DNA of 64,000 nt from assembly GCF_014137855.1 (NCBI RefSeq), contig NZ_JACGWT010000001.1, forward strand, positions 1 to 64,000, read 5' to 3'. Under the pieces are notes generated by a model. The model was not told the origin of the DNA, did no database searches, and saw only the letters and a program-made list of their open reading frames with translations. The stretch's first letter is position 1. Each line of letters begins with the position of its first letter. This DNA comes from Microlunatus kandeliicorticis (GTDB lineage: Bacteria > Actinomycetota > Actinomycetes > Propionibacteriales > Propionibacteriaceae). The position numbers and the translations under genes are program-made. Positions 1 through 64,000 of the stretch are shown here, in pieces.

Positions 1-1379
1 GGGGCAGCCCGAGCGCGGTGCGCTGCCGCTCGGCCCGGACGGCGGCCGGCGCCGGGCGCACCGTCTGGTCCGGCGTCACCGCCGCGGTCCGCGCCCGGAC
101 GGCCGGCACCCGGGTCAGCGGCGACGTGCGGCGGCCGGCGAGCGCGTCGGGCGGCGCCGAGCTCGTCGGTGACCGCTTCGCGGCCCTCGCGCAGCCCCCG
201 GGCCAGGAGGGCGACCTCGGCGAGCTTCTGGTCGGCGAAGGCGAGCCAGCCGCGCAGCTCCGGGTCGAGCCCGGTCTCCAGCCCGACGTCGATCGGGACG
301 TGGATCAGCGAGCACGACGGCGCCACATCGAGCCGGCCGACCCGCGGGGCCAGTCGTTCGAGCACGCCCAGCGCCTGGTCGAGATCGGTCCGCCAGACGT
401 TGCGGCCGTCGACCACCCCGGCCACCAGCCGCAGCCCGGCCAGACCGGACGGCGCGTGCTCGCCGGCCAGCCGGTCGAGGTCGGCCGCACCCCGGCCGGT
501 CAGGTCGACGCCCAGCCCGTCGATCCCGCTCGCGACCAGCGGCTCGAGGGCCTCGCCGAGCCGGTCGAAGTAGCCCGCCACCAGCAGCCGGGGACGCCCG
601 GTGACCGCGGACAACCGCCGGTACGTGCCGGCCAGCGCGTCCAGCCCCGCCGGGTCGAGCCCGGTGACGGCGACCGGTTCGTCCAGCTGGACCCACTCCA
701 CCCCGGCGGAGGCCAACCGGCCGAGCAGGTCGGCGTAGACGTCGGTCAGCGGGTCGAGCAGGTCGAGCGGCGTGCCGGAGCCGGCCGGATCGGGCTTGGC
801 CAGGCGCAGGTAGCTGTAGGGGCCGAGCAGCACCGGCCGCGGGCTCAGCCCGAGTTCCTGAGCCTGCGCCACCTGGTTGAGCAGGGCGGCCGGATCGAGC
901 CGGAACCGGGTCGAGCGGCCGAGCTCGGGCACCAGGTAGTGGTAGTTGGTGTCGAACCACTTGGTCAGCTCGAGCGGGGCCAGTTCGGCGGTGCCCCGGG
1001 CGGCCGCGAAGCTCCGGGCCAGCGCGGCGGCGGCCGGGTCGTCCGCGTCGGCGCCGGCCGCGACGTACCGGTCCGGCAGCGCGCCGAGCATCACGGTCAG
1101 GTCGAGGACGTGGTCGTAGAGCGGGTCACCGACCGGGACCTCGGTGATCCCGGCGGCGGCCAACGTCTGCCAGCGCTCGCGGCGCAGGTCGGCGGCCACG
1201 CCGAGCAGCCCGGCGGCGTCGAGCGCGCCGGACCAGTGGCGTTCGAGCGCCCGCTTGAGCTCGCGGCGCCGGCCCTGGCGGGGATAGCCGTGCACGGTCG
1301 GTGCCGCGGCGGCCGCCGCCGGCACCGGGGCGCGGCCGACCGGGCGGTCACCGGGGGTTGTGGGGGTGGGACGGGACAT
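1..1379 (-). CDS. metE: Cobalamin-independent methionine synthase, 5' part, with an apparent frameshift
   Basis: MetE transfers a methyl group from 5-methyltetrahydropteroyltri-glutamate to homocysteine in the cytoplasm. The gene begins at an ATG (1379-1377) with AAGGAG seven bases before it. It reads as the MetE N-terminal barrel, including the segment TKWFDTNYHYLVPE and QLDEPV, and runs off the window edge. About 460 codons are present of the usual 750 or so. Near 146-152, at a GGG run, the homologous frame changes: upstream the reading is AFADQKLAEVALLARGL, while downstream only the next frame gives the typical linker ending in RTALGLP. This is a one-base insertion (or two-base loss), either a sequencing error or a real inactivation. 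A cobalamin riboswitch lies upstream, as expected for a B12-independent enzyme shut off by B12. Confidence 0.9.
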   Translation of the reverse strand, partial: MSRPTPTTPGDRPVGRAPVPAAAAAAPTVHGYPRQGRRRELKRALERHWSGALDAAGLLGVAADLRRERWQTLAAAGITEVPVGDPLYDHVLDLTVMLGALPDRYVAAGADADDPAAAALARSFAAARGTAELAPLELTKWFDTNYHYLVPELGRSTRFRLDPAALLNQVAQAQELGLSPRPVLLGPYSYLRLAKPDPAGSGTPLDLLDPLTDVYADLLGRLASAGVEWVQLDEPVAVTGLDPAGLDALAGTYRRLSAVTGRPRLLVAGYFDRLGEALEPLVASGIDGLGVDLTGRGAADLDRLAGEHAPSGLAGLRLVAGVVDGRNVWRTDLDQALGVLERLAPRVGRLDVAPSCSLIHVPIDVGLETGLDPELRGWLAFADQKLAEVALLARGLREGREAVTDELGAARRARRPPHVAADPGAGRPGADRGGDAGPDGAPGAGRRPGRAAAHRARAA

Positions 1380-1516
1380 CAGGACTCTCCTTCGCGAGCT
1401 CCTGACGGCCTCGGGGACGTCCGCGGGCACGTCGGACGGCGCGCGCAGGCGCGCCGGGACGGCTCCGACCGACCTTCCGCCGAGGTCGCTGCCGGCTGCC
1501 CGGCGGTCGCCGGACA

Positions 1517-1720
1517 GGTCGCTGGCAGGTCTTCGGACTCACGGGCGCGGGCCGTGGGGCCCACCTACTGGCCGTCGCTTCCCAGGACGCAGGCGTCCCA
1601 GTGCTCGTTGACGGCGGTCGTTCCCGTACACCGCTGCGGGGCAGTCCCGGTCTCGCACCGGGTTCCCTCTCTCCTCCCCCGCACCCCGGACTGGCGGCGC
1701 GGCGGAACCAGCAACGCGGA
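1517..1720 (-). promoter_or_regulatory. Cobalamin (B12) riboswitch upstream of metE
   Basis: On the minus strand the B12 box reads GAGTCCGAAGACCTGCCAGC (complement of about 1521-1540). It is preceded by a GGGAAGCGACGG-type segment and, further 5', by CCGGTGCGAGACCGGGACTG followed by CCCCGCAGCGGT (about 1632-1665). GCTGG near 1708-1712 can pair with CCAGC at 1521-1525 to close the outer stem. These are the conserved blocks of the cobalamin aptamer. Between aptamer and metE there is a GGCGCGC/GCGCGCC hairpin (about 1437-1456) that could act in the expression platform. B12 binding is expected to lower metE expression. Confidence 0.93.
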
Positions 1721-1787
1721 CGACCCTACGGTGGCGTGGCCCCGGTGAGCGGACCGTCCCGGAACCGGCAGCGCGGGCTCGGCCGGG

Positions 1788-2489
1788 TCAGGCGAGGGTG
1801 GCCGGAGCCGACTCGCGGCCGCGGCGACGCCGGGCCAGCACGACCTCGACGGCCATCGGGATCAACGAGACCAGCACGATCAGCACCAGCATCGCGTCGA
1901 TGTGCTCGCGGATGAAGGCGATCCGGCCGAGGTAGAAGCCGAGGATCGTCACCCCGGGCGCCCAGATCAGCCCGCCGATGCCCGTGAACAGCATGAACTT
2001 GCGGAAGTCCATCCGGCCGACGCCCGCCGTGAAGGTGACGAAGGTGCGGATGATCGGGACGAACCGGGCCAGGATCAGCGCCCGGTTGCCGTACCGCTCG
2101 TAGAAGTCGTGGGTCTTGGCCACGTACTTGGGGTGGAAGATCCGGCCGGCCAGTCCGCGGCGCTCGCGGAACAGCGGCGGCCCGACCGCGCGGCCGATCC
2201 CGTACCCGCAGGCGTTGCCGGCGATCGCGCAGACGGTCAGCACCGCGCAGACGAAGAACATCGAGTGCGGGATGATCCCGGCGCCGGTGAAGATCCCCAC
2301 GGTGAACAGCAGCGAGTCACCGGGCAGGATCGCGAACAGCCCGCACTCGGCGAAGATGATGAACGCCACGCCCCAGAGCGCGTACGGACCGAACCCCCGG
2401 AGGAGCACCTCGGGGTCCATCCAGGAGGGCAGCAGCAGCGGGACCAGGCCCGCGAGGTGGCCGACGGCGCCGGTGAGGAGGGGCGTCAT
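1788..2489 (-). CDS. DedA family membrane protein
   Basis: This is a 233-residue inner-membrane protein of the DedA/SNARE-associated family. Members support membrane homeostasis and several act as undecaprenyl-phosphate or phospholipid flippases. The family core is visible: FAECGLFAILPGDSLLF near residues 46-62, then the re-entrant-loop region with RFVPIIRTFVTFTAGVGRM around 140-160. Several hydrophobic helices and an Arg-rich C-terminus follow. The ATG at 2489 lies seven bases after a TACCGT hexamer on the minus strand, suggesting a leaderless mRNA. It is divergent from the methyltransferase gene at 2515 and shares its promoter. Substrate cannot be told from sequence. Confidence 0.88.
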   Translation of the reverse strand: MTPLLTGAVGHLAGLVPLLLPSWMDPEVLLRGFGPYALWGVAFIIFAECGLFAILPGDSLLFTVGIFTGAGIIPHSMFFVCAVLTVCAIAGNACGYGIGRAVGPPLFRERRGLAGRIFHPKYVAKTHDFYERYGNRALILARFVPIIRTFVTFTAGVGRMDFRKFMLFTGIGGLIWAPGVTILGFYLGRIAFIREHIDAMLVLIVLVSLIPMAVEVVLARRRRGRESAPATLA

Positions 2490-2514
2490 GGCTCAGACGG
2501 TACCGTCGCGGAGC
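2490..2514. promoter_or_regulatory. Divergent promoter with palindromic -10 (ACGGTACCGT)
   Basis: The palindrome ACGGTACCGT at 2497-2506 reads as TACCGT on both strands. On the minus strand it ends seven bases before the dedA ATG (2489). On the plus strand it ends eight bases before the GTG at 2515. Both distances match the -10-to-start spacing of other apparently leaderless genes here. The site therefore looks like two overlapping -10 elements driving both genes without 5' leaders. Confidence 0.55.
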
Positions 2515-3225
2515 GTGGCAGACGACTCGGCGAGCGCAGCACCCCCGCACCAGGGAGTCCCCTCCGAGCCGCCGACCGCCGGCGCGGAACGGCCGCCGCT
2601 CGACGAGGACACCATGGCCCGCGCGGTCGAGCACGGCGTGGGACCGCACCCGCAGCCGTGGCCCGACGACCCGCGGCTCGACCCCGAGCTGCTGGCCGGC
2701 GGCGACCGGCGGAACGTGGTCGACCGCTACCGCTACTGGCGGCTGGAGGCGATCGTCGCCGACCTCGACGCCACCCGGCTGCCGCTGCGGATCGCCATCC
2801 AGAACTGGGAGCACGACTTCAACATCGGCTCGATCGTCCGGACCGCGAACGCCTTCAACGTGACCGGGGTGCACGTGGTCGGACGGCGGCGCTGGAACCG
2901 TCGCGGCGCGATGGTCACCGACCGTTACCTGCAGGTCCACCACCACCCCGACGTCGCGGACCTGGCCGGCTTCCTGGCCGCCCACGGGTCGGTGCCGGTC
3001 GGGGTGGACAACCTGCCGGGGGCGGTGCCGCTGGAGACCGCCGAGCTGCCCGAGCACGCCTGTCTGGTCTTCGGCTCCGAGGGCCCGGGGCTGACCGACG
3101 AGATGGTGGAGGTCTGCGACCGGCTGGTCGCCATCACCCAGTACGGCTCGACCCGCTCGATCAACGCCGGCGCGGCCGCAGCCATCGCGATGTACCACTG
3201 GGCGCTCCGCTGGGCCCCACGCTGA
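2515..3225 (+). CDS. SpoU/TrmH-family RNA 2'-O-methyltransferase
   Basis: The product is predicted to methylate a ribose 2'-OH in tRNA or rRNA using S-adenosylmethionine. All three SpoU (SPOUT, trefoil-knot) motifs are present: N-IGSIVRTANAF with the catalytic Arg (motif 1), LVFGSEGPGLTDEM (motif 2) and QYGSTRSINAGAAAAIAMY (motif 3). The body is about 236 residues with an acidic, Pro-rich N-terminal extension. The GTG at 2515 is preferred because TACCGT lies eight bases upstream; an ATG at 2488 would add nine residues and overlap the dedA start. The target nucleotide is unknown. Confidence 0.88.
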   Translation: MADDSASAAPPHQGVPSEPPTAGAERPPLDEDTMARAVEHGVGPHPQPWPDDPRLDPELLAGGDRRNVVDRYRYWRLEAIVADLDATRLPLRIAIQNWEHDFNIGSIVRTANAFNVTGVHVVGRRRWNRRGAMVTDRYLQVHHHPDVADLAGFLAAHGSVPVGVDNLPGAVPLETAELPEHACLVFGSEGPGLTDEMVEVCDRLVAITQYGSTRSINAGAAAAIAMYHWALRWAPR

Positions 3226-3251
3226 TGCGCGCTGAGCCCGTGCTCCGACGC

Positions 3252-3428
3252 GCGCTGAGCCTGTCGAAGCGCCGGGTAGCACGCGCGCTGAGCCTGTCGA
3301 AGCGTCGGGGAGCACGCGCGCTGAGCCTGTCGAAGCGCGGGTGAGCGCGCTGAGCCTGTCGAAGCGCGGGTGAGCGCGCTGAGCCTGTCGAAGCGCCGGG
3401 TAGCACGCGCGCTGAGCCTGTCGAAGCG
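3252..3428. repeat. Six-copy cluster of the GCGCTGAGCCTGTCGAAGCG repeat
   Basis: Exact 20-bp copies occur at 3252, 3285, 3318, 3347, 3376 and 3409, all in one orientation, with 9-13 bp of variable spacer such as CCGGGTAGCAC. A degenerate copy precedes them near 3229. The cluster fills the 210 bp between the 3' ends of two convergent genes. The same unit recurs near 43.6, 54.0, 57.6 and 60.2 kb. Confidence 0.95.
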
Positions 3429-3435
3429 CCCCGGC

Positions 3436-4269
3436 TCAACCCGAGGGCCGCTGGGCCAGCAGCACCGTGGTCTCGCGGTCGTCGTCGCGCTCGAGCCGGG
3501 GCTCCAGCCCGGCCGCCCGGGCCGCGGCCAGCGCCGCCGGCCCCTGCGCCTCGGCCACCTCGACCAGCACCGTGCCGCCGGGCGCCAGCCAGTCCGCGGC
3601 GCCGGTGAGCACCCGGCGGGCGGCGTCGAGCCCGTCGGCCCCGCCGTCGAGGGCGGCGCGGGCCTCGTGGTCGCGCGCCTCGGGCGGCATCAGGCCGATC
3701 GCCGCGGTCGGCACGTAGGGGACGTTGGCGGTCAGCACCGCCACCCGGCCGCGGTCCGCCACCGGGAGCGGCGCGAACAGGTCGCCGGTGAGCACCCGCG
3801 CGTCGGCCCCGGCCAGGTTGCGCGCCGCGCACCCGGTGGCGGCCGGGTCGACGTCGGCGGCGAGCACCCGCAGCCCGGGCACCCGGGCGGCCACCGCGGC
3901 GGCGATCGCCCCGACACCGCAGCACAGGTCGAGCAGCAGCGCGTCGTGCCCCGCGTCGCGGACGAGCCCGGTCGCGCGGTCCACCAGGGCGGCCGTCCGC
4001 TGCCGGGGCACGAACACCCCGGGGGCCACCGCGAGCCGGAGTCCGCAGAACTCGACCCAGCCGAGCACCTGCTCGAGCGGTTCGCCGGCCATCCGCCGGA
4101 CGACCAGCGCCTCTCGGGCCCCCGGGTCGGGGGCTGCCGCGAGCAGCAGGTCGGCCTCCTCCTCGGCGAAGACGCTCCCGGTCGACCGGAGCCGGGCCGC
4201 CAGCGCGTCGCGTGCGCTCACCGCCCTGCGCGTCCCCGCGGGCGGTCCGGCGGCGGTGTCGTCGGGCAC
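3436..4269 (-). CDS. PrmC/HemK-related protein N5-glutamine methyltransferase paralog
   Basis: This is an SAM-dependent methyltransferase of 277 residues in the HemK/PrmC superfamily. Seen features are a helical N-terminal part, FVPRQRTAALVD (family motif before the SAM domain), LLLDLCCGVGAIA (SAM-binding motif I) and NVPYVP in place of the NPPY of true PrmC. The NVPY variant marks the PrmC-related actinobacterial subfamily and not the release-factor methylase itself. The GTG at 4269 has GGAGGTGG just upstream and is preferred over an ATG at 4371 that would run into the divergent promoter. Its substrate is not known; release factors are the nearest guess. Confidence 0.8.
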   Translation of the reverse strand: MPDDTAAGPPAGTRRAVSARDALAARLRSTGSVFAEEEADLLLAAAPDPGAREALVVRRMAGEPLEQVLGWVEFCGLRLAVAPGVFVPRQRTAALVDRATGLVRDAGHDALLLDLCCGVGAIAAAVAARVPGLRVLAADVDPAATGCAARNLAGADARVLTGDLFAPLPVADRGRVAVLTANVPYVPTAAIGLMPPEARDHEARAALDGGADGLDAARRVLTGAADWLAPGGTVLVEVAEAQGPAALAAARAAGLEPRLERDDDRETTVLLAQRPSG

Positions 4270-4287
4270 CCGCACCACCTCCGGCGT

Positions 4288-4306
4288 ACTGGTATGGTCT
4301 GGTCTG
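4288..4306 (+). promoter_or_regulatory. Possible promoter/operator of the GntR gene
   Basis: ACTGGTATGGTCTGGTCTG contains a TATGGT hexamer (4293-4298) and repeated TGGTC half-sites. UTRA-domain GntR regulators such as NagR/DasR recognise TGGTCTAGACCA-like sites, so this may be an autoregulatory operator. The match is partial and no full palindrome is present. Confidence 0.3.
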
Positions 4307-4351
4307 CACCGGCCGCGGGGCCGCTGCGCTCGGAGGCGAAGGAGCTCGACG

Positions 4352-5134
4352 GTGGATGCCGGTCTGCGCACGGACGAGCCGGACGGCTACCCGGGAAGCT
4401 ATCGGATCGACCGCCCGATCGGCGCCGCCACCAAGCGCTCACAGGTCCGGGCCATCCTCGAGCAGATGATCGACGGCGAGCTGCACCCCGGCGACGCGAT
4501 CCCCAGCGAACGCGTGCTGGTCGACCGGCTCGGGGTCAGCCGGGTCACCATCCGGCAGGCGATCGCCGACCTGGTCGACAACGGCGCGCTCGAGCGCGTG
4601 CACGGCAAGGGCACCTACGTCACCGGCCCGCAGATCGACTCCCGGCTGCACCTCACCTCGTTCTCGCGCGAGATGCGCGACCGCGGGCTGATCCCGGCCA
4701 CCGTGGTGCTCTCGGCCAGCGAGCAGCAGGCCGACGACGACACCGCCTACGCGCTACGGATCCGTCCGGGACGGCCGATCATCCGGGTCGAGCGGCTCCG
4801 GACCGCCGACGGCACCCCGATGGCCTACGAGATCGGCTACTACCCCTCGGCGCTGTTCCCCGGGCTGCTCGAGCGCGAGCTCGGCGCGCTCTACGACGTG
4901 TTCGCCTCCGAGTACGGCGTGGTGGTGACCAGCGCCGAGCAGACCGTCCGCGCCGAGTCGGCCGACGCCCACCAGGCCCGGATCCTCGGGGTGGCCAAGC
5001 GCGCCCCGCTGCTCGTCCAGGAGCGGGTCACCTACGCCGGCGAGCGCGCCGTCGAGCTGGCCAGCTCGGCCTACCGGGCCGACCGCTACCGGATCCACAT
5101 GGCCATCACCCCGCGCGGCGCGCGGGAGAACTGA
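4352..5134 (+). CDS. GntR-family transcriptional regulator with UTRA domain (HutC/NagR type)
   Basis: This is a 260-residue cytoplasmic DNA-binding regulator. Residues about 27-95 form the GntR winged helix, with IPSERVLVDRLGVSRVTIRQA as the recognition segment and GKGTYV as the wing. Residues about 105-255 form a UTRA ligand-binding domain (LHLTSFSREMRDRG; PIIRVERLRTADGTPMAYE). UTRA proteins usually sense phosphorylated sugars or small acids. The GTG at 4352 has AAGGAG seven bases upstream. No obvious target operon lies next to it: downstream genes are a small membrane protein and fbaA. The ligand cannot be inferred. Confidence 0.87.
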   Translation: MDAGLRTDEPDGYPGSYRIDRPIGAATKRSQVRAILEQMIDGELHPGDAIPSERVLVDRLGVSRVTIRQAIADLVDNGALERVHGKGTYVTGPQIDSRLHLTSFSREMRDRGLIPATVVLSASEQQADDDTAYALRIRPGRPIIRVERLRTADGTPMAYEIGYYPSALFPGLLERELGALYDVFASEYGVVVTSAEQTVRAESADAHQARILGVAKRAPLLVQERVTYAGERAVELASSAYRADRYRIHMAITPRGAREN

Positions 5135-5150
5135 CCGGCCGGAGCAGGCG

Positions 5151-5666
5151 GTGGAGGAGTTCGTCGCGCCGTACGACCCCGGCCCGACCCACGAGCGGAT
5201 CGCCCGCTACCGCGGCTGGTTCCGCGGCCGGCTGATCGGGGTGGCCATCACCCTGGTGCTGGTGCTGGTCATCGGGTTCACCCAGCGCAAGGCGCTCGGG
5301 ACCGCCGCGTTCACCGTCGGGTCGGTGCTGGTGGTGGGGCTGTCGGCGGCGGCCGCACTGGTGCTCTACCTGCTCTACCGCCGCACCCGGGGACCGCTGG
5401 CCACGATCGGCACCGGGACCGCGCTGCGGATCGACCGGGCCGGGGTCGAGCTGGCCGGTCAGCCGGTCGGGTGGGCCGAGCTGACCGGGTTCGCGGTCCG
5501 CCCGGGCGCCTGGGGGCTGAGCCCGGTGCTCGAGGTCACCGGCCCGCGCGGCAGCGTCCGGCTGCCGCTCGACCAGGTCGGTGCGCCGCCGGCCAGCATC
5601 GACTCCGCGGCCCGTGCCTTCTCCGGCGGCCGGCGCGGTCTGGACCTGTCCGCGCTCGACAACTGA
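5151..5666 (+). CDS. Small two-helix membrane protein, function unknown
   Basis: A 171-residue protein with a short charged N-terminus, two strongly hydrophobic segments (about 29-45 and 52-77) and a soluble C-terminal half. The latter is rich in beta-type sequence (LRIDRAGVELAGQPVGWAEL), resembling the PH-like domain of actinobacterial membrane proteins; this is inference. The GTG at 5151 follows GGAG by nine bases and lies 16 bp after the GntR stop, so it is probably cotranscribed with it. No family is confidently recognised. Confidence 0.7.
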   Translation: MEEFVAPYDPGPTHERIARYRGWFRGRLIGVAITLVLVLVIGFTQRKALGTAAFTVGSVLVVGLSAAAALVLYLLYRRTRGPLATIGTGTALRIDRAGVELAGQPVGWAELTGFAVRPGAWGLSPVLEVTGPRGSVRLPLDQVGAPPASIDSAARAFSGGRRGLDLSALDN

Positions 5667-5698
5667 GAGGCGGGCGAGCCCGACCGGCGGCTGCGCGA

Positions 5699-5704
5699 GA
5701 TAAT
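5699..5704 (+). promoter_or_regulatory. Probable -10 element of fbaA
   Basis: GATAAT lies about 90 bp before the fbaA ATG in a stretch that is less GC-rich than its surroundings. It resembles TATAAT. No clear -35 hexamer is visible at the right distance, so a leader of about 85 nt is only suggested. Confidence 0.4.
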
Positions 5705-5795
5705 TGCCGAGGCCGAGACAGCACACGAGACATCCGACGAACGAGCCAGGCTGGTGGACCAGGCTGGCGCACCCAGCAGACGAAAGCGAGACACC

Positions 5796-6817
<1,022 letters not shown>

Positions 6818-6821
<4 letters not shown>

Positions 6822-7894
6822 GCGACCGCCAGGGGTCCGGCTCCGCGGACGGAACGCACGTCCCGCGGAGCCGGGTCTGGGTCGGGGACCGGGTGGTGGC
6901 CGAGGACGTCGCCGGCCCGGAGACCGCCGACCTGCTGCACCACGAGGCGGACGCCTGTGCGTGGGCGGTCGTCGATCCGTCCGACCACGAGCGGATCGGC
7001 GGCGTGATCGACAAGTTCGGGCTCGACGAGTGGGTCCGTCGCGACCTGCTCGGTCATGATCACCACCCGGAGCCGGACCGGCTGGCCGCGCTCGGTCCCG
7101 AGCGCGCCGCCGGGCGTCCGCAGGTCAAGTACGAGGAGTTCGGTGACGTCCGGCTGGTGATCACCGCGGCCACCGAGCTGCCCGAGCAGCCACGGGGCCG
7201 GGACGCGCTCGACGTCCGCCGGGTGGCGATGGTGATCACCCCGCGGCTGCTGCTGGTGGTGGCCGGTCCCGAGGACGCCGACGAGCTCGGCCGGCACCTG
7301 GTCGCCGCCCAGTCGCGGCTCGGTCCCGGCGGCACCGAACGGGCGGCCCAGGCCGTCCTGCACGGGCTGTCGAGCGGCTACTTCACCGTGGTGCAGGCGA
7401 TCGAGGACGCCGGCGACGAGCTGGCCGACGCGCTCTTCGACCTGCAACCGCTGAGCCGGGAGGAGAAGGGCACCGCCTTCCGGCTGCGGCGCACGGTCAC
7501 CGAGCTCCGCCGGGTGACCGTGCCGATGCGCGAGGTGGTCGAGGGGCTCGGGCAGAGCAGCGCGGAGGAGCCGGGCAGCATCTCGCGGAGCTGGAACCTG
7601 CTGATCGAGCACCAGACCTCGGTCTCGGCCGCCGCCGACGACCTGCGCGACAGCCTGGGCGCGCTGTTCGACACCAGCCTCGCCTTCGACGACTCGCGGA
7701 TGAACGAGGTGATGAAGAAGCTGACCGGGTGGGCGGCGATCGTCGCCGTGCCCACCCTGGTCAGCGGCTTCGCCGGGATGAACGTGCCCTTCTGGGGCAA
7801 CGGTCACGCCACCGGCTTCTACGTCTACCTCGCGATCATGGCGGTGGCCTGCGTGAGCCTCTACGTGGTCTTCAAGCGGCTGGAGTGGATCTGA
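6818..7894 (+). CDS. CorA-type divalent metal (Mg2+) transporter
   Basis: A 358-residue inner-membrane channel of the CorA family. It has a long acidic cytoplasmic domain, a helical region ending in MNEVMKKLTGWAAI, TM1 closing with the signature GFAGMNVPFWG, and TM2 (FYVYLAIMAVACVSLYVVF) with a short basic tail. The GMN signature and two C-terminal helices are diagnostic; Mg2+ is the usual substrate, but Co2+, Ni2+ or Zn2+ export variants exist. The GTG at 6818 overlaps the fbaA stop (GTGA), implying translational coupling. Its 3' end overlaps the convergent gene at 7872 by 23 bp. Confidence 0.9.
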
Positions 7895-8201
7895 TCCCGC
7901 CGACCGCCCGGACCACGCCGGGCCCGGCCAGCGTGGCGGTGGCCCGCAACCGCCGGCCCAGCAGCCCGTCGGGCCGCTGACCGCCCAGCCGGTCGTCGTC
8001 CAGGGCCTCGCGGTCGACGGCGAGCTCCAACACCCCGCCCTGGTCGGCGACCCGCCGGGTCACCAGGTCGGGGAACCCGGCCACCGGCCCGGTCCGCTCG
8101 ACCCGGAGGGTGACCAGCTCCCACCGGTCCACGCCGGGGTGCGGTGCGTGCGCGGTCACGACGCCCTCGACGTCGGTGCGGTTCTCGCGGGCGACGACCA
8201 T
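7872..8201 (-). CDS. Small protein of the ATP-grasp/M6 protease unit, unknown function
   Basis: The product has 109 residues, no signal peptide and no membrane segment. The sequence is of beta-rich character (WELVTLRVERTGPVAGF; RLRATATLAGPG) with many Arg and Asp. No family is recognised. The ATG at 8201 lies inside the 3' end of the ATP-grasp gene (46-bp overlap) and has a strong GGAAGGAGGG site. It is thus the last gene of a four-gene minus-strand unit. The stop lies within the convergent CorA gene. A role as accessory or substrate-recognition protein for the ligase is possible but is only inference from position. Confidence 0.7.
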   Translation of the reverse strand: MVVARENRTDVEGVVTAHAPHPGVDRWELVTLRVERTGPVAGFPDLVTRRVADQGGVLELAVDREALDDDRLGGQRPDGLLGRRLRATATLAGPGVVRAVGGIRSTPAA

Positions 8202-9121
8202 CGCGTCCCTCCTTCCCCGGCGCCGGCCAGGTGGTCGACCAGCGACTCGCTGATCGGTTGCCCGGTGTGCGACTCGAAGAAGCTGTACCCGGGCATCGGG
8301 TTGACCTCGAAGCACACCCAGACTCCGTCCGGGGTGCGCCGCAGGTCGAGCCCGGCCAGCGGCAGGTCGAGCGCGGCCGCCAACCGGACGCACCGCTCGG
8401 CCACCTCCGGAGGCAGCGCGGTGGCGGTGAGCACCGCCTCCTCGCCGTCGCGGCCGGCGTAGCGGTAGTCGGTCGCCGCGGTCTCGACGGCGGTGGCGAA
8501 CACCCGCTCGCCCACCACGTGCACCCGGATGTCGACGCCGGGCACCAGCGCCTGGAACTGGGTGGGCAGGTTCCGAACCCGGTCGAGCCGGTCGAGGTAG
8601 CCGCGGTCGAGCCGCCGGACGATCGAGCGGACCCCGCTGACCGACTTGAACACCACCGCCCCGTGGGCGTCGGCGAACGCCCGGACCGCGTCCGGGTCGC
8701 TGCTCACCAGCGTCTCCGGCACCGCGAACCCGGCCTCCGCGATCAGCTGCGCCTGGAACGGCTTCGAGCTGTTCGAGGCCATCGCCACCGGCCGGTTGAC
8801 CACCCGGACCGGTGCGGTGTCCAGCCACTCGACGGTGAGGTCGACCAACCGGGCGTCGCGCTCGCCCCGTCGCGGGTCGCCGGGAGCCGGGACCGGGCTC
8901 AGCGGCCGCGCGTACACCGCGGTCACCCGCTCGAGCTCGACCCGGCGACCGTCGACCACGAACGCGCCGCGCAGCCCGCCGTCCTCGTCGCCCGCCAGCA
9001 CCAGGTCGGTCCCGGCGGTGGCGCGCTGGTCGACCACGAGGTGGTCGAGGCCGCGGTCCGCGGCGGCCCGCACGGCGCGGACCAGCGGCGGGTCGTCGCC
9101 GTACCCGAAGAAGACGATCAT
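8156..9121 (-). CDS. RimK-like ATP-grasp ligase
   Basis: A 321-residue ATP-grasp enzyme predicted to activate a carboxylate as acyl phosphate and join it to an amine or hydroxyl. N-terminal pre-ATP-grasp domain: MIVFFGYGDDP to VVNRP. ATP-grasp fold: VVFKSVSG (ATP-binding Lys near residue 160), the hinge LVPGVDIRVHVVG as in RimK, and LAGLDLRRTPDGVWVCFEVNPMPG with the Mg-binding Glu and Asn. All expected catalytic positions are present. The ATG overlaps the stop of the upstream degenerate paralog (ATGA). Relatives include alpha-glutamate ligases and graspetide (omega-ester peptide) macrocyclases. The neighbouring protease suggests a protein or peptide target. Confidence 0.85.
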   Translation of the reverse strand: MIVFFGYGDDPPLVRAVRAAADRGLDHLVVDQRATAGTDLVLAGDEDGGLRGAFVVDGRRVELERVTAVYARPLSPVPAPGDPRRGERDARLVDLTVEWLDTAPVRVVNRPVAMASNSSKPFQAQLIAEAGFAVPETLVSSDPDAVRAFADAHGAVVFKSVSGVRSIVRRLDRGYLDRLDRVRNLPTQFQALVPGVDIRVHVVGERVFATAVETAATDYRYAGRDGEEAVLTATALPPEVAERCVRLAAALDLPLAGLDLRRTPDGVWVCFEVNPMPGYSFFESHTGQPISESLVDHLAGAGEGGTRWSSPARTAPTSRAS

Positions 9122-9945
9122 GCGGCACGCTCCCCGGCTCCCGGCCGCGTCGACCCGAGCAGCGCGGCGACGGCGGCGAGCTCCGACCGCCCGGTCAGCG
9201 GCGGGACGGGGTCGGCCCCGAGCACCCGGCCACGGGCGTCGAGGTCGAGCCCGAGCACCCGGCAACCGCTGAGCGCGGCCAGCCGTCGTCCGGCGGCCGT
9301 CCTCCCGGGCCACGACGGGGAGCCCACCGGGACGCCGTCGACCAGCAGCAGCCGGACCGAGGTGGGCCGGTCGTCGAGCAGGTCGTCGTGCGGGAGCCGG
9401 GCCTGCCACGGCCCGCCCCGCCAGCCCGGGACCAGCCGGGCCGAGGTCGCCGCGGTGCGCGGGGCGACCGGCCAACTGGCCTCGGCGGCCGCGGCCCGCC
9501 ACCGGGCCGCCGACCACGACGGACCGCTCGGACGCTGGCCGTCCGGCCGGTTGACCACCCGGTCGCCGAGACCGGCCAGCCAGCTGACCAGCAGCGCCCC
9601 GAACTCCGACCAGGCGTAGTCGGCGTCGGCGGGCCCGACCGGGAGCCGCCAGTGCCTGCCGCGGAACCAGACCAGCCGGAGCCGGTCGCTGTCGATGACC
9701 ACCTCGGGGCCGGCGCCGGACCGGGCCGGCCGGACGGTGGTCGAGGACCGTCCGTCGGCGTGCACCCGGTGTTCCCAGCCGGCCCGGGCCAGCGCGTCGG
9801 TGCTGACCAGCAGCGGGCGGTCCCCGTCCCCGGCGGCGGGGGCGAGCCGGCACGCGGCCCGCGCCCCGCCGTCGGAGGGATCGGCCACCACCAGCACCGC
9901 GGGCGTCCGGGCCCCCGGACCCGGTCGGGTGCGGTCGGTGACCAC
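9118..9945 (-). CDS. Degenerate ATP-grasp-like protein (probable pseudoenzyme)
   Basis: No strong family match comes to mind for this 275-residue protein, but it parallels the neighbouring ATP-grasp ligase segment by segment. VWFRGRHWR matches the pre-ATP-grasp strand. VVNRPDGQRPSGPSW aligns with VVNRPVAMASNSSKP. RLVPGW...SVRLLLVDGVPV aligns with the LVPGVDIRVHVVGERV hinge. VLGLDLDARGRVLGADPVPP aligns with the Mg-binding strand but lacks the Glu and Asn. The Lys-bearing ATP-binding strand is also not apparent, so catalysis is unlikely. The GTG at 9945 follows the protease stop by two bases. I infer a regulatory or substrate-presenting partner of the active ligase. Confidence 0.7.
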   Translation of the reverse strand: MVTDRTRPGPGARTPAVLVVADPSDGGARAACRLAPAAGDGDRPLLVSTDALARAGWEHRVHADGRSSTTVRPARSGAGPEVVIDSDRLRLVWFRGRHWRLPVGPADADYAWSEFGALLVSWLAGLGDRVVNRPDGQRPSGPSWSAARWRAAAAEASWPVAPRTAATSARLVPGWRGGPWQARLPHDDLLDDRPTSVRLLLVDGVPVGSPSWPGRTAAGRRLAALSGCRVLGLDLDARGRVLGADPVPPLTGRSELAAVAALLGSTRPGAGERAA

Positions 9946-9947
9946 GG

Positions 9948-11870
9948 TCAGATCCGGGTGTCGAAGACGCGCTTGGCCCCGGCGTCGCCGGCCGCCATCC
10001 GCGCCGCCAGCTGCGGGTCGGGTCCGGTGCCCGGGGCGCCGATCAGGTCGGGCCGCAGGCTCGGGTCGATGAACGACGCCGCGGTCTCGGTCCCGCCGTC
10101 GGCGGCTCCCGCCGCGTCCGGGTCGCCGTAGACCAGCGCCTCGAGGGCGGCCACCCGCTGCTCGAGGTCGTCGCCGGGACCGGACGGTGCGAACCCGCCG
10201 CCGTCGCCCCCGCCGCCGGGCCAGTTCTCGCCGGCCTCCTTGGCGTTCTCCTTGATCTCCTTGGCGACTTCCTTGCGGTCCTTGAGGTCCTTGCGGGCCT
10301 CCTTGACCTCCTTGATCACCTCCTTGCGGATCTCCTTGACCTCCTTGCGGACCTCCTTGATCTCCTTGGCCACCTCCTTGCGGTCCTTGAGGTCCTTGCT
10401 GATCTCCTTGCCGTCCTTGCGGACGTCCTTGATGTCCTTGATCACCGACTTGGTGCGGACGGTGACGTCGGCGGTCATCGACGGGCCGGAGGCGGAGATG
10501 TGGGAGACGGTCACCGAGGTGCTCGCGCCCGCGTAGGAGCGGGTGTTCGGCGAGGTCGAGTCGTTGACCGCGGTGGTGTTCGCGCTGCCCGGGAACGGGT
10601 CGCCGGCGTCACCGCGGTTGTGGTCGAGCTCGAGGTCGCGCCGGCCGTCGGCCTGGAGCAGCCCGACCTTGTAGTGGTTCTCGTCGGTGTTGCCGGGCTG
10701 GTTCTCGTCGACGTGCCAGAGCAGCAACCCGCTGCCCGGCAGGTCGGCGTCGTAGCCGGTCTGCTGCCGGTTCTCGAGCAGGAAGTACTCGCTGCCGCTC
10801 GCGCCGTTCTGCCACAGCCGGAACATCGTGTGCCCGGTCTCGATCGCGGGCACGGTGATCGTCCCGTTGGTGGTCACGTTGGTCACTGAGGCCCAGCCCT
10901 GGTTGGCCTTGCACCAGGCGCTCGGGTGGGCGGGGACGTCGCCACCGCCGTTCCAGCTGCCGCCGGCCATCAGGCACCAGTTGCCGATGCCCTCGGAGGA
11001 GTAGTCGGTGTCGTAGAGGTCGGGGAAGCCGAACAGCAGGTGCCCGAGCTCGTGCGCCGAGACGCCGATCCGGGCGTCCTCGGGGATGGTCAGGTAGCCG
11101 TAGATCCTGGTGCCGTCGGCGTTGTAGACGCTGCTCAGCGTCGACTTGTGCGACCAGATGTCGTTCAGGCTGCCGGTCACCTCGGCGCCGGACCCGGCGT
11201 GCACGACGATGAACGCGTCGACGTAGCCGTTGCCGTCGTTGTCGTACGGCGCGAAGTTGATCGCCGGGTCGGCCGCGGCGGCGGCGTCGCGGGCCAGCTG
11301 CGGGCTGCGGAACGGCGTGCTGTTGAGCCCGATGCCCGAACCGTTGGCCGCGTACCAGGCCAGCGTCTGCGGCATCCGGTAGGGCCCCACCACCGTGCCG
11401 TCGAGGGTGACCAGCCCGTTGGTCACCTCCTGGTAGTACTCGCGGACGCTGCCGTGCGGCAGCACGCCGGTGGAGAAGAACAGGTCGCTGAAGTGCTGCG
11501 TGGTCTGGGTCATCGCGTGGTCGGAGAAGTCGACCAGCACCACGGCGACCCGGACGGTGCCGCGCAGCGGGGCGCGGTCGGCGGCGGCGTTGCGGATGGC
11601 CTGCAGCGGCGTGCCGACCGGGAACTCCTCGGGCGGCACGATCACGCCGTCGTTGAAGCCGAGCCGGCGTGGCTCCCGGCGCAGCGTGAACCGGGCGGAG
11701 TCGTCGCCGCGGAGCCGCCGCTGGGCGGTGTCGAGCTGGCCGGACCAGCGCTCGCGGAGCTCGGGGCTGGGTGCGATGGCGCAGGTGCCGTGGCGCTGGT
11801 CCTCGGTGAGGCCGGCCGTGGCACCAGCAGCGCCGTGGTCGTGCTGGTGGTCGTGCGGGTGATCGAACAT
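9948..11870 (-). CDS. M6-type zinc metalloprotease with Lys/Glu-rich repeat tail
   Basis: A 640-residue protein. The N-terminus is His-rich (MFDHPHDHQHDHG) with no signal peptide. CAIAPSPELRERW near 30-42 resembles the propeptide start of M6 peptidases. The catalytic part holds YDNDGNGYVDAF (Ca-loop-like, 209-220) and SAHELGHLLFGFPDLYD with the zinc ligands HELGH at 273-277. A beta-rich domain follows. Residues about 474-546 are almost only Lys, Glu, Asp, Arg and Val/Ile, with KDLKDRKEVAKEIKE repeated exactly at 492 and 527. Then come a Gly-rich linker, a short coiled coil (DDLEQRVAALEALVYG) and a C-terminus with SFIDPSLRPDL. The ATG at 11870 has AAGGGGG upstream. It heads the four-gene unit with the ATP-grasp pair. 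Confidence 0.85.
   Translation of the reverse strand: MFDHPHDHQHDHGAAGATAGLTEDQRHGTCAIAPSPELRERWSGQLDTAQRRLRGDDSARFTLRREPRRLGFNDGVIVPPEEFPVGTPLQAIRNAAADRAPLRGTVRVAVVLVDFSDHAMTQTTQHFSDLFFSTGVLPHGSVREYYQEVTNGLVTLDGTVVGPYRMPQTLAWYAANGSGIGLNSTPFRSPQLARDAAAAADPAINFAPYDNDGNGYVDAFIVVHAGSGAEVTGSLNDIWSHKSTLSSVYNADGTRIYGYLTIPEDARIGVSAHELGHLLFGFPDLYDTDYSSEGIGNWCLMAGGSWNGGGDVPAHPSAWCKANQGWASVTNVTTNGTITVPAIETGHTMFRLWQNGASGSEYFLLENRQQTGYDADLPGSGLLLWHVDENQPGNTDENHYKVGLLQADGRRDLELDHNRGDAGDPFPGSANTTAVNDSTSPNTRSYAGASTSVTVSHISASGPSMTADVTVRTKSVIKDIKDVRKDGKEISKDLKDRKEVAKEIKEVRKEVKEIRKEVIKEVKEARKDLKDRKEVAKEIKENAKEAGENWPGGGGDGGGFAPSGPGDDLEQRVAALEALVYGDPDAAGAADGGTETAASFIDPSLRPDLIGAPGTGPDPQLAARMAAGDAGAKRVFDTRI
10248..10397 (-). 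repeat. In-gene repeat encoding KDLKDRKEVAKEIKE twice
   Basis: Two 45-bp segments (10353-10397 and 10248-10292) encode the same 15 residues, 35 codons apart. Between them are further KEVRKEVKEIRKEV-type units built on AAGGAG. The region gives the protease a highly charged, probably helical tail. Confidence 0.9.
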
Positions 11871-11982
11871 GGTGTCCCCCTTCGTCGGGTCGTGGCGAAC
11901 GCCCCCGGAGCGTTCCTGCGTGGACAGAGCAGCCACCCGGGCCGGAAATACGGACGCCGTCCGCGGGCGTCGGGGCGGCGGC

Positions 11983-11995
11983 TACCGTGAACCGG
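11983..11995 (+). promoter_or_regulatory. -10 element of the DUF3151 gene (leaderless)
   Basis: TACCGT at 11983-11988 is followed after seven bases by GTG at 11996. This spacing matches other apparently leaderless genes in the window and argues for 11996 over the upstream in-frame GTG at 11987, which lies inside the hexamer. Confidence 0.5.
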
Positions 11996-12436
11996 GTGAC
12001 CACACCGCCGCACCGTGACCTGCTGGCCCCCGCGCTGCCCGAGACCCGGCTCCCGGTCGACCCGGCCGCCGAGGCGCTCGCCGACCCGGACGCCCTCGCC
12101 GACACCGTGGCCGCGCAGCCGACCTCGAGCCTGGGCTGGGCGCTGCTCGCCGAGCGCGCGCTCACCGGCACCGGTCGCGAGGCCGACCTGGCCGGGTACG
12201 CCTACGCCCGGACCGGCTACCACCGCGGGCTCGACGCGCTCCGCCGGGCCGGCTGGCGCGGGGCCGGACCGGTGCCGTGGGAGCACGAGCCCAACCGCGG
12301 TTTCCTCCGCGCGCTGTGGGCACTGGCCACCGCCGCCCGGCGGATCGGCGAGGACGACGAGTACGAGCGCTGCGCGCAGTTCCTGCACGACTCGAGCCCG
12401 ACCGGCTACACCGCGCTGGCCGGCCGGCCCCGCTGA
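11996..12436 (+). CDS. DUF3151 family protein
   Basis: A 146-residue cytoplasmic protein of the actinobacterial DUF3151 family. It shows the family features LGWALLAERAL, the Tyr/Arg-rich YAYARTGYHRGLDALRRAGWRG and the C-terminal CAQFLHDSSPTGYTAL. The helical, repeat-like layout recalls TPR-type folds. DUF3151 genes usually sit near fba and purA in actinobacteria, as here; function is unknown. The start is set by the leaderless -10 spacing. Confidence 0.85.
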   Translation: MTTPPHRDLLAPALPETRLPVDPAAEALADPDALADTVAAQPTSSLGWALLAERALTGTGREADLAGYAYARTGYHRGLDALRRAGWRGAGPVPWEHEPNRGFLRALWALATAARRIGEDDEYERCAQFLHDSSPTGYTALAGRPR

Positions 12437-12462
12437 CCCGTACCACTCCGCCTCTGCGCCCT

Positions 12463-12508
12463 GCCGGTCATGATTGCGCCCGGAAGAACGGGCGCAACCA
12501 TGACGGCC
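12463..12508 (+). terminator. Long hairpin after the DUF3151 gene
   Basis: The arms GCCGGTCATGATTGCGCCCG and CGGGCGCAACCATGACGGCC pair over 20 positions with a few mismatches around a GAAGAA loop, 27 bp after the stop codon. There is no T-run, as is usual in high-GC actinobacteria. It is probably a terminator, though a regulatory or repeat role cannot be excluded. Confidence 0.6.
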
Positions 12509-12591
12509 GGGGCGCAAAGGTCGGGGTGGGCGCAGAGGGCGGGGCAGCGCGGGGTCGCCGTCGGAACTGTGCGGCTGCCGACGATCTTCGG

Positions 12592-12635
12592 TAGAGTGCC
12601 GTGGTAAGAGCCCCTCAGCGACTGCTGGTGGGGCT
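12592..12635 (+). promoter_or_regulatory. purA promoter and structured 5' leader
   Basis: TAGAGT (12592-12597) is a likely -10 about 90 bp before the purA ATG. The transcript would begin with a strong two-part hairpin: AGCCCC (12609-12614) pairs with GGGGCT (12630-12635), and CAGC/GCTG pair inside it with a GACT loop. The position at the very 5' end of the leader suggests RNA-stability or attenuation control. No known riboswitch class is recognised. Confidence 0.45.
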
Positions 12636-12645
12636 TCACTCTTGA

Positions 12646-13974
<1,329 letters not shown>

Positions 13975-13992
13975 CCGCCCGCGGCACCGGCG

Positions 13993-15246
13993 TCAGGGGA
14001 GCCCGAGCACCCAGCCGGTGGCCGGCCCGCTGACCACCCAGACCGAGTCCTCGGCCGGGTAGGCCCGGGTGGTCCGGCTGCCGGTGGGTCCGAAGATCTC
14101 GATCATGCTGCCGTCCACCAGCACCCGGAGCGGGCCCGGGCCGGCCCCGCCCGGTTCGAGCACCGGCTGGTCACGGTCGCCGGTCCGCAGGCTCAGCCCG
14201 AGCAGGCCGTCGGCCTCCAGCTCGAACGCCGGGACGTCGATCGGCGCCCCGGCGTCGAGCGGCTCGCGACGCAGCGCGGTCAGCTCGCGGGCGGGCCGGT
14301 CGACCAGCGCACCCTCGGTGATCACCAGCTCGCGGGGGAAGGTCAGCGAGCCCGCCCATCCGGCCGCGGCGACCTGGTCGGCGGACCGGTCGAGCTCCCA
14401 GCTCCAGCCCCACAGCAGCACCCGGTCGGGCTGCACCAGGACCTGCGGGGCGTAGAACGCCGGTCCGCTGTCCAGCGTCCCGCCGCTCTCGGCCACGAAC
14501 CGCGGCGCACCGGTGTCCGGGTCGGGGCGCAGGTCGCCGAGCAGATACCGGACGCCGGCCAGGGTGCCCTCGCCGGGACGCTCGGCCCGCCACAGCGAGA
14601 GCAGCAGCACCCAGCGCCCGTCGAGCGGGAACAGGTTCGGGCACTCCCAGATGTCGGCCGCGGCGACGGTGGCGGCCACCGGGTCGGTGTCGTCGAGCAG
14701 CGTCCCCGCCGGGAGCCAGTGCTCGAGGTCGCTGGCGTCGTGCACCAGCAGCCGGGGCCGGGCGCCCGGCTCGGGACGCCCCGCGCCCTGGACGACGTAG
14801 CGCCGGCCCCCGAACGCGAAGGCGAACGGGTCGCGGACCTCGGCGACCTCCGGGTCGTCCGGCCGGGCGACCACCGGCGGTCCCTGGACCCAGGTCCGCA
14901 GCTCGGCGTCGCCGCGGGCCAGCGTGGCCCAGGCGTCGGAGGCGTGCTCGCGGACCGCGGTGTAGAGCGCGGTCGGCGTCCCGTCGTCGTCGACCACGCA
15001 GCCCGACCAGCACCCGGCGGCGTCCACCTCGCCGGGCCGGGGCCGCAGCGCCACCGGCTCCTCACGCCAGTGCAGCAGGTCGGTCGAGCTGACGTGGCCC
15101 CAGGTGATCGACCCGTGGGTCGGGGCGTCCGGGTTGTGCTGGAAGAAGACGTGCCAGCGGTCACCGAACCGGCACAACCCGTTGGGGTCGTTGAGCCAGC
15201 CGGACGCGGGGCGGCCGTGCAGGGCGGGGAACGTCGGGTCGCTCAC
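13993..15246 (-). CDS. Glycoside hydrolase family 32 beta-fructosidase (invertase/levanase type)
   Basis: The enzyme is predicted to hydrolyse terminal beta-fructofuranosyl residues (sucrose, inulin or levan oligomers). GH32 motifs in order: GWLNDPNGL (nucleophile Asp, near residue 18), a W-S-G box in CWSGCVV, VRDPF for the RDP motif, and WECPNLF with the acid/base Glu. A beta-sandwich C-terminal domain follows (LRVLVDGSMIEIFG). At 417 residues it is compact, without a signal peptide, so it is probably intracellular. The GTG at 15246 is preceded by CAGGAT six bases away, a possible leaderless promoter. No sugar transporter is adjacent. Confidence 0.92.
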   Translation of the reverse strand: MSDPTFPALHGRPASGWLNDPNGLCRFGDRWHVFFQHNPDAPTHGSITWGHVSSTDLLHWREEPVALRPRPGEVDAAGCWSGCVVDDDGTPTALYTAVREHASDAWATLARGDAELRTWVQGPPVVARPDDPEVAEVRDPFAFAFGGRRYVVQGAGRPEPGARPRLLVHDASDLEHWLPAGTLLDDTDPVAATVAAADIWECPNLFPLDGRWVLLLSLWRAERPGEGTLAGVRYLLGDLRPDPDTGAPRFVAESGGTLDSGPAFYAPQVLVQPDRVLLWGWSWELDRSADQVAAAGWAGSLTFPRELVITEGALVDRPARELTALRREPLDAGAPIDVPAFELEADGLLGLSLRTGDRDQPVLEPGGAGPGPLRVLVDGSMIEIFGPTGSRTTRAYPAEDSVWVVSGPATGWVLGLP

Positions 15247-15304
15247 CGGGCCATCCTGCCCGTCCGGCGCCGCTCGGGCGGAGCCGGTGGCCGGCCCGGC
15301 TCGC

Positions 15305-15318
15305 TAGGCTGAGCGACC
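15305..15318 (+). promoter_or_regulatory. -10 element of purD (leaderless)
   Basis: TAGGCT at 15305-15310 is followed after eight bases by the purD GTG at 15319. No ribosome-binding site fits between them, so a leaderless mRNA is likely. Confidence 0.5.
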
Positions 15319-16617
15319 GTGACCGACCGGCTGACCGTCCTGGTGATCGGGAACGGCGGGCGCGAGCACGCGCTCGCCCTCGCCCTGGCCCGCGACCCGT
15401 CGGTGGCCGCGCTGCACTGTGCACCGGGCAACCCCGGCACCGCCGCGGTGGCCGTCAACCACTCGGTCGACGCGCTGTCCGGGGCGGCGGTGGCGGCGCT
15501 GGCCGTCGAGCTGGGCGCCGACCTGGTGGTGGTCGGGCCCGAGGCCCCGCTGGTCGCCGGCGTCGCCGACGCGGTCCGCGGGGCCGGCATCGCCTGTTTC
15601 GGCCCGTCGCGCGCGGCCGCCCGGATCGAGGGCAGCAAGGCGTTCGCCAAGGAGGTCATGGCCGCCGCCGGGGTACCGACCGCCGACGCGCGCCGGTGCA
15701 CCACCACCGAGGAGGCGGCCGCGGCGCTCGACGCGTTCGGCCCGCCGTACGTGATCAAGGACGACGGGCTGGCCGCCGGCAAGGGCGTGCTGGTCACCAC
15801 CGACCGCGACGCCGCGCTGGCCCACGCCGCCGGCTGCGACGTGGTGGTGATCGAGCAGTACCTCGACGGGCCCGAGGTGAGCTTGTTCGCGGTCAGCGAC
15901 GGCAGCCGGGTGCTGCCGATGCAGCCCGCGCAGGACTTCAAACGCGCCCACGACGACGACGCCGGGCCCAACACCGGCGGGATGGGGGCCTACACGCCGC
16001 TGCCCTGGGCCCCCGACGGTCTGGTCGAGGAGGTGCTGGCCACCGTCCTGCAGCCGACCGTCGACGAGCTGGCCCGGCGCGGGACGCCGTTCGTCGGGCT
16101 GCTCTACGCCGGCCTCGCGCTGACCGCAGCCGGGGTGCGGGTGGTCGAGTTCAACGCCCGGTTCGGCGATCCCGAGACCCAGGTGCTGCTGCCGCTGCTC
16201 CGGACCCCGCTCGGCGTGCTGCTGCACGCCGCCGCCCGGGGTGCGTTGGGAGAGGTGGGGAGCCGGCTCGACTGGGCCGACGGGGCCGCGGTCGGCGTGG
16301 TGGTGGCCAGCCAGGGCTACCCGGCCGCGCCGGTCACCGGCGCGGTGATCACCGGGACCGAGGACGTCCCGGCGGGCGTCGAGGTGGTGCACGCCGGCAC
16401 CGCCCGTGACGCCGACGGCCGGCTGGTCAGCACGGGCGGCCGGGTGCTCACCGTGGTCGGCACCGGCGCCGACCTCGCGGCGGCCCGCGAGGCCGCCTAC
16501 GCCGGGGTGGACGTCGTCCGGCTCGACGGCGCCTTCCACCGCACCGACATCGCCCGCGCCGCGGCCGAGACGCAGCGCGCTCGTCCTGCCGACCTGCTGA
16601 AGGGAACCCGACCGTGA
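15319..16617 (+). CDS. purD: Phosphoribosylamine-glycine ligase (GAR synthetase)
   Basis: PurD is the ATP-grasp enzyme that joins glycine to phosphoribosylamine, step two of purine synthesis. The 432-residue protein shows GNGGREHALALALA at the N-terminus, VIKDDGLAAGKGVLV (ATP-binding Lys) near 150, NTGGMGAYTPLP near 218, and EFNARFGDPETQVLLP with the Mg-binding Glu and Asn near 276. A GARS C-terminal domain follows. Length is typical. The stop overlaps the purB GTG (GTGA), so the two are translationally coupled. Confidence 0.97.
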   Translation: MTDRLTVLVIGNGGREHALALALARDPSVAALHCAPGNPGTAAVAVNHSVDALSGAAVAALAVELGADLVVVGPEAPLVAGVADAVRGAGIACFGPSRAAARIEGSKAFAKEVMAAAGVPTADARRCTTTEEAAAALDAFGPPYVIKDDGLAAGKGVLVTTDRDAALAHAAGCDVVVIEQYLDGPEVSLFAVSDGSRVLPMQPAQDFKRAHDDDAGPNTGGMGAYTPLPWAPDGLVEEVLATVLQPTVDELARRGTPFVGLLYAGLALTAAGVRVVEFNARFGDPETQVLLPLLRTPLGVLLHAAARGALGEVGSRLDWADGAAVGVVVASQGYPAAPVTGAVITGTEDVPAGVEVVHAGTARDADGRLVSTGGRVLTVVGTGADLAAAREAAYAGVDVVRLDGAFHRTDIARAAAETQRARPADLLKGTRP

Positions 16618-18062
16618 ACGCCCGCTCCACCGTGGTCGCCAACGTGCTGGCCCAGCGCTACGCCTCCGCTGCGATGCGCGAGCTCTGGTCGGCCGAGCAC
16701 AAGATCGTCCTCGAGCGCCGGCTGTGGCTGGCCGTGCTCGCCGCCCAGCGCGACCTCGGCGTCGACTTCGGCGGAGACGACCCGGACGCGGTGATCGCCT
16801 CCTACGCCGCGGTGGTCGACCGTGTCGACCTGGCCTCGATCGCCGCCCGCGAGCGGGTCACCCGGCACGACGTCAAGGCGCGGATCGAGGAGTTCAACGC
16901 CCTCGCGGGCTACGAGCACGTGCACAAGGGGATGACCAGCCGCGACCTGACCGAGAACGTCGAGCAGCTCCAGATCGTCTCCGGGCTCAAGATCATCCGC
17001 GACCGGCTGGTCACCACGGTCGTCGAGCTGGCCCGGCTGGCCACCGAGTACGCCGAGCGCCCGATGGCCGGCCGCAGCCACAACGTGGCCGCGCAGATCA
17101 CCACGCTCGGCAAGCGGTTCGCCACCGCCGCCGACGAGGCGCTGATCGCGCTCGAGCGGATCGTCCAGCTGGTCGACCGCTACCCGTTGCGCGGGATCAA
17201 GGGACCGGTAGGCACCAGTCAGGACATGCTCGACCTGCTCGGCGGCGACACCGGCAAGCTCGCGCTGCTCGAGCAGCGGATCGCCGAGCACCTCGGCTTC
17301 GCCAAGACCTTCACCTCGACCGGGCAGGTCTACCCGCGCTCGCTCGACTTCGACGCGGTGAGCGCGCTCGCCCAGGCCGCGGCGGCGCCGTCCAACGTGG
17401 CCACCAGCATCCGGCTGATGGCCGGGCACGAGCTGGTCACCGAGGGGTTCCGGCCCGGCCAGGTCGGCTCGTCGGCGATGCCGCACAAGATGAACACCCG
17501 GTCCTGCGAGCGGGTGAACGGGCTGGCGGTGATCGTCCGGGGCAACCTGGCCATGATCGGCGAACTGGCCGGCGACCAGTGGAACGAGGGCGACGTGTCC
17601 GACTCGGTGGTCCGCCGGGTCGCGCTGCCCGACGCCTTCTTCGCGCTCGACGGGCTGTTCGAGACGTTCCTCACCGTGCTCGGCGACTTCGGCGCCTTCC
17701 CGGCGGTGATCGAGACCGAGCTGCGCCGCTACCTGCCGTTCCTCACCACCACCAAGATCCTGATGGCCGCGGTCCGGCACGGAGTCGGCCGGGAGACCGC
17801 GCACGAGGTGATCAAGGAGCACGCGGTGGCCGTCGCGCTCGGGATGCGCGAGACCGGACGGGCCGACAACGACCTGCTCGACCGGCTGGCCGCCGACGAC
17901 CGGCTCGGGCTGACCCGGGCCGACCTCGACGCCGCGCTGGCCGAGCCGCTCTCGCTGGCCGGCAACGCCGTGGCCCAGGTCGCCGACCTCGCCGAGCGGG
18001 CCGAGGAGCTCGCCTCGCTCTACCCCGACGCGGCCGCCTACAGCCCCGCCGACATCCTCTGA
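16614..18062 (+). CDS. purB: Adenylosuccinate lyase
   Basis: PurB removes fumarate from SAICAR and from adenylosuccinate, acting in both IMP synthesis and the AMP branch. The 482-residue product has the fumarase/aspartase signature SSAMPHKMNTRSCERVNGL near 286-304, the catalytic His region GRSHNVAAQITTLGKR, and KGPVGTSQDML. The length matches the longer actinobacterial and eukaryote-like PurB form. The GTG at 16614 overlaps purD. A perfect 50-bp palindrome follows the gene. Confidence 0.97.
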   Translation: MNARSTVVANVLAQRYASAAMRELWSAEHKIVLERRLWLAVLAAQRDLGVDFGGDDPDAVIASYAAVVDRVDLASIAARERVTRHDVKARIEEFNALAGYEHVHKGMTSRDLTENVEQLQIVSGLKIIRDRLVTTVVELARLATEYAERPMAGRSHNVAAQITTLGKRFATAADEALIALERIVQLVDRYPLRGIKGPVGTSQDMLDLLGGDTGKLALLEQRIAEHLGFAKTFTSTGQVYPRSLDFDAVSALAQAAAAPSNVATSIRLMAGHELVTEGFRPGQVGSSAMPHKMNTRSCERVNGLAVIVRGNLAMIGELAGDQWNEGDVSDSVVRRVALPDAFFALDGLFETFLTVLGDFGAFPAVIETELRRYLPFLTTTKILMAAVRHGVGRETAHEVIKEHAVAVALGMRETGRADNDLLDRLAADDRLGLTRADLDAALAEPLSLAGNAVAQVADLAERAEELASLYPDAAAYSPADIL

Positions 18063-18086
18063 ACCCCGTCCGGCCGGCGCTGGTAG

Positions 18087-18136
18087 CACAACGGGGGTGA
18101 TCCGCACCGACGTCGGTGCGGATCACCCCCGTTGTG
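18087..18136. terminator. Perfect 50-bp palindrome between convergent purB and M81 genes
   Basis: The arms CACAACGGGGGTGATCCGCACCGAC and its exact complement meet with no spacer at 18111/18112, giving 25 perfect pairs. It lies 24 bp after purB and 15 bp before the end of the minus-strand M81 gene. This is the expected position of a bidirectional terminator, though it is far longer than needed. Confidence 0.8.
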
Positions 18137-18151
18137 TGGTGGACCGGTGGG

Positions 18152-19681
18152 TCAGCCGGGCTGCCCGACCGGCTGGTCGGCCATCGGGACGATCCGGGCG
18201 TGCAGGTCGGGGTCGGTGAACCCGGTGTCGAAGGGGAACATCGGCCGGCTGATCCGGGTGTGGCCGAGCCGGAGCAGGTCCTGGTCGACGCTGCCCGGGG
18301 TGAGCGCCATCATCCAGTCGGCGGCGATCGCGTAGAGCTCGGGCTCGAGATAGCCGATCTTGACGATCACCAGGTCGGCGTGCGGGGCGTCCAGGCCGTT
18401 GCGCTCGAAGTCTGCCATCCGGTGGTAGGGCTTGCGGTTGCGGGTGATGATCACCTGGAGCCTGCCCACCGCGAGCACCACCTCGACCTCCGCGTCCGGA
18501 TCGCCCTCGGCGATGTGCGCGACCCGACCGGTGACCTCGACCGGTCCCCGCGGTCCCGGATCCACGATGCCGCCGACCGGGACGGTCACCTCGGCGCCGA
18601 CGCCGGCGGCGACGCACGCGTCGGTCGCCTGCCGGTCGTGCACCGAGGCGAAGATCGTGGTGACGTCGCCGTCGGTCAGCCGCGGGTCGGCGATCAGCTC
18701 GCCCAGGGTCCAGCTGACGTCGCCGGTGCCGCCCGCCGTCGGGTTGTCGCCGCTGTCGGAGATCAGGTAGGGCCGGGCGTCGCTGGCCAGCGCGATGTCC
18801 AGCACCTCGGCGAGCGACCCGGTGGGCGCGACGAACTGGAACTCGTCGCGGGCGTCCCAGACCGCACGGGCCAGTTGCTCGGCCTCGCGGGTGATCAGCT
18901 CCTGGTCGTCGCCGGTGACCATCACCACGCAGCAGTTGCGCGGCTCGTCGCCCCAGGCGTAGCCGATCCAGATCGCCGCGTCGAGGACCCCGTCGAGCGC
19001 CTCGATCCGGGGCACCCGGGCGTACAGCGAGGTGGCCGGCTCGAGCCGGGTGCTGGTCTTCTCGCCGGGCAGCAGGATCGGCACCGGGACCCACGCCTTG
19101 AGGGGTCGACGCTGCTCGGGCGGCAGCGCGAGCCGGTCGATCAGGTTGCGGACCGCGCGCTCCTTGGTCTCGAGTGCGTCCTCGTGCGGGGCCATCCGAT
19201 AACAGGTCAGCAGGTCGAGCGCGTGCGCCAGCCGCCACGAGACGTTGCCGTGCAGGTCCATCCCGGTGCTCATGATCACGTCCGGCCCGACGACCTCGCG
19301 GACGGCCACGGCGAGGTCGCCCTCGGCGTCGTCCATCCCGACCACGTTCATCGCGCCGTGGATGTCGAAGACCAGTCCGTCGAGCGGCGTCTCGGCCACC
19401 GCCGCCCGGAGCCCGTCGAGGATCTCGGCCTTGAGGCTGGCGTAGTCCGCGGCCGGCACCGGGGCGCCGGGGATCGAGCGCCCGGTGAGCACCGGCACCC
19501 AGTCGGCGGCGTCGGCGAGCGCGCCGCCGGCGCCCCAGAACGGGCGCTGGTCGAGCACCTCGGCGCCGCGGCGCGGGTGGAAGTCGGCGATGGTGGTCGC
19601 CCCGGGGTTGAAGGTGGAGGCCTCCAGCGAGAGGCCGCAGATGGCGATGCGCGGCCGGTCGGCCGGTGCGGTCGAGGTCAT
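18152..19681 (-). CDS. M81 family metallopeptidase (MlrC-like)
   Basis: A 509-residue protein of the MlrC/M81 family, named for the microcystin-degrading enzyme; most members have unknown substrates and probably act on small peptides or cyclic amides. Family features seen: ICGLSLEASTFNPG at the start, GLVFDIHGAMN near residue 108, STGMDLHGNVS near 142, and SDSGDNPTAGGTGD near 306, which together supply the metal ligands. There is no signal peptide. The gene is alone between the palindrome and the YtrA-type operon. A physiological role cannot be assigned. Confidence 0.88.
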   Translation of the reverse strand: MTSTAPADRPRIAICGLSLEASTFNPGATTIADFHPRRGAEVLDQRPFWGAGGALADAADWVPVLTGRSIPGAPVPAADYASLKAEILDGLRAAVAETPLDGLVFDIHGAMNVVGMDDAEGDLAVAVREVVGPDVIMSTGMDLHGNVSWRLAHALDLLTCYRMAPHEDALETKERAVRNLIDRLALPPEQRRPLKAWVPVPILLPGEKTSTRLEPATSLYARVPRIEALDGVLDAAIWIGYAWGDEPRNCCVVMVTGDDQELITREAEQLARAVWDARDEFQFVAPTGSLAEVLDIALASDARPYLISDSGDNPTAGGTGDVSWTLGELIADPRLTDGDVTTIFASVHDRQATDACVAAGVGAEVTVPVGGIVDPGPRGPVEVTGRVAHIAEGDPDAEVEVVLAVGRLQVIITRNRKPYHRMADFERNGLDAPHADLVIVKIGYLEPELYAIAADWMMALTPGSVDQDLLRLGHTRISRPMFPFDTGFTDPDLHARIVPMADQPVGQPG

Positions 19682-19725
19682 GCCCCATGATCACAATCCC
19701 GGTCACGGACGCTTGTGCCGGCTGG

Positions 19726-19779
19726 TTGACACAAACTCCACAGCCCGTCATGCTGCTTGTACCAACCGGTTGCAACAAG
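19726..19779 (+). promoter_or_regulatory. Promoter and GntR/YtrA-type operator
   Basis: TTGACA (19726-19731) and CATGCT (19749-19754) are 17 bp apart and form a plausible promoter. Overlapping the predicted start point is an inverted repeat at 19756-19779: CTTGTACCAACC followed directly by GGTTGCAACAAG, matching in 10 of 12 positions. Since the operon encodes a YtrA-type GntR repressor, autoregulation through this site is likely. Confidence 0.65.
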
Positions 19780-19790
19780 TGGAGGTCGCT

Positions 19791-20720
19791 GTGCTCGGCC
19801 CGGTCCCCTTCCTCGTCCTCGGGGTGCTGCTCGCCGCGGTGCTCGTGCTCGTCGCGATCCGGTTCTGGAGCGCGGTCCGGCCGGTCCCGGCGGGCGCCGA
19901 GCCGCCCGGGCTCACCCGGCTCCGGCGGGTCGCGGTGCTGGCTCGGGTGCTCGGGCTGTTCGCCGGTCTCGCCACCCCGTTCCTGCTGGCCGGCGTCGGT
20001 CGGCTCGGCCTGGGTCTGGCGCTGGCTCCGACGGTGGTGGCCGCGGTGCTGGTGACCGCCGGGCTGGTCGCCGAGCTGCTCAGCTGGCGGGACGCCCGCG
20101 GCGGTTCGGCCGCGCTCGAGGTCCGCCGGGTCCGCGACTACCTGCCGCGCGCGACCACCGGCGCGACGGTCGCCGGCCTGGTGGTGCTGGTCGCCGTCGG
20201 GGTCTGGACGACCGTGGTGGCCGCGCCGGACGACCTCGGACGCCCGGGGCGGTCGTACGGCTACACCTGTCGGTACGGCAGCGGCTGCGACAGCGGCTCG
20301 TTCGGCCCGTTCCCGGGCTCGTTCTACACGGTCCCGCTGCTGGTCGGACTGGTCGCGCTGCTCGTCCTCGCCGGGCTCGCCGTCGTGGTCGCGGTCCGGC
20401 GCCCGCGCGACGGTGCCGACTCCGCGGTCCGTCGGGTCGACGAGCAGGTGCGGCGGTCCGCGGTCTCCACCGCCGTGGCCGCGGTGCTCCTCGCGGTGTC
20501 CGGCAGCCTCACCGGGATCGGCCTGACCGCCGGCCGCGGGCTGCTGGTGCACGCCGACGTGCTGTCCGGCGGTCTGCGGGTGGCCGGCGTGCTGATCACC
20601 GGGGCCGGCCTCGCCGGGCTGGGGCTGCTGGTCTGGGCCGTCGCGGCGCTGGTGGTCCCGCTGGTGACGCCGGCTCCGGCGGCCGCGAGCCCGGTGCCGT
20701 CCGCGGCGCCCGAGCGGTGA
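19791..20720 (+). CDS. Multi-pass membrane protein, function unknown
   Basis: A 309-residue integral membrane protein with about six hydrophobic helices (for example residues 3-21, 38-60, 62-84, 122-140, 180-200, 222-245). One loop between helices is rich in Gly, Ser and Cys (YTCRYGSGCDSGSFG) and could carry a disulfide outside the cell. The GTG at 19791 has GGAGGT four bases upstream. The stop overlaps the GTG of the GntR gene, so both come from one mRNA. No family is recognised; the context suggests an envelope-stress or export role. Confidence 0.7.
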   Translation: MLGPVPFLVLGVLLAAVLVLVAIRFWSAVRPVPAGAEPPGLTRLRRVAVLARVLGLFAGLATPFLLAGVGRLGLGLALAPTVVAAVLVTAGLVAELLSWRDARGGSAALEVRRVRDYLPRATTGATVAGLVVLVAVGVWTTVVAAPDDLGRPGRSYGYTCRYGSGCDSGSFGPFPGSFYTVPLLVGLVALLVLAGLAVVVAVRRPRDGADSAVRRVDEQVRRSAVSTAVAAVLLAVSGSLTGIGLTAGRGLLVHADVLSGGLRVAGVLITGAGLAGLGLLVWAVAALVVPLVTPAPAAASPVPSAAPER

Positions 20721-21094
20721 CCGCGGCACTCCGGGTCGACCCGGACGACCCCACCCCGCCGTACGAGCAGCTGCGGCGCCAGTGCGTGGCGTTGATCGGC
20801 TCCGGCGCGCTCGCCGAGGGCACCCGGCTGCCGCCGATCCGGCAGTTGGCCGGCGACCTCGGCGTGGCCGCCGGGACGGTCGCCCGCACCTACCGCGAGC
20901 TCGAGCAGCTCGGGCTGGTGGTCAGCCGCCGCGGCGGCGGGACGGTGGTCCGGGCGCCTGCCGCCACCCTCGCGCCCGCCGACCGCCGTCAGCAGGTCGA
21001 GCGGGCGCTCCGCGACGCGGTGCGGGCGGCGCGGCTGCTCGGGGCCGACGACCACGAGATCACCGGGGCGCTGCACCGGGCGCTGCAGGGATGA
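20717..21094 (+). CDS. YtrA-subfamily GntR regulator
   Basis: This short 125-residue GntR protein has the winged helix in the first 75 residues (PPYEQLRRQC; TRLPPIRQLAGDLGVAAGTVARTYRELEQLG) and a short helical C-terminus for dimerisation. No ligand-binding domain is present, which defines the YtrA subfamily. Such repressors usually control ABC transporter operons, often in response to cell-wall-active compounds. The inverted repeat at 19756-19779 is its probable operator, and the ABC genes begin 90 bp downstream. Confidence 0.85.
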   Translation: MTAALRVDPDDPTPPYEQLRRQCVALIGSGALAEGTRLPPIRQLAGDLGVAAGTVARTYRELEQLGLVVSRRGGGTVVRAPAATLAPADRRQQVERALRDAVRAARLLGADDHEITGALHRALQG

Positions 21095-21152
21095 TCATCG
21101 ACGGGCGCCGCCCGCCGACACGCCGGGCGGGTACGGCGGCACGCGCACCCGG

Positions 21153-21181
21153 TTGACCCGGGCTCCGGGCCGACCTAGCGT
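21153..21181 (+). promoter_or_regulatory. Promoter of the ABC-2 exporter operon
   Basis: TTGACC (21153-21158) and TAGCGT (21176-21181) are 17 bp apart. The GTG at 21185 or the in-frame GTG at 21191 follows immediately, so the mRNA would be leaderless or nearly so. No copy of the YtrA-type operator is seen here. Confidence 0.5.
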
Positions 21182-21184
21182 CGG

Positions 21185-21985
21185 GTGACTGTGCGCCGGT
21201 ACCTGCTCCTGATGTCCGCGGAGTTCCGCCGGCAGAGCACCTACCGGCTGGCGCTGGTCGCCGGGATCTTCACCAACACCGTCTTCGGTTTCCTGCGGAT
21301 CAGTGCGCTGTTCGCCGCGGTCCGCGGGGGCGGCGGGTCGATCGGCGGGTACGACCTCGCCCAGGCGGCCAGCTACGTCTGGCTCGGCCAGGCCTTCATG
21401 GCCCCGGTCTACATGTTCCTCTGGCAGGACGTCGCCGTCCGGGTCCGCAGCGGCGAGATCGTCAGCGACCTCGCGCGCCCCATCGACCTGCAGGCCTCCT
21501 ACTGGGCCCGCGACCTCGGCCGGGCCGGGCTCCAGTTCCTCACCCGCGGCGTCCCGATCCTGGCGCTCGGTGGCCTGCTGGTCGGGCTGAGCCTGCCGAC
21601 CAGCCCGTGGTCCTATCCGCTCGGGCTGCTCAGCCTGCTGCTCGGGATCTCGATCAGCTTCGTCTGCCGGTTCGGGATGAACCTGATCGCCTTCTGGACC
21701 GTCGACGCCCGCGGTTTCCTGATCCTCTACGGCTTCGTGATGAACGTGCTCAGCGGCTTCTACCTGCCGGTGGCGATCTTCCCCGACTGGCTGCAGGTGG
21801 TCGCCCACGCGTCCCCGTTCCCGGCGATGTTCCAGAGCCCGATCGACGTGGTCTCGGGCCGGGTCGTCGACCTGGCCGCGCTCCGAACGGTGGGGATCCA
21901 GCTGGCCTGGCTGACCGGGCTGCTGGTGCTGACCCGAGTGGTCTTCGTCCGGGGCCGGCGGCGGCTGGAGGTGCAGGGTGGCTGA
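21185..21985 (+). CDS. ABC-2 family transporter permease (DUF990 type), first subunit
   Basis: A 266-residue permease with about six membrane helices. The start (LLLMSAEFRRQSTYRLALVA) and the segment GGYDLAQAASYVWLGQAFM are typical of ABC2_membrane_6/DUF990 permeases. These work in pairs with one ATPase to export an unknown compound. The next gene starts eight bases before this stop. The start is GTG 21185 or GTG 21191. A second permease and the ATPase follow in the same operon. Confidence 0.85.
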   Translation: MTVRRYLLLMSAEFRRQSTYRLALVAGIFTNTVFGFLRISALFAAVRGGGGSIGGYDLAQAASYVWLGQAFMAPVYMFLWQDVAVRVRSGEIVSDLARPIDLQASYWARDLGRAGLQFLTRGVPILALGGLLVGLSLPTSPWSYPLGLLSLLLGISISFVCRFGMNLIAFWTVDARGFLILYGFVMNVLSGFYLPVAIFPDWLQVVAHASPFPAMFQSPIDVVSGRVVDLAALRTVGIQLAWLTGLLVLTRVVFVRGRRRLEVQGG

Positions 21986-22826
21986 CCCGACCGCGCGGGT
22001 GATCACCCGCGAGGCCGCCCCGGAGCTCAGCGGCTGGACCGCGTTCCGGCTGCTGATCGCGTCCCGGGTGCGCGCGCAGCTGACCTACCGGGCGAACTTC
22101 GTGATCAACTTCGCCGGCGCCTTCGTGCTCGGGCTGGTCGAGTTCAGCGAGATCTACATCCTGCTGCACAACACCCCGCTGCTCGGCGGGCTGGACCTGC
22201 TGCAGGCCGCGCTGGTCTTCGCGCTGGCCAACGTCGGCTTCGCGCTCGCCGACCTGGTGGTCGGTCAGGTCGACGCGATCCCGCAGCACGTCCGGATGGG
22301 CACCCTGGAGTCGTTCCTGACCCGGCCGATGCCGTTGCTGCTCCAGCTGGTCACCGCCGACTTCCAGCTCCGCCGGCTCGGGCGGGCGGTCTTCGCGCTG
22401 CTGGTGCTCGTCGTGGTGCTGGTGCTGCTCCGTCCCGAGCCCACCGCGGCGACGGTCTACCTGCTGATCGCCACCCCGCTGTGGGGCGCGACGATCTACG
22501 CCGGGTTGTTCGTGCTGGCCGGGGGCATCCAGTTCTTCATCATCGAGGGCACCGAGTTCACCAACGCCTTCGTCTACGGCGCCGGGTACGCCGGGCAGCT
22601 CCCGGGCAGCGTGCTGATCGCACCGCTGCGAGTGGCCTTCACCTTCGTCTTCCCGGCCACCGTCACCGCCTACCTGCCGGCGCTGGTGATCCTCGGGTTG
22701 CCGGGGCCCGGGTTCCTGCCGCAGTGGCTCGGCTGGTGCGGTCCGCTGTTCGCGCTGACCACCGGGCTGCTCGCCGCGCTCGGCTGGCGGTTGGGTGTCC
22801 GTCACTACACCGGAGCCGGAGGATGA
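21978..22826 (+). CDS. ABC-2 family transporter permease (DUF990 type), second subunit
   Basis: A 282-residue permease with six predicted helices. It carries LTYRANFVINFAGAFVLGLVE near the N-terminus and HVRMGTLESFLTRPMPLLLQL, the cytoplasmic element common to this family. The GTG at 21978 overlaps the preceding permease, and its TGA overlaps the ATPase ATG (ATGA). The pair very probably forms a heterodimeric export channel. The substrate is unknown. Confidence 0.85.
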   Translation: MADPTARVITREAAPELSGWTAFRLLIASRVRAQLTYRANFVINFAGAFVLGLVEFSEIYILLHNTPLLGGLDLLQAALVFALANVGFALADLVVGQVDAIPQHVRMGTLESFLTRPMPLLLQLVTADFQLRRLGRAVFALLVLVVVLVLLRPEPTAATVYLLIATPLWGATIYAGLFVLAGGIQFFIIEGTEFTNAFVYGAGYAGQLPGSVLIAPLRVAFTFVFPATVTAYLPALVILGLPGPGFLPQWLGWCGPLFALTTGLLAALGWRLGVRHYTGAGG

Positions 22827-23827
22827 TCATGAACCCAGCAAGCACGGACCCAGCGAGTACGGACCCCGGTGCGCCGGTGATCGAGCTGGACGGGTTGCGC
22901 CGCGAGTTCGTCGTCCGCTCCGGCCGCGGGCTGCGACGCAGCCGTCGGGTGGTGGCCGCGGTGGACGGGATCACCGCCACCGTCCGGGCCGGTGAGTCGG
23001 TCGGCTACATCGGCGCCAACGGGGCCGGCAAGTCGACCACGATCAAGATGCTGACCGGGATCCTGGTCCCGACGTCCGGCCGGGTGCGCACCTGCGGCTT
23101 CGAACCGGTGCCGCAACGGACCCAGCTGGCCCGCCGGATCGGCGTGGTGTTCGGCCAGCGCAGCCAGCTCTGGTGGGACCTGCCGCTGCGCGACAGTTTC
23201 GACATCCTGGCCGCCATCCACCGGATCCCGGCCGACCGGGCCCGGCCGCGGATCGACCAGCTGGTCGAGGGCCTCGAGCTGGGAGCGCTGCTGGCCACCC
23301 CGGTGCGTCAGCTGTCGCTCGGCGAGCGGATGCGCGGCGAGGTCGCCGCCGCGCTGGTGCACCGGCCCGCGCTGCTGGTCCTCGACGAGCCGACGATCGG
23401 GCTGGACATGATCAGCAAGGAACGGCTGCGGCAGTTCCTGGTCGCCGAGCGGGCCGAGCAGGGCACCACGCTGCTGCTGACCACCCACGACATGAGCGAC
23501 ATCGAGCGGCTCTGCGACCGGGTGCTGGTGGTCGACCACGGCCGGATCGCCTACGACGGGAGCCTGGAGGGGCTGGGGGAGCGGGTCGCGATGGAGCGGG
23601 TGCTGGTCGTCGACCTCGCCGAGCCACGACCGCCGTTGGAGCTGAGCAGCGCCCGGCACGAGCGGAGCGAGCTCGACGGGGCCCGGCAGCGGTTCGCCTT
23701 CGCCCCGGACCGGACCACCGCGGCCCAGGTGCTGGCCGAGATCGCCGGCCAGGCGGAGATCCGCGACCTGCGGATCACCGAGCCGGCCATCGAGGACATC
23801 GTCCGGACCCTCTACACCGGCCGCTGA
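22823..23827 (+). CDS. ABC transporter ATP-binding protein of the DUF990-type exporter
   Basis: A 334-residue ATPase. Walker A is GANGAGKST near 70-78; the family-typical VVFGQRSQLWWDLPL follows the Q-loop; the signature is RQLSLGERMRGEVAAAL; Walker B is LLVLDEPTIGLD; the switch His is in LTTHDMSD. The C-terminal 90 residues form an extra domain found in this family. The ATG at 22823 overlaps the permease stop, with GGAGCCGGAGG before it; an ATG at 22829 is also possible. The N-terminus has a small STDPA repeat. Confidence 0.92.
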   Translation: MIMNPASTDPASTDPGAPVIELDGLRREFVVRSGRGLRRSRRVVAAVDGITATVRAGESVGYIGANGAGKSTTIKMLTGILVPTSGRVRTCGFEPVPQRTQLARRIGVVFGQRSQLWWDLPLRDSFDILAAIHRIPADRARPRIDQLVEGLELGALLATPVRQLSLGERMRGEVAAALVHRPALLVLDEPTIGLDMISKERLRQFLVAERAEQGTTLLLTTHDMSDIERLCDRVLVVDHGRIAYDGSLEGLGERVAMERVLVVDLAEPRPPLELSSARHERSELDGARQRFAFAPDRTTAAQVLAEIAGQAEIRDLRITEPAIEDIVRTLYTGR

Positions 23828-23923
23828 CGGCCGACGCCCCGGTCGGGTGGGTCGCACCCGACGGGACGGGCACGACCGCGCCGCCGGGGCGTCGGGTCGA
23901 TCAGGGTTCGGCGCGCGGCCGGG

Positions 23924-24103
23924 TCACTCCTGCGGGATCAGGATCCAGCCGAGGATGTAGATCAGGAACTGCGGACCGGGCAGCAGGCAGCTCACCACGA
24001 AGATCAACCGCACGATGTTCGGCGCGATGCCGAACCGCCGTCCGAGAGCTGAACAGACGCCGGCGATCCAGCGGTCGCTGCGCGGGCGGACGAGGGTGCT
24101 CAT
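23924..24103 (-). CDS. PspC domain protein
   Basis: This 59-residue protein is almost entirely one PspC domain: RWIAGVCSALGRRFGI followed by one or two hydrophobic helices (IVRLIFVVSCLLPGPQFLIYILGWILIP). PspC proteins sit in the inner membrane; in other bacteria they take part in phage-shock or envelope-stress responses. The ATG at 24103 has AAAGGA six bases upstream. It lies next to the exporter operon on the opposite strand and diverges from purC. Confidence 0.85.
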   Translation of the reverse strand: MSTLVRPRSDRWIAGVCSALGRRFGIAPNIVRLIFVVSCLLPGPQFLIYILGWILIPQE

Positions 24104-24262
24104 GAAGGTCCTTTCCGGATCGGGAGCCGACGCGGTCGGTCGGCCACCCCTCCACTGTGACGGAGCCGAGGGGCGCAGGGAAGGTCTCGCGGCCGCATCC
24201 CGGGTCGGCTCAGGGCCCTGCCAGGGCGGCTCCCGAGCCGACTCCCGACGGCCGGTCAGGGC

Positions 24263-24274
24263 TAGGCTCGGAGG
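24263..24274 (+). promoter_or_regulatory. -10 element of purC (leaderless)
   Basis: TAGGCT at 24263-24268 is followed after six bases by the purC GTG at 24275. Confidence 0.5.
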
Positions 24275-25207
24275 GTGCCGACCGACTCCGCGCAGTACGC
24301 CGACGCGCTCGGGCTCCCGCTGTTGCACCGCGGCAAGGTCCGCGAGCTCTACGCGCTCCCCGAGGCCGACCACGGGCCCGGGGGCGGCCCCGGACGGGTG
24401 CTGATGGTGGCCACCGACAACATCTCGGCGTTCGACCACGTGCTCACCCCGCAGATCCCGGACAAGGGCGCGATCCTCACCGGGCTGTCGCTGTGGTGGT
24501 TCGACCAGCTGGCCGACCTGGTCGAGAACCACGTGCTCAGCACCGACGTGCCGGAGGTCGTGGCCGGCCGGGCGCTGGTCTGCGAGCGGCTGGAGATGGT
24601 CCAGCTCGAGTGCGTGGCCCGCGGCTACCTCACCGGGTCGGGCTGGCTCGAGTACCAGCGGGCCGGCACGGTCTGCGGCGTACCGCTGCCGCCCGGGCTG
24701 ACCGACGGCTCGCGGCTCGAGGTGCCGATCTTCACCCCGGCCACCAAGGCGCCGCTCGGCGAGCACGACGAGAACATCGACTTCGACACCGCGGCCGGGA
24801 TCGTCGGCGCCGACCTGGCCGTGCGGGTCCGCGACCTGACCCTGGCCGTCTACCGCCGGGCCGAGGAGCTGGCCCGGGCGCGCGGGATCATCCTGGCCGA
24901 CACCAAGCTCGAGTTCGGTGTCCGTTCCGACGGCACCCTGGTGCTCGCCGACGAGGTGCTCACCCCGGACAGCTCCCGGTTCTGGGACGCCGACGCCTGG
25001 ACGCCCGGCAGCCGGCTGGCCTCCTTCGACAAGCAGTACGTCCGCGACTGGCTGGTGCACGAGTCCGGCTGGGACCGCGGCGCCGACACGCCGCCGCCGG
25101 CGCTGCCCGACACCGTCGTCGAGGCGACCCGGGCCCGCTACGCCGAGGCCTACCACCGGCTCACCGGGCGCACCTTCGACCGGGCGCTGGTCGGCGCCGG
25201 ACGCTGA
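24275..25207 (+). CDS. purC: SAICAR synthetase
   Basis: PurC joins aspartate to CAIR with ATP, giving SAICAR in purine synthesis. The 310-residue product carries HRGKVRELYALPE near the start, VATDNISAFDHVLTPQIPDKG, the signature VARGYLTGSGWLEYQ near 118, and ILADTKLEFGV and DSSRFWD in the C-terminal half. The length matches the longer, yeast-like PurC of actinobacteria. The TAGGCT six bases before GTG 24275 suggests a leaderless start. It leads a purC-purS-purQ cluster. Confidence 0.97.
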   Translation: MPTDSAQYADALGLPLLHRGKVRELYALPEADHGPGGGPGRVLMVATDNISAFDHVLTPQIPDKGAILTGLSLWWFDQLADLVENHVLSTDVPEVVAGRALVCERLEMVQLECVARGYLTGSGWLEYQRAGTVCGVPLPPGLTDGSRLEVPIFTPATKAPLGEHDENIDFDTAAGIVGADLAVRVRDLTLAVYRRAEELARARGIILADTKLEFGVRSDGTLVLADEVLTPDSSRFWDADAWTPGSRLASFDKQYVRDWLVHESGWDRGADTPPPALPDTVVEATRARYAEAYHRLTGRTFDRALVGAGR

Positions 25208-25262
25208 GTCCCCGCCACGGCTCACCCCGCGTTCGGCTGCCGGCCCACGCCGCGGGCGCCGT

Positions 25263-25274
25263 TAGGATCGGGCC
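25263..25274 (+). promoter_or_regulatory. -10 element of purS (leaderless)
   Basis: TAGGAT at 25263-25268 is followed after six bases by the purS ATG at 25275. It gives purS-purQ their own transcript besides read-through from purC. Confidence 0.5.
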
Positions 25275-25550
25275 ATGGCGCGTGTGGTGGTCGACGTGAT
25301 GCCCAAGCCCGAGATCCTCGACCCGCAGGGCAAGGCGGTCACCGGGGCGCTGCAGCGGCTCGGTTTCGCCGGGCTCGCGGTGCGGCAGGGCAAGCGGTTC
25401 GAGATCGAGGTCGACGGCGAGGTGACCGACGAGCGGCTCGACGAGATCCGCCGGGCCGCCGAGACGCTGCTGGCCAACACCGTGATCGAGACCTTCGCCG
25501 TCTCGGTCGAGACCCAGGAGCAGGCGGCGGCCCAGGGGCAGCCGGCGTGA
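25275..25550 (+). CDS. purS: FGAM synthase subunit PurS
   Basis: PurS is the small scaffold subunit that joins PurL and PurQ into the formylglycinamidine ribonucleotide synthase complex. The 91-residue sequence is typical: [41 protein letters not shown] and [16 protein letters not shown] short Gln/Ala-rich tail extends past the usual end. Its stop overlaps the purQ start (GTGA), ensuring matched synthesis. Confidence 0.97.
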
Positions 25551-26230
25551 GCCCGAAGATCGGGGTCGTCACCTTCCCGGGCTCGCTCGACGACGTCGAC
25601 GCGCTGCGCGCGGTCCGGCTGAGCGGGGCCGAGCCGGTCGCGCTCTGGCACGGCAGCGACAGCCTCGACGGTGTCGACGCGATCATCCTGCCCGGCGGCT
25701 TCTCCTACGGCGACTACCTCCGGTGCGGGGCGATCTCGCGGTTCGCGCCGATCATGACCTCGGTGGTCGAGGCGGCCGGCCGCGGCGTCCCGGTGCTGGG
25801 CATCTGCAACGGCTTCCAGATCCTCTGCGAGGCCCACCTGCTCCCCGGCGCACTGATCGGCAACGACAGCCGGACGTTCGTCTGCCGCGACCAGCGGCTC
25901 CGGGTCGAGACCAACGACACCACCTGGACCTCGGCGTTCACTCGCGGCCAGGAGATCACCATCGTGCTCAAGAACGGCGAGGGCCACTACGTCGCCGACG
26001 AGCAGACCCTGGACCGGCTCGAGGCGGAGGATCGGGTGGTGTTCCGCTATCTCGACCGGAACCCGAACGGCTCCTACCGCGACATCGCCGGGATCTGCAA
26101 CGAGCGGGGCAACGTCGTCGGGCTGATGCCGCACCCCGAGCACAACGTCGACCCGCTGACCGGGCCGAGCACCGACGGGCTGGCCTTCTTCACCAGTGCG
26201 ATCCAGCACCTGCACGCGCTGGCCGGCTGA
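25547..26230 (+). CDS. purQ: FGAM synthase glutaminase subunit PurQ
   Basis: PurQ hydrolyses glutamine and passes ammonia to PurL. The 227-residue class I glutamine amidotransferase has [10 protein letters not shown] near the start, [16 protein letters not shown], the nucleophile elbow [13 protein letters not shown] (Cys near residue 87), and the His-Glu pair in [12 protein letters not shown] near 200. All catalytic residues are present. The GTG at 25547 overlaps purS. The next gene starts 15 bp downstream. Confidence 0.97.
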
Positions 26231-26244
26231 GCCGGCCGGCGCCG

Positions 26245-28386
26245 GTGGCCGCTGACGTGGCCCGCCGGCGCTGGCCGCTCGGCCGCTGGACCACGGTGCT
26301 GGTGCTCGCGCTCGGCGCCGTCTTCGTGCTGCTCCGGGTCGCCGTCCCCACCGACGACCCGCCGACACCGACGACCATCTACACCTCGCAGGTGGTGGTC
26401 GTCGGCGTGGAGGGGATGACCGGCCTCGACGCCGCCGACCGCGCCGTGGTCACCGCCCACGCGGGCGACGTGCAGGCTGGGACCATCGCCACCCGCGGCC
26501 GCTACCGGGGGGCGTGCGCCGCCGCCGGGTGGACGACGCTCGGCGCGGGCCGCCGGGCCGCGGTCGCCTCGCTCTGCGACCCCCGGGTGGTCGACGGCCA
26601 GATCGCCGACTGGCCCGCCCGGGTGGCCGCGGCCGAGGCCCGGTTCGGGGACGTCCGGATGGGCACCCTGGCCGGTTCGGCGTCGGGGTGCGTCGCCGCG
26701 GTCGGTCCCGGTGCCGCGCTGGCCGCCGCCCGTCCGGACGGCTCGGTGCCCGACTACCGGACGCTGGCGCAGTTCAGCGCCGACGGGCAGCGGCTGACCT
26801 GCCCGCTCACCCTGGTCGACGCCGGCCCGCAGGGGGCGACGTCGGACCGGCTGGTCCGCGCCCTCGCCGCCCGCAGCGGGGTGACCACGATCGTCACCGG
26901 GATCGGGCCGGTGGACCCGGCCGACCGCGAGGAGCTCGGCGTCATCTACCGGCTCGGCACCACGCTCCCGGGGGTGCTGACCTCGGACAGCACCCGACGG
27001 GAGGGCGTCGTCGACCTCACCGACCTGACCGCGACGCTGGCCGTGTTCGCCGGGCGGACCGGGCCGGGCGGCGCCGACGCCGCCGTCCCCGACGGCGTCG
27101 ACGGTTCGCCGCTGCAGGTGGACGAGCAGCCGATGAGCCCGGCGGTGGTCGACACCCTGGTGCACCGGTTCGACGCGCTGTCGTACGCGGTGATCACCGG
27201 CTACCTGGCCAACGGGGCGATCGGCGCGCTGATCCTGGCCGCGATCGTCGTCGCGGCGGTCCGCCGGGTCTGGCGGCTGGTCCGGGTCGGCGGGGCGATC
27301 GCCTGCGTCTGGACCGCCGGGATGATGCTGCCCGGGGCGTTCCCCTGGTACGACGCCGCCCACCCCGCCCTCGTGCTCACCGTCGCCTCGCTCGGCTGGA
27401 CGCTCGCGCTGGCCGCCGCCTCGCTCGCGCTGGCCCGCTGGACCCGCTGGCCGGTCGCGGTGGCCGGAGCGGCGCTCACCGTGGCCGCGTTCACCGTCGA
27501 GGCGGCGCTCGGCGGGCCGATGGAGCCGGGGTCGATGCTCAACTCCCGCCCGGTCTACGGCGGCCGCTGGTACGGCTTCGGCAACGTGACCTTCGCCGCC
27601 TACGCCGTCCCCGCGCTGGTGCTGGCCGGCTATCTGGCGCACCGGTTCCTGCACCACCACCGTCCGCACCGGGCGGCCGCGGTGGTCGCGGTGGCGCTGG
27701 TCGGGGCGCTGCAGATCGTCTGCGAGGGCTGGCCGACCATGGGCACCGACTTCGGCGGCGTGATCGCGATGACCCCGGTCGTGCTCTGGCTCGCCCTGGT
27801 GGTCTCCGGGCTTCGGGTCACCTGGCGCAAGCTGCTGCTGATCGCGGTCGCCGCGGTGGTGGCGATCACCGCGATCTCGGTGCTCGACTGGCTCCGCGGG
27901 CCCGGGAAGCGCAGCCACCTGGGCAACTTCGTCCAGCGGGTGATCGACGGCGACGCCAGCTCGGTGGTGATCCGCAAGGCGGTCACCTCGGTGCAGACCA
28001 TGATCAGCCCGCTCGGCATCGGCTCGCTGCTGATCGGCGCGGCCCTGTGGGTGATCATCTTCCGGGTGCTGCTGCCCCGGATCCCCGCCGACCGGTACGG
28101 CACCCTGCGGCCGACCATGATCGCGGTGCTCGGCGTGGCGGTGCTCGGCACGGTGCTCAACGACGGCGGGATCAGCGTCTGGCTGGTCGGGACGGCGGCT
28201 GCGGTCGCGGCCGCCTTCGGGCTCGCCTTCGACGAGCTCGCGGGCGTCCCGCTGCCGGCCGGCAACCCCGAGCGGAGCCGCGCCGCCCGGTCCGGATCGC
28301 CGGTCCACCGGACCGCGCCCGACCCGCTGCACCGGCACGACCGGCAGCCTCGGCGGGGCCGTTCGGGTCGCGGTCGCGACCGCTGA
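26245..28386 (+). CDS. Large membrane protein with alkaline-phosphatase-like extracytoplasmic domain
   Basis: A 713-residue protein in three parts. The first is an N-terminal membrane helix (RWTTVLVLALGAVFVLLRVAV). The second is an extracytoplasmic domain of about 280 residues; its VVVVGVEGMTGLDAADRA start, LTSDSTRREGVVDLTDLTAT and LAVFAG resemble alkaline-phosphatase superfamily proteins, although metal ligands are not obvious. The third is about ten membrane helices from residue 310 onward with GSMLNSRPVYGGRWYGFGN and GTDFGGVIAMTP in loops. The GTG at 26245 lies 15 bp after purQ; no ribosome site is seen, so the start is uncertain. A basic tail ends the protein. It sits between purQ and purL; function is unknown. 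Confidence 0.75.
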   Translation: MAADVARRRWPLGRWTTVLVLALGAVFVLLRVAVPTDDPPTPTTIYTSQVVVVGVEGMTGLDAADRAVVTAHAGDVQAGTIATRGRYRGACAAAGWTTLGAGRRAAVASLCDPRVVDGQIADWPARVAAAEARFGDVRMGTLAGSASGCVAAVGPGAALAAARPDGSVPDYRTLAQFSADGQRLTCPLTLVDAGPQGATSDRLVRALAARSGVTTIVTGIGPVDPADREELGVIYRLGTTLPGVLTSDSTRREGVVDLTDLTATLAVFAGRTGPGGADAAVPDGVDGSPLQVDEQPMSPAVVDTLVHRFDALSYAVITGYLANGAIGALILAAIVVAAVRRVWRLVRVGGAIACVWTAGMMLPGAFPWYDAAHPALVLTVASLGWTLALAAASLALARWTRWPVAVAGAALTVAAFTVEAALGGPMEPGSMLNSRPVYGGRWYGFGNVTFAAYAVPALVLAGYLAHRFLHHHRPHRAAAVVAVALVGALQIVCEGWPTMGTDFGGVIAMTPVVLWLALVVSGLRVTWRKLLLIAVAAVVAITAISVLDWLRGPGKRSHLGNFVQRVIDGDASSVVIRKAVTSVQTMISPLGIGSLLIGAALWVIIFRVLLPRIPADRYGTLRPTMIAVLGVAVLGTVLNDGGISVWLVGTAAAVAAAFGLAFDELAGVPLPAGNPERSRAARSGSPVHRTAPDPLHRHDRQPRRGRSGRGRDR

Positions 28387-28403
28387 GCGGCGGCCCGCTC
28401 CGG

Positions 28404-28415
28404 TAGCGTGACCGC
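28404..28415 (+). promoter_or_regulatory. -10 element of purL (leaderless)
   Basis: TAGCGT at 28404-28409 is followed after six bases by the purL GTG at 28416. Confidence 0.5.
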
Positions 28416-30677
28416 GTGGCCGACACCGTGCAGCACGCCGCCGAGACCCCCGACCAGGAGCAGCCCTGGGCCGAGCTGGGGCTCCGCGGCGAGGAGTACC
28501 ACCGGATCCGCGAGATCCTCGGCCGTCGTCCCACCTCGGCCGAGCTGGCCATGTACTCGGTGATGTGGTCCGAGCACTGCTCGTACAAGTCGTCCAAGGT
28601 GCACCTGCGCCGGTTCGGCGAGCTCAGCCAGGAGACCCCGGTCGGCAAGCTGCTCGCCGGGATCGGCGAGAACGCCGGGGTGATCGACATCGGCCAGGGC
28701 TACGCGGTCACCTTCAAGATCGAGTCGCACAACCACCCGAGCTACGTCGAGCCCTACCAGGGTGCGGCCACCGGGGTCGGCGGGATCGTCCGCGACATCC
28801 TGGCCATGGGCGCCCGCCCGGTCGGGGTGATGGACCCGCTCCGCTTCGGTCCGCTCGACGCCCCCGACACCGCCCGGGTGCTGCCCGGCGTGGTGGCCGG
28901 CGTCGGTGGCTACGGCAACTGCCTCGGGCTGCCCAACCTCGGCGGCGAGGTGGTCTTCGACCGCAGCTACGCCGGGAACCCGCTGGTCAACGCGCTGTGC
29001 GTCGGCGTGCTGCGGCACGAGGACCTGCACCTGGCCAAGGCGACCGGGGCCGGCAACAAGGTCATCCTCTACGGCGCGGCCACCGGCGGCGACGGGATCG
29101 GCGGTGCCTCGATCCTGGCCTCGGAGAGCTTCGACGCCACCAAGCCGAGCAAGCGTCCCAGCGTGCAGGTCGGCGACCCGTTCATGGAGAAGCTGCTGAT
29201 CGAGTGCACCCTCGAGCTGTTCGCGGCCCGGGTGGTCACCGGCATCCAGGACTTCGGGGCCGCCGGGATCTCCTGCGCCACCAGCGAGCTGGCCGCGGCC
29301 GGTGACGGCGGCATGCACGTCGACCTCGACCTGGTGCCGCTCCGCGATCCCACCCTGGCGCCCGAGGAGATCCTCATGAGCGAGAGCCAGGAACGGATGA
29401 TGGCCGTGGTCGAGCCCGGCGACGTCGACCGCTTCCTGGAGATCTGCCGCAAGTGGGACGTGCTGGCCACCGTGGTCGGCGAGGTCACCGGCGACGGCCG
29501 GCTGGTGATCGACTGGCACGGCGAGACCGTCGTCGACGTCGACCCGCGGACCGTCGCGCACGAGGGACCGGTCTACGAGCGTCCGTACGCCCGGCCCGGG
29601 TGGCAGGACGAGGTGCAGAGCCGGGGGACCGGCGGGCTGCGCCGTCCGACCGGCGGCGACGAGCTGCGCGACGAGGTGCTGCGGCTGGTCGCCTCGCCCA
29701 ACCTGTGCGACAAGTCCTGGGTCACCGACCAGTACGACCGCTACGTCCGCGGCAACTCGGTGCTGGCCCAGCCCGAGGACGCGGGCATGATCAGGATCGA
29801 CGAGGACACCCGGCTCGGGGTCGCGCTGGCCACCGACTGCAACGGGAAGTTCGCGCTGCTCGACCCCTATCTGGGGGCCCAGCTCGCGCTGGCCGAGGCC
29901 TACCGCAACGTGGCGGTCAGCGGCGCCCGTCCGGTCGCCGTCAGCGACTGCCTCAACTTCGGCTCGCCCGAGGACCCGGCGGTGATGTGGCAGTTCACCG
30001 AGGCCATCCGCGGGCTGGTCGACGGCTGCCGCGCGCTCGGCACCCCGGTGACCGGCGGCAACGTCAGCTTCTACAACCAGACCGGCACCACGGCGATCCT
30101 GCCCACCCCGGTGGTCGGGGTGCTCGGCGTGATCGACGACGTCACCAGCCGGACCCCGATGGGGTTCGCGGTGCCCGGCGACGCGGTGGTGCTGCTCGGG
30201 GAGACCCGCGACGAGCTCGACGGCTCGGCCTGGGCCTCGGTCATCCATGATCATCTCGGCGGGCGGCCGCCGTCGCTCGACCTCGACCACGAGCAGCGGC
30301 TGGCCGAGCTGCTGGTCGGCGCGGCGCGCACCGGGCTGCTCCGCAGCGCGCACGACCTGTCCGACGGCGGGCTGGCGCAGGCCCTGGCCGAGGCCTGCCT
30401 GCGGCACGACCTCGGGGTCGACGTGGTGCTCCGCGAGGGCGTCGACCCGTTCGTGCAGCTGTTCTCCGAGAGCACCGGCCGGGTGCTCGTCTCGCTGCCC
30501 GAGGACCGGGTCGACGAGCTCGAGCGGACGGCCGCCGCCCACCAGGTGCCGACGACCCGGCTCGGCCGGGTCGGCGAGCGCGGTGGCGCGTACGTGGTGA
30601 GCGGCAGCTTCTCCATCCCCCTCGACGAGCTGCGGGCGCGCTGGCAGGCGACGATCCCCGAGGCCCTCGGCGTCTGA
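28416..30677 (+). CDS. purL: FGAM synthase large subunit PurL (small type)
   Basis: PurL converts FGAR to FGAM using ATP and ammonia from PurQ. The 753-residue length is that of the PurS/PurQ-dependent form. Seen: [16 protein letters not shown] near 50-65, the ATP-binding His in [32 protein letters not shown], and GVQDFGAAG-type residues as [16 protein letters not shown]. The C-terminal half repeats the AIR-synthase fold ([33 protein letters not shown]). The start is set by TAGCGT six bases before GTG 28416. Confidence 0.98.
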
Positions 30678-30729
30678 GTCCCCGTCTGAGTCCCCGTGCT
30701 CCCGTGACTCCCGGGCGCGGGCCGGGCGG

Positions 30730-30758
30730 TTGGGTGGGGTGCGCCCCGGGGCTAGAGT
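30730..30758 (+). promoter_or_regulatory. Promoter of the thiamine riboswitch operon
   Basis: TTGGGT (30730-30735) and TAGAGT (30753-30758) are separated by 17 bp. Transcription would start close to 30766, just before the TPP aptamer. Confidence 0.6.
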
Positions 30759-30767
30759 GTGGCCGAC

Positions 30768-30870
30768 GACAGGGGAGCGCCCCCGGTCCTTCGGGAGCAG
30801 GGCGCTGAGAGTGCGCGCAGGCGCAGACCCTCGAACCTGATCCGGTTCACACCGGCGTAGGGAGTCGGGA
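30768..30870 (+). promoter_or_regulatory. TPP (thiamine pyrophosphate) riboswitch
   Basis: The THI-box elements appear in order: AGGGG at 30771-30775, GGCGCTGAGA at 30801-30810, ACCCTCGAACCTGATCCGG at about 30827-30845 and ACACCGGCGTAGGGAGTCGGG at about 30849-30869. Their pairing reproduces the TPP aptamer. Downstream is a YkoE-type gene, so this controls thiamine or HMP uptake. Confidence 0.97.
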
Positions 30871-30907
30871 TTCTCGAACCGGTCCGGGTGCGTCCCGGGC
30901 TGGTTCC

Positions 30908-30926
30908 CCTTCCACACCGAGGAAGG
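30908..30926 (+). promoter_or_regulatory. Hairpin that can mask the ykoE ribosome-binding site
   Basis: CCTTCC (30908-30913) pairs exactly with GGAAGG (30921-30926), the Shine-Dalgarno sequence of the GTG at 30933, with a seven-base loop. Just upstream GAACCGGTCCGGG can pair with CCCGGGCTGGTTC. Such a layout fits translational control by the TPP riboswitch. Confidence 0.6.
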
Positions 30927-30932
30927 ACGCTC

Positions 30933-31559
30933 GTGACCAGTACTCACACCACTCGCCCGGCCGCACCAACCCGCAGCCGGTTCCGCTGGCGGACGGTCGA
31001 CCTGATCACCACCGCCATGATCGGGGTCGCCTTCGGGGTGATCTTCATCGGCTGGGGGCAGGTCTACAACCTCGTCGACCCGCTGACCAAGGCGCTGCCG
31101 CCGGTCTCCGGACTGCTCGGCGGCTTCTGGTGGCTGCCCGCGGTGGTCGCCGCCCTGGTCACCCGCCGTCCCGGCGCCGCGCTGCTCGCCGAGGTGGTGG
31201 CGGCCAGCGTCGAGCCGCTGCTCGGCGGTCAGTGGGGGCTGCTGACCCTCGGCTCCGGGCTGATCCAGGGCCTCGGGGTCGAGCTCGGTTTCCTGATCTT
31301 CGCCTACCGCCGGTGGGGCTGGCTGCCGGCCGCGCTCGGGGGGCTGCTGGCCGGGCTGCTCGAGACCCCGTTCGAGTGGGCGACCTACTACCCGTCCTGG
31401 TCGGCCGGGTGGGCCGGCCTGTACGCGATCACCATGGGTCTGTCGGGGATGGTGCTCGGCGGGCTGCTGGGCTGGGTGCTGACGAGGGCGCTGGCCGGCA
31501 CCGGCGCGCTCGCCCCCTTCCCGGTCGGTCGCGAGCGGGCCGAGGCCCGACGACTCTGA
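30933..31559 (+). CDS. YkoE-type substrate-binding membrane component of a thiamine/HMP transporter
   Basis: A 208-residue membrane protein with five or six helices. It contains FRWRTVDLITTAMIGVAFGV, GGFWWLPAVVAALVTRRPGAALLAEVVAA and GQWGLLTLGSGLIQGLGVELGF, all characteristic of YkoE, the S-component for the thiamine precursor HMP or thiamine. The TPP riboswitch upstream supports this. The GTG at 30933 follows GGAAGGACGCTC. The fused energy-coupling protein gene follows at once. Confidence 0.92.
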   Translation: MTSTHTTRPAAPTRSRFRWRTVDLITTAMIGVAFGVIFIGWGQVYNLVDPLTKALPPVSGLLGGFWWLPAVVAALVTRRPGAALLAEVVAASVEPLLGGQWGLLTLGSGLIQGLGVELGFLIFAYRRWGWLPAALGGLLAGLLETPFEWATYYPSWSAGWAGLYAITMGLSGMVLGGLLGWVLTRALAGTGALAPFPVGRERAEARRL

Positions 31560-31606
31560 ACGAGGCCGCGCCGCCGGTCGTCCCGGTCGGTGCCGGTGCG
31601 CCCCTG

Positions 31607-33817
31607 GTGGCCGCCGGGCTCAGCTGGCGGCCGCACGGGCGGCGCGAGCCGACCCTGCGCGGGATCGACCTCCGGATCGAGCCGGGCGAGCGGGTGCTGC
31701 TGGCCGGGCCGAGCGGGGCCGGCAAGTCGACCCTGCTGCGGGCGCTGGCCGGGCTGCTCGACGACAGCCTCGGCGAGCAGACCGGCGAGGTCCGGCTCGG
31801 TGACGGCGCGCCCGCCGACCGGCCCGGCGCGGTCGGGCTGCTGCTCCAGGACCCGACCGCCGCCACCGTCGCCGAGTACGCCGGCCGCGACGTCGCGTTC
31901 GGCCCGGAGAACCGGGCCCGCCCGCGCCCCGAGGTGCTCGCCGGCGCGGCCCGGGCGCTCGACCGGGTCGGTTTCCCCTACCCGGCCGCCCACCGGGTCG
32001 ACGCCCTCTCCGGCGGCGAGACCCAGCGGCTGGCCCTGGCCGGGGCGCTCGCTCTCGACCCGGCGTACCTGTTGCTCGACGAGCCGACGGCGATGCTCGA
32101 TCCGGCGAGCGCGGCGGCGGTCCGCACTGCGGTCGCCCGGGGCGCCGACGAGCTCGGGCTCGGTCTGGTCGTGGTCGAGCACCGGCTCGACGGCTGGCTC
32201 GGGCTCTGCGACCGGCTGGTGGTGCTCGACGGCACGGGACGTCTGGTCGCCGACGGACCGGTCGCCGAGGTGCTCGCCACCCGGACACCGGCGCTGCTCG
32301 ACGCAGGGCTCTGGCTGCCGGGCGCACCGGCCCCGGACGTCCCGGTGCTCAGGGTCGAGGACGACTCGCCGCCGGCGCGCGGAGCCGTCGGCGGGCTGGT
32401 GGCCGAGGACCTGACCGTCCGCGCGCCAACCCCGGAGGACCGTCGCGGCGTCGCCACCGGCCGGGTGGTCGTCGCGGGTCTCGATCTGGTCCCGGCACCG
32501 GGCGAGGTGGTCGCGCTGACCGGGCCGAGCGGGTCGGGCAAGACCACGCTGCTCCGCACCCTGACCGGGCTGCAGGCTCCGGCGTCCGGGCGGGTCGTGC
32601 TCGACCGTCCGGTCGGCTGGGTCCCGCAGCACGCCGAGCAGACGGTGACCCGGCGGACCGTCGAGGAGGAGGTGCTGGCCACCAGCACCGTGCTGCACGC
32701 CGACGACCCGGCGGCGCTGGCCGCCGCCCGGCGACGGGCGACGGCGGTGCTCGGGCGCCTCGGGCTGGCGCGGCTGGCCCGGGCCAACCCGTACGAGCTG
32801 TCCGGCGGCGAGCAGCGTCGGCTGGCGCTGGCCGCCGCGGTCGTCCACCGGCCGTCGGTGCTGGTGCTCGACGAACCGACCGTCGGTCAGGACCGGCAGA
32901 CCTGGGCGGCGGTGCAGGCGGTCGTCGAGCTGGCCCGGTCCGAGGGCACCACGGTGCTGGTCAGCACCCACGACCCGCTGGTGGTGGACCGCGCCGACCG
33001 GGTGCTCCGGCTCGGGGAGCCGGCCGTGGCGACCCCCCTGACCAGCCGGCCCGACCACGTCCCGGGGCCGGTGGACGACCCGACCGACCCCCCGCTGTCC
33101 CGGTGCAACCCGTTGGCCGCCCTACTGGTCGGGGTCGGGGCGGCGATCGGGTCGTTCTTCGTCGTCGACTGGCGGGTCGGGCTGGCGGTGCTGCTGGTGA
33201 GCGCGGTGCTGTCACCGCTGGCCGTGCCCTACCGGCGGTCCGGGGTGCGCGGACTGGCCCGGCTGATCCCGGTCGTGCTGGCCGCGGCGTCGGTGGCCTG
33301 GTCGGCGCTGGTGTTCAGCCGGTTCGACGCCTTCTCGGCCGAGGCGTGGCGGCTGGCTGCCCGCGAGGCGACCCGGATCGGCTGTCTGGTGGTGCCGGGA
33401 GCGCTCGTGCTCGGCTGCCTGCGACCGAGCGCACTCGGCGACGCGCTGGCCCAGCGGCTGCACCTGCCGCACCGGGTGGTGGTGGCCGCGACCTCGTCGC
33501 TGCTCCGGCTCGACCGGCTGGCCGATGACTGGCGCCGCCTCGAGGAGATCCGCACCGTCCGCGGGCTGGCCCCGGGCCGCTCGCTGCCCGGGCGGGTCCG
33601 GCACGTCGCCTCGCTGACCGTCGCCCTGCTGGTCGGGATGCTGCGGACCGCCCAGCAGACCGCGCTCTCGATGGACGCCCGCGGGTTCGCCGCGGTCCAC
33701 CGCCGGACGTTCGCGCTGCCGTCGCCCTGGCGTCGCCGCGACTGGCTGTGCGTCCTGGTCGGCGTCCTGCTGCTCGTGCTGCCGCCCGTGCTCTCCGAGC
33801 TCGCGTCGGGAATCTGA
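31607..33817 (+). CDS. Fused ECF transporter protein: two ATPase domains plus EcfT membrane domain (YkoD-YkoC)
   Basis: One 736-residue chain combines the energy-coupling parts of a thiamine or HMP transporter. First ATPase: GPSGAGKST, LSGGETQRLALAGAL, LLLDEPT. Second ATPase: GPSGSGKTT, LSGGEQRRLALAAAV, VLVLDEPT and HD switch in STHDPL. From about residue 500 an EcfT-type membrane domain follows, with helices such as LLVGVGAAIGSFFVV and the conserved SMDARGF near the end. In B. subtilis YkoD and YkoC are separate proteins. The start is uncertain: GTG 31607 is used here. No ATG, GTG or TTG brings in more of the first strand, and a CTG at 31554, overlapping the ykoE stop, would. Confidence 0.88.
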   Translation: MAAGLSWRPHGRREPTLRGIDLRIEPGERVLLAGPSGAGKSTLLRALAGLLDDSLGEQTGEVRLGDGAPADRPGAVGLLLQDPTAATVAEYAGRDVAFGPENRARPRPEVLAGAARALDRVGFPYPAAHRVDALSGGETQRLALAGALALDPAYLLLDEPTAMLDPASAAAVRTAVARGADELGLGLVVVEHRLDGWLGLCDRLVVLDGTGRLVADGPVAEVLATRTPALLDAGLWLPGAPAPDVPVLRVEDDSPPARGAVGGLVAEDLTVRAPTPEDRRGVATGRVVVAGLDLVPAPGEVVALTGPSGSGKTTLLRTLTGLQAPASGRVVLDRPVGWVPQHAEQTVTRRTVEEEVLATSTVLHADDPAALAAARRRATAVLGRLGLARLARANPYELSGGEQRRLALAAAVVHRPSVLVLDEPTVGQDRQTWAAVQAVVELARSEGTTVLVSTHDPLVVDRADRVLRLGEPAVATPLTSRPDHVPGPVDDPTDPPLSRCNPLAALLVGVGAAIGSFFVVDWRVGLAVLLVSAVLSPLAVPYRRSGVRGLARLIPVVLAAASVAWSALVFSRFDAFSAEAWRLAAREATRIGCLVVPGALVLGCLRPSALGDALAQRLHLPHRVVVAATSSLLRLDRLADDWRRLEEIRTVRGLAPGRSLPGRVRHVASLTVALLVGMLRTAQQTALSMDARGFAAVHRRTFALPSPWRRRDWLCVLVGVLLLVLPPVLSELASGI

Positions 33818-33849
33818 CCGCGTCCACCCGGCCGGTTCCCCGACGCGCC
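33799..33849. repeat. 51-bp flanking repeat, left copy (also a hairpin)
   Basis: This copy matches 34863-34913 at 47 of 51 positions in the same orientation. It contains the stop codon of the ECF gene. Within it GCGTCGGGAA can pair with TTCCCCGACGC around a loop of about 22 bases, so it may be the terminator of that gene. Confidence 0.85.
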
Positions 33850-33909
33850 GGGGTCGGGCCCTGTGGACGACGCCGACACGCCGAGGGCCGACCTCCCCGC
33901 GGTGCAGAC

Positions 33910-34848
33910 ATGCACCCACGCCAGATCCCGTCACCCGCCCTGCTCCGGCTCGCCGAGGCCCAGCCGTCCGCCCTCAGCCGCGAACAGGTCCTCGGCCTCG
34001 GTCTCAGCCGGCACGCCCTGGCCAGGCTCGTCGCGGAGGGACGCTGGTGCCGGCTCACCGAGGGGATCGTCAGCACCACGCCCCGACCGGAGTGGCTGAC
34101 CCTGGCCTGGACCGGGCTGTTGGTCGCCGGCGACAGGGCCCGGCTCGGGGGCGCCGCGGCCGCGCACCTGATCGGGCTGGTCGACGCGGCCCCCGACGAG
34201 ATCGTCGTGTGGAGCCCGGCCGACGCGCCCACCCGGCAACCGCCCCCGCCGTACCGCTGGCGGTTCCGGGTCGACCGGCACGGTGTGCGCGGCACCGGCG
34301 CGGCCGGCCACCCACCACGGATCCGGGCCACCGACGTCGTCCTCGACCTGGTCGAGGAGACGGGCGCCGACCGGCTGACCGACCTGGTGACCACGGCGGT
34401 CCAACGGCGGGTGGTCACCGCCGGCCAGCTCCGCCGTGCGGCCGGCCGCCGCTCGCTGCTGCGGCACCGGGCGCTGCTCGGCGACGTCCTCGACGACGTC
34501 GCGACCGGGACGCAGAGCCCGCTGGAGCGCCGGTTCCTCCGCGACGTCGAACGGGCGCACGGGCTGCCCGCCGGCCTGCGGCAGGTGCGGCGCGCCGGCA
34601 CCGTGGCCGACGTCCTCTACGCCGCCTTCGGGCTGCTGGTCGAGCTCGACGGCCGGATCGGGCACGACGGCGCCGGTCGATTCCGGGACATGCGGCGCGA
34701 CAACCGTGCGCTCCGCGACGGGCTGGTGACGCTCCGCTACGGCTGGTCCGACGTCACCGGACGGCCGTGCGCGGTGGCCGCCGAGGTCGGCTCGGTGCTC
34801 CACCGGCTCGGCTGGGACGGGACGCCGGACCGCTGTCCGCGCTGCTGA
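33910..34848 (+). CDS. AbiEi-type winged-helix plus DUF559 (Vsr-like) protein
   Basis: A 312-residue cytoplasmic protein. The N-terminal part (ALSREQVLGLGLSRHALARLVAEGRWCRLTEGIV) looks like the winged-helix domain of AbiEi-type antitoxins. The C-terminal part (LLVELDGRIGHDGAGRFRDMRRDNRALRDGLVTLRYGWSDV, read in pieces) is a DUF559 domain related to Vsr/type II endonucleases. Proteins of this layout are common, highly multiplied and uncharacterised in actinobacteria. No AbiEii toxin gene is adjacent. The gene is bracketed by near-identical 51-bp repeats, suggesting insertion as a unit. Confidence 0.82.
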   Translation: MHPRQIPSPALLRLAEAQPSALSREQVLGLGLSRHALARLVAEGRWCRLTEGIVSTTPRPEWLTLAWTGLLVAGDRARLGGAAAAHLIGLVDAAPDEIVVWSPADAPTRQPPPPYRWRFRVDRHGVRGTGAAGHPPRIRATDVVLDLVEETGADRLTDLVTTAVQRRVVTAGQLRRAAGRRSLLRHRALLGDVLDDVATGTQSPLERRFLRDVERAHGLPAGLRQVRRAGTVADVLYAAFGLLVELDGRIGHDGAGRFRDMRRDNRALRDGLVTLRYGWSDVTGRPCAVAAEVGSVLHRLGWDGTPDRCPRC

Positions 34849-34862
34849 TCCGGCAGACGACC

Positions 34863-34913
34863 GCTCGCGTCGGGGATCTGACCGCGACCACCCGGCCGGA
34901 TCCCCGACACGCC
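34863..34913. repeat. 51-bp flanking repeat, right copy (also a hairpin)
   Basis: This is the second copy of the repeat at 33799-33849. Here the arms are stronger: GTCGGGGATC pairs perfectly with GATCCCCGAC around CTGACC...CCGG-type sequence. It follows the DUF559 gene by 14 bp and could be its terminator. Confidence 0.85.
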
Positions 34914-34930
34914 CACGGACGGCGGCTCCG

Positions 34931-34944
34931 TAGGCTGTCAGCCC
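34931..34944 (+). promoter_or_regulatory. -10 element of the M20 dipeptidase gene (leaderless)
   Basis: TAGGCT at 34931-34936 is followed after eight bases by the GTG at 34945. Confidence 0.5.
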
Positions 34945-36294
34945 GTGACCAGTTCCACCGTGACCGAGGCCGTCGAGACCGTCCTGCCGGGGGTGGTGGC
35001 CGATCTGGAGCGGCTGGTGGCGATCCCGTCGGTCAGCGCCGACCCGGCCCGCGCCGACGACGTCCGCCGGTCCGCCGAGGCCGTCGCCGGGCTGCTCCGC
35101 GACACCGGCTGCCCGGACGTCCGGGTGGTCGCTGCCGAGGGCGGACAGCCCGCGGTGATCGCCCGGTACCCGGCCCCGGCAGGGATGCCGACGGTCTGTC
35201 TCTACGCCCACCACGACGTCCAGCCCACCGGCGACCGTGCGCTCTGGGGGAGCGATCCGTTCACCGCCGACCGTCGCGGCGACCGGCTGTTCGGGCGCGG
35301 GATCGCCGACGACAAGGGCGGGCTGGCCGTCCACCTGGCCGCACTGCGCGCCTTCGACGGGAAGCCGCCGGTCGGGGTGACCCTGTTCATCGAGGGCGAG
35401 GAGGAGATCGGCTCACCGACGCTGCGGACGCTGATCGACGAGCACCGCGACCTGCTGGCCGCCGACGTCTACGTGATCGCCGACTCGGGGAACTGGGAGG
35501 TCGGCACGCCGGCCTTCACCACCACGCTCCGCGGACTGGCCGAGGTGTACGTCGAGCTCCGCACCCTCGACCACGCGCTGCACTCCGGCCAGTACGGAGG
35601 GGTCGCCCCGGACGCGCTGACCGCGATGTGCCGGCTGCTGGCCTGCCTGCACGACGACCGGGGCAACGTCGCCGTCCCGGGTCTGCACGCCGAGCCGGGC
35701 CCCGACCTGGTCTACCCGCCGGAGCGGCTGGCCGCCGAGTCGGGCGTCCTCGACGGCGTCGACTACCTCGGCGAGGGCAGCGTGGTCGAGCGGCTCTGGA
35801 CCAAGCCGGCGATCGCTGTGATCGCGCTCGACGCCACCCCGGTCGCGCAGGCCTCGAACACCCTGGTCGCCGCGGCCCGGGCCAAGATCAGCATCCGGCT
35901 CGCACCCGGCGACGACGCCACCCGGGCCACCGCCGCGGTGATCGACCACCTGCGGGCGCACGTGCCGTGGGGCGCGCAGCTCACCGCCACCCCGGGCGAG
36001 AACGGCGAGCCGTCGCGGATCCCCTTCGAGGGGCCGTACGCCGAGGCCGCCCGAGGCGCGTTCGCGCAGGCCTGGGGGGTCGAGCCGGTGTTCGTCGGCC
36101 AGGGCGGGTCGATCCCGATGGTCGCCGACTTCCAGCAGCGGTTCCCCGACGCGACGGTGCTGGTCACCGCGGTCTGCGACCCGGACAGCCGGATGCACGG
36201 CGCCGACGAGTCGTTGCACCTCGGCGACTTCGGCCGGGCCTGCCGGTCCGAGGCGCTCTTCCTCGCCGCCTGCGCGGAGGTCACGAACGGCTGA
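34945..36294 (+). CDS. M20 family metallodipeptidase
   Basis: A 449-residue cytoplasmic dipeptidase of the M20 (PepV/CNDP-like) family. The two-metal site is visible: LYAHHDVQP (first His/Asp) near residue 91, GRGIADDKGG with the bridging Asp near 122, EGEEEIGS with the catalytic Glu-Glu near 152, and the late His in RMHGADESLHLGD near 419. A lid domain lies between 190 and 330. Size and motifs match dipeptidases that trim peptides for reuse. The start is placed by the -10 spacing. Confidence 0.92.
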   Translation: MTSSTVTEAVETVLPGVVADLERLVAIPSVSADPARADDVRRSAEAVAGLLRDTGCPDVRVVAAEGGQPAVIARYPAPAGMPTVCLYAHHDVQPTGDRALWGSDPFTADRRGDRLFGRGIADDKGGLAVHLAALRAFDGKPPVGVTLFIEGEEEIGSPTLRTLIDEHRDLLAADVYVIADSGNWEVGTPAFTTTLRGLAEVYVELRTLDHALHSGQYGGVAPDALTAMCRLLACLHDDRGNVAVPGLHAEPGPDLVYPPERLAAESGVLDGVDYLGEGSVVERLWTKPAIAVIALDATPVAQASNTLVAAARAKISIRLAPGDDATRATAAVIDHLRAHVPWGAQLTATPGENGEPSRIPFEGPYAEAARGAFAQAWGVEPVFVGQGGSIPMVADFQQRFPDATVLVTAVCDPDSRMHGADESLHLGDFGRACRSEALFLAACAEVTNG

Positions 36295-36398
36295 CGGGTT
36301 CGCCCGATCGGCCGCGTCCTCGGTCAGCTGGGCCTGATCATCCGTCCGGGACCGGCGGATCCCCCTGCGGACTGACGCCACGGCAGCGGCGGGGTCCC

Positions 36399-36404
36399 TA
36401 GGCT
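36399..36404 (+). promoter_or_regulatory. Possible -10 of the papain-fold protein gene
   Basis: TAGGCT lies 36 bp before the ATG at 36441. Unlike the leaderless genes, this one has a GGGGGG site at 36430-36435. Confidence 0.4.
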
Positions 36405-36440
36405 GCCGACTCCGGACACCCGAGGAGACAGGGGGGCGAC

Positions 36441-37391
36441 ATGGTCGAGGGCACGAGCCCACCGGCGGTCGGGCGGTACGGACGCCGTCCGGCCAAGCAG
36501 GCCCCGGCGCTCCGGCTGGCCAGCTTCCTGACCGGGACGGTGCCGAAGCACCCCGACGCCGTCGACCACGGCGCCAGGATGAAGAACTGGAAGATGCTCG
36601 GCAACGACGCCGCCGGCGACTGCGCGGCGGTCTGCTGGGCCAACGAGCGCCGGGCGGTCAGCACCGCGCTGGGTAAGGCCGGCTATCCCACCCAGGCGAT
36701 GGTCTGGAAGGTCTACCGGTCGCAGAACCCGGGCTTCCGGCCCGGCAACGGACCGCACGGCTACGGCTCCGACGACGACCAGGGCATGGTCATGCAGACC
36801 CTGGCCGAGTACCTGCACAAGACTGGTGGCGCCGACGGGGTGAAGTCGGTCGCCTTCGCCCAGGTCGACATCACCCAGCGCGAGGAGCTCGAGGCCGCGG
36901 TGGCGATCTTCGGTGGCGTCTCCTGGGGCGTCACCGTCACCCAGGCCAACGAGGACGCCTTCACCGCGGGCAAGCCGTGGGACTGGAAGCCGAAGTCGCC
37001 GGTGGTCGGCCGGCACGCCGTCTACGGGCTCGGGTACACCGCCGCCGACGACGAGCGCTTCATCACCTGGGCCACCCCGACCCGCTTCACCGAGCGGTTC
37101 CGCCAGCACCAGGTCGACGAGGCCTGGGTCACCATCTGGCCCGAACACCTCGGCAGCAAGTCCTTCCAGGCCGGGGTCGACCTCGCCGCGCTCACGAAGG
37201 CCTACAAGACCCTGACCGGAAAGGACCTCGTGATCCCGCCCAAGCCCAAGCCACCCGCGAAGCCCGACGCCGCCGACCAGGCGCTGTGGAAGACCACCGC
37301 CTCCTGGCGGAAGGCGCCGCACACCGACCCGACCGTGGTGAAGATGATCAAGGCCCTGGGTGACTGGGGCAAGGCCAAGGGACTGAAGTGA
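36441..37391 (+). CDS. Papain-fold (C1-like) protein without signal peptide
   Basis: I do not recognise a named family for this 316-residue protein, but the papain pattern is present. AGDCAAVCWANE (Cys65-Trp66) parallels CGSCWAF. GRHAVYGLGY (His192) parallels the HAV-VGY block around the catalytic His. The following FITWATPTRF stands where papain has its Asn-Ser-Trp, and the Asn is missing. No signal peptide or prodomain is seen. A Pro/Lys-rich linker (IPPKPKPPAKPD) precedes a short basic C-terminal helix. It stands alone; it could be a cytoplasmic or phage-derived cysteine peptidase or an inactive relative. Confidence 0.65.
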   Translation: MVEGTSPPAVGRYGRRPAKQAPALRLASFLTGTVPKHPDAVDHGARMKNWKMLGNDAAGDCAAVCWANERRAVSTALGKAGYPTQAMVWKVYRSQNPGFRPGNGPHGYGSDDDQGMVMQTLAEYLHKTGGADGVKSVAFAQVDITQREELEAAVAIFGGVSWGVTVTQANEDAFTAGKPWDWKPKSPVVGRHAVYGLGYTAADDERFITWATPTRFTERFRQHQVDEAWVTIWPEHLGSKSFQAGVDLAALTKAYKTLTGKDLVIPPKPKPPAKPDAADQALWKTTASWRKAPHTDPTVVKMIKALGDWGKAKGLK

Positions 37392-37394
37392 GCC

Positions 37395-38258
37395 TCAGCC
37401 CTTGACCGCACCCGAGGTCAGGCCCTTGACGTAGAAGCGCTGCAGCGCGACGTAGAGGATGACGCACGGGATCATCGCCACCACGGCGCCGGCGGCCAGC
37501 AGGCCGAAGTCGACCTGGCCGTAGGTGCCCTGCTGCAGGTTGGCCAGCGTGACCGGCAGGGTGTACTTGTCCGGGTCGGTGATGAAGGTCAGGGCGCCGA
37601 GGAACTCGGTCCACGAGACCAGGAACGCGTACAGCGCGGTGGTCGCGACGCCGGGCAGCACCAGTGGCCAGAGCACCGAGAACAGCGTCTGCATGGTGCC
37701 CGCCCCGTCGACGTGCCCGGAGTCCTCGAGCTCCTTCGGGATCGCCGCGAAGCTGTTGCGCATCACGAAGATCCCGAACGGCAGGTTGACCGTGGTGTAG
37801 AAGAGCACCAGCCCGAGCAGGCTGTCGGTCAGCCGGAACGCGTTGAGCTCCAGGTAGAGCGGGGTGAGGATCGCCTGGAAGGGCACCATCATGGTCAGCA
37901 CGATCAGCCCGAACAGCGCGTTGCTCATCCGGAACCGGAACTTGGCGAACCCGTAGCCGGCGAACAGCGCGACCGCTGCGGTCAGCACCGCCGTGCCGAG
38001 CGAGACCACCAGGCTGTTGAGCACCGAGCGGCCGAGCGCCGGGTTCCCCAGCAGGCCGGAGAAGTTGGCCAGGCTCAGGTCGAAGAACGTCTTCGCGTCA
38101 GGCGCGGCGGTGATCACCGTGTTCGGCTGCAGCGAGCGCAGCAGGGCGAAGACCAGCGGGACGGCGAAGACCAGGACGGCGATCAGCCCGCCCGCCACGT
38201 AGAGGACCTGCTTGGTCCGGGTGTCGCGCTCGATCCCGGTGAAGCTGGTGGCGCTCAT
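37395..38258 (-). CDS. Sugar ABC transporter permease (MalG/AraQ type)
   Basis: A 287-residue inner-membrane permease with six helices. The inner-membrane-component signature is EDSGHVDGAGTMQTLFSVLWPLVLPG, read in pieces near 185-210. It ends with FYVKGLTSGAVKG, the usual terminus of MalG-type subunits. Its ATG at 38258 follows the stop of the partner permease by one base. It belongs to the arabinofuranoside operon. No ATPase gene is present, so a shared ATPase such as MsiK elsewhere is expected. Confidence 0.93.
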   Translation of the reverse strand: MSATSFTGIERDTRTKQVLYVAGGLIAVLVFAVPLVFALLRSLQPNTVITAAPDAKTFFDLSLANFSGLLGNPALGRSVLNSLVVSLGTAVLTAAVALFAGYGFAKFRFRMSNALFGLIVLTMMVPFQAILTPLYLELNAFRLTDSLLGLVLFYTTVNLPFGIFVMRNSFAAIPKELEDSGHVDGAGTMQTLFSVLWPLVLPGVATTALYAFLVSWTEFLGALTFITDPDKYTLPVTLANLQQGTYGQVDFGLLAAGAVVAMIPCVILYVALQRFYVKGLTSGAVKG

Positions 38259-38259
38259 C

Positions 38260-39222
38260 TCAGTCCCTCTCTCGCAGCAGCCAGAACTGCACCGCGGTGA
38301 CCAGGCCGATGATGATCACCAGCAACAACGACATCGCGGTCGCGGCGCCCAGCTGCAGCTGGACGAACGCCTTCTTGTAGATCGCCATCACCACCGTCGT
38401 GGTGGCCGACCCGGGCCCGCCCTGGGTGAGGATGAAGAACTGGGTGAAGGCGAGGAAGCTGCCGATCACCGAGATGATCACGCTCAGTGCGATGGTCCGC
38501 CGCAGCAGCGGCAGGGTGACGTAGCGCTCGGTGCGCCACCACCCGGCGCCGTCGAGCTCGGCCGACTCGTACACGTCGGTGGGGATCCCCTGCATGCCCG
38601 ACATGAGCAGCACCATGGTCAGCCCGGAGACCCCCCACACCACCAGCACGCAGATGAGTGCGGTGGCCAGCGGCCCGTCGACCAGCCAGGCGGTCTGGCC
38701 GTCGGTGATCCCCAGGCTCTGCAACACCACGTTGACGGCACCGCTGCCCGGCTGCGCCTCGAGCACCAGCAGGAAGCTCAGCGTCGACAGCCCGACGACG
38801 TAGGGGATGAACAACACCGTGCGCAGCACCTTCACCCAACGCCGGTTGGCCCGGATCATCACCGCCAGCAGATAGCCGAGCACGAGGATCGGGCCGGTGA
38901 CGATCGCGGTGTAGAGCAGGGTGTAGAGGATCGCCTGACCGAAGGCCGGGTCGGTGAGCGCCGAGAGGTAGTTGCGCAGCCCGATGAACCGATACGAGCC
39001 GATCAGCGGGAAGTTGGTCAAGGAGATCCCGATCGCGGCGAGCAGCGGGACGAAGACCAGCACCAGCACGAACAACACCGCCGGGGTGACCAGCAGCAGT
39101 CCGGTCAGCGGCCGGTGGGTCAGCGACCTCGGCTGATCGCCCCGGCGGCGTGGGCGGGTGGCCGGCCCGCCGTCGGGGCCGGCGAGCGGGGCTGCCGCGC
39201 GGCCGGCGGTCGCGGTGCTCAT
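38260..39222 (-). CDS. Sugar ABC transporter permease (MalF/AraP type)
   Basis: A 320-residue inner-membrane permease. After a Pro/Arg-rich cytoplasmic tail come six helices. The EAA loop reads ESAELDGAGWWRTERYVTLPL near 220-240. The ATG at 39222 overlaps the stop of the solute-binding protein gene (ATGA), ensuring coupling. Together with the downstream MalG-type subunit it forms the channel for the sugar taken up by this locus. Confidence 0.93.
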   Translation of the reverse strand: MSTATAGRAAAPLAGPDGGPATRPRRRGDQPRSLTHRPLTGLLLVTPAVLFVLVLVFVPLLAAIGISLTNFPLIGSYRFIGLRNYLSALTDPAFGQAILYTLLYTAIVTGPILVLGYLLAVMIRANRRWVKVLRTVLFIPYVVGLSTLSFLLVLEAQPGSGAVNVVLQSLGITDGQTAWLVDGPLATALICVLVVWGVSGLTMVLLMSGMQGIPTDVYESAELDGAGWWRTERYVTLPLLRRTIALSVIISVIGSFLAFTQFFILTQGGPGSATTTVVMAIYKKAFVQLQLGAATAMSLLLVIIIGLVTAVQFWLLRERD

Positions 39223-40568
39223 GCCTGGGCCTGCTGCAGCAGCCGGTCGTAGCTGACCTGGGCTTGCGCCATCGCCGCCTCCGTCTGTCCGTCGAAGACG
39301 GCCCGGCGCAGCATGGTCAGCCACGGGCCGTCGCTCTGGTTGTAGAGCACGTTGTAGGCCAGGCTCGTCGGGGCGTAGCCCTTGTCGAGCTCCAGCAGGG
39401 TGGGCACCGCGAACGGGTGCTCGCGCCGGAAGGTGTCGGTGACCACGTCGGCCCGGACCGGCGTGTACCCACCGTCGGGCAGCTTGGTCTGCTGCGGCAC
39501 CGCCACGGCGTAGGCGGCGAACTCCCAGGCCGCCGAGGCGTTCCTGGCGCCGTTGAGCAGGCAGAGGTTGTTCCCACCGTCGAAGAAGGAACGGCCGCCG
39601 GTCGGCCCGGGCAGCAGCACGATCTTCGTCCGGGCCAGCGTCTCCTTGCTCGCCTTCGGCACCACCACGCCGTAGCTGGCCGGGAACATCCCGATCGTGC
39701 CGGCGGCGTAGTCGGCTCCCCAGGTCGAGGCGTCGTCGGCGTAGCTGCCGGGCGGGACCAGCTTCTCCTGCCACAACGCCTGTAGGAAGTTCAGCGTCGC
39801 GCGGACCGCCTCGTTGCCCTCGACGTTGCCGGTCTGGTTGCCGACGGTGCCCTTGATCAGGTCGGTCTTGGCGGCCCAGATGTGAGGCTGGGCGGTGAAC
39901 CCCCAGGCGCCGGAGTTGTTGCCCGGATAGGTCCAGCCCTTGACGCCGCCGCCGAGCGCGGTGATCTTGCGGGCTGCCTCGAGCAGCCCCTCGAAGTCGG
40001 TGGTGCTGGCCTCGAGATCGACGCCGGCCTTCTCGAACAGCTCGGTGTTGCAGAACAGCACCGAGTTGTCGGCCAGGAACGGGACGGCATAGTTGCGGCC
40101 GTCCTTGGTGGCCAGCGCGAGGTGCCCGGGGCTCAGCTGGTCGGCGCCCGGCAGCTGCTTGATCAGGTCGGTGACGTCGGCGAACGCACCGCGGTAGGCG
40201 AAGAGGGTCGAGTTGATGTCGTCGAAGTCGACCAGGTCGGGCACCCGCCGGCCGCGGATCGCGGTGGCCAGCTTGGTGACGAACTGGGTGTCGGGGATCG
40301 GGGTCACCCGCACCCGGATCCGTTGCTGGGCGGCGTTGAATGCGTCGGCCATGAACTGGATCCCGGTCTGGGTGGCCGAGCGGCACCACACCTCGACGAG
40401 GCCGCTGCCGCCCTGGCCGAAGCCCGACGCCGCGGTGTCGACCACCGGGAGGGCGCCACCGCAGCCGGACAGCAGCCCGGTCGCCCCGGCGGCGCCGAGG
40501 GCGCCGGCCGTGGCGAGCAACCGTCGTCGGGACAGCCTCGTGTGGGCGGGAACCTGTGCGGACAACAC
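39219..40568 (-). CDS. Sugar ABC transporter solute-binding lipoprotein
   Basis: A 449-residue extracellular binding protein anchored to the membrane. The N-terminus RLSRRRLLATAGALGAAG has a twin-arginine-like motif and ends in the lipobox LLSGC. The mature protein is of the family 1 type: QFMADAFNAAQQRIRVRVTPIPD, GRNYAVPFLADNSVLFCN and GGNNLCLLNGARNASAAWEF are typical cluster-B sugar-binding segments. The GTG at 40568 has GGAGGT upstream. It lies between GH127 and the permeases, so beta-L-arabinofuranosides or related oligosaccharides are likely ligands. Confidence 0.92.
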   Translation of the reverse strand: MLSAQVPAHTRLSRRRLLATAGALGAAGATGLLSGCGGALPVVDTAASGFGQGGSGLVEVWCRSATQTGIQFMADAFNAAQQRIRVRVTPIPDTQFVTKLATAIRGRRVPDLVDFDDINSTLFAYRGAFADVTDLIKQLPGADQLSPGHLALATKDGRNYAVPFLADNSVLFCNTELFEKAGVDLEASTTDFEGLLEAARKITALGGGVKGWTYPGNNSGAWGFTAQPHIWAAKTDLIKGTVGNQTGNVEGNEAVRATLNFLQALWQEKLVPPGSYADDASTWGADYAAGTIGMFPASYGVVVPKASKETLARTKIVLLPGPTGGRSFFDGGNNLCLLNGARNASAAWEFAAYAVAVPQQTKLPDGGYTPVRADVVTDTFRREHPFAVPTLLELDKGYAPTSLAYNVLYNQSDGPWLTMLRRAVFDGQTEAAMAQAQVSYDRLLQQAQA

Positions 40569-40600
40569 TGTCCGACCTCCTTCGTCGCTCCGGATCCGGC

Positions 40601-42427
40601 TCAGGCCACCGGGAGCCAGACCCGCATCGCCTGCGGGCCGCGGTTGGCCCAGACGTGGTAGGGGATCGCGGTCAGCGTCGCGCCGGACGCTTCCCGCAGC
40701 GTGATCACCCGGACCCCGCCGAGCAGGTCGGGGCGGTGCTCGACGCCGAGCTCGGCGTCCGGGTCGACCACGATGTCGTCGACGACCACGCCGTCGGGCT
40801 GGTCGCTCTGCTCGAGCGCGTAGACCAGCGGGCCGCGTTCGAGCGCCCGGCAGCCGCGGACGGCGTCGACCCGCGGGTGCGCGGCGGTCCAGCGCGGCGC
40901 CATCGGCAGCTCCAACCGGACCACCTCGCCGACCGCGAACGTCCGGGTCACGGTCGCGTAGGCGCCGGCCTCGACCGGCCGGCCGTCGAGGGTGGCGCCC
41001 TCCGCCCAGGCCGGGACCCGCAGGCTCAGCGCGATCTCGCGGTCGGGGGCGGCGGTGACGGTCAGCGCGATCGACCCGTCCCACGGGTAGTCGGTGGCGA
41101 CCTCGACGCCGAGCCCGGTGCGCGGGTCGTCGACGGTGCCGGGGACGTACTGGTGGAGCTGGACCGAGGTGTCGGTGCTGGTGGCCAGATAGCCGGTGAA
41201 GCTGGCGAAGGTCCGCATCACGTTCGGCGGGCAGCAGGCGCAGGAGAACCAGCCGCGCCGGCCGTGCGCCGGGCTGCGGTTCTCGTCGGCGTGCGCGCCG
41301 GTGCGCAGCTGCAGCGGGTTGACGTAGAAGTACTCGGTGCCGCCCAGCGAGACGCCGGAGAGGAAGCCGTTGTAGAGCATCCGCTCGACCTGGTCGGCGT
41401 AGGACGCCTCACCGGTGGCCAGCAGCATCCGCCAGGCCCACTGGACGCCGCCGATCGCTGCGCAGGTCTCGGCGTAGGCGCGGTCGGCCGGCAGCTCGAA
41501 GTCGTCGCCGAACGCCTCGCCCTCCCAGCGGGCGCCGAGCCCGCCGGTGACGTACTGCTTGCCGCGGGCCATCGCCGCGTACTGGGTGCCGAGCGCCTCG
41601 AGCAGCGCGGTGTCGCCGGTCTCGGCGGCCACGTCGGCGGCGCCGGCCGCCAGGTAGACCGCGCGGACGGCGTGGCCCTCGACCGTGGTCTGCTCGCGGA
41701 CCGGCACCCGGTCGGAGAAGTAGGTCGGTTCGACGCCGTGGGTGGCCAGCAACCCGCGGCCGCGGGCCTCGACGAAGTAGCGGGCCAGATCGAGGTAGGC
41801 CTGGGTGCCGGTCTCGCGGTAGAGCTCGACCAGCCCCATCTCGACGACCGGGTGGCCGTCGACGAAGTCGTACTTGCCGTCCTCGGTGCCGAAGGTGGCG
41901 ACCAGGTGGTCGGCCAGCTTGACCACCACGTCGAGCAGCTCGGTGCGACCCGAGGTGCGGACCAGCGCGACCGCGGCCTGCATCAGGTGGCCGGCGCAGT
42001 AGTGCTCGTGGCTCCACTCGAGCTTGCGGTAGCGCTCGCGCTCGCGGACCTGGACGACCGAGTCGAGATAGCCGTCCTCGGCCTGGGCCGCGGCCAGGGT
42101 CCGGGTGATCTGGAGGATCGAGGCGAGCAGGTCCTCGTCGTGGCTGCGGCCGTACTCCCAGGCCGCCGCCTCCAGCCACTTGTGGACGTCGGAGTCGGCG
42201 AAGATCGGGCCGATGACGTCGCCCTCCTCCTCGCCCGCGGCGACCCGCAGGTTGTGCAGGTTCTGGGCCTCCTCGAGCTGCTTGAGCCCGGCCGGGATCG
42301 CGGCGTCGGCGTTGGCCCGGATGCGGTCGGCCCACAGCCCGGCGGTGACGCTGGCCCGGTCCGGAGCCAGCGGCCGCCAGTGGACGCGAGCGGTGCTGGT
42401 GGGGGCGGCGGGACCCGCAGTGGTCAT
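40601..42427 (-). CDS. Glycoside hydrolase family 127 (beta-L-arabinofuranosidase type)
   Basis: A 608-residue intracellular enzyme expected to release beta-L-arabinofuranose. GH127 landmarks: an alpha/alpha barrel with IFADSDVHKWLEAAAWEYG early, the metal-binding AETCAAIGGVQWAWRML (Glu and Cys), and CACCPPNVMR, whose paired Cys include the zinc ligand and the nucleophile in HypBA1. Two beta-sandwich domains follow. The length is close to the 600-650 usual for the family. It is the first gene of the minus-strand operon, with a LacI-type operator at its predicted transcription start. Confidence 0.93.
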   Translation of the reverse strand: MTTAGPAAPTSTARVHWRPLAPDRASVTAGLWADRIRANADAAIPAGLKQLEEAQNLHNLRVAAGEEEGDVIGPIFADSDVHKWLEAAAWEYGRSHDEDLLASILQITRTLAAAQAEDGYLDSVVQVRERERYRKLEWSHEHYCAGHLMQAAVALVRTSGRTELLDVVVKLADHLVATFGTEDGKYDFVDGHPVVEMGLVELYRETGTQAYLDLARYFVEARGRGLLATHGVEPTYFSDRVPVREQTTVEGHAVRAVYLAAGAADVAAETGDTALLEALGTQYAAMARGKQYVTGGLGARWEGEAFGDDFELPADRAYAETCAAIGGVQWAWRMLLATGEASYADQVERMLYNGFLSGVSLGGTEYFYVNPLQLRTGAHADENRSPAHGRRGWFSCACCPPNVMRTFASFTGYLATSTDTSVQLHQYVPGTVDDPRTGLGVEVATDYPWDGSIALTVTAAPDREIALSLRVPAWAEGATLDGRPVEAGAYATVTRTFAVGEVVRLELPMAPRWTAAHPRVDAVRGCRALERGPLVYALEQSDQPDGVVVDDIVVDPDAELGVEHRPDLLGGVRVITLREASGATLTAIPYHVWANRGPQAMRVWLPVA

Positions 42428-42470
42428 GAGACGACTCCGTCCGGTGACTTCGTGGCCGATCTGGAAACGC

Positions 42471-42487
42471 AGGAAACGCGTTTTCCT
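42471..42487. promoter_or_regulatory. LacI-type operator over the GH127 promoter
   Basis: AGGAAACGCGTTTTCCT is a near-palindrome centred on ACGCGT, the classic LacI-family operator form. A further GCGTTTCC half-site lies alongside at 42463-42470 on the minus strand. On that strand TACGGT (42494-42489) is a fitting -10, so the operator covers the start point. The adjacent LacI gene is the likely regulator. Confidence 0.75.
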
Positions 42488-42575
42488 CACCGTAGACCCG
42501 GCTCCTCGGGCCGTCAATCGCCTACGATCGTCCGAAACCCGGAAACAGGCTGGAACCAAGCGGGCGGGAGGGCCG

Positions 42576-43607
42576 ATGACCACCACGGGTCGCCCGGTGC
42601 GCATCACCGACGTCGCCGCCCTGGCCGGGGTCTCGCCGGGCACGGTCTCCAAAGCGCTCAACAACACCGGCGCGCTCCGCGACAGCACCCGGGCGCGGGT
42701 CCGCGAGGCCGCCGACCGGCTCGGCTTCGTCCCCGACCCGGACGCGCGCTGGCTCTCGGCGCGCCGCAGCTACACCGTCGGGCTGCTCAGTGCCGACTCG
42801 GCCGGCCGGTTCTCGATCCCGGTCATGCTCGGCGCCGAGAGCGCGCTCGCCGCCGGCCGGATGGCCGCCCTGCTGGCGACCAGCCGCCGCGACCCGGTCC
42901 GCGAGGTCTTCCTGGTCGAGTCGATGCTGGCCCGCCGGGTGGACGGGCTGATCGTCACCGGCCGCACCACCGACCCGCGGCCGCCGGTCGACCTGGGCGG
43001 CAGCGACATCCCGGTGGTCTACGCGTTCTCGCCGTCCACCGACCCCGACGACGCCTCCGTCTTCCCCGACGACGCCCACGGCGCGCGGCTGGTGGTCGAG
43101 CACCTGCTGGCCACCGGTCGGCGCCGGATCGTCCACGTCGGCGGTCGGCCGCACCAGCACAGCTCGACCGAGCGCGCCGAGGCGGCCCAGCGCGCGCTGG
43201 CCGACGCCGGGCTGGGGCTGGCCGCCCCGACGCTGTTCGGGGAGTGGAGCGAGGCCTGGGGCAGGCAGGCGGTGGACGTGCTGCTCCGGACCCGCGATCT
43301 GGCCGACCCCGACGCCGACCTCGGCTTCGACGCGATCATGTGCGGCAGCGACCAGATCGCCCGCGGGGCCTGCGACCGGCTGCGCGAGCTCGGCGTCGCG
43401 GTCCCGGAGCGGGTGGCGGTCACCGGCTTCGACGACTGGGACGTGATGGCCCTGGCCAGCCGACCACCGCTGACCACCGTCGACCTGCGGCTCGAGGAGC
43501 TCGGCCGCCGTGCCGCCGAGCTGTTGCTCGACGCCATCGCCGGCCGTCCGCACCACGGCCGCGAGCTGATGCCGATGCGGCTGGTTCCGCGCGCCTCCAC
43601 CGGCTGA
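42576..43607 (+). CDS. LacI-family repressor of the arabinofuranoside locus
   Basis: This 343-residue regulator has the LacI helix-turn-helix ITDVAALAGVSPGTVSKALN at residues 10-29, the hinge helix with RLGFVPDPDARWLSARRS, and a periplasmic-binding-protein-like effector domain (YTVGLLSADSAG; HVGGRPHQHSSTERAEAAQRAL, read in pieces; VAVTGFDDWDVMALA). ATG 42576 has GGGAGG upstream, and TACGAT at 42523-42528 is its probable -10. It diverges from the GH127 operon with an operator between them; an arabinose-containing inducer is inferred. Confidence 0.93.
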   Translation: MTTTGRPVRITDVAALAGVSPGTVSKALNNTGALRDSTRARVREAADRLGFVPDPDARWLSARRSYTVGLLSADSAGRFSIPVMLGAESALAAGRMAALLATSRRDPVREVFLVESMLARRVDGLIVTGRTTDPRPPVDLGGSDIPVVYAFSPSTDPDDASVFPDDAHGARLVVEHLLATGRRRIVHVGGRPHQHSSTERAEAAQRALADAGLGLAAPTLFGEWSEAWGRQAVDVLLRTRDLADPDADLGFDAIMCGSDQIARGACDRLRELGVAVPERVAVTGFDDWDVMALASRPPLTTVDLRLEELGRRAAELLLDAIAGRPHHGRELMPMRLVPRASTG

Positions 43608-43631
43608 CGCTCGCTGAACTTCTTATTCCGG

Positions 43632-43835
43632 GCGCTGAGCCTGTCGAAGCGCGTGGTGACGTGCGCTGAGCCTGTCGAAGCGGTTGGTGACGTGCGCTGA
43701 GCCTGTCGAAGCGGTTGGTGACGCTCGCTGAGCCTGTCGAAGCGCGTGGTGACGCTCGCTGAGCCCGTCGAAGCGCGGGTGACGCTCGCTGAGCCTGTCG
43801 AAGCGCGGATGACGCTCGCTGAGCCCGTCGAAGCG
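43632..43835. repeat. Seven-copy cluster of the CTGAGCCTGTCGAAGCG repeat
   Basis: Seven units in one orientation, with spacers of 8-13 bp such as GTGGTGACG and GGTTGGTGACGT; two units carry CCCGTCG instead of CCTGTCG. They fill the space between the LacI gene and the convergent lipoprotein gene and stop one base before the latter's stop codon. Confidence 0.95.
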
Positions 43836-43836
43836 C

Positions 43837-44421
43837 TCAGCGGCAGCGAAGCCCGTCCCCGCTCGGCCGGAAGGTGCACAGCACCCGGTCGGTGTAGCTC
43901 AGCGTCGTCCACGGCGCCGCCCGCCCGCCCGCCCGGCTGCGGGGAGCGCCGCACGGGTCGGTGGGCAGTTTCGGGACCACCCAGCGGCCGTCGGCGTCGA
44001 GCAGGAACAGCCAGGTGGGAGCGATCCCCGCGGCCGGGCAGACCGCCTGCGCTCCGGGTCCGAAGGTGAGGCTGGGCAGCGCGAGATAGCCGAGCACCGC
44101 GCGCACGTCGCGGCTGTGCCGTTCGAGCGCCCGGTTCGGCGCCGTGCCGACGTGCCTCAGGAGCTGCTCCGAGGTGGCGCACCAGACCACCGTCGTCGGC
44201 CGGAAGGTCGCGGGGACGTTGCCGGCCGCCGGTGGCCCGTCGGTGCGGTCGCGGGCGAAGCCGACCGCCCGGCAGCCGGACCAGTGCGGGTGCACGGCAG
44301 CGTCGGCGGTGCGGGGCGCCTCGATCACCGGTCCGTCCGCTTCCTGCGTCGCGCAGGCGGTCAGGAGCACCGCCGCCGACGCCAGCGCCACCGCGACGCG
44401 TCCAGCCCGGATCGGGTCCAT
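43837..44421 (-). CDS. Secreted lipoprotein, function unknown
   Basis: A 194-residue protein with a type II signal peptide: RAGRVAVALASAAVLLTAC, lipobox Cys near residue 23. The mature part has five further Cys, for example SGCRAVGF, VVWCATSEQ, AVCPAAG, DPCGAP and RVLCTFRPSGDGLRC, suggesting disulfides. No domain is recognised. CACGAT five bases before the ATG on the minus strand is a possible leaderless -10. It is monocistronic between a repeat cluster and a terminator. Confidence 0.75.
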   Translation of the reverse strand: MDPIRAGRVAVALASAAVLLTACATQEADGPVIEAPRTADAAVHPHWSGCRAVGFARDRTDGPPAAGNVPATFRPTTVVWCATSEQLLRHVGTAPNRALERHSRDVRAVLGYLALPSLTFGPGAQAVCPAAGIAPTWLFLLDADGRWVVPKLPTDPCGAPRSRAGGRAAPWTTLSYTDRVLCTFRPSGDGLRCR

Positions 44422-44532
44422 GCCTCATCGTGGTCCTGCCCGCGCCGCTCGGCGCCGGTCGTGACCGGATCGTGCGCGAGGTGTGACCACACGGGACCCG
44501 ACACGATGGGTGATCCGGCCGTGGAACGACGA

Positions 44533-44562
44533 GACCCCCGGCACCGTCGGGTGCCGGGGGTC
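44533..44562. terminator. Terminator hairpin after osmC
   Basis: GACCCCCGGCACC and GGTGCCGGGGGTC pair perfectly over 13 bp with a GTCG loop, 23 bp beyond the osmC stop on the minus strand. Confidence 0.8.
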
Positions 44563-44585
44563 GGGAGTTCGTCGAGAGGGTGCGC

Positions 44586-45029
44586 TCAGCTCTCGAGCGA
44601 GGCGTCCAGGGTGATCTCCACCCCGGTGAGCGCCTTGCTGACCGGGCAGCCGGCCTTGGCCTTCTCGGCGGCCGCCTTGAAGCCGGCCTCGTCGAGCCCG
44701 TCGACCTCACCGGTCACGGTGAGCTTGATGCCGGTCAGCTTGAAGCCGCCGTTGTCCTTGTCCGGGCCCAGCGAGACGTCGGCCTTGACCTCGAGGGACT
44801 GCGGGGTGCCCCCGGCCTCGGCGATCAGCGCGGAGAACTGCATCGCGTAGCAGGCGGAGTGCGCCGCGGCGATCAGCTCCTCCGGGCTGGTGGTGCCGTC
44901 CGCGTCGTCGGCGGCGCGCTTGGGGAAGGACACCTCGTAGGTGCCGACCTTCGAGCTGCTGAGCTCGACCTGACCCGAGCCCTCCTGCAGGGTGCCGTTC
45001 CAGGCGGTGCGAGCGGTACGCGTGGGCAT
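44586..45029 (-). CDS. osmC: OsmC family peroxiredoxin
   Basis: A 147-residue cytoplasmic enzyme that reduces organic hydroperoxides with paired Cys. The sequence follows OsmC more than Ohr: TRTARTAWNGTLQEGSG at the start, TSPEELIAAAHSACYAMQFS with the first Cys near residue 57, and KAKAGCPVSKAL with the second near 127, then VEITLDASL. The ATG at 45029 has an AAGGAGGCAAC-type site upstream. It diverges from an OhrR-type regulator with an operator between. Confidence 0.93.
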   Translation of the reverse strand: MPTRTARTAWNGTLQEGSGQVELSSSKVGTYEVSFPKRAADDADGTTSPEELIAAAHSACYAMQFSALIAEAGGTPQSLEVKADVSLGPDKDNGGFKLTGIKLTVTGEVDGLDEAGFKAAAEKAKAGCPVSKALTGVEITLDASLES

Positions 45030-45063
45030 CTGTTGCCTCCTTGGCGTGGTGTCGATCGGGAAG

Positions 45064-45081
45064 TACCTTGGGCACAAGGTA
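45064..45081. promoter_or_regulatory. OhrR-type operator between osmC and ohrR
   Basis: TACCTTGGGCACAAGGTA is an inverted repeat with eight of nine positions matching, placed midway between the two divergent genes. OhrR operators have the general form TACAATT-AATTGTA, so this is a GC-rich analogue. Binding by the neighbouring MarR/OhrR protein would control both genes. Confidence 0.75.
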
Positions 45082-45132
45082 GTACGCGGTGCCCCGCCAC
45101 CCAAGGGTGGGGCCGACATCCGGGAAGGCGTG

Positions 45133-45570
45133 ATGATCGAGAGCAGGACGCGGGTGATCGACGACCTGCTGTGCTTCGACCTCTACGCGGCCTCCAGGGC
45201 GATGACGGCTCTCTACCGGCCGCTGCTCGGGCCGCTGGACCTGACCTATCCGCAGTACCTCGTGCTCCAGGTGCTGCACCGGCGGACCAGCGCCGGGATC
45301 GGTGAGCTCAACGAGGTGCTGCGGCTCGACTACGGCACCCTCACCCCGTTGCTGCGCCGGCTCGAGCAGCGCGGGCTGATCGCCCGGACCCGCGACGCCG
45401 ACGACCTCCGCGCGGTGGCGGTCGCGCTGACCGACGCCGGCCGCGCGCTCGGTCCCGCGCTGGACCGGGTCCGAGAGCGGATCGGTGAGACGGTCGGCCT
45501 GGACGCGTCGTCGTTGGCCACGCTGCAGGCCACGCTGCGCGACCTCACCGAGCGGATCGACGGCCGGTGA
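45133..45570 (+). CDS. ohrR: MarR-family organic hydroperoxide sensor OhrR
   Basis: A 145-residue winged-helix repressor. LLCFDLYAASRAMTALYRPLL carries the OhrR sensing Cys (residue 14) with its conserved Tyr pocket. LTYPQYLVLQVL and LRLDYGTLTPLLRRLEQRGLI match OhrR of B. subtilis closely. Oxidation of that Cys by organic peroxides releases DNA. The ATG at 45133 follows GGGAAGG; GTG 45130 would add one residue. It is divergent from osmC and probably regulates it. Confidence 0.92.
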   Translation: MIESRTRVIDDLLCFDLYAASRAMTALYRPLLGPLDLTYPQYLVLQVLHRRTSAGIGELNEVLRLDYGTLTPLLRRLEQRGLIARTRDADDLRAVAVALTDAGRALGPALDRVRERIGETVGLDASSLATLQATLRDLTERIDGR

Positions 45571-45670
45571 CCGGCCGACCGCGGACGGCGGGTGAGATCG
45601 GGCCGGGTGTTCGCGGCGTGATGTCCCTCGGTCTTTCCCACCCTCCTGCTGCCCGCGTCGAGGAGGCGTC

Positions 45671-46139
45671 GTGCTGAGCGACCCGTGGGCGCAACAGCGC
45701 GACCTGGCCCGCACCACGGTGGTCTGGTCGGCGGCGAGCATCGCCGCCGGACTGGCTCTCGACCGGTCCGGCCGCTCGCGCCCGGGCGGACCCGGGGGCG
45801 GTCAGCGCGCCTGGTGGCGCAGCTTCGGACGTCAGCACCTCGGCTGGGGCGTCGTCGACCTCGGGATCGTCGCGGTCACCGGGGTGCTGCAGCGGCGCCG
45901 GAGGCGCGCCACCGACGACCCCTGGGCTCCCGCCGTCCAGGACCACGAACGGGCCACCCTGCACCCGGGTGCTGGCGGTCAACACCGTGCTCGATCTCGG
46001 CTACGTCGCCGTCGGTGGGCTGATGGCCCGGTCGGCGAACCGCAAGGTCGCCGGCGCCGGGGTGGCCATCGTGATCCAGGGCGCGTTCCTGGCCGCCCAC
46101 GACGGCTGGCACACCCACCGCAGCCGCGCCACCCGCTGA
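45671..46139 (+). pseudogene. Small membrane protein gene with a frameshift
   Basis: The GTG at 45671 has AGGAGG upstream and starts VLSDPWAQQRDLARTTVVWSA with a hydrophobic segment, then GWGVVDLGIVAVTGVLQRRRR. Near 45962 the reading breaks: beyond ATL the same frame becomes Arg/Gly-rich, whereas the next frame gives TRVLAVNTVLDLGYVAVG, GVAIVIQGAFLAAHDGWH and a stop at 46139. One extra base near 45962 explains this. The joined product would have about 155 residues and four helices. It is either a sequencing error or a broken gene; the family is an uncharacterised DUF-type membrane protein. Confidence 0.7.
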
Positions 46140-46188
46140 ACCGGACCGACCAGCCGGGCCAGAGCAGCGCCGTTCAGCCCGGTCCCGG

Positions 46189-47055
46189 TCAGCCCAGCCC
46201 GAGCAGCTCCAGGGTCGCGGCCCGGGAGGCGTGCCAGGCCCGGTGGAACGGGACGATCAGCTCCTGGTGGCCGACGCCCTCGAGCCGGATCAGGCTCCCG
46301 AGCGGTTCGCCGTCCGAGCCCACCGAGGCCTCGAGGTAGCGCTCGGACTGGTCGATTGGGACGACGTCGTCGGCGGTCCCGTGGACACAGGCGAACGGCG
46401 TGGTGATCGGCCAGCGGATCGGGGACGCCGCCCGGTAGGCGTCCGGGAACGCCGCCGGCTCGCCGCCGATCATCGCCTGGGTGGCGCCGGCGCCGAGGTC
46501 CTGCGCGGCCGCGTGCTCGAGGTCGAGCACCCCGGCCTGGCTGACGAACCCGGACAGCCGCACCCGCGGCTCGGCGCCCGGCAGGCCGGCCGGGAAGTGC
46601 GGCCGGGCGGCCAGCCAGCCCGCCAGGTGCCCGCCGGCCGAGTGCCCCAGCGCGACCACCCGGTCGAGGTCGAGCCGGTCGCCGGTGAGCTCGCGGACCC
46701 GGTCGCCGGCCAGCAGGTCGACCGCCGCCGCGACGTCCTCGCAGGTCCGCGGCCATCCGCCGCCGCCGGCCTTCGGGTCGTCGCCGACGCGGCGGTACTC
46801 GATGTTGAGCGCGGCCACCCCGCGGCCCACCAGGTCGCGGGCCAGCGGCGTGCCCAGCGTGCGTCCGTACCGGGTCCGCCAGAACCCGCCGTGGATGACC
46901 ACGACCACCGGCCAACGGCCGTTGTCGTCAGGGCCGCCCGCACCGCCGCCGTGCCGGGGCAGCCAGAGGTCCGCGTGCTGGCTCGGGTGGTCGCCGTAGG
47001 TCAGCCGGGTGCGGCCGCGCCCGAGCAGCAGGTCGAGCGGTCTCCTGAGGTCCAT
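46189..47055 (-). CDS. Alpha/beta hydrolase (esterase, kynurenine formamidase-like)
   Basis: A 288-residue cytoplasmic hydrolase. It has the oxyanion-hole motif VVIHGGFWR near residue 53, the nucleophile elbow ALGHSAGGHLAGW near 137, and acid and base residues in VHGTADDVVP and EGVGHQEL. HGGFW and the N-terminal YGDHPSQHADLWLP recall kynurenine formamidase-like esterases, but no tryptophan-catabolism genes are nearby. The ATG at 47055 has GGAAGGA seven bases upstream. The natural substrate is unknown. Confidence 0.87.
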   Translation of the reverse strand: MDLRRPLDLLLGRGRTRLTYGDHPSQHADLWLPRHGGGAGGPDDNGRWPVVVVIHGGFWRTRYGRTLGTPLARDLVGRGVAALNIEYRRVGDDPKAGGGGWPRTCEDVAAAVDLLAGDRVRELTGDRLDLDRVVALGHSAGGHLAGWLAARPHFPAGLPGAEPRVRLSGFVSQAGVLDLEHAAAQDLGAGATQAMIGGEPAAFPDAYRAASPIRWPITTPFACVHGTADDVVPIDQSERYLEASVGSDGEPLGSLIRLEGVGHQELIVPFHRAWHASRAATLELLGLG

Positions 47056-47142
47056 CGTCGTGTCCTTCCGCGCCCGCCGGCCGAGCGGCCGGTCGGCTGT
47101 GAACCGCCGTGACGAGCGGCGGACCGGTGCCGCAGGTCACGT

Positions 47143-47154
47143 TACGATGAGCCC
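47143..47154 (+). promoter_or_regulatory. -10 element of purF (leaderless)
   Basis: TACGAT at 47143-47148 is followed after six bases by the purF GTG at 47155. Confidence 0.5.
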
Positions 47155-48705
47155 GTGCCCCGCCCGGACGGACGCCTGAACCACGACCTCGATCCGAACG
47201 AGAAGGGCCCCCAGGACGCCTGTGGGGTCTTCGGGGTCTGGGCCCCCGGCGAGGAGGTGGCCAAGCTCACCTACTACGGGCTCTACGCGCTCCAGCACCG
47301 CGGCCAGGAGTCGGCCGGCATGGCGGTCAGCGACGGCAACCGGATCGTCGTGTTCAAGGAGATGGGCCTGGTCTCGCAGGTCTTCGACGAGAGCGCACTC
47401 AACTCGCTCCGCGGCCACCTGGCCATCGGCCACGCGCGCTACTCGACCACCGGCGCCAGCATGTGGCACAACGCCCAGCCGACCTTCCGGCCCACGGCCA
47501 CCGGCGGCGGCATCGCCCTCGGGCACAACGGCAACCTGACCAACGTCGACGAGCTCGAGACCTGGCTGGCCGACCGGGACGCCCCGGACGACTCGCTGGT
47601 CCCGGGTGCCCTCAGTCACGAGCGCGCCACCAACGACACCTCGCTGGTCACCGCGCTGATCTCCACCTACACCGACCGGTCCACCGAGGAGGCCGCGGCG
47701 GCCGTGCTGCCGCACCTGCGGGGGGCGTTCTGCCTGGTCTTCATGGACGAGGAGACGCTCTACGCCGCCCGCGACCCGCAGGGCATCCACCCGCTGGTGC
47801 TCGGCCGGCTCGAACGCGGCTGGGTGGTGGCCTCTGAGACCGCGGCGCTCGACATCGTCGGCGCCTCCTACGTCCGCGAGGTCGAGCCCGGCGAGCTGAT
47901 CGCCGTCGACGCGAACGGGCTGCGCAGCCGCCGCTTCGCCGAGGCCCAGCCCAAGGGCTGCGTCTTCGAGTTCGTCTACCTGGCCCGCCCGGACACCCAG
48001 ATCTCCGGCCAGCGCGTGCACACCGTGCGCACCGAGATCGGCCGCACCCTCGCCCGCGAGCACCCGGTCGAGGCCGACCTGGTCATCCCGGTGCCCGAGT
48101 CGGGCACCCCGGCGGCGATCGGCTACGCCGAGGCGTCCGGGATCCCGTACGGCCAGGGACTGGTCAAGAACTCCTACGTCGGCCGGACGTTCATCCAGCC
48201 GAGCCAGACCATCCGCCAGCTCGGCATCCGGCTCAAGCTCAACCCGCTGCGTGACGTGATCGCCGGCAAGCGGCTGGTCGTGGTCGACGACTCGATCGTC
48301 CGCGGCAACACCCAGCGGGCGCTGGTCCGGATGCTCCGGGAGGCCGGGGCGACCGAGGTGCACGTCCGGATCAGCTCGCCGCCGGTCAAGTGGCCCTGCT
48401 TCTACGGCCTCGACTTCGCCACCCGCGCCGAGCTGATCGCCACCGGGCTCAACGACGAGGAGATCTGCCGCTCGATCGGCGCCGACAGCCTCGGCTACGT
48501 CTCGATCGACGGCATGGTCGCGGCCACCACGGTCCCCAAGAACGACCTCTGCCGGGCCTGCTTCGACGGCGTCTACCCGGTCCAGCTGCCGCTGGGCGAG
48601 CGGATGAACAAGCACCTCCCCGACGAGCTCGGCCGCACCGACGCGGACGGGCTGAGCACGGTGGTCGCCGGGGTCGGCGCCGCCGACGCGCTCAGCCGCC
48701 CCTGA
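47155..48705 (+). CDS. purF: Amidophosphoribosyltransferase
   Basis: PurF makes phosphoribosylamine from PRPP and glutamine, the committed step of purine synthesis. The 516-residue product starts with a 22-residue propeptide; cleavage would expose Cys23 of DACGVFGVW as the glutaminase nucleophile. YALQHRGQESAG follows. The PRPP loop is VVVDDSIVRGNTQRA near 378-392. Cys in WPCFYGLDF and DLCRACFDG match the [4Fe-4S] ligands of the B. subtilis-type enzyme. It precedes purM by 32 bp. Confidence 0.98.
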   Translation: MPRPDGRLNHDLDPNEKGPQDACGVFGVWAPGEEVAKLTYYGLYALQHRGQESAGMAVSDGNRIVVFKEMGLVSQVFDESALNSLRGHLAIGHARYSTTGASMWHNAQPTFRPTATGGGIALGHNGNLTNVDELETWLADRDAPDDSLVPGALSHERATNDTSLVTALISTYTDRSTEEAAAAVLPHLRGAFCLVFMDEETLYAARDPQGIHPLVLGRLERGWVVASETAALDIVGASYVREVEPGELIAVDANGLRSRRFAEAQPKGCVFEFVYLARPDTQISGQRVHTVRTEIGRTLAREHPVEADLVIPVPESGTPAAIGYAEASGIPYGQGLVKNSYVGRTFIQPSQTIRQLGIRLKLNPLRDVIAGKRLVVVDDSIVRGNTQRALVRMLREAGATEVHVRISSPPVKWPCFYGLDFATRAELIATGLNDEEICRSIGADSLGYVSIDGMVAATTVPKNDLCRACFDGVYPVQLPLGERMNKHLPDELGRTDADGLSTVVAGVGAADALSRP

Positions 48706-48737
48706 CCGGGCACTGCCCCACCTCGACAGGAGCCCCG

Positions 48738-49802
48738 ATGACCCAGAGCGCCTACGCCGCAGCCGGTGTCGACATCGAGGCGGGTGACCGCGCGGTCGAC
48801 CTGATGAAGGAGTGGGTGGCCAAGACCCGCCGCCCCGAGGTGATCGGCGGGATCGGCGGCTTCGCCGGGCTGTTCGACGCCTCCGCGCTCAAGGACTACC
48901 GGCACCCGGTGCTGGCCACCTCGACCGACGGCGTCGGCACCAAGGTGGCGATCGCCCAGGCCATGGACGTCCACGACACGATCGGCTTCGACCTGATGGG
49001 GATGCTGGTCGACGACCTGGTGGTCTGTGGTGCCGAGCCGCTCTGGGTCACCGACTACATCGCCTGCGGCAAGGTGGTGCCCGAGCGGATCGCCGCGGTG
49101 GTCAAGGGCATCGCCGAGGCGGCAGTGGTGGCCGGCTGCGCGCTGCTCGGCGGCGAGACGGCCGAGCACCCGGGGCTGCTGCGGCCCGACGAGTACGACG
49201 TGGCCGGCGCGACCACCGGCGTGGTCGAGGCCGACGCGGTGCTCGGACCGGACCGGGTCCGGACCGGGGACGTCGCGGTGGCCATCGGCTCGTCCGGGCT
49301 GCACTCCAACGGCTACTCGCTGGTCCGGCACGTGCTGCTCGAGCAGGCCGGCTGGCGCCTCGACCGCGACGTCCCCGAGCTCGGCCGGACCCTCGGCGAG
49401 GAGTTGCTCACCCCGACCCGGGTCTACGCGCAGGACTGTCTCGCGCTGATCCGCGCGGTCGAGGTGCACGCAATGAGCCACGTCACCGGCGGTGGGCTGG
49501 CCAACAACCTGGCGCGGGTGCTGCCGTCCGGGGTCGAGGTGGTGCTCGACCGGGCCAGCTGGACCCCGGCCCCGATCTTCGGGCTGGTCCAGCAGGTCGG
49601 CGGGGTCTCGCGGGCCGACCTGGAGGCCACCCTCAATCTGGGGGTGGGGATGGTCGCGCTGCTCCCGGCCGACGCGGCCGACGCGGCGGTCGCCCTGCTC
49701 GGCGAGCGCGGGCTGTCCGCCTGGGTGGCCGGCGAGGTGCGTCCGGGGACGCCCGCCGAGCCGGGCACTGTCCGGCTGGTGAACAGCCATCTCGGTCTCT
49801 GA
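48738..49802 (+). CDS. purM: AIR synthetase
   Basis: PurM closes the imidazole ring, turning FGAM into AIR with ATP. The 354-residue protein has YAAAGVDIEAGDRAVDLMK, TSTDGVGTKVAIAQ near 60, FDLMGMLVDDLVVCGAEPL near 85, LLGGETAEHPG near 137, SSGLHSNGYSL near 192 and HVTGGGLANNLARVLP near 252. All family motifs are intact. The ATG at 48738 follows AGGAGCCCCG. It is cotranscribed with purF and followed by DUF3073. Confidence 0.98.
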   Translation: MTQSAYAAAGVDIEAGDRAVDLMKEWVAKTRRPEVIGGIGGFAGLFDASALKDYRHPVLATSTDGVGTKVAIAQAMDVHDTIGFDLMGMLVDDLVVCGAEPLWVTDYIACGKVVPERIAAVVKGIAEAAVVAGCALLGGETAEHPGLLRPDEYDVAGATTGVVEADAVLGPDRVRTGDVAVAIGSSGLHSNGYSLVRHVLLEQAGWRLDRDVPELGRTLGEELLTPTRVYAQDCLALIRAVEVHAMSHVTGGGLANNLARVLPSGVEVVLDRASWTPAPIFGLVQQVGGVSRADLEATLNLGVGMVALLPADAADAAVALLGERGLSAWVAGEVRPGTPAEPGTVRLVNSHLGL

Positions 49803-49849
49803 ACCGCACGCTTCCGGAGGATCGGCGCCCGCCGACGGCGGGGGATGAT

Positions 49850-49877
49850 TTGCACAGAGGTACCCATTGGGTAGCCT
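49850..49877 (+). promoter_or_regulatory. Promoter with palindrome before the DUF3073 gene
   Basis: TTGCAC (49850-49855) and TAGCCT (49872-49877) are 16 bp apart. Between and over the -10 lies the perfect short palindrome TACCCATTGGGTA (49861-49873), which could be a repressor or WhiB/BldC-like site; that is inference. Confidence 0.45.
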
Positions 49878-49944
49878 GGGCCCACGACATTGACCAACCC
49901 GAGCCGCGGTGAGCCGCAGGCGTACGAGCGAGGGGGTCGACCCT

Positions 49945-50154
49945 ATGGGGCGCGGCCGAGCAAAGGCAAAGCAGACGAAGGTCGCCCGGGACCTCAAGTA
50001 CCGGACCTTCGACACCGACTTCTCCTCTCTTGAGCAGGAGTTGCGCGGCGGTGAACAGCACCCGTCGGAGATTCCCGAGGCCTACGCGGACCTCGCCGAC
50101 GACTACGACACCGACGCCCACGACGACGGGTACGGTCTGCGCAAGTCCGGCTGA
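49945..50154 (+). CDS. DUF3073 family protein
   Basis: A 69-residue acidic protein beginning MGRGRAKAKQTKVARDLKY, the invariant start of DUF3073. A FDTDFSSLEQELRG segment and an Asp/Tyr-rich tail follow. The family is restricted to actinobacteria, is usually found just after purM and has no known function; the basic N-terminus may bind nucleic acid. The ATG at 49945 follows GAGGGGG by eight bases. Confidence 0.92.
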   Translation: MGRGRAKAKQTKVARDLKYRTFDTDFSSLEQELRGGEQHPSEIPEAYADLADDYDTDAHDDGYGLRKSG

Positions 50155-50176
50155 CGCCGGCTTCGTGTCACCGTGA

Positions 50177-51373
<1,197 letters not shown>

Positions 51374-51468
51374 GGCGGGACGGAAGCCGAGGGGACCGAG
51401 CGCGCCGGAACCGCACGCCGCGACCGTGCGTTGGTCCGGGCGTCCTGCCCCGAACCCGGTGAAGAACG

Positions 51469-52488
51469 ATGAGTGACTGGTCCGACGATCTGCTGCCCGG
51501 CTACGCCAGCCGGACCCTCGCCCTGCCCGGGGCCGAGCGCGCGGCCGGCGAACCGGAGGACACCGAGCTCTGCGCGACCCTGGTGCACCGGCGGCCCGAA
51601 CCCGGGCGGGCGGCCGGACGGCGCGCGGTGCTCTATCTCCACGGCTGGAACGACTACTTCTTCCAGACCCACCTGGCGGACTTCTGCGCCGAGCTCGGCT
51701 ACGACTTCTTCGCCCTCGACCTGCGCCGGTACGGCCGCAGCCTGCGACCGGGCCAGCTGCCCGGCTTCATCACCGATCTCGAGGAGTACGACGCCGAGCT
51801 CGACGCCGCCCATGCGCTGATCGCCCACGGCGACCCCGACGAGCCGGCGGTCGGCGCCCACGACGAGGTGCTGCTGATGGGGCACTCGACCGGCGGGCTG
51901 ATCGCCTCGCTATGGGCCGCGCGCCGGCCGGGCGCGGTGGTCGGGCTGGTGCTCAACTCGCCCTGGCTCGACCTGCAGGGGTCCGCGATGGTCCGCGCCG
52001 TCGGCACGCCGGTGATCGACGCCGTCGGCGGCCGCAACCCGACCGCGGTGATCCGGCTGCCCGACGCCGGCCTCTACGCCCGCACCCTGCACATCAACCG
52101 TGGTGGCGAGTGGGAGTACGACACCTCGCTCAAGGCCCATCCCGGCCCGCCGATCCGGGTCGGCTGGCTGCGCGCGGTCCGGCACGGTCACCAGAAGGTC
52201 GCCGCCGGGCTCGGGATCACCGTCCCGGTGCTGGTGCTGGCCTCGACCCGGACGAAGTTCACCCGGCAGTGGGACGAGGAGCTCCGCGGGGTCGACAGCG
52301 TGCTCGACGTCGAGCAGATCGTCTCCCGGGCCGGCCGGCTCGGGCCGCACGTGACCATCGTCCGGTTCGAGCGCGGCATCCACGACCTGGTGCTCTCGCG
52401 ACCCGAGGTGCGGCGCCGGGTGTTCTCCGAGATCGCCCGCTGGTGCGCGGCCTATCTGCCGGTGCGGACGGCTCCCGGAGCCGGCTGA
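51469..52488 (+). CDS. Alpha/beta hydrolase (serine aminopeptidase/lysophospholipase-like)
   Basis: A 339-residue hydrolase. It shows YLHGWNDYFFQTHLADF near 62 (oxyanion hole), FFALDLRRYGRSLRPGQ, the nucleophile elbow LLMGHSTGGLIASLWA near 143, an Asp-containing VPVLVLASTRT, and GIHDLVLSRPEVR near 303 for the His. The order matches monoacylglycerol lipase-like (Hydrolase_4) proteins. No signal peptide is present. The ATG at 51469 follows a weak GAAGAACG. The substrate is unknown. Confidence 0.88.
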   Translation: MSDWSDDLLPGYASRTLALPGAERAAGEPEDTELCATLVHRRPEPGRAAGRRAVLYLHGWNDYFFQTHLADFCAELGYDFFALDLRRYGRSLRPGQLPGFITDLEEYDAELDAAHALIAHGDPDEPAVGAHDEVLLMGHSTGGLIASLWAARRPGAVVGLVLNSPWLDLQGSAMVRAVGTPVIDAVGGRNPTAVIRLPDAGLYARTLHINRGGEWEYDTSLKAHPGPPIRVGWLRAVRHGHQKVAAGLGITVPVLVLASTRTKFTRQWDEELRGVDSVLDVEQIVSRAGRLGPHVTIVRFERGIHDLVLSRPEVRRRVFSEIARWCAAYLPVRTAPGAG

Positions 52489-52556
52489 GAGCAGGCCCAC
52501 AGCCAAAACCGCACACCGGCTTTCACGCTTTTGCTGAACACTGCTTGAATGAAGAC

Positions 52557-53858
52557 GTGACCGAGATGCCCCATGTCGTCGTCGTTGGTGCCGGATTCGC
52601 CGGTGTGGCCGTCACCCGCGAGCTGGCCAAGCGCGGATTCCGGGTGACGGTCGTCGACCGGCACCCCTACAACACCTTCCAGCCGCTGCTCTACCAGGTC
52701 GCGACGGGCGGGCTGAACGCGGGCGACGTCACCTACTCGCTGCGCTTCCTCAGCGCCAAGAACAAGGCGAACTTCCGCCGCACCAAGGTCGTCGGCATCG
52801 ACCACGACCACAACGAGGTCATTTGCGACGACGGCGTGCGGATCCCCTACGACTACCTCGTGCTGGGCACCGGCATCACCACGAACCACTTCGGGATCCC
52901 CGGCGCGGCCGAGTACACGATGAGCATGTACACCCGGGCCGAGGCGCTCAAGGTGCGCGACACCATCTTCGGCGGCCTGGAGAACATCGCCGGCACCTCG
53001 CACCCGGGCACCGGCGGCTTCACCGTCGTGGTGGTCGGCGGCGGCCCCACCGGCGTCGAGATGGCCGGCTCGCTGGCCGAGCTCAAGGACTCCGCGATCC
53101 CGACCACCTACCCCGAGCTGGACCCGAAGAAGGTCCACGTGGTGCTGGTCGAGATGGCCAACGCGCTGCTGCTGCCGTTCGACGAGAAGCTCCAGCGCTA
53201 CACGCTGAGCGAGCTGGTCAAGCGCGGGGTGGACGTCCGGCTGCGGACCGCGCTCTCCGAGGTGCACCCCGACCACGTGGTGTTCAAGGACGGCAACCGT
53301 CTCGACGTCGACCTGGTGATCTGGGCGGCGGGCGTCTCCGGCTCGAAGGAGCTCAACGACTGGGGCGTCCCGATCGGCCGCGGTGGCCGGATCGAGGTCG
53401 GCACCGACTGCCGGGTGAAGGGCTTCGACAACGTCTTCGCCATCGGCGACGTCGCGCTGATCACCGAGAACCCGCTCCCGCAGCTGGCCCAGCCGGCGAT
53501 CCAGGAGGGCAAGTTCGTGGCCCGCCAGATCGGCCGCCTGGTCAACGGCGAGGACACCGAGGAGTTCCACTACTTCGACAAGGGCACGATGGCCACCATC
53601 GGCAACCGGGCCGCCGTGCTCCAGCTGCCGAACGGCTTCAAGATGACCGGCACCTTCGCCTGGCTGGGCTGGATCGTGCTGCACATCGCCTACCTGCTCG
53701 GCGGCCGCAACCGGGTGCAGACCCTGGTCAACCTGGCTGCGCGCTACGCCACCTGGCCGCGCCGGGCCGGCGCGATCGTCGGTGACGTCAACGAGACGCC
53801 GCAGCAGGCCAAGGTCAAGGCCAGCAAGAAGAAGGAGCAGCTCTCGCAGCGTTCCTGA
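52557..53858 (+). CDS. ndh: Type II NADH dehydrogenase (NDH-2)
   Basis: This 433-residue FAD enzyme passes electrons from NADH to menaquinone at the membrane without pumping protons. The FAD-binding motif is VVVGAGFAGVAVTRELAKRG near residue 7. The NADH-binding motif is VVVVGGGPTGVEMAGSLAEL near 160. TFQPLLYQVATGGL, TENPLPQLAQPAIQEGKFVA and a C-terminal amphipathic membrane-anchor region (FAWLGWIVLHIAYLLGGRNR) are all typical. The start may be GTG 52557 or ATG 52566. It is monocistronic, ending at a strong hairpin. Confidence 0.95.
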   Translation: MTEMPHVVVVGAGFAGVAVTRELAKRGFRVTVVDRHPYNTFQPLLYQVATGGLNAGDVTYSLRFLSAKNKANFRRTKVVGIDHDHNEVICDDGVRIPYDYLVLGTGITTNHFGIPGAAEYTMSMYTRAEALKVRDTIFGGLENIAGTSHPGTGGFTVVVVGGGPTGVEMAGSLAELKDSAIPTTYPELDPKKVHVVLVEMANALLLPFDEKLQRYTLSELVKRGVDVRLRTALSEVHPDHVVFKDGNRLDVDLVIWAAGVSGSKELNDWGVPIGRGGRIEVGTDCRVKGFDNVFAIGDVALITENPLPQLAQPAIQEGKFVARQIGRLVNGEDTEEFHYFDKGTMATIGNRAAVLQLPNGFKMTGTFAWLGWIVLHIAYLLGGRNRVQTLVNLAARYATWPRRAGAIVGDVNETPQQAKVKASKKKEQLSQRS

Positions 53859-53874
53859 CCCGCGACCGACCGGA

Positions 53875-53902
53875 CGCGCGCGGACCCTCGGGTCCGCGCG
53901 CG
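53875..53902 (+). terminator. Terminator of ndh
   Basis: CGCGCGCGGACCC and GGGTCCGCGCGCG form 13 perfect pairs with a two-base TC centre, followed by TTCGT, 16 bp after the stop. Confidence 0.85.
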
Positions 53903-53960
53903 TTCGTGCGTCCTGGCCGAGACGCGCGCTGAGCAGAGCAAACGCGCGCAGGGGAGATGC

Positions 53961-54091
53961 GCGCTGAGCCTGTCGAAGCGCGAGCTGGGAGGGGCGCGCG
54001 CTGAGCCTGTCGAAGCGCGAGCTGGGAGGGGCGCGCGCTGAGCCTGTCGAAGCGCGAGCAGGCAGGGACGCGCGCTGAGCCTGTCGAAGCG
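53961..54091. repeat. Four-copy cluster of the GCGCTGAGCCTGTCGAAGCG repeat
   Basis: Exact copies start at 53961, 53998, 54035 and 54072, each preceded by variants of CGAGCTGGGAGGGGC. A decayed copy (GCGCTGAGCAGAGCAAACGCG) begins near 53925. The cluster lies between ndh and the convergent anti-sigma gene. Confidence 0.95.
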
Positions 54092-54112
54092 CAGGACCTC
54101 AGCGCGAACGGA

Positions 54113-54850
54113 TCAGGACAGCACGCCCCGGACGATCGAGTCGCCCGAGTGCGCCGCGGAGCCGTCGTCCTCGGCGGGCTGCCGGGACAGGTCGACCACC
54201 GGATAGCGGAGCAGGTCGACGTCCTCGGGCAGCGGGAAGCTGGTGTCGGTGTCCTCGACCCGCGGCAGCTGGCCCAACCGGACCATCCCGCTGAGGTCGG
54301 GCGCGATCAGCCAGGCGGCGAGCTGCGCACCCACGCTGGCGTCGTGGTGAGCGGGCAGCAACCCGAGTCGCATGCTGATGTGCAGGGTGCGGTGGTCCTC
54401 GTCGTCGCTCTCGACGATCGCGGTCCCGTGGGCCCCGGGCCAGTCGGGCCGGGCCGCGAGGTTGGCGTGCGCCAGCTCGGCGGCGGAGCCGAAGCCGGCC
54501 GGCGCCGAGACGTGCCGCCAGTCCTCGTCCAGATCGTCGGCGTCGTCGTCGAGGGCCCGTTCGAGCTCGTCGATCCGCTGGGCCAGCGTCGTGGTCGCGA
54601 CCGACGACCGCCGGTGCGCGTCGACCGCGCTACGGTGCATCTCGATCTCGTGGCTGATCCGGTGCCAGACGTGGTCGGCCGGCTTCTGCAGCACGTCGGC
54701 CACCAGCTCCTGGGCCAGCCGGTAGGTGTGGCGGTAGGCGTCGAGCTCGGCCTGGCACTCGGGGCAGCTCTCGACGTGCGCGCGGTCCTCGTCGGTCCCG
54801 CCGCCGTCCCCGAGCACCATCACCGCGATGACCTCAGGACTCGTGTGCAT
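54113..54850 (-). CDS. Soluble zinc-finger anti-sigma factor
   Basis: A 245-residue protein starting MHTSPEVIAVMVLGD. HVESCPECQAELDAY (His25, Cys29, Cys32) is the HxxxCxxC anti-sigma zinc motif. A helical region follows to about 110, then a predicted beta-rich domain (GTAIVESDDEDHRTLHISMRLG). There is no membrane helix, unlike most ECF anti-sigmas, so it is cytoplasmic. The ATG at 54850 lies inside the 3' end of the sigma gene (17-bp overlap), which marks it as the cognate regulator. Confidence 0.87.
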   Translation of the reverse strand: MHTSPEVIAVMVLGDGGGTDEDRAHVESCPECQAELDAYRHTYRLAQELVADVLQKPADHVWHRISHEIEMHRSAVDAHRRSSVATTTLAQRIDELERALDDDADDLDEDWRHVSAPAGFGSAAELAHANLAARPDWPGAHGTAIVESDDEDHRTLHISMRLGLLPAHHDASVGAQLAAWLIAPDLSGMVRLGQLPRVEDTDTSFPLPEDVDLLRYPVVDLSRQPAEDDGSAAHSGDSIVRGVLS

Positions 54851-55400
54851 CAGCCCTGGCCTCCAACCCTTTGCGCAGCTTGATCAGACTCCGTCTGATG
54901 TGACTCTTGACCGTGCCCGGCGGCAGCTGCAGCCGCTCGGCGATCTGGGCGTGGGTCAGGTCTTCGTAGAACGCCATCCGTAATACCGTCCGAGGTACCT
55001 CCGGCAGATGCGCCATCTCGTCGGCAATCAGCATCCGGTCGGCGACCCGGCCGGTCTCGCTCTCCACGACGACCGGCTCGGTGTTGGCGATCAGGGTCTC
55101 GCGAATGCGGCGGTCACGGCCGCGCTTCTCGTAGGCGTCGGCGATCTTGTTGCGGGTGATGCCGATCAGCCAGGTGGGCAGCTTGGCCCGCGTCGGGTCG
55201 TAGCGCGCGCGGCCCTGCCAGGCCGCCACGAAGACCTTCTGGGTGACGTCCTCGGCTTCGGTGACGTCGCCGAGGGAGCGGAGGGCCACGCTGTAGATCA
55301 GCGGGGACCAGCGCTGGTACACCGCGGCGAGGCCGTCTTCCGAGCCCGCGACGAAGTCGGCAACGGCCTGCTCGGCGTCGCCATCTGGTCGTGCACTCAC
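54834..55400 (-). CDS. ECF-type RNA polymerase sigma factor
   Basis: A 188-residue group IV sigma factor. Region 2 is visible as YQRWSPLIYSVALRSLGDVTEAEDVTQKVFVAAW, read in pieces near 24-58, with TWLIGITRNKIADAYEKR. Region 4 is LPEVPRTVLRMAFYEDLTHAQIAERLQLPPGTVKSHIRRSLIKLRKGL, read in pieces near 130-178. The GTG at 55400 is used; upstream in-frame codons lack a ribosome site. It is coupled to the zinc-finger anti-sigma gene. Its inducing signal is unknown. Confidence 0.92.
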   Translation of the reverse strand: MSARPDGDAEQAVADFVAGSEDGLAAVYQRWSPLIYSVALRSLGDVTEAEDVTQKVFVAAWQGRARYDPTRAKLPTWLIGITRNKIADAYEKRGRDRRIRETLIANTEPVVVESETGRVADRMLIADEMAHLPEVPRTVLRMAFYEDLTHAQIAERLQLPPGTVKSHIRRSLIKLRKGLEARADAHES

Positions 55401-55521
55401 GTTGTGTGGGACTCTCTTTCCCGGGGCTCGCGGCGAGCATACCGCCGACCTGCGCCCGAACGGGGTACGGGGCCCGGAGAGCTCGAGCACACCGGTCAAG
55501 GGTCTGGGCTTGCGCCCACGG

Positions 55522-55595
55522 TGGCCAGGGGCGGGGTCGAACCGCCGACCTTTCGATTTTCAGTCGAACGCTGCTACCAGCTGAGCTACCTGGCC
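55522..55595 (-). tRNA. tRNA-Phe (GAA)
   Basis: On the minus strand the acceptor GGCCAGG pairs with CCTGGCC. The anticodon loop CTGAAAA lies in a TTCGA/TCGAA stem and gives GAA. The T arm is GGCGGTTCGACCCCGCC. The D arm has a C-C mismatch at its last pair. CCA is not encoded. Confidence 0.95.
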
Positions 55596-55662
55596 GTGGC
55601 GTCCCCGGGGCTCCTGGGAGCCCGGAAACGACTACACGGCGACGCTTTCGCATCGCCGTGAG

Positions 55663-55736
55663 CGACCCCGACGGGACTCGAACCCGCGACCTCCGCCGTG
55701 ACAGGGCGGCGCGCTAACCAACTGCGCCACGGGGCC
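55663..55736 (-). tRNA. tRNA-Asp (GTC)
   Basis: On the minus strand GGCCCCG pairs with CGGGGTC (one G-T pair). The anticodon loop CTGTCAC gives GTC in a CCGCC/GGCGG stem. The T arm is GCGGGTTCGAGTCCCGT. The discriminator is G and CCA is not encoded. It lies 67 bp upstream of tRNA-Phe in the same direction. Confidence 0.95.
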
Positions 55737-55843
55737 TTGCACAGAACCGGGACGCCCGCCGTGCGGTCGTCCCTGAGCTGGACCTGGCCTTGCTCGTGTT
55801 GTGTGACGTCCCCGGACCGTTCCCGGTCGGCGACGCCCGCGAA

Positions 55844-55873
55844 ACTATAGCGCAGCGGCCGGGCGGGCACGAA
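55844..55873 (-). promoter_or_regulatory. Promoter of the tRNA-Asp/tRNA-Phe unit
   Basis: TATAGT on the minus strand (55849-55844) lies about 108 bp upstream of tRNA-Asp and is the best -10 in the gap. TTCGTG about 18 bp further upstream could be a weak -35. The 300-bp gap otherwise holds only an inverted CCGGGAACGG/CCGTTCCCGG stretch (about 55813-55828). Confidence 0.5.
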
Positions 55874-56038
55874 TCGTGGAGCCGGGCGATCGGTCCCGGT
55901 GCTAGCGTGAGCTCGGCGCGCAGGTCGCCTCCGGTCCGCGGACAGGGCACAGCCCACCTGACGATCAGATCTCGGTTGGTGCAGGACTCCTCTTTCGCCC
56001 CGATGACGCGGACCTCGGGCTGAGCGAAGGAGGCCTCC

Positions 56039-57556
56039 GTGCCCGACCCTGTTCCCGCGTCCGAACCCGCGCGTCCGCCCGCCCGCTGGCGGCTGCCCGA
56101 CGACCCCGACCTGGACTGGCTGCGCAAGCGCGCCAAGCGGCTGCACCGTGGGCTGCTCGCCGGTGATGCCGAGGCGATCGCCCTGCTGGCCGAGTTCGAC
56201 CCACCAGCTCCGGCCGACGGCGAGCCGATCCCGCTGGCCCGGGCGCAGCGGGTGCTGGCCCGCGCGTTCGGCTTCCCGCGCTGGGACGCGCTGCGGGCCC
56301 GTCTGCGGACCATCGAGCACTGGACCCGCCGGCCCGGGCCCGACGACGTCCGCGCCGACGAGCCGCCGGCCGACCGGTTCCTGCGGCTGGCGTTCCTCAG
56401 CTACAGCCGCTACGACGCCGCGGATCTCGCCGACGCGCGGGCGATGCTCGAGGCGGATCCGTCGCTGGCCACCGCCTCGGTGTGGGCCCTGGCCGCCTGC
56501 GGCCGGACCGACGAGCTGGCGGCGCTGCTGGCGGACCGGCCCGAGCTCGCCCGGGCCGAGGGCGGCCCCTACCGGTGGTCGCCGGTGCTGTCGCTCTGCT
56601 ACGCCCGCCTCGGTGGGGCCGGCGGTGATCCGGTCGGGTCGCTGCGGGTGCTGCTCGACGCCGGCGCCGACCCGGACGCGGGCTTCCTCTGGCACGGGCT
56701 GACCTCGCCGTTCACCGCGCTGGCCGGCGCGTTCGGGGGTGGCGAGCGGGACGAGCCGGTGCACCCGCAGTCGGTCGAGCTGGCCCGGCTGCTGCTCGAC
56801 GCCGGCGCCGACCCGAACGACAATCAGACGCTCTACAACCGGATGTTCACCCCGCGCGACGACCACCTCGAGCTGCTGTTCGCCTACGGGCTGGGCGAGG
56901 AGCGGCCGAGCGTCTGGCGGGAGCGCTTGGGCGCCGACGCCTACCCAAGCCCGGAGGCGATGGTCGGCGAGCAGCTGCGGTACGCCGCCGAGCACGGCTT
57001 CACCGACAGGGTCCGGCTGCTGCTGGCCCACGGGGTCGACCCGAACACCCGCGGCTACCACCCGAACCTCGGCGACCAGACCGCCTACGAGATCGCGGTC
57101 CGCACCGGTCACCGCGAGATCGCCGAGCTGCTGGCCGCGGCCGGCGGGCGGAGCGAGCGGCTCGACGACGTCGACCGGCTGCTCGAGGCCGCGCTCGCCG
57201 GTGACGCCGAGCGGACGGCCGCGCTGGCCGCCGACCCGGGGCTGGTCGCGCGGGCCCGCCGTCAGGCGCCCGACGCGATGATCACCGCCGCGCTCTACGG
57301 ACCGATCGCTGCGCTCGAGCTGCTCGATGGCCTCGGCTTCGCGGTGACCGCGCTCGCCGGTGGCCGGACCGCGCTGCACGAGGCCGCCCTCGCCGACCGC
57401 GGCGAGGTGGTCGACTGGCTGCTGGCCCACGGTGCCGACCCGGACGTCCGGGACCGCCGGTTCGACGGCACCCCGGCCGGCTGGGCCGCGCACGCCGGGC
57501 ACCAGGAGCTCGCCGACCGGCTGGCCGCGCTGGAGACGCCCGCCGCGGGGTCCTGA
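56039..57556 (+). CDS. Ankyrin repeat protein
   Basis: A 505-residue cytoplasmic protein. After an N-terminal helical segment (LDWLRKRAKRLHRGLLAGD), at least seven ankyrin-like units are seen, such as SLRVLLDAGADPDAGF, ELARLLLDAGADPNDN, RVRLLLAHGVDPNTRG, TAYEIAVRTGHREIAELLAAAGG and GRTALHEAALADRGEVVDWLLAHGADPD. It is a protein-binding scaffold with no catalytic motif. The GTG at 56039 has AAGGAGG six bases upstream. No partner gene can be named. Confidence 0.9.
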   Translation: MPDPVPASEPARPPARWRLPDDPDLDWLRKRAKRLHRGLLAGDAEAIALLAEFDPPAPADGEPIPLARAQRVLARAFGFPRWDALRARLRTIEHWTRRPGPDDVRADEPPADRFLRLAFLSYSRYDAADLADARAMLEADPSLATASVWALAACGRTDELAALLADRPELARAEGGPYRWSPVLSLCYARLGGAGGDPVGSLRVLLDAGADPDAGFLWHGLTSPFTALAGAFGGGERDEPVHPQSVELARLLLDAGADPNDNQTLYNRMFTPRDDHLELLFAYGLGEERPSVWRERLGADAYPSPEAMVGEQLRYAAEHGFTDRVRLLLAHGVDPNTRGYHPNLGDQTAYEIAVRTGHREIAELLAAAGGRSERLDDVDRLLEAALAGDAERTAALAADPGLVARARRQAPDAMITAALYGPIAALELLDGLGFAVTALAGGRTALHEAALADRGEVVDWLLAHGADPDVRDRRFDGTPAGWAAHAGHQELADRLAALETPAAGS

Positions 57557-57562
57557 CCGGGG

Positions 57563-57653
57563 GCTTCGACCGGCTCAGCCCGCGTGACGCACCCTGAGCC
57601 GGTCGAAGCACCCTGAGCGCGTCGAAGCACCCTGAGCCCGTCGAAGGGGCTCA
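57563..57653. repeat. Cluster of diverged CCCTGAGCCNGTCGAAG repeats
   Basis: Three direct units (CCCTGAGCCGGTCGAAGCA, CCCTGAGCGCGTCGAAGCA, CCCTGAGCCCGTCGAAGGG) and one inverted unit (GCTTCGACCGGCTCAGCC) at the left. They lie between the ankyrin gene and the convergent PPOX gene; the last unit reaches the PPOX stop codon. Confidence 0.9.
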
Positions 57654-58100
57654 GTCCGAGATGTCCGCGACCGCGTTGACCTTATCGATGCGGACCCGGA
57701 CCAGGAACTCCTCGGGGACGGCGTTGCGGCGGCCGAACTCCTCGGCGCGGTCGGCGCCCATGTAGCGCGCGCCGAGCCGGGTCGTCCAGCTCAGCAGGTC
57801 GTCGGGGGAGACGTGCAGCGTGGCACGGCCGATCAGCTGGACGTAGGAGTAGGGCGGTTGCTGGTCGTCGACCAGCAGGCAGACCCGCGGGTCGCGGGCC
57901 AGGATGCGGGCCTTGGCTCCCTCGTTGTGGGTGGTGAAGACGAACTCGTCGTGCGTCTGCCCGTCCTCCTCGACCGCGTCGAGCAGGAACCAGATCGGGG
58001 TGACGAGCGCCTGCCCGTCCTTGCGGGTGACCGCGATCTTGCCGGTCCGGGTGCCGTCGGAAGCGAACGCCCACCACTCGTCGCGACTCATCAGGTGCAT
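57651..58100 (-). CDS. Pyridoxamine 5'-phosphate oxidase-like (PPOX, F420/FMN-binding) protein
   Basis: A 149-residue split-barrel protein. GKIAVTRKDGQALVTPIWFLLD, read in pieces, EFVFTTHNEGAKARILARDPRVCLLVDD, read in pieces, and YVQLIGRATLHVS are typical of PPOX-class, often F420-dependent, actinobacterial enzymes. Reductase or biliverdin/quinone-type substrates are possible; none can be named. On the minus strand TAGGCT (58112-58107) ends six bases before the ATG at 58100, another likely leaderless gene. Confidence 0.87.
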   Translation of the reverse strand: MHLMSRDEWWAFASDGTRTGKIAVTRKDGQALVTPIWFLLDAVEEDGQTHDEFVFTTHNEGAKARILARDPRVCLLVDDQQPPYSYVQLIGRATLHVSPDDLLSWTTRLGARYMGADRAEEFGRRNAVPEEFLVRVRIDKVNAVADISD

Positions 58101-58129
58101 GGCCGCAGCCTAGGCACGACGGTCGTGGA

Positions 58130-58447
58130 TCAGGAGCCCCCGGACGAGCTGTGCGTGGTCGACCCGGAGCCGGAGGCCACCCCGCCGGCGCTCGACGACG
58201 AGCTCCCCGAGGAGGAACTGGTCGAGGACGAGCTGCTCGAGGAGGTGCTCGTGGAGGACGTGCCCGAGCTGTCGGGCGATGCGCTGGTGGTGCTGGTGGT
58301 AGTACCGCTGCTGGTCGTGGTCGTGTCGGTCGCCGCGGTGGACTGGGCGAGTCCGAGGCCGAGACCACCGGCACCGAGGACGGCCGCGGCAGCCACCGCA
58401 GCGGTGATGCCGGCGGTGCGGCGGCGGATGCGGGATCGGGCGTTCAT
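58130..58447 (-). CDS. Secreted Ser/Thr-rich low-complexity protein
   Basis: A 105-residue protein. Residues 1-38 form a signal peptide with an Arg-rich n-region (NARSRIRRRTAG) and a hydrophobic core ending AQSTAA. The rest is nearly only Ser, Thr and Gly (for example TSSTSTSSSSSSSTSSSSG), a likely O-glycosylated or disordered surface tail. No domain is seen. The ATG at 58447 is divergent from the siderophore-binding gene; the iron box between could affect both. Confidence 0.65.
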   Translation of the reverse strand: MNARSRIRRRTAGITAAVAAAAVLGAGGLGLGLAQSTAATDTTTTSSGTTTSTTSASPDSSGTSSTSTSSSSSSSTSSSSGSSSSSAGGVASGSGSTTHSSSGGS

Positions 58448-58556
58448 CGGGGTGCTCCTCGGACGGTCGACGGGGACGCACCGAGTCTGCGGAGCCGAGG
58501 TGGGTGGGTGCTGTGGGCGCGGTGTGGGTCGGTCGTGAACGACTTGGTGGCAGCAG

Positions 58557-58575
58557 TTAGGTGAGGCTAACCTCA
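58557..58575. promoter_or_regulatory. IdeR/DtxR iron box overlapping a leaderless promoter
   Basis: TTAGGTGAGGCTAACCTCA matches the IdeR/DtxR consensus TTAGGTTAGGCTAACCTAA at 17 of 19 positions. Its TAACCT (58568-58573) is also the -10, ending six bases before the GTG at 58580. Iron-loaded IdeR should block transcription directly. Confidence 0.9.
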
Positions 58576-58579
58576 TGCC

Positions 58580-59566
58580 GTGACTTCGCTCTCTCGTCGT
58601 TCGATGCTCGCCGGACTGGTCGGCCTGGCCGGGCTGCCGGTGCTCGCCGCCTGCCAGTCGCAGGCCGGGGCGCCCTCCGCGTCCGGTTCGTCCGCCGCCG
58701 CCGGTTTCCGGTGGACCGACGCCCGCGGCAAGGTGATCGACCTGCCGACGCGGCCGACCGTGCTGGTCGCCCAGAGCTCGGCGGCCGCAGCGCTCTGGGA
58801 CGCCGGGATCAAGGTCAAGGGCGCCTACGGCGAGCTCCAGACCACGAACGGCAAGCTCGACTACCAGGCCGGCAACCTCGACCTGGCCCAGCTGACGGTG
58901 ATCGGCAAGACCTACGGCGACTTCCAGGTCGAGAAGCTCGCCGGGCTGAGCCCGCAGCTGCTGATCGACCTGTCCTTCGACAACAAGACGCTCTGGTACG
59001 TCGACGCGGCCACCGAGAAGAAGGTCGAGGCGCTCTGCCCGACGCTCGGGATGGAGATGCTGAACAAGAACCTCGTCCAGGTGATCGAGGAGTTCACCAA
59101 GCTCGCGGTCGCCCTCGGCGCCGACCCGAACACCTCCGGCTCGGCCAAGCAGCAGTTCGACGCCGCCGCGGACAAGACCAAGGCGGCGATCGCCGCGGCG
59201 AACGGCGGCAAGGTGGCCGTGTTCAGCTTCGACAGCAACAACGCCTACGTCGCCAACCCGAAGCAGAACCCCGACCTGGCCTACCTCACCACCCTCGGCG
59301 CCCGGTTCGTCGACTCCGGCAGCAAGCCGACCGACTACTTCAACACCATCAGCTTCGAGAAGCTCGGCGACTACGACGCGGACGTCGTGATGGTCGACGC
59401 CCGGAACACCTACACCGGCTACAAGCAGCTCTCCACCTGGAAGGCCCTCTCCGGCGTCAAGCAGGGCAACGTCTTCCCCTGGTACCCGGCCGCGCCGTAC
59501 TCGTACCTGTCGAGCACCAAGATCATGGACGACTTCACCACCGTCTGGCAGGCCTTCGGACGCTGA
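58580..59566 (+). CDS. Iron-siderophore ABC transporter solute-binding lipoprotein
   Basis: A 328-residue extracellular lipoprotein. SLSRRSMLAGLVGLAGLPVLAAC holds a twin-Arg-like motif and the lipobox Cys near residue 25. The mature part is a FecB/BtuF-type clamp protein (FRWTDARGKVIDLPTRPTVLVAQ, read in pieces; KLAGLSPQLLIDLS; YDADVVMVDARN). The iron box at its promoter supports a siderophore or ferric-chelate ligand. No permease or ATPase gene adjoins, so it must work with components encoded elsewhere. A hairpin follows. Confidence 0.92.
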   Translation: MTSLSRRSMLAGLVGLAGLPVLAACQSQAGAPSASGSSAAAGFRWTDARGKVIDLPTRPTVLVAQSSAAAALWDAGIKVKGAYGELQTTNGKLDYQAGNLDLAQLTVIGKTYGDFQVEKLAGLSPQLLIDLSFDNKTLWYVDAATEKKVEALCPTLGMEMLNKNLVQVIEEFTKLAVALGADPNTSGSAKQQFDAAADKTKAAIAAANGGKVAVFSFDSNNAYVANPKQNPDLAYLTTLGARFVDSGSKPTDYFNTISFEKLGDYDADVVMVDARNTYTGYKQLSTWKALSGVKQGNVFPWYPAAPYSYLSSTKIMDDFTTVWQAFGR

Positions 59567-59591
59567 CGACAATCCATAGCGTGATCAACTT

Positions 59592-59612
59592 CTGACGCCC
59601 CGGGGCGGTCAG
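59592..59612 (+). terminator. Terminator of the siderophore-binding gene
   Basis: CTGACGCCCC and GGGGCGGTCAG pair with one bulged G, 25 bp after the stop codon. Confidence 0.65.
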
Positions 59613-59622
59613 GGAAGCCTCA

Positions 59623-59640
59623 CCTGCCTAGCCAGGCAGG
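59623..59640. promoter_or_regulatory. Inverted repeat before the DUF1540 gene
   Basis: CCTGCCT and AGGCAGG are perfect inverse copies around AGCC. They overlap the -35 position relative to TACCGT (59652-59657), so a regulator-binding site for the DUF1540 gene is possible; a hairpin is the alternative. Confidence 0.4.
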
Positions 59641-59693
59641 GGATTCCGGCTTACCGTCGTGGCCACCAGCCGCCCGCCAACCGAGGAGTCCGG

Positions 59694-59978
59694 ATGAGCG
59701 CCACCATCGATCTGCCCCAGGTCACCGACTGCACCGCGACGAGCTGCGCCTACAACCACGACGGCTGCCACGCGTTCGCGGTCACCATCGACACCACCGC
59801 GAACTGCGGCACCTTCCTCTCGCTGAACGAGAAGGGCGGGCTCAACGTGGTCGCCCAGGTCGGCGCCTGCCAGCGCACCGATTGCACCCACAACCAGGCC
59901 CTGGAGTGCCGCGCCCCGTCGATCACCGTCGGCGCCGGCCAGTCCACCGCCGGCTGCCTCTCCTACCAGGCCGCCTGA
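59694..59978 (+). CDS. DUF1540 tandem-domain Cys-rich protein
   Basis: A 94-residue cytoplasmic protein with two DUF1540 units. The first is VTDCTATSCAYNHDGCHAFAVTI with a later Cys in TTANCGTF. The second is VGACQRTDCTHNQALECRAPSITVG with Cys in AGCLSYQ. The four-Cys pattern suggests metal binding, though none has been shown. The ATG at 59694 has GAGGAG five bases upstream. It follows the iron-regulated gene, with which it may share metal-related function; that is inference. Confidence 0.85.
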   Translation: MSATIDLPQVTDCTATSCAYNHDGCHAFAVTIDTTANCGTFLSLNEKGGLNVVAQVGACQRTDCTHNQALECRAPSITVGAGQSTAGCLSYQAA

Positions 59979-60020
59979 GCACACGCCTTTTCTGTCCGCT
60001 CGCGCACGCCGCGCCTGCCA

Positions 60021-60092
60021 CGGGTCGTTCTTCCTCCTCGGTTCGCGGACGGAAGTGCATGTCCGCGAACGCTCGTCGTGCAGAACGACCCG
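60021..60092. repeat. Long nested inverted repeat, possible structured RNA
   Basis: CGGGTCGTTCT (60021-60031) is complementary to AGAACGACCCG (60082-60092), and GTTCGCGGAC (60041-60050) to GTCCGCGAAC (60061-60070). The two perfect stems are separated by unpaired 9- and 11-base sides and capped by a ten-base loop. It lies 43 bp after DUF1540 in the 275-bp convergent gap. It could be a terminator or a small RNA. Confidence 0.7.
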
Positions 60093-60158
60093 GGCGCGGC
60101 TCAGAGGACGCTCGCGAACTCCTCAGCACCGTGCCGTGAGCACACGCCCATCTGAGTG

Positions 60159-60247
60159 CCCTGAGCCTATCGAAGGGCGAGAGCGCTTCGACAGGCTCAG
60201 CGCGCGTGGGCAAGAGGCTCAGCGCGCGTGGGCGACAGGCTCAGGGC
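60159..60247. repeat. Mixed-orientation CTGAGCCTGTCGAAG repeat cluster
   Basis: One unit in plus orientation (CCCTGAGCCTATCGAAGGG) faces GCGCTTCGACAGGCTCAGCGCGC, with two shortened units (AGGCTCAGCGCGCGTGGG; ACAGGCTCAGGGCC). The first pair can form a hairpin. The cluster ends seven bases before the stop of the carboxylase gene. Confidence 0.9.
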
Positions 60248-60253
60248 CGGTGA

Positions 60254-63200
60254 TCAGCGTCCCGCGAGCCCCTTGCCGATCGCCTCGATGATCTTGGGCC
60301 GTAGCTCGGCCGCCTTGATCACCTCGTCGACCGAACCGACCTCGACCGCGCGGTGGATGTTGTGCACCGCGTCGAACTCGGCGGCCAGCTCGTTGATCTT
60401 CTCGGCCCGCAGCTGCGCGCGCAGCTCGGAGAGCTCGAGCGAGAGCGGTCCGCGCCGGTCGGCCGGGCTGTCACCGATCCGCCCCTCCAGCTCGCGAATC
60501 CGCGGGTCGGCCGCGGCCCGCTTGGCCACTTCGGAGGCGAACACCACGGCGGCGGCCGGCGCACCGCCGAGCACCGAGGCGTACGAACCCTCGACGGCCA
60601 GCACGGTCAGCTGCGGGTTGAGCCGCTTGGAGAAGACCACGAACGCGCCGCCGTGGTAACGCGAGATGACCACGAAGACGATCGGGCCGTCGAAGTTGAC
60701 CATGGCCCGGCCGATCTCCGCGCCGTACTCCAGCTGCAGGTTGCGCATCGACTCGGGTGAGCCGTCGAACCCGGAGAGGTTGGCCAGCACCACCACCGGA
60801 CGATTGCCCGAGGCCGCGTTGATCGCCCGGGCGACCTTCTTGCTCGACCGCGGGAACAGCGTCCCGGCCGTGTAGGCGTCCGGTCCGTCGGTGGGCGGGA
60901 ACCCGGCGCGCGGTACCGGCTTCGACTCGATCCCGATCAGGCAGACCGCGTGACCACCGACCCGGGCGTCGACGACCACCGCGGTCTCCGCGTCGGCCAT
61001 CCCGGCCCAGCGCTCGTGCATCGGGTGGTCGGCGTCGGTCACCGCCCGCATCACGGTGCGGATGTCGAAGGCCCGCTTGCGGTCGGGGTTGTGGGTCGAG
61101 GAGAAGATCTCGCCGACGGTGCTGAACTCGCCGCTCGGGTGCGGGGTGTCCGACACGTCGCGGTCGACCGGATCGCTGGTCTCCGCCCGGCGCGGACCGG
61201 ACTCACCCGGTGCCACGTAGGTGTGCTCGTAGTGCGCGAGCACGATGTCGAGGGCCCCGGCCAGGTCCGGCGCCCAGTACTGCGCCTGCCCGTTCGGGCC
61301 CATCACCCGGTCGTAGCCGCCGATGCCGAAGTTGTCCTCGGCCGAGACGCTGCCGGCGAAGTCCAGCGTCTGCTTGCCGGTGAGCACCATCGCGCTGTCC
61401 GGCGTCATCACCAGGATGCCCTTGGTGTGCATCAGCATGGTGGCCTCGGCGTTCCAGTACGGCTGTGCGCCGACGTTGATGCCGGCCACCACGATGTTGA
61501 TCTCGTGCCCGGCCTGGGTGAACTCGACGATCCGCTTGAGCGCGGCGGCCACCCAGTCCATGTTCTCGGTGCCGCTGCTCATCGACACCCGGGCGCCGGC
61601 CGAGACCGCGTACCACTCGACCGGGACGCCCATCTCCTCGGCCAGGTCGAGGGCGGCGACGATCCGGCTGCACTCCGCCTCCGACAGCGCACCGAGCGCC
61701 TTGGTCGGGTCGCCGCACAGCACCACCCGGGTGATGCCGTCGGGATAGAGCGGCGTCGGGGTGGTCACCACCGCGACGATGATCCCGGCGCTGTTCCGGC
61801 CGCGCGGCCGGTCCACCGGCACCAGCCGACCGCTGTCGTCCAGGTCGTGCTCGACCAGGCTGCCGCCCCGGGTGAGGGCCGAGGCGAGCTCGTAGGGGTA
61901 GACCAGCCCGCGCCGCCGTGACCGGGCGACCTTGGCCGCGTAGTCGTCGAGCGGGGCCAGCGGCTCGCTCGGCGGGGCGATCACGTCGGCCGCGGTGCCC
62001 CCGTCCGGACGGGCCCTGAAGCGGATGGCGATGGGGTGGACCACGCCTTCGGCGTCGGCCACCCGGCCCTGGGCGAGCACCTCCTCGATCCCGGTGCCGT
62101 CGCTGAGCGGGGTGATCTTGTCCTGCAACGCCGTCAGCTCGCCCAGGTCGGCCTCGATCGCCGGCCAGACGGTGACCCAGACGTGGTTCATCTCGAGCTG
62201 CGACCCCGCCGACCCGCGCTGGGTGCGGACCCGGCGGATCGCCTCCAGGCAGTTCTCCACCGCGCGCTCGGCGTGCGGCAGCGCGACCACCCGGCCCTCG
62301 TCGTCGCGGACCACGGCCATCTGCCGCACCTGGGCGGCGGCGACCAGCCGCCGGTCGGACGGGTTCGAGCGGGCCACGCACTCGTAGAGCTGGACGTTGG
62401 CCGGCGCCTGCAGCCGGGTGACGTCGAACTCGCGCAGCCGCCAGAGGTTGAGCCGTCGGCCGACCATCGGGTGCATGTCGCGCACCAGCGCGTCCTCGAC
62501 CAGCTCGTCGCCGTCGGGCCGGAAGGTGAAGTAGGCCACCGAGCGGTCGCCACCCGGGCAGACCGCCACGGTCACGCGTCGGGCGGCGGTCACCCACGAC
62601 TGCCCGGCGAGCAGCTCGATGAGCTGGGCACTGAGGGCGTCGGGATCGGTGGATGGACCGCGGCCCGCCGGGTCGTCCGGCCAGCGCAGGTAGACCTCGA
62701 CCACGGTGTCGTGGTCGGGCGCGAGCGCGGCCGAGACGGCCTCGCCCAGGGCCCCGCCGGCACCGAGCTCGTCGATCGCGCCGACCGTCGAGACCACCCG
62801 GGTCGGCCCGTGCTCGCCGCTGACGTACTCGGCGCGGACCAGCGGACGCCCGCCGTCCTCGGTGCAGACCAGGTCGTGCAGGTCGTACTCGAGGTAGTGC
62901 CGGCGGATCAGCACCTCGAGCAGCGGCTCGCGGCCGCCGATCCCGGCGGCCAGCCGGTCGTTGAGGAAGCCGATCAGCTGCTCCGGGATGGCGGTCAGCG
63001 CCTCGATCCGGACGTCGCGGTCCGGCGCGTCGGGGTCGACCAGCGCCGCCACCTCCTCGGCGACGCCGGCCAGCACCTGCTGGCGCTCCTCGTCGACCTG
63101 GCGCTGGTCGAACCAGCCGAACCGCACCGAACGGGCCAGGTCCCCGATCACCGGGAACCGGCGCTGGGTGACCCGGACCAGCCGTTCGAGCACGGTCCGC

Positions 63201-64000
63201 GCCGACCGGGCCACCGCGGCGGACGGCGCGGGCAGGGTCAGCCAGCGCTGCAGCAGCCCGATGACGACGTCGACGTCGTCGTTGCGCTGCTGCACCAGGA
63301 AGATCCGGAACAGCGCCTCGTCGAGCGCCGGCCCGGGCTCGAGCTCGGTCACGTCGTAGTGCGCCAGCACCCGGAGCAGCTTCTCGCGGAAGTGCTCGGG
63401 GAGGCCGGCGCGGTCGAGGTCGAGGGTGCCCAGGTAGGTGTGGAAGTACTCCCGCGGGCTGTGCACCCGCAGCTCGGTGTGCAGCTCCTCGTCGGCGGGT
63501 CGGTTGCGGGTCAGGTCGGCGACGTCGGTGAAGAGCTCGATCAGTGCCGTCTCCTCGGCCAGCACGTCGACGCCGGTGGCCGCCAGCGCGTCCCGGTTCT
63601 CCAGGTAGCTCCGGAGCACCGCGGCCCCGCGGGTCGGGCTGATGTCCCAGCCCAGCAGCAGGTCACGGAGCGCGCTCAGCGCCAGCCGCGCCCGGCCGGC
63701 GGCGTCGAGCTCGGCGGTCGGGTCGGTGGGCAGCTCGATCGGCGGCGGGGTGGGCGCGTCGGCGGCCGCGGCCTCGCCGATCGGCTCGACCCGGGCCAGC
63801 GGTTCGCCGCTGCCCACCTGGGTGCCCGCGCGGACCAGCAGCTCGACCAGCCTTCCGCTGACCGGTGCGGCCAGCACGGTCTCCATCTTCATCGACTCGA
63901 GCACCAGCACCGGCTGGCCGGCCTCGACCTCGGTGCCCACCGCGACCGGAGTGCCGACGACCAGCGCGGGAGTCGGGGCCCGCATCACGCCGCCCTCGTC
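60254..64000 (-). CDS. Multidomain fused acyl-CoA carboxylase, C-terminal part (BCCP, central and carboxyltransferase domains)
   Basis: The gene enters from the right edge; about 1250 codons are visible and the biotin carboxylase domain should lie beyond the window. Visible from the left of the protein: a biotinyl domain with LVLESMKMETVLAAP (biotin Lys), a helical ACC-central region of about 550 residues, then the two crotonase-like carboxyltransferase halves, including SMSSGTENMDWVAAALKR, INIVVAGINVGAQPYWNAEATML, read in pieces, RPVVVLANLSGFDGSPESMRN, read in pieces, and FVVISRYHGGAFVVFS. The order BC-BCCP-central-CT in one chain is like eukaryotic ACC. It makes malonyl-CoA or a methylated homologue. 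The stop is at 60254. Confidence 0.9.
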   Translation of the reverse strand, partial: DEGGVMRAPTPALVVGTPVAVGTEVEAGQPVLVLESMKMETVLAAPVSGRLVELLVRAGTQVGSGEPLARVEPIGEAAAADAPTPPPIELPTDPTAELDAAGRARLALSALRDLLLGWDISPTRGAAVLRSYLENRDALAATGVDVLAEETALIELFTDVADLTRNRPADEELHTELRVHSPREYFHTYLGTLDLDRAGLPEHFREKLLRVLAHYDVTELEPGPALDEALFRIFLVQQRNDDVDVVIGLLQRWLTLPAPSAAVARSARTVLERLVRVTQRRFPVIGDLARSVRFGWFDQRQVDEERQQVLAGVAEEVAALVDPDAPDRDVRIEALTAIPEQLIGFLNDRLAAGIGGREPLLEVLIRRHYLEYDLHDLVCTEDGGRPLVRAEYVSGEHGPTRVVSTVGAIDELGAGGALGEAVSAALAPDHDTVVEVYLRWPDDPAGRGPSTDPDALSAQLIELLAGQSWVTAARRVTVAVCPGGDRSVAYFTFRPDGDELVEDALVRDMHPMVGRRLNLWRLREFDVTRLQAPANVQLYECVARSNPSDRRLVAAAQVRQMAVVRDDEGRVVALPHAERAVENCLEAIRRVRTQRGSAGSQLEMNHVWVTVWPAIEADLGELTALQDKITPLSDGTGIEEVLAQGRVADAEGVVHPIAIRFRARPDGGTAADVIAPPSEPLAPLDDYAAKVARSRRRGLVYPYELASALTRGGSLVEHDLDDSGRLVPVDRPRGRNSAGIIVAVVTTPTPLYPDGITRVVLCGDPTKALGALSEAECSRIVAALDLAEEMGVPVEWYAVSAGARVSMSSGTENMDWVAAALKRIVEFTQAGHEINIVVAGINVGAQPYWNAEATMLMHTKGILVMTPDSAMVLTGKQTLDFAGSVSAEDNFGIGGYDRVMGPNGQAQYWAPDLAGALDIVLAHYEHTYVAPGESGPRRAETSDPVDRDVSDTPHPSGEFSTVGEIFSSTHNPDRKRAFDIRTVMRAVTDADHPMHERWAGMADAETAVVVDARVGGHAVCLIGIESKPVPRAGFPPTDGPDAYTAGTLFPRSSKKVARAINAASGNRPVVVLANLSGFDGSPESMRNLQLEYGAEIGRAMVNFDGPIVFVVISRYHGGAFVVFSKRLNPQLTVLAVEGSYASVLGGAPAAAVVFASEVAKRAAADPRIRELEGRIGDSPADRRGPLSLELSELRAQLRAEKINELAAEFDAVHNIHRAVEVGSVDEVIKAAELRPKIIEAIGKGLAGR

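Follow-up and report, generated by a model that had tools for sequence, protein, structure and literature searches.

The DNA analysed here (the window) is a stretch of 64,000 nt from Microlunatus kandeliicorticis, i.e. positions 1 to 64,000 of contig NZ_JACGWT010000001.1, and all coordinates refer to it. It contains a unit of four minus-strand genes, and both the genes and their junctions are exactly as described in the initial annotation. Between the end of the M6 protease gene (9948) and the next GTG (9945) there is a 2-nt gap; the pseudo ATP-grasp gene runs to 9118 and overlaps the ligase start (9121) by 4 nt; the ligase ends at 8156 and overlaps the start of the small gene (8201) by 46 nt. 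The features are:

9948..11870, minus strand: carrier, an M6-type metalloprotease of 640 aa with a C-terminal tail module and no evident signal peptide
10713..11543, minus strand: M6 peptidase domain (TIGR03296), carrier residues 110-386
10227..10451, minus strand: Lys/Glu/Asp tail, carrier residues 474-548, cut by hand; proposed cross-linking core
10044..10073, minus strand: FIDPSLRPDL, putative C-terminal recognition motif (from the invariance of FI....RP); proposed ligase-recruiting follower
9118..9945, minus strand: degenerate ATP-grasp (pseudoenzyme), kin of graspetide macrocyclases; proposed partner or substrate-binding subunit
8156..9121, minus strand: ATP-grasp ligase of the graspetide-synthetase type, 321 aa, with the expected catalytic residues intact
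7872..8201, minus strand: small protein, 109 aa; proposed M6-specific partner or inhibitor

The assignment of the carrier as an M6-type protease is borne out by TIGR03296 (260 bits; cut-off 110.8) and by a match to PF05547. The M6 domain of all five M6 carriers found in this work has an invariant HELGH (i.e. HExxH), which we take to be the zinc motif. The other two observations made on this protein also hold: no signal peptide is evident in residues 1-45, as judged by hydropathy only, and the tail is rich in Lys, Glu and Asp. The predicted structure of the whole protease with its tail has a mean pLDDT of 34.8, which is too poor for use, and the long tail helix in that model was discounted as evidence.

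The ligase was compared with solved structures and family models. Its best solved relative is 7drm (PsnB; 148.8 bits, profile positions 2-306), and the ligase profile matches 7drm, 5ig9, 7mgv and 9bou over about 2-306, including the N-terminal part that precedes the ATP-grasp. The best RimK entry, in contrast, reaches 54.9 bits over 114-304, and RimK matches start only at 113, which leaves them the ATP-grasp half. Lys159, Asp259, Glu272 and Asn274, presumably the catalytic residues, are invariant in 7 ligases and aligned with PsnB residues. As judged by these alignments, the ligase is closest to the graspetide macrocyclases (PsnB, MdnC) and not to RimK; the name RimK-like fits the ATP-grasp half and is too broad for a protein that macrocyclases match at full length. 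The best-matching NCBIfam model, TIGR04187, scores 144.2 bits, below its cut-off of 350, and the MvdC and MvdD models are likewise below cut-off. A search of plasmids with the ligase gave 39 records, all with less than 60% identity; among the 30 listed of these 39, 16 carried an annotation as graspetide-type maturase or as MvdC/MvdD protein.

RimK-type protein glutamate ligases also act on a protein tail, to which they add glutamates without joining side chains; they have the ATP-grasp half in common with the present ligase and leave its N-terminal part unmatched. A RimK-like extension, by which the ligase would attach Glu or another amino acid along the tail or at its end, would agree with the match to the RimK Pfam domain (PF08443, 37.3 bits, above the cut-off of 21) and with the Glu-rich tail. 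We regard it as quite unlikely, given the half-length match of RimK, the 72.5 bits of TIGR00768 (RimK type; cut-off 143.4, no full-length match), and the fact that Glu addition needs no parity with Lys, yet Lys and acid are about equally abundant in every one of 14 tails.

The pseudoenzyme is, by profile alignment, a degenerate relative of the ligase. Its profile matches directly upstream of the ligase in 15 of 18 loci (10 of them being the seed) and in both hold-out loci; in other words, a degenerate second ATP-grasp adjoins the ligase in 17/20 loci, the 15 of 18 resting on the first search round, with later rounds (wrong-frame rows) left out. One such protein, P0002, aligned over 2-306 of the ligase profile, and it is the middle that is missing; the C-terminal end is present, as is the N-terminal one.

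A common tail module recurs next to the ligase. The related loci number 20 and come from several phyla; in 17 of them, the protein encoded immediately upstream ends in a Lys/Asp/Glu repeat tail followed by FI....RP. The carriers are of mutually unrelated types, i.e. an M6, S8, S1-like or M43 peptidase, a DUF6519 protein (L036, L090 and L044, whose start is cut off by the contig end), or a protein with no known domain. FI....RP is invariant in 15/15 aligned carriers, a count that is partly chosen because ten of them were found by an RPD-type pattern and five by inspection. Within the last 110 residues it occurs in none of 630 other stop-to-stop frames (at least 150 aa) of the same 18 loci, and near ten other ATP-grasp genes it was found in 0/369 frames (at least 60 aa). 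In each of the two hold-out loci the strict motif occurs a single time, where the frame upstream of the pseudoenzyme ends, and no other of their frames (139 frames in all) has it; both score weakly with the tail profile, at 14.9 and 10.7 bits. In the carriers the Lys/acid tail comes first and the motif follows on its C-terminal side, whereas a graspetide leader would be N-terminal to the core.

The M6 proteins allow a comparison within one family. The tail was present in all five that adjoin the ligase, and tail plus motif in 0/6 M6 relatives whose fetched flanks contain no ligase (Fisher p = 0.002; one of the six is 59% identical, two are from one genome and two from one genus). Since the same tail and motif occur on unrelated neighbours and are absent from these six relatives, we take the tail to be the probable target of the ligase. 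This agrees with the initial annotation in so far as it proposed that the ligase acts on the tail, with links within the tail as the likely chemistry. Its protease-centred reading is not supported, as what it had named as refuting is what was observed: ligase relatives occur mostly without the M6 protease, which is present in 5/20 loci, whereas any recognised peptidase-type domain is seen in 10/20 and the tail module in 17/20. The idea that the protease is the core of the system was likewise dropped, since the peptidase is exchanged or missing in related loci. The tail as generic low-complexity sequence was rejected as well, because the end motif is common to the carriers and absent from the controls and from the six ligase-free M6 relatives.

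Loci of a similar kind have been published. In the available text of Makarova et al. 2022 (PMC8939145), branch 8 ligases have various peptidases and a truncated, inactive ATP-grasp as neighbours; the precursor was not found there, and the peptidases were proposed to supply peptides. The present loci resemble branch 8 in having unrelated peptidase families and an inactive ATP-grasp beside the ligase, a likeness of neighbours. The initial annotation knew of no described system with this exact set; new with respect to that text is that the neighbour itself bears the likely substrate. According to the proposal of Makarova et al., peptidases would cut other cellular proteins, the ligase would modify the freed peptides, and the tails would be incidental. 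The association with varied peptidases in that source and the ten loci with peptidase-type domains speak for it; still, we consider it very improbable, as the peptidases themselves bear the common tail and motif, their six M6 relatives without a nearby ligase are tail-free, and the motif is also found on carriers without a recognised peptidase-type domain, namely L005 and L007 (no Pfam domain), L041 (no Pfam match), L036, L044 and L090. The Pfam scan of carriers left out L091, a fragment.

Another reading keeps the tail and makes it a cis-acting inhibitor or zymogen lock of the protease, its inhibitory shape being set by cross-linking. It is proposed because graspetides characterised up to 2022 are said to be protease inhibitors (PMC8939145, available text), and a peptidase-type domain is present in 10 of the 17 motif-bearing carriers. 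The same module on DUF6519 proteins and on proteins without other known domain, together with the great differences in tail length and repeat type, makes this reading rather doubtful.

Several loci depart from the general pattern. L036 has the motif and no Lys/acid-rich tail by the fixed rule, L045 has tail and motif in different frames, and no carrier was found in L038; the distant ligases L040 and L042 have Lys/acid repeat proteins that lack the motif. No credible known family for the tail end was found in NCBIfam. A search of 15 genomes with the tail profile gave one match with E < 0.05 away from a ligase (G453, L062), which runs antisense to a 1053-aa frame, and no credible extra substrate elsewhere in the genome emerged; the matches beside the ligase arise by construction, and other tail proteins may be missed because in several genomes scoring stopped at 150 first-look candidates.

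The composition of the tails points to the kind of link. The M6 carrier tail of the window has 21 Lys and 21 acidic residues as cut by hand (the fixed rule gives 21 and 23), and the 14 tails together (1263 residues) have 304 Lys, 320 acids and as few as 59 Ser+Thr, i.e. Lys and acid are nearly 1:1. The core of 14/15 carriers has donors (Ser, Thr, Lys) as well as acceptors (Asp, Glu). The precursor of L007 is made of Lys and Glu repeats only, and the tail of L039 contains Pro. Tested against Arg, the Lys:acid ratio gives a modest p = 0.019 (n = 14). A 1:1 ratio is expected from any repeat holding one Lys and one acid. Lys-to-acid pairs at i+4 number 201 versus 113.5 in shuffles, an excess that follows from the repeat period and stands alongside a larger one at i+1 (264 versus 117).

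We consider it likely, as far as sequence comparison can tell, that this is a graspetide-type system in which a folded protein provides the precursor as its C-terminal tail and the ligase makes Lys-Asp/Glu isopeptide cross-links. First, FI....RPDL at the carrier end would bind the ligase, as a follower replacing the usual N-terminal leader. Second, as family and composition suggest, the ligase would activate Asp/Glu side chains with ATP and join them to Lys of the repeat tail, giving multiple intramolecular isopeptide (macrolactam) links with a loss of 18 Da each. Third, the degenerate ATP-grasp may be a partner subunit that binds the carrier or stabilises the ligase. What results would be a protein (in the window, a protease) whose tail is stiff, blocked at its lysines and resistant to proteases. 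The module appears portable, being found on several unrelated protein types with the protease optional, and the stapled tail may protect the protein itself, restrain it in cis, or serve in assembly or anchoring.

The ligase might instead link the tail of one molecule to that of another, or to another polymer, giving covalent multimers or anchored carriers. The long ampholytic tails (829 aa in L043 by the rule used) would suit such intermolecular links, and ThfB can cross-link assembled protein chains (PMC12291112, available text). Described graspetide products, however, are mainly intramolecular rings in the sources at hand, and a partner substrate is not encoded in the four-gene unit of the window; we consider this reading unlikely.

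Going one step further than intramolecular cross-linking as such, we lean slightly towards a natural portable stapling tag: ligase and pseudoenzyme would cross-link the Lys/acid tail of any carrier with the FI....RPDL follower, so that graspetide chemistry would armour or regulate proteins and not give a peptide natural product. Taken furthest, this would make the tail a lactam-stapled helical rod, with Lys i joined to Asp/Glu i+4.

With the graspetide macrocyclase systems (PsnB/plesiocin, MdnB and MdnC/microviridin, PruB, ThfB/fuscimiditide) the present one shares a ligase that is kin over its full length and has the expected catalytic residues, an adjacent candidate substrate with a conserved recognition motif (17/20 loci), and donor and acceptor residues in repeats. 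It differs in having a folded protein's tail as proposed substrate, a C-terminal motif, almost only Lys as donors, and a degenerate second ATP-grasp next to the ligase in most loci; known graspetide leaders are N-terminal in the sources at hand. ThfB still works with its leader moved to the C-terminus, RPFG being the proposed key motif (PMC13003496, available text), and it cyclises whole proteins (PMC12291112, likewise). A parallel in repeats is corallotide (graspetide group 15; PMC13097080, available text), a large precursor with repeated Lys-Asp i,i+4 (KxxxD) isopeptides made by a TIGR04187 ligase, i.e. the model that fits best here. There, however, the modified motifs follow an N-terminal precursor part, a fused enzyme is not described, and the partners are an oxygenase and a beta-lactamase in place of the pseudo ATP-grasp. 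The same text notes diverse neighbouring proteases for group 32.

The missing precursor of the Makarova-type ligases is probably a tail fused to the neighbour, unlike in the branch 8 proposal, and this would explain where the substrate of protease-associated graspetide ligases is, a question open in print. It would also explain the odd Lys/Glu tail common to unrelated proteases. The carriers are natural candidates for a C-terminal recognition sequence and for whole-protein modification, both shown by engineering only in the open-licence literature searched, and the short tag and its enzyme pair might serve as a general protein-stapling tool.

The ligase tree has mostly weak forks (4 of 15 inner branches starred) and was used solely for two points: the starred pair L005/L039 has differing carriers, and S1-like carriers lie both inside and outside the L006/L037 clade. 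The graspetide-type reading also draws on L039, where the gene that comes directly after the ligase encodes a RiPP maturation radical SAM methyltransferase (TIGR03975, 629 bits).

As to the fourth gene, the set of four homologs, whose co-occurrence was to be checked, does recur elsewhere, with the same-strand order in 4/5 M6-carrier loci; L045, one of the five, has the small gene on the other strand. Relatives of the small protein adjoin the ligase in 5/5 M6-carrier loci and in 0/13 other loci (first search round). The first impression that it is part of the ligase unit was dropped after it was also found beside two of the six ligase-free M6 relatives (L084 and L082). For the same reason, the fourth gene is assigned to the M6 protease, which its product probably restrains or assists.

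The unit of the window spans positions 11870 to 7872 on the minus strand and comprises four genes. Their junctions are a 2-nt gap, a 4-nt overlap and a 46-nt overlap, which bears out the coupling claimed in the initial annotation. On both flanks the nearest genes are housekeeping genes of the opposite strand, and no export gene was seen among them.

Genes of the unit and its flanks
9948..11870, minus strand: M6 protease, the carrier of the tail
9118..9945, minus strand: pseudoenzyme (degenerate ATP-grasp)
8156..9121, minus strand: ligase
7872..8201, minus strand: small protein
Flank below, other strand: fructose-bisphosphate aldolase, CorA-like Mg2+ transporter
Flank above, other strand: DUF3151, adenylosuccinate synthetase

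One copy of the protease was found in this genome at the threshold used, and a close ligase is absent from 19 genomes of the same genus, two of which have distant relatives (76 and 90 bits). The unit is thus a rare accessory module. Counting the centre genome, the number of genomes matching the ligase at E <= 1e-50 was at least 3 of 396, at least 3 of 247 (one distant, 180 bits), at least 3 of 235 (one distant, 181 bits), and at least 3 of 248, of 150 and of 169 in further samples; these are lower bounds because scoring in each genome was confined to the top 5 to 15 candidates of the first look. The named hosts are a myxobacterium, Methylobacterium, Bradyrhizobium, an acidobacterium, Nakamurella and an alphaproteobacterium. 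Altogether 20 ligase-family loci were compared, i.e. the window, six genome contigs, one IMG/VR contig, ten loci from sampled genomes and two hold-outs.

At 17 of the 20 loci, the product of the gene upstream of the pseudoenzyme ends in a common, two-part module. The first part, a stretch of Lys/Asp/Glu repeats, is present in 14 of 15 carriers by a fixed rule, and a shorter stretch was seen by eye in both hold-outs. The second part, FI....RP (mostly FI....RPDL), is found in 15 of 15 carriers, an invariance that is partly chosen since ten were picked by an RPD-type pattern and five by inspection, and in both hold-outs, which were not so chosen. Tested with the tail profile, the hold-outs reach a weak 14.9 and 10.7 bits. 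Outside the module the carriers are unrelated to each other.

Carrier types at the 17 loci
M6 peptidase: 5
S8: 1
S1 or Nal1-like: 3 (L006, Nal1 domain; L037, Trypsin; L043, Trypsin_2 below cut-off)
M43: 1
DUF6519 protein: 3 (L036, L044, L090)
No Pfam domain besides the tail: 2
No Pfam match: 1 (L041, 511 aa)
Cut by contig end, Pfam scan not covering it: 1 (L091)

The Nal1 domain is trypsin-like, and the L041 carrier is perhaps a cysteine peptidase, as judged by eye. For the DUF6519 carrier of L090, PHROGs also gave weak matches to a tail fibre protein and to a structural protein with an Ig domain. In L036, whose contig is filed as viral, and in L090 the carrier is preceded by a large protein that matches nothing in Pfam or PHROGs. 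The L043 carrier (2429-6256, plus strand) takes up 1276 residues in one open frame; besides an S1-like domain it has a very long tail, in which repeated blocks around VEGGDPFQ..QGLQGASAPAALK separate the Lys/acid stretches; L007 has a similar block, EGNPGDLG. Among the few flanking genes scanned in L043, a HlyD-family secretion protein (8409-9344, minus strand) lies near the ligase on the opposite strand. In L045 (9165-11071, minus strand, on a 6.06-Mb contig) the M6 protease and repeats are in one frame and the end motif in another, owing to a frame break, a shift or a sequencing error.

The motif is missing at three of the 20 loci, i.e. L038, where no carrier was seen, and L040 and L042, both with distant ligases. 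The latter two have Lys/acid repeat proteins instead (L040:8477-9604 and L042:9441-9971, both minus strand), which adjoin the ligases and contain DPKxxDPK and EKKKxELEIDP units; these are possible large graspetide precursors. L038 (5688-8035, plus strand) consists of a ligase and a truncated pseudoenzyme, has upstream a gene that by eye resembles fructose-bisphosphate aldolase, and looks like a remnant.

In the samples seen the tail module is restricted to ligase loci. Neither the 630 remaining stop-to-stop frames of 18 loci, mostly not genes, nor 369 frames near ten other ATP-grasp genes have FI....RP within their last 110 residues. Of the 139 hold-out frames, exactly the two expected ones contain the strict motif, and three further frames match when it is relaxed to F[IVL], 2 to 5 residues, RP. 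In 14 of 15 genomes a tail profile recovered the protein next to the ligase, as follows from its construction; its one match elsewhere below E = 0.05 is antisense to a 1053-aa frame. Six M6 relatives with no ligase in their fetched flanks (four from other places and the top two among 23 plasmid records) have neither tail nor motif, and one of them shares 59% identity with the M6 domain of the window. Among M6 proteins the tail is present in 5/5 with and 0/6 without ligase (Fisher p = 0.002, which overstates independence because two of the six are from the same genome and two from the same genus). L039 offers a natural pair with and without tail, as a tail-less M43 protease (10935-11822, plus strand) lies near the tailed M43 carrier.

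The small protein follows a different distribution. Its relatives were found at 5/5 M6-carrier loci versus 0/13 others (profile search, first round; p = 0.0001); the window's protein as query recovered three of the five besides its own (E 9e-10 to 1e-3). A relative in L046 was newly found (E 5e-19), and the one in L045 is encoded on the other strand. No relative is present in either hold-out, and two of the six M6 proteins that lack a neighbouring ligase adjoin one:

L084:5517-5885, plus strand: small-protein relative, no ligase nearby (E 1e-9)
L082:5255-5554, minus strand: small-protein relative, no ligase nearby (E 9e-6)

It is therefore the M6 protease, rather than the ligase, that the small protein accompanies; the family is possibly an M6-specific inhibitor or chaperone.

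The top NCBIfam model for the ligase is TIGR04187 (ATP-grasp ribosomal peptide maturase; 144 bits, below the cut-off of 350). A profile of seven ligases matched PsnB (7drm) at 148.8 bits, and also MdnC, CdnC, MdnB, PruB and AMdnB, all nearly full length, whereas RimK was matched at 55 bits over the second half of the profile only. All seven ligases have the Lys, Asp, Glu and Asn that an ATP-grasp enzyme is expected to use in catalysis. The pseudoenzyme is a degenerate relative (hhalign probability 98.5) that lacks the catalytic-Lys stretch and has Gly and Asp in place of ligase Glu272 and Asn274; its model, of moderate quality (pLDDT 68), best matches PsnB, then PruB and AMdnB. Such a protein immediately precedes the ligase in 15 of 18 loci (profile search, first round; 10 of the 15 were the seed) and in both hold-outs (profile); that of L038 is truncated, that of L042 was recognised by eye only and none was found in L040.

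By description, the loci resemble branch 8 of Makarova et al., in which peptidases of several unrelated families accompany the ligase and for which no precursor had been identified; the match is inexact, as the inactive ATP-grasp there lacks its C-terminal end and our pseudoenzyme lacks its middle (PMC8939145). Those authors supposed that the peptidases supply the peptides (PMC8939145). We offer a simpler answer from sequence, i.e. that the precursor would be the tail of the neighbouring protein, which is a peptidase in many cases but not in all. The carrier would be bound through the motif and the ligase would form isopeptides; any role of the pseudoenzyme, and the biological purpose of the system, would both be conjectural. 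ThfB is still directed by a leader moved to the C-terminus, and its proposed key motif, RPFG, has Arg-Pro in common with FI....RP (PMC13003496).

The composition of the tails is balanced. In 14 tails (1263 residues) there are 304 Lys, 320 acids, 60 Arg and 59 Ser plus Thr, and in no tail do the numbers of Lys and acids differ by more than 5, whatever the repeat type (KDx or KEx, KKxEPD, EPKRV). The acids fit Lys better than Lys plus Arg (p = 0.019, n = 14), and the scarcity of Ser and Thr argues for amides over esters. In the hand-cut tails Lys is followed by an acid at i+4 in 201 cases versus 113.5, but the excess at i+1 is larger (264 versus 117), so the spacing leaves the ring size undecided. 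A close chemical precedent for the proposed Lys-acid isopeptides is corallotide, whose five KxxxD motifs receive Lys-Asp isopeptides from a TIGR04187 ligase (PMC13097080). In L039 a RiPP maturation radical SAM C-methyltransferase (5240-7183, minus strand; TIGR03975, 629 bits) lies directly downstream of the ligase, which suggests that some tails are also methylated.
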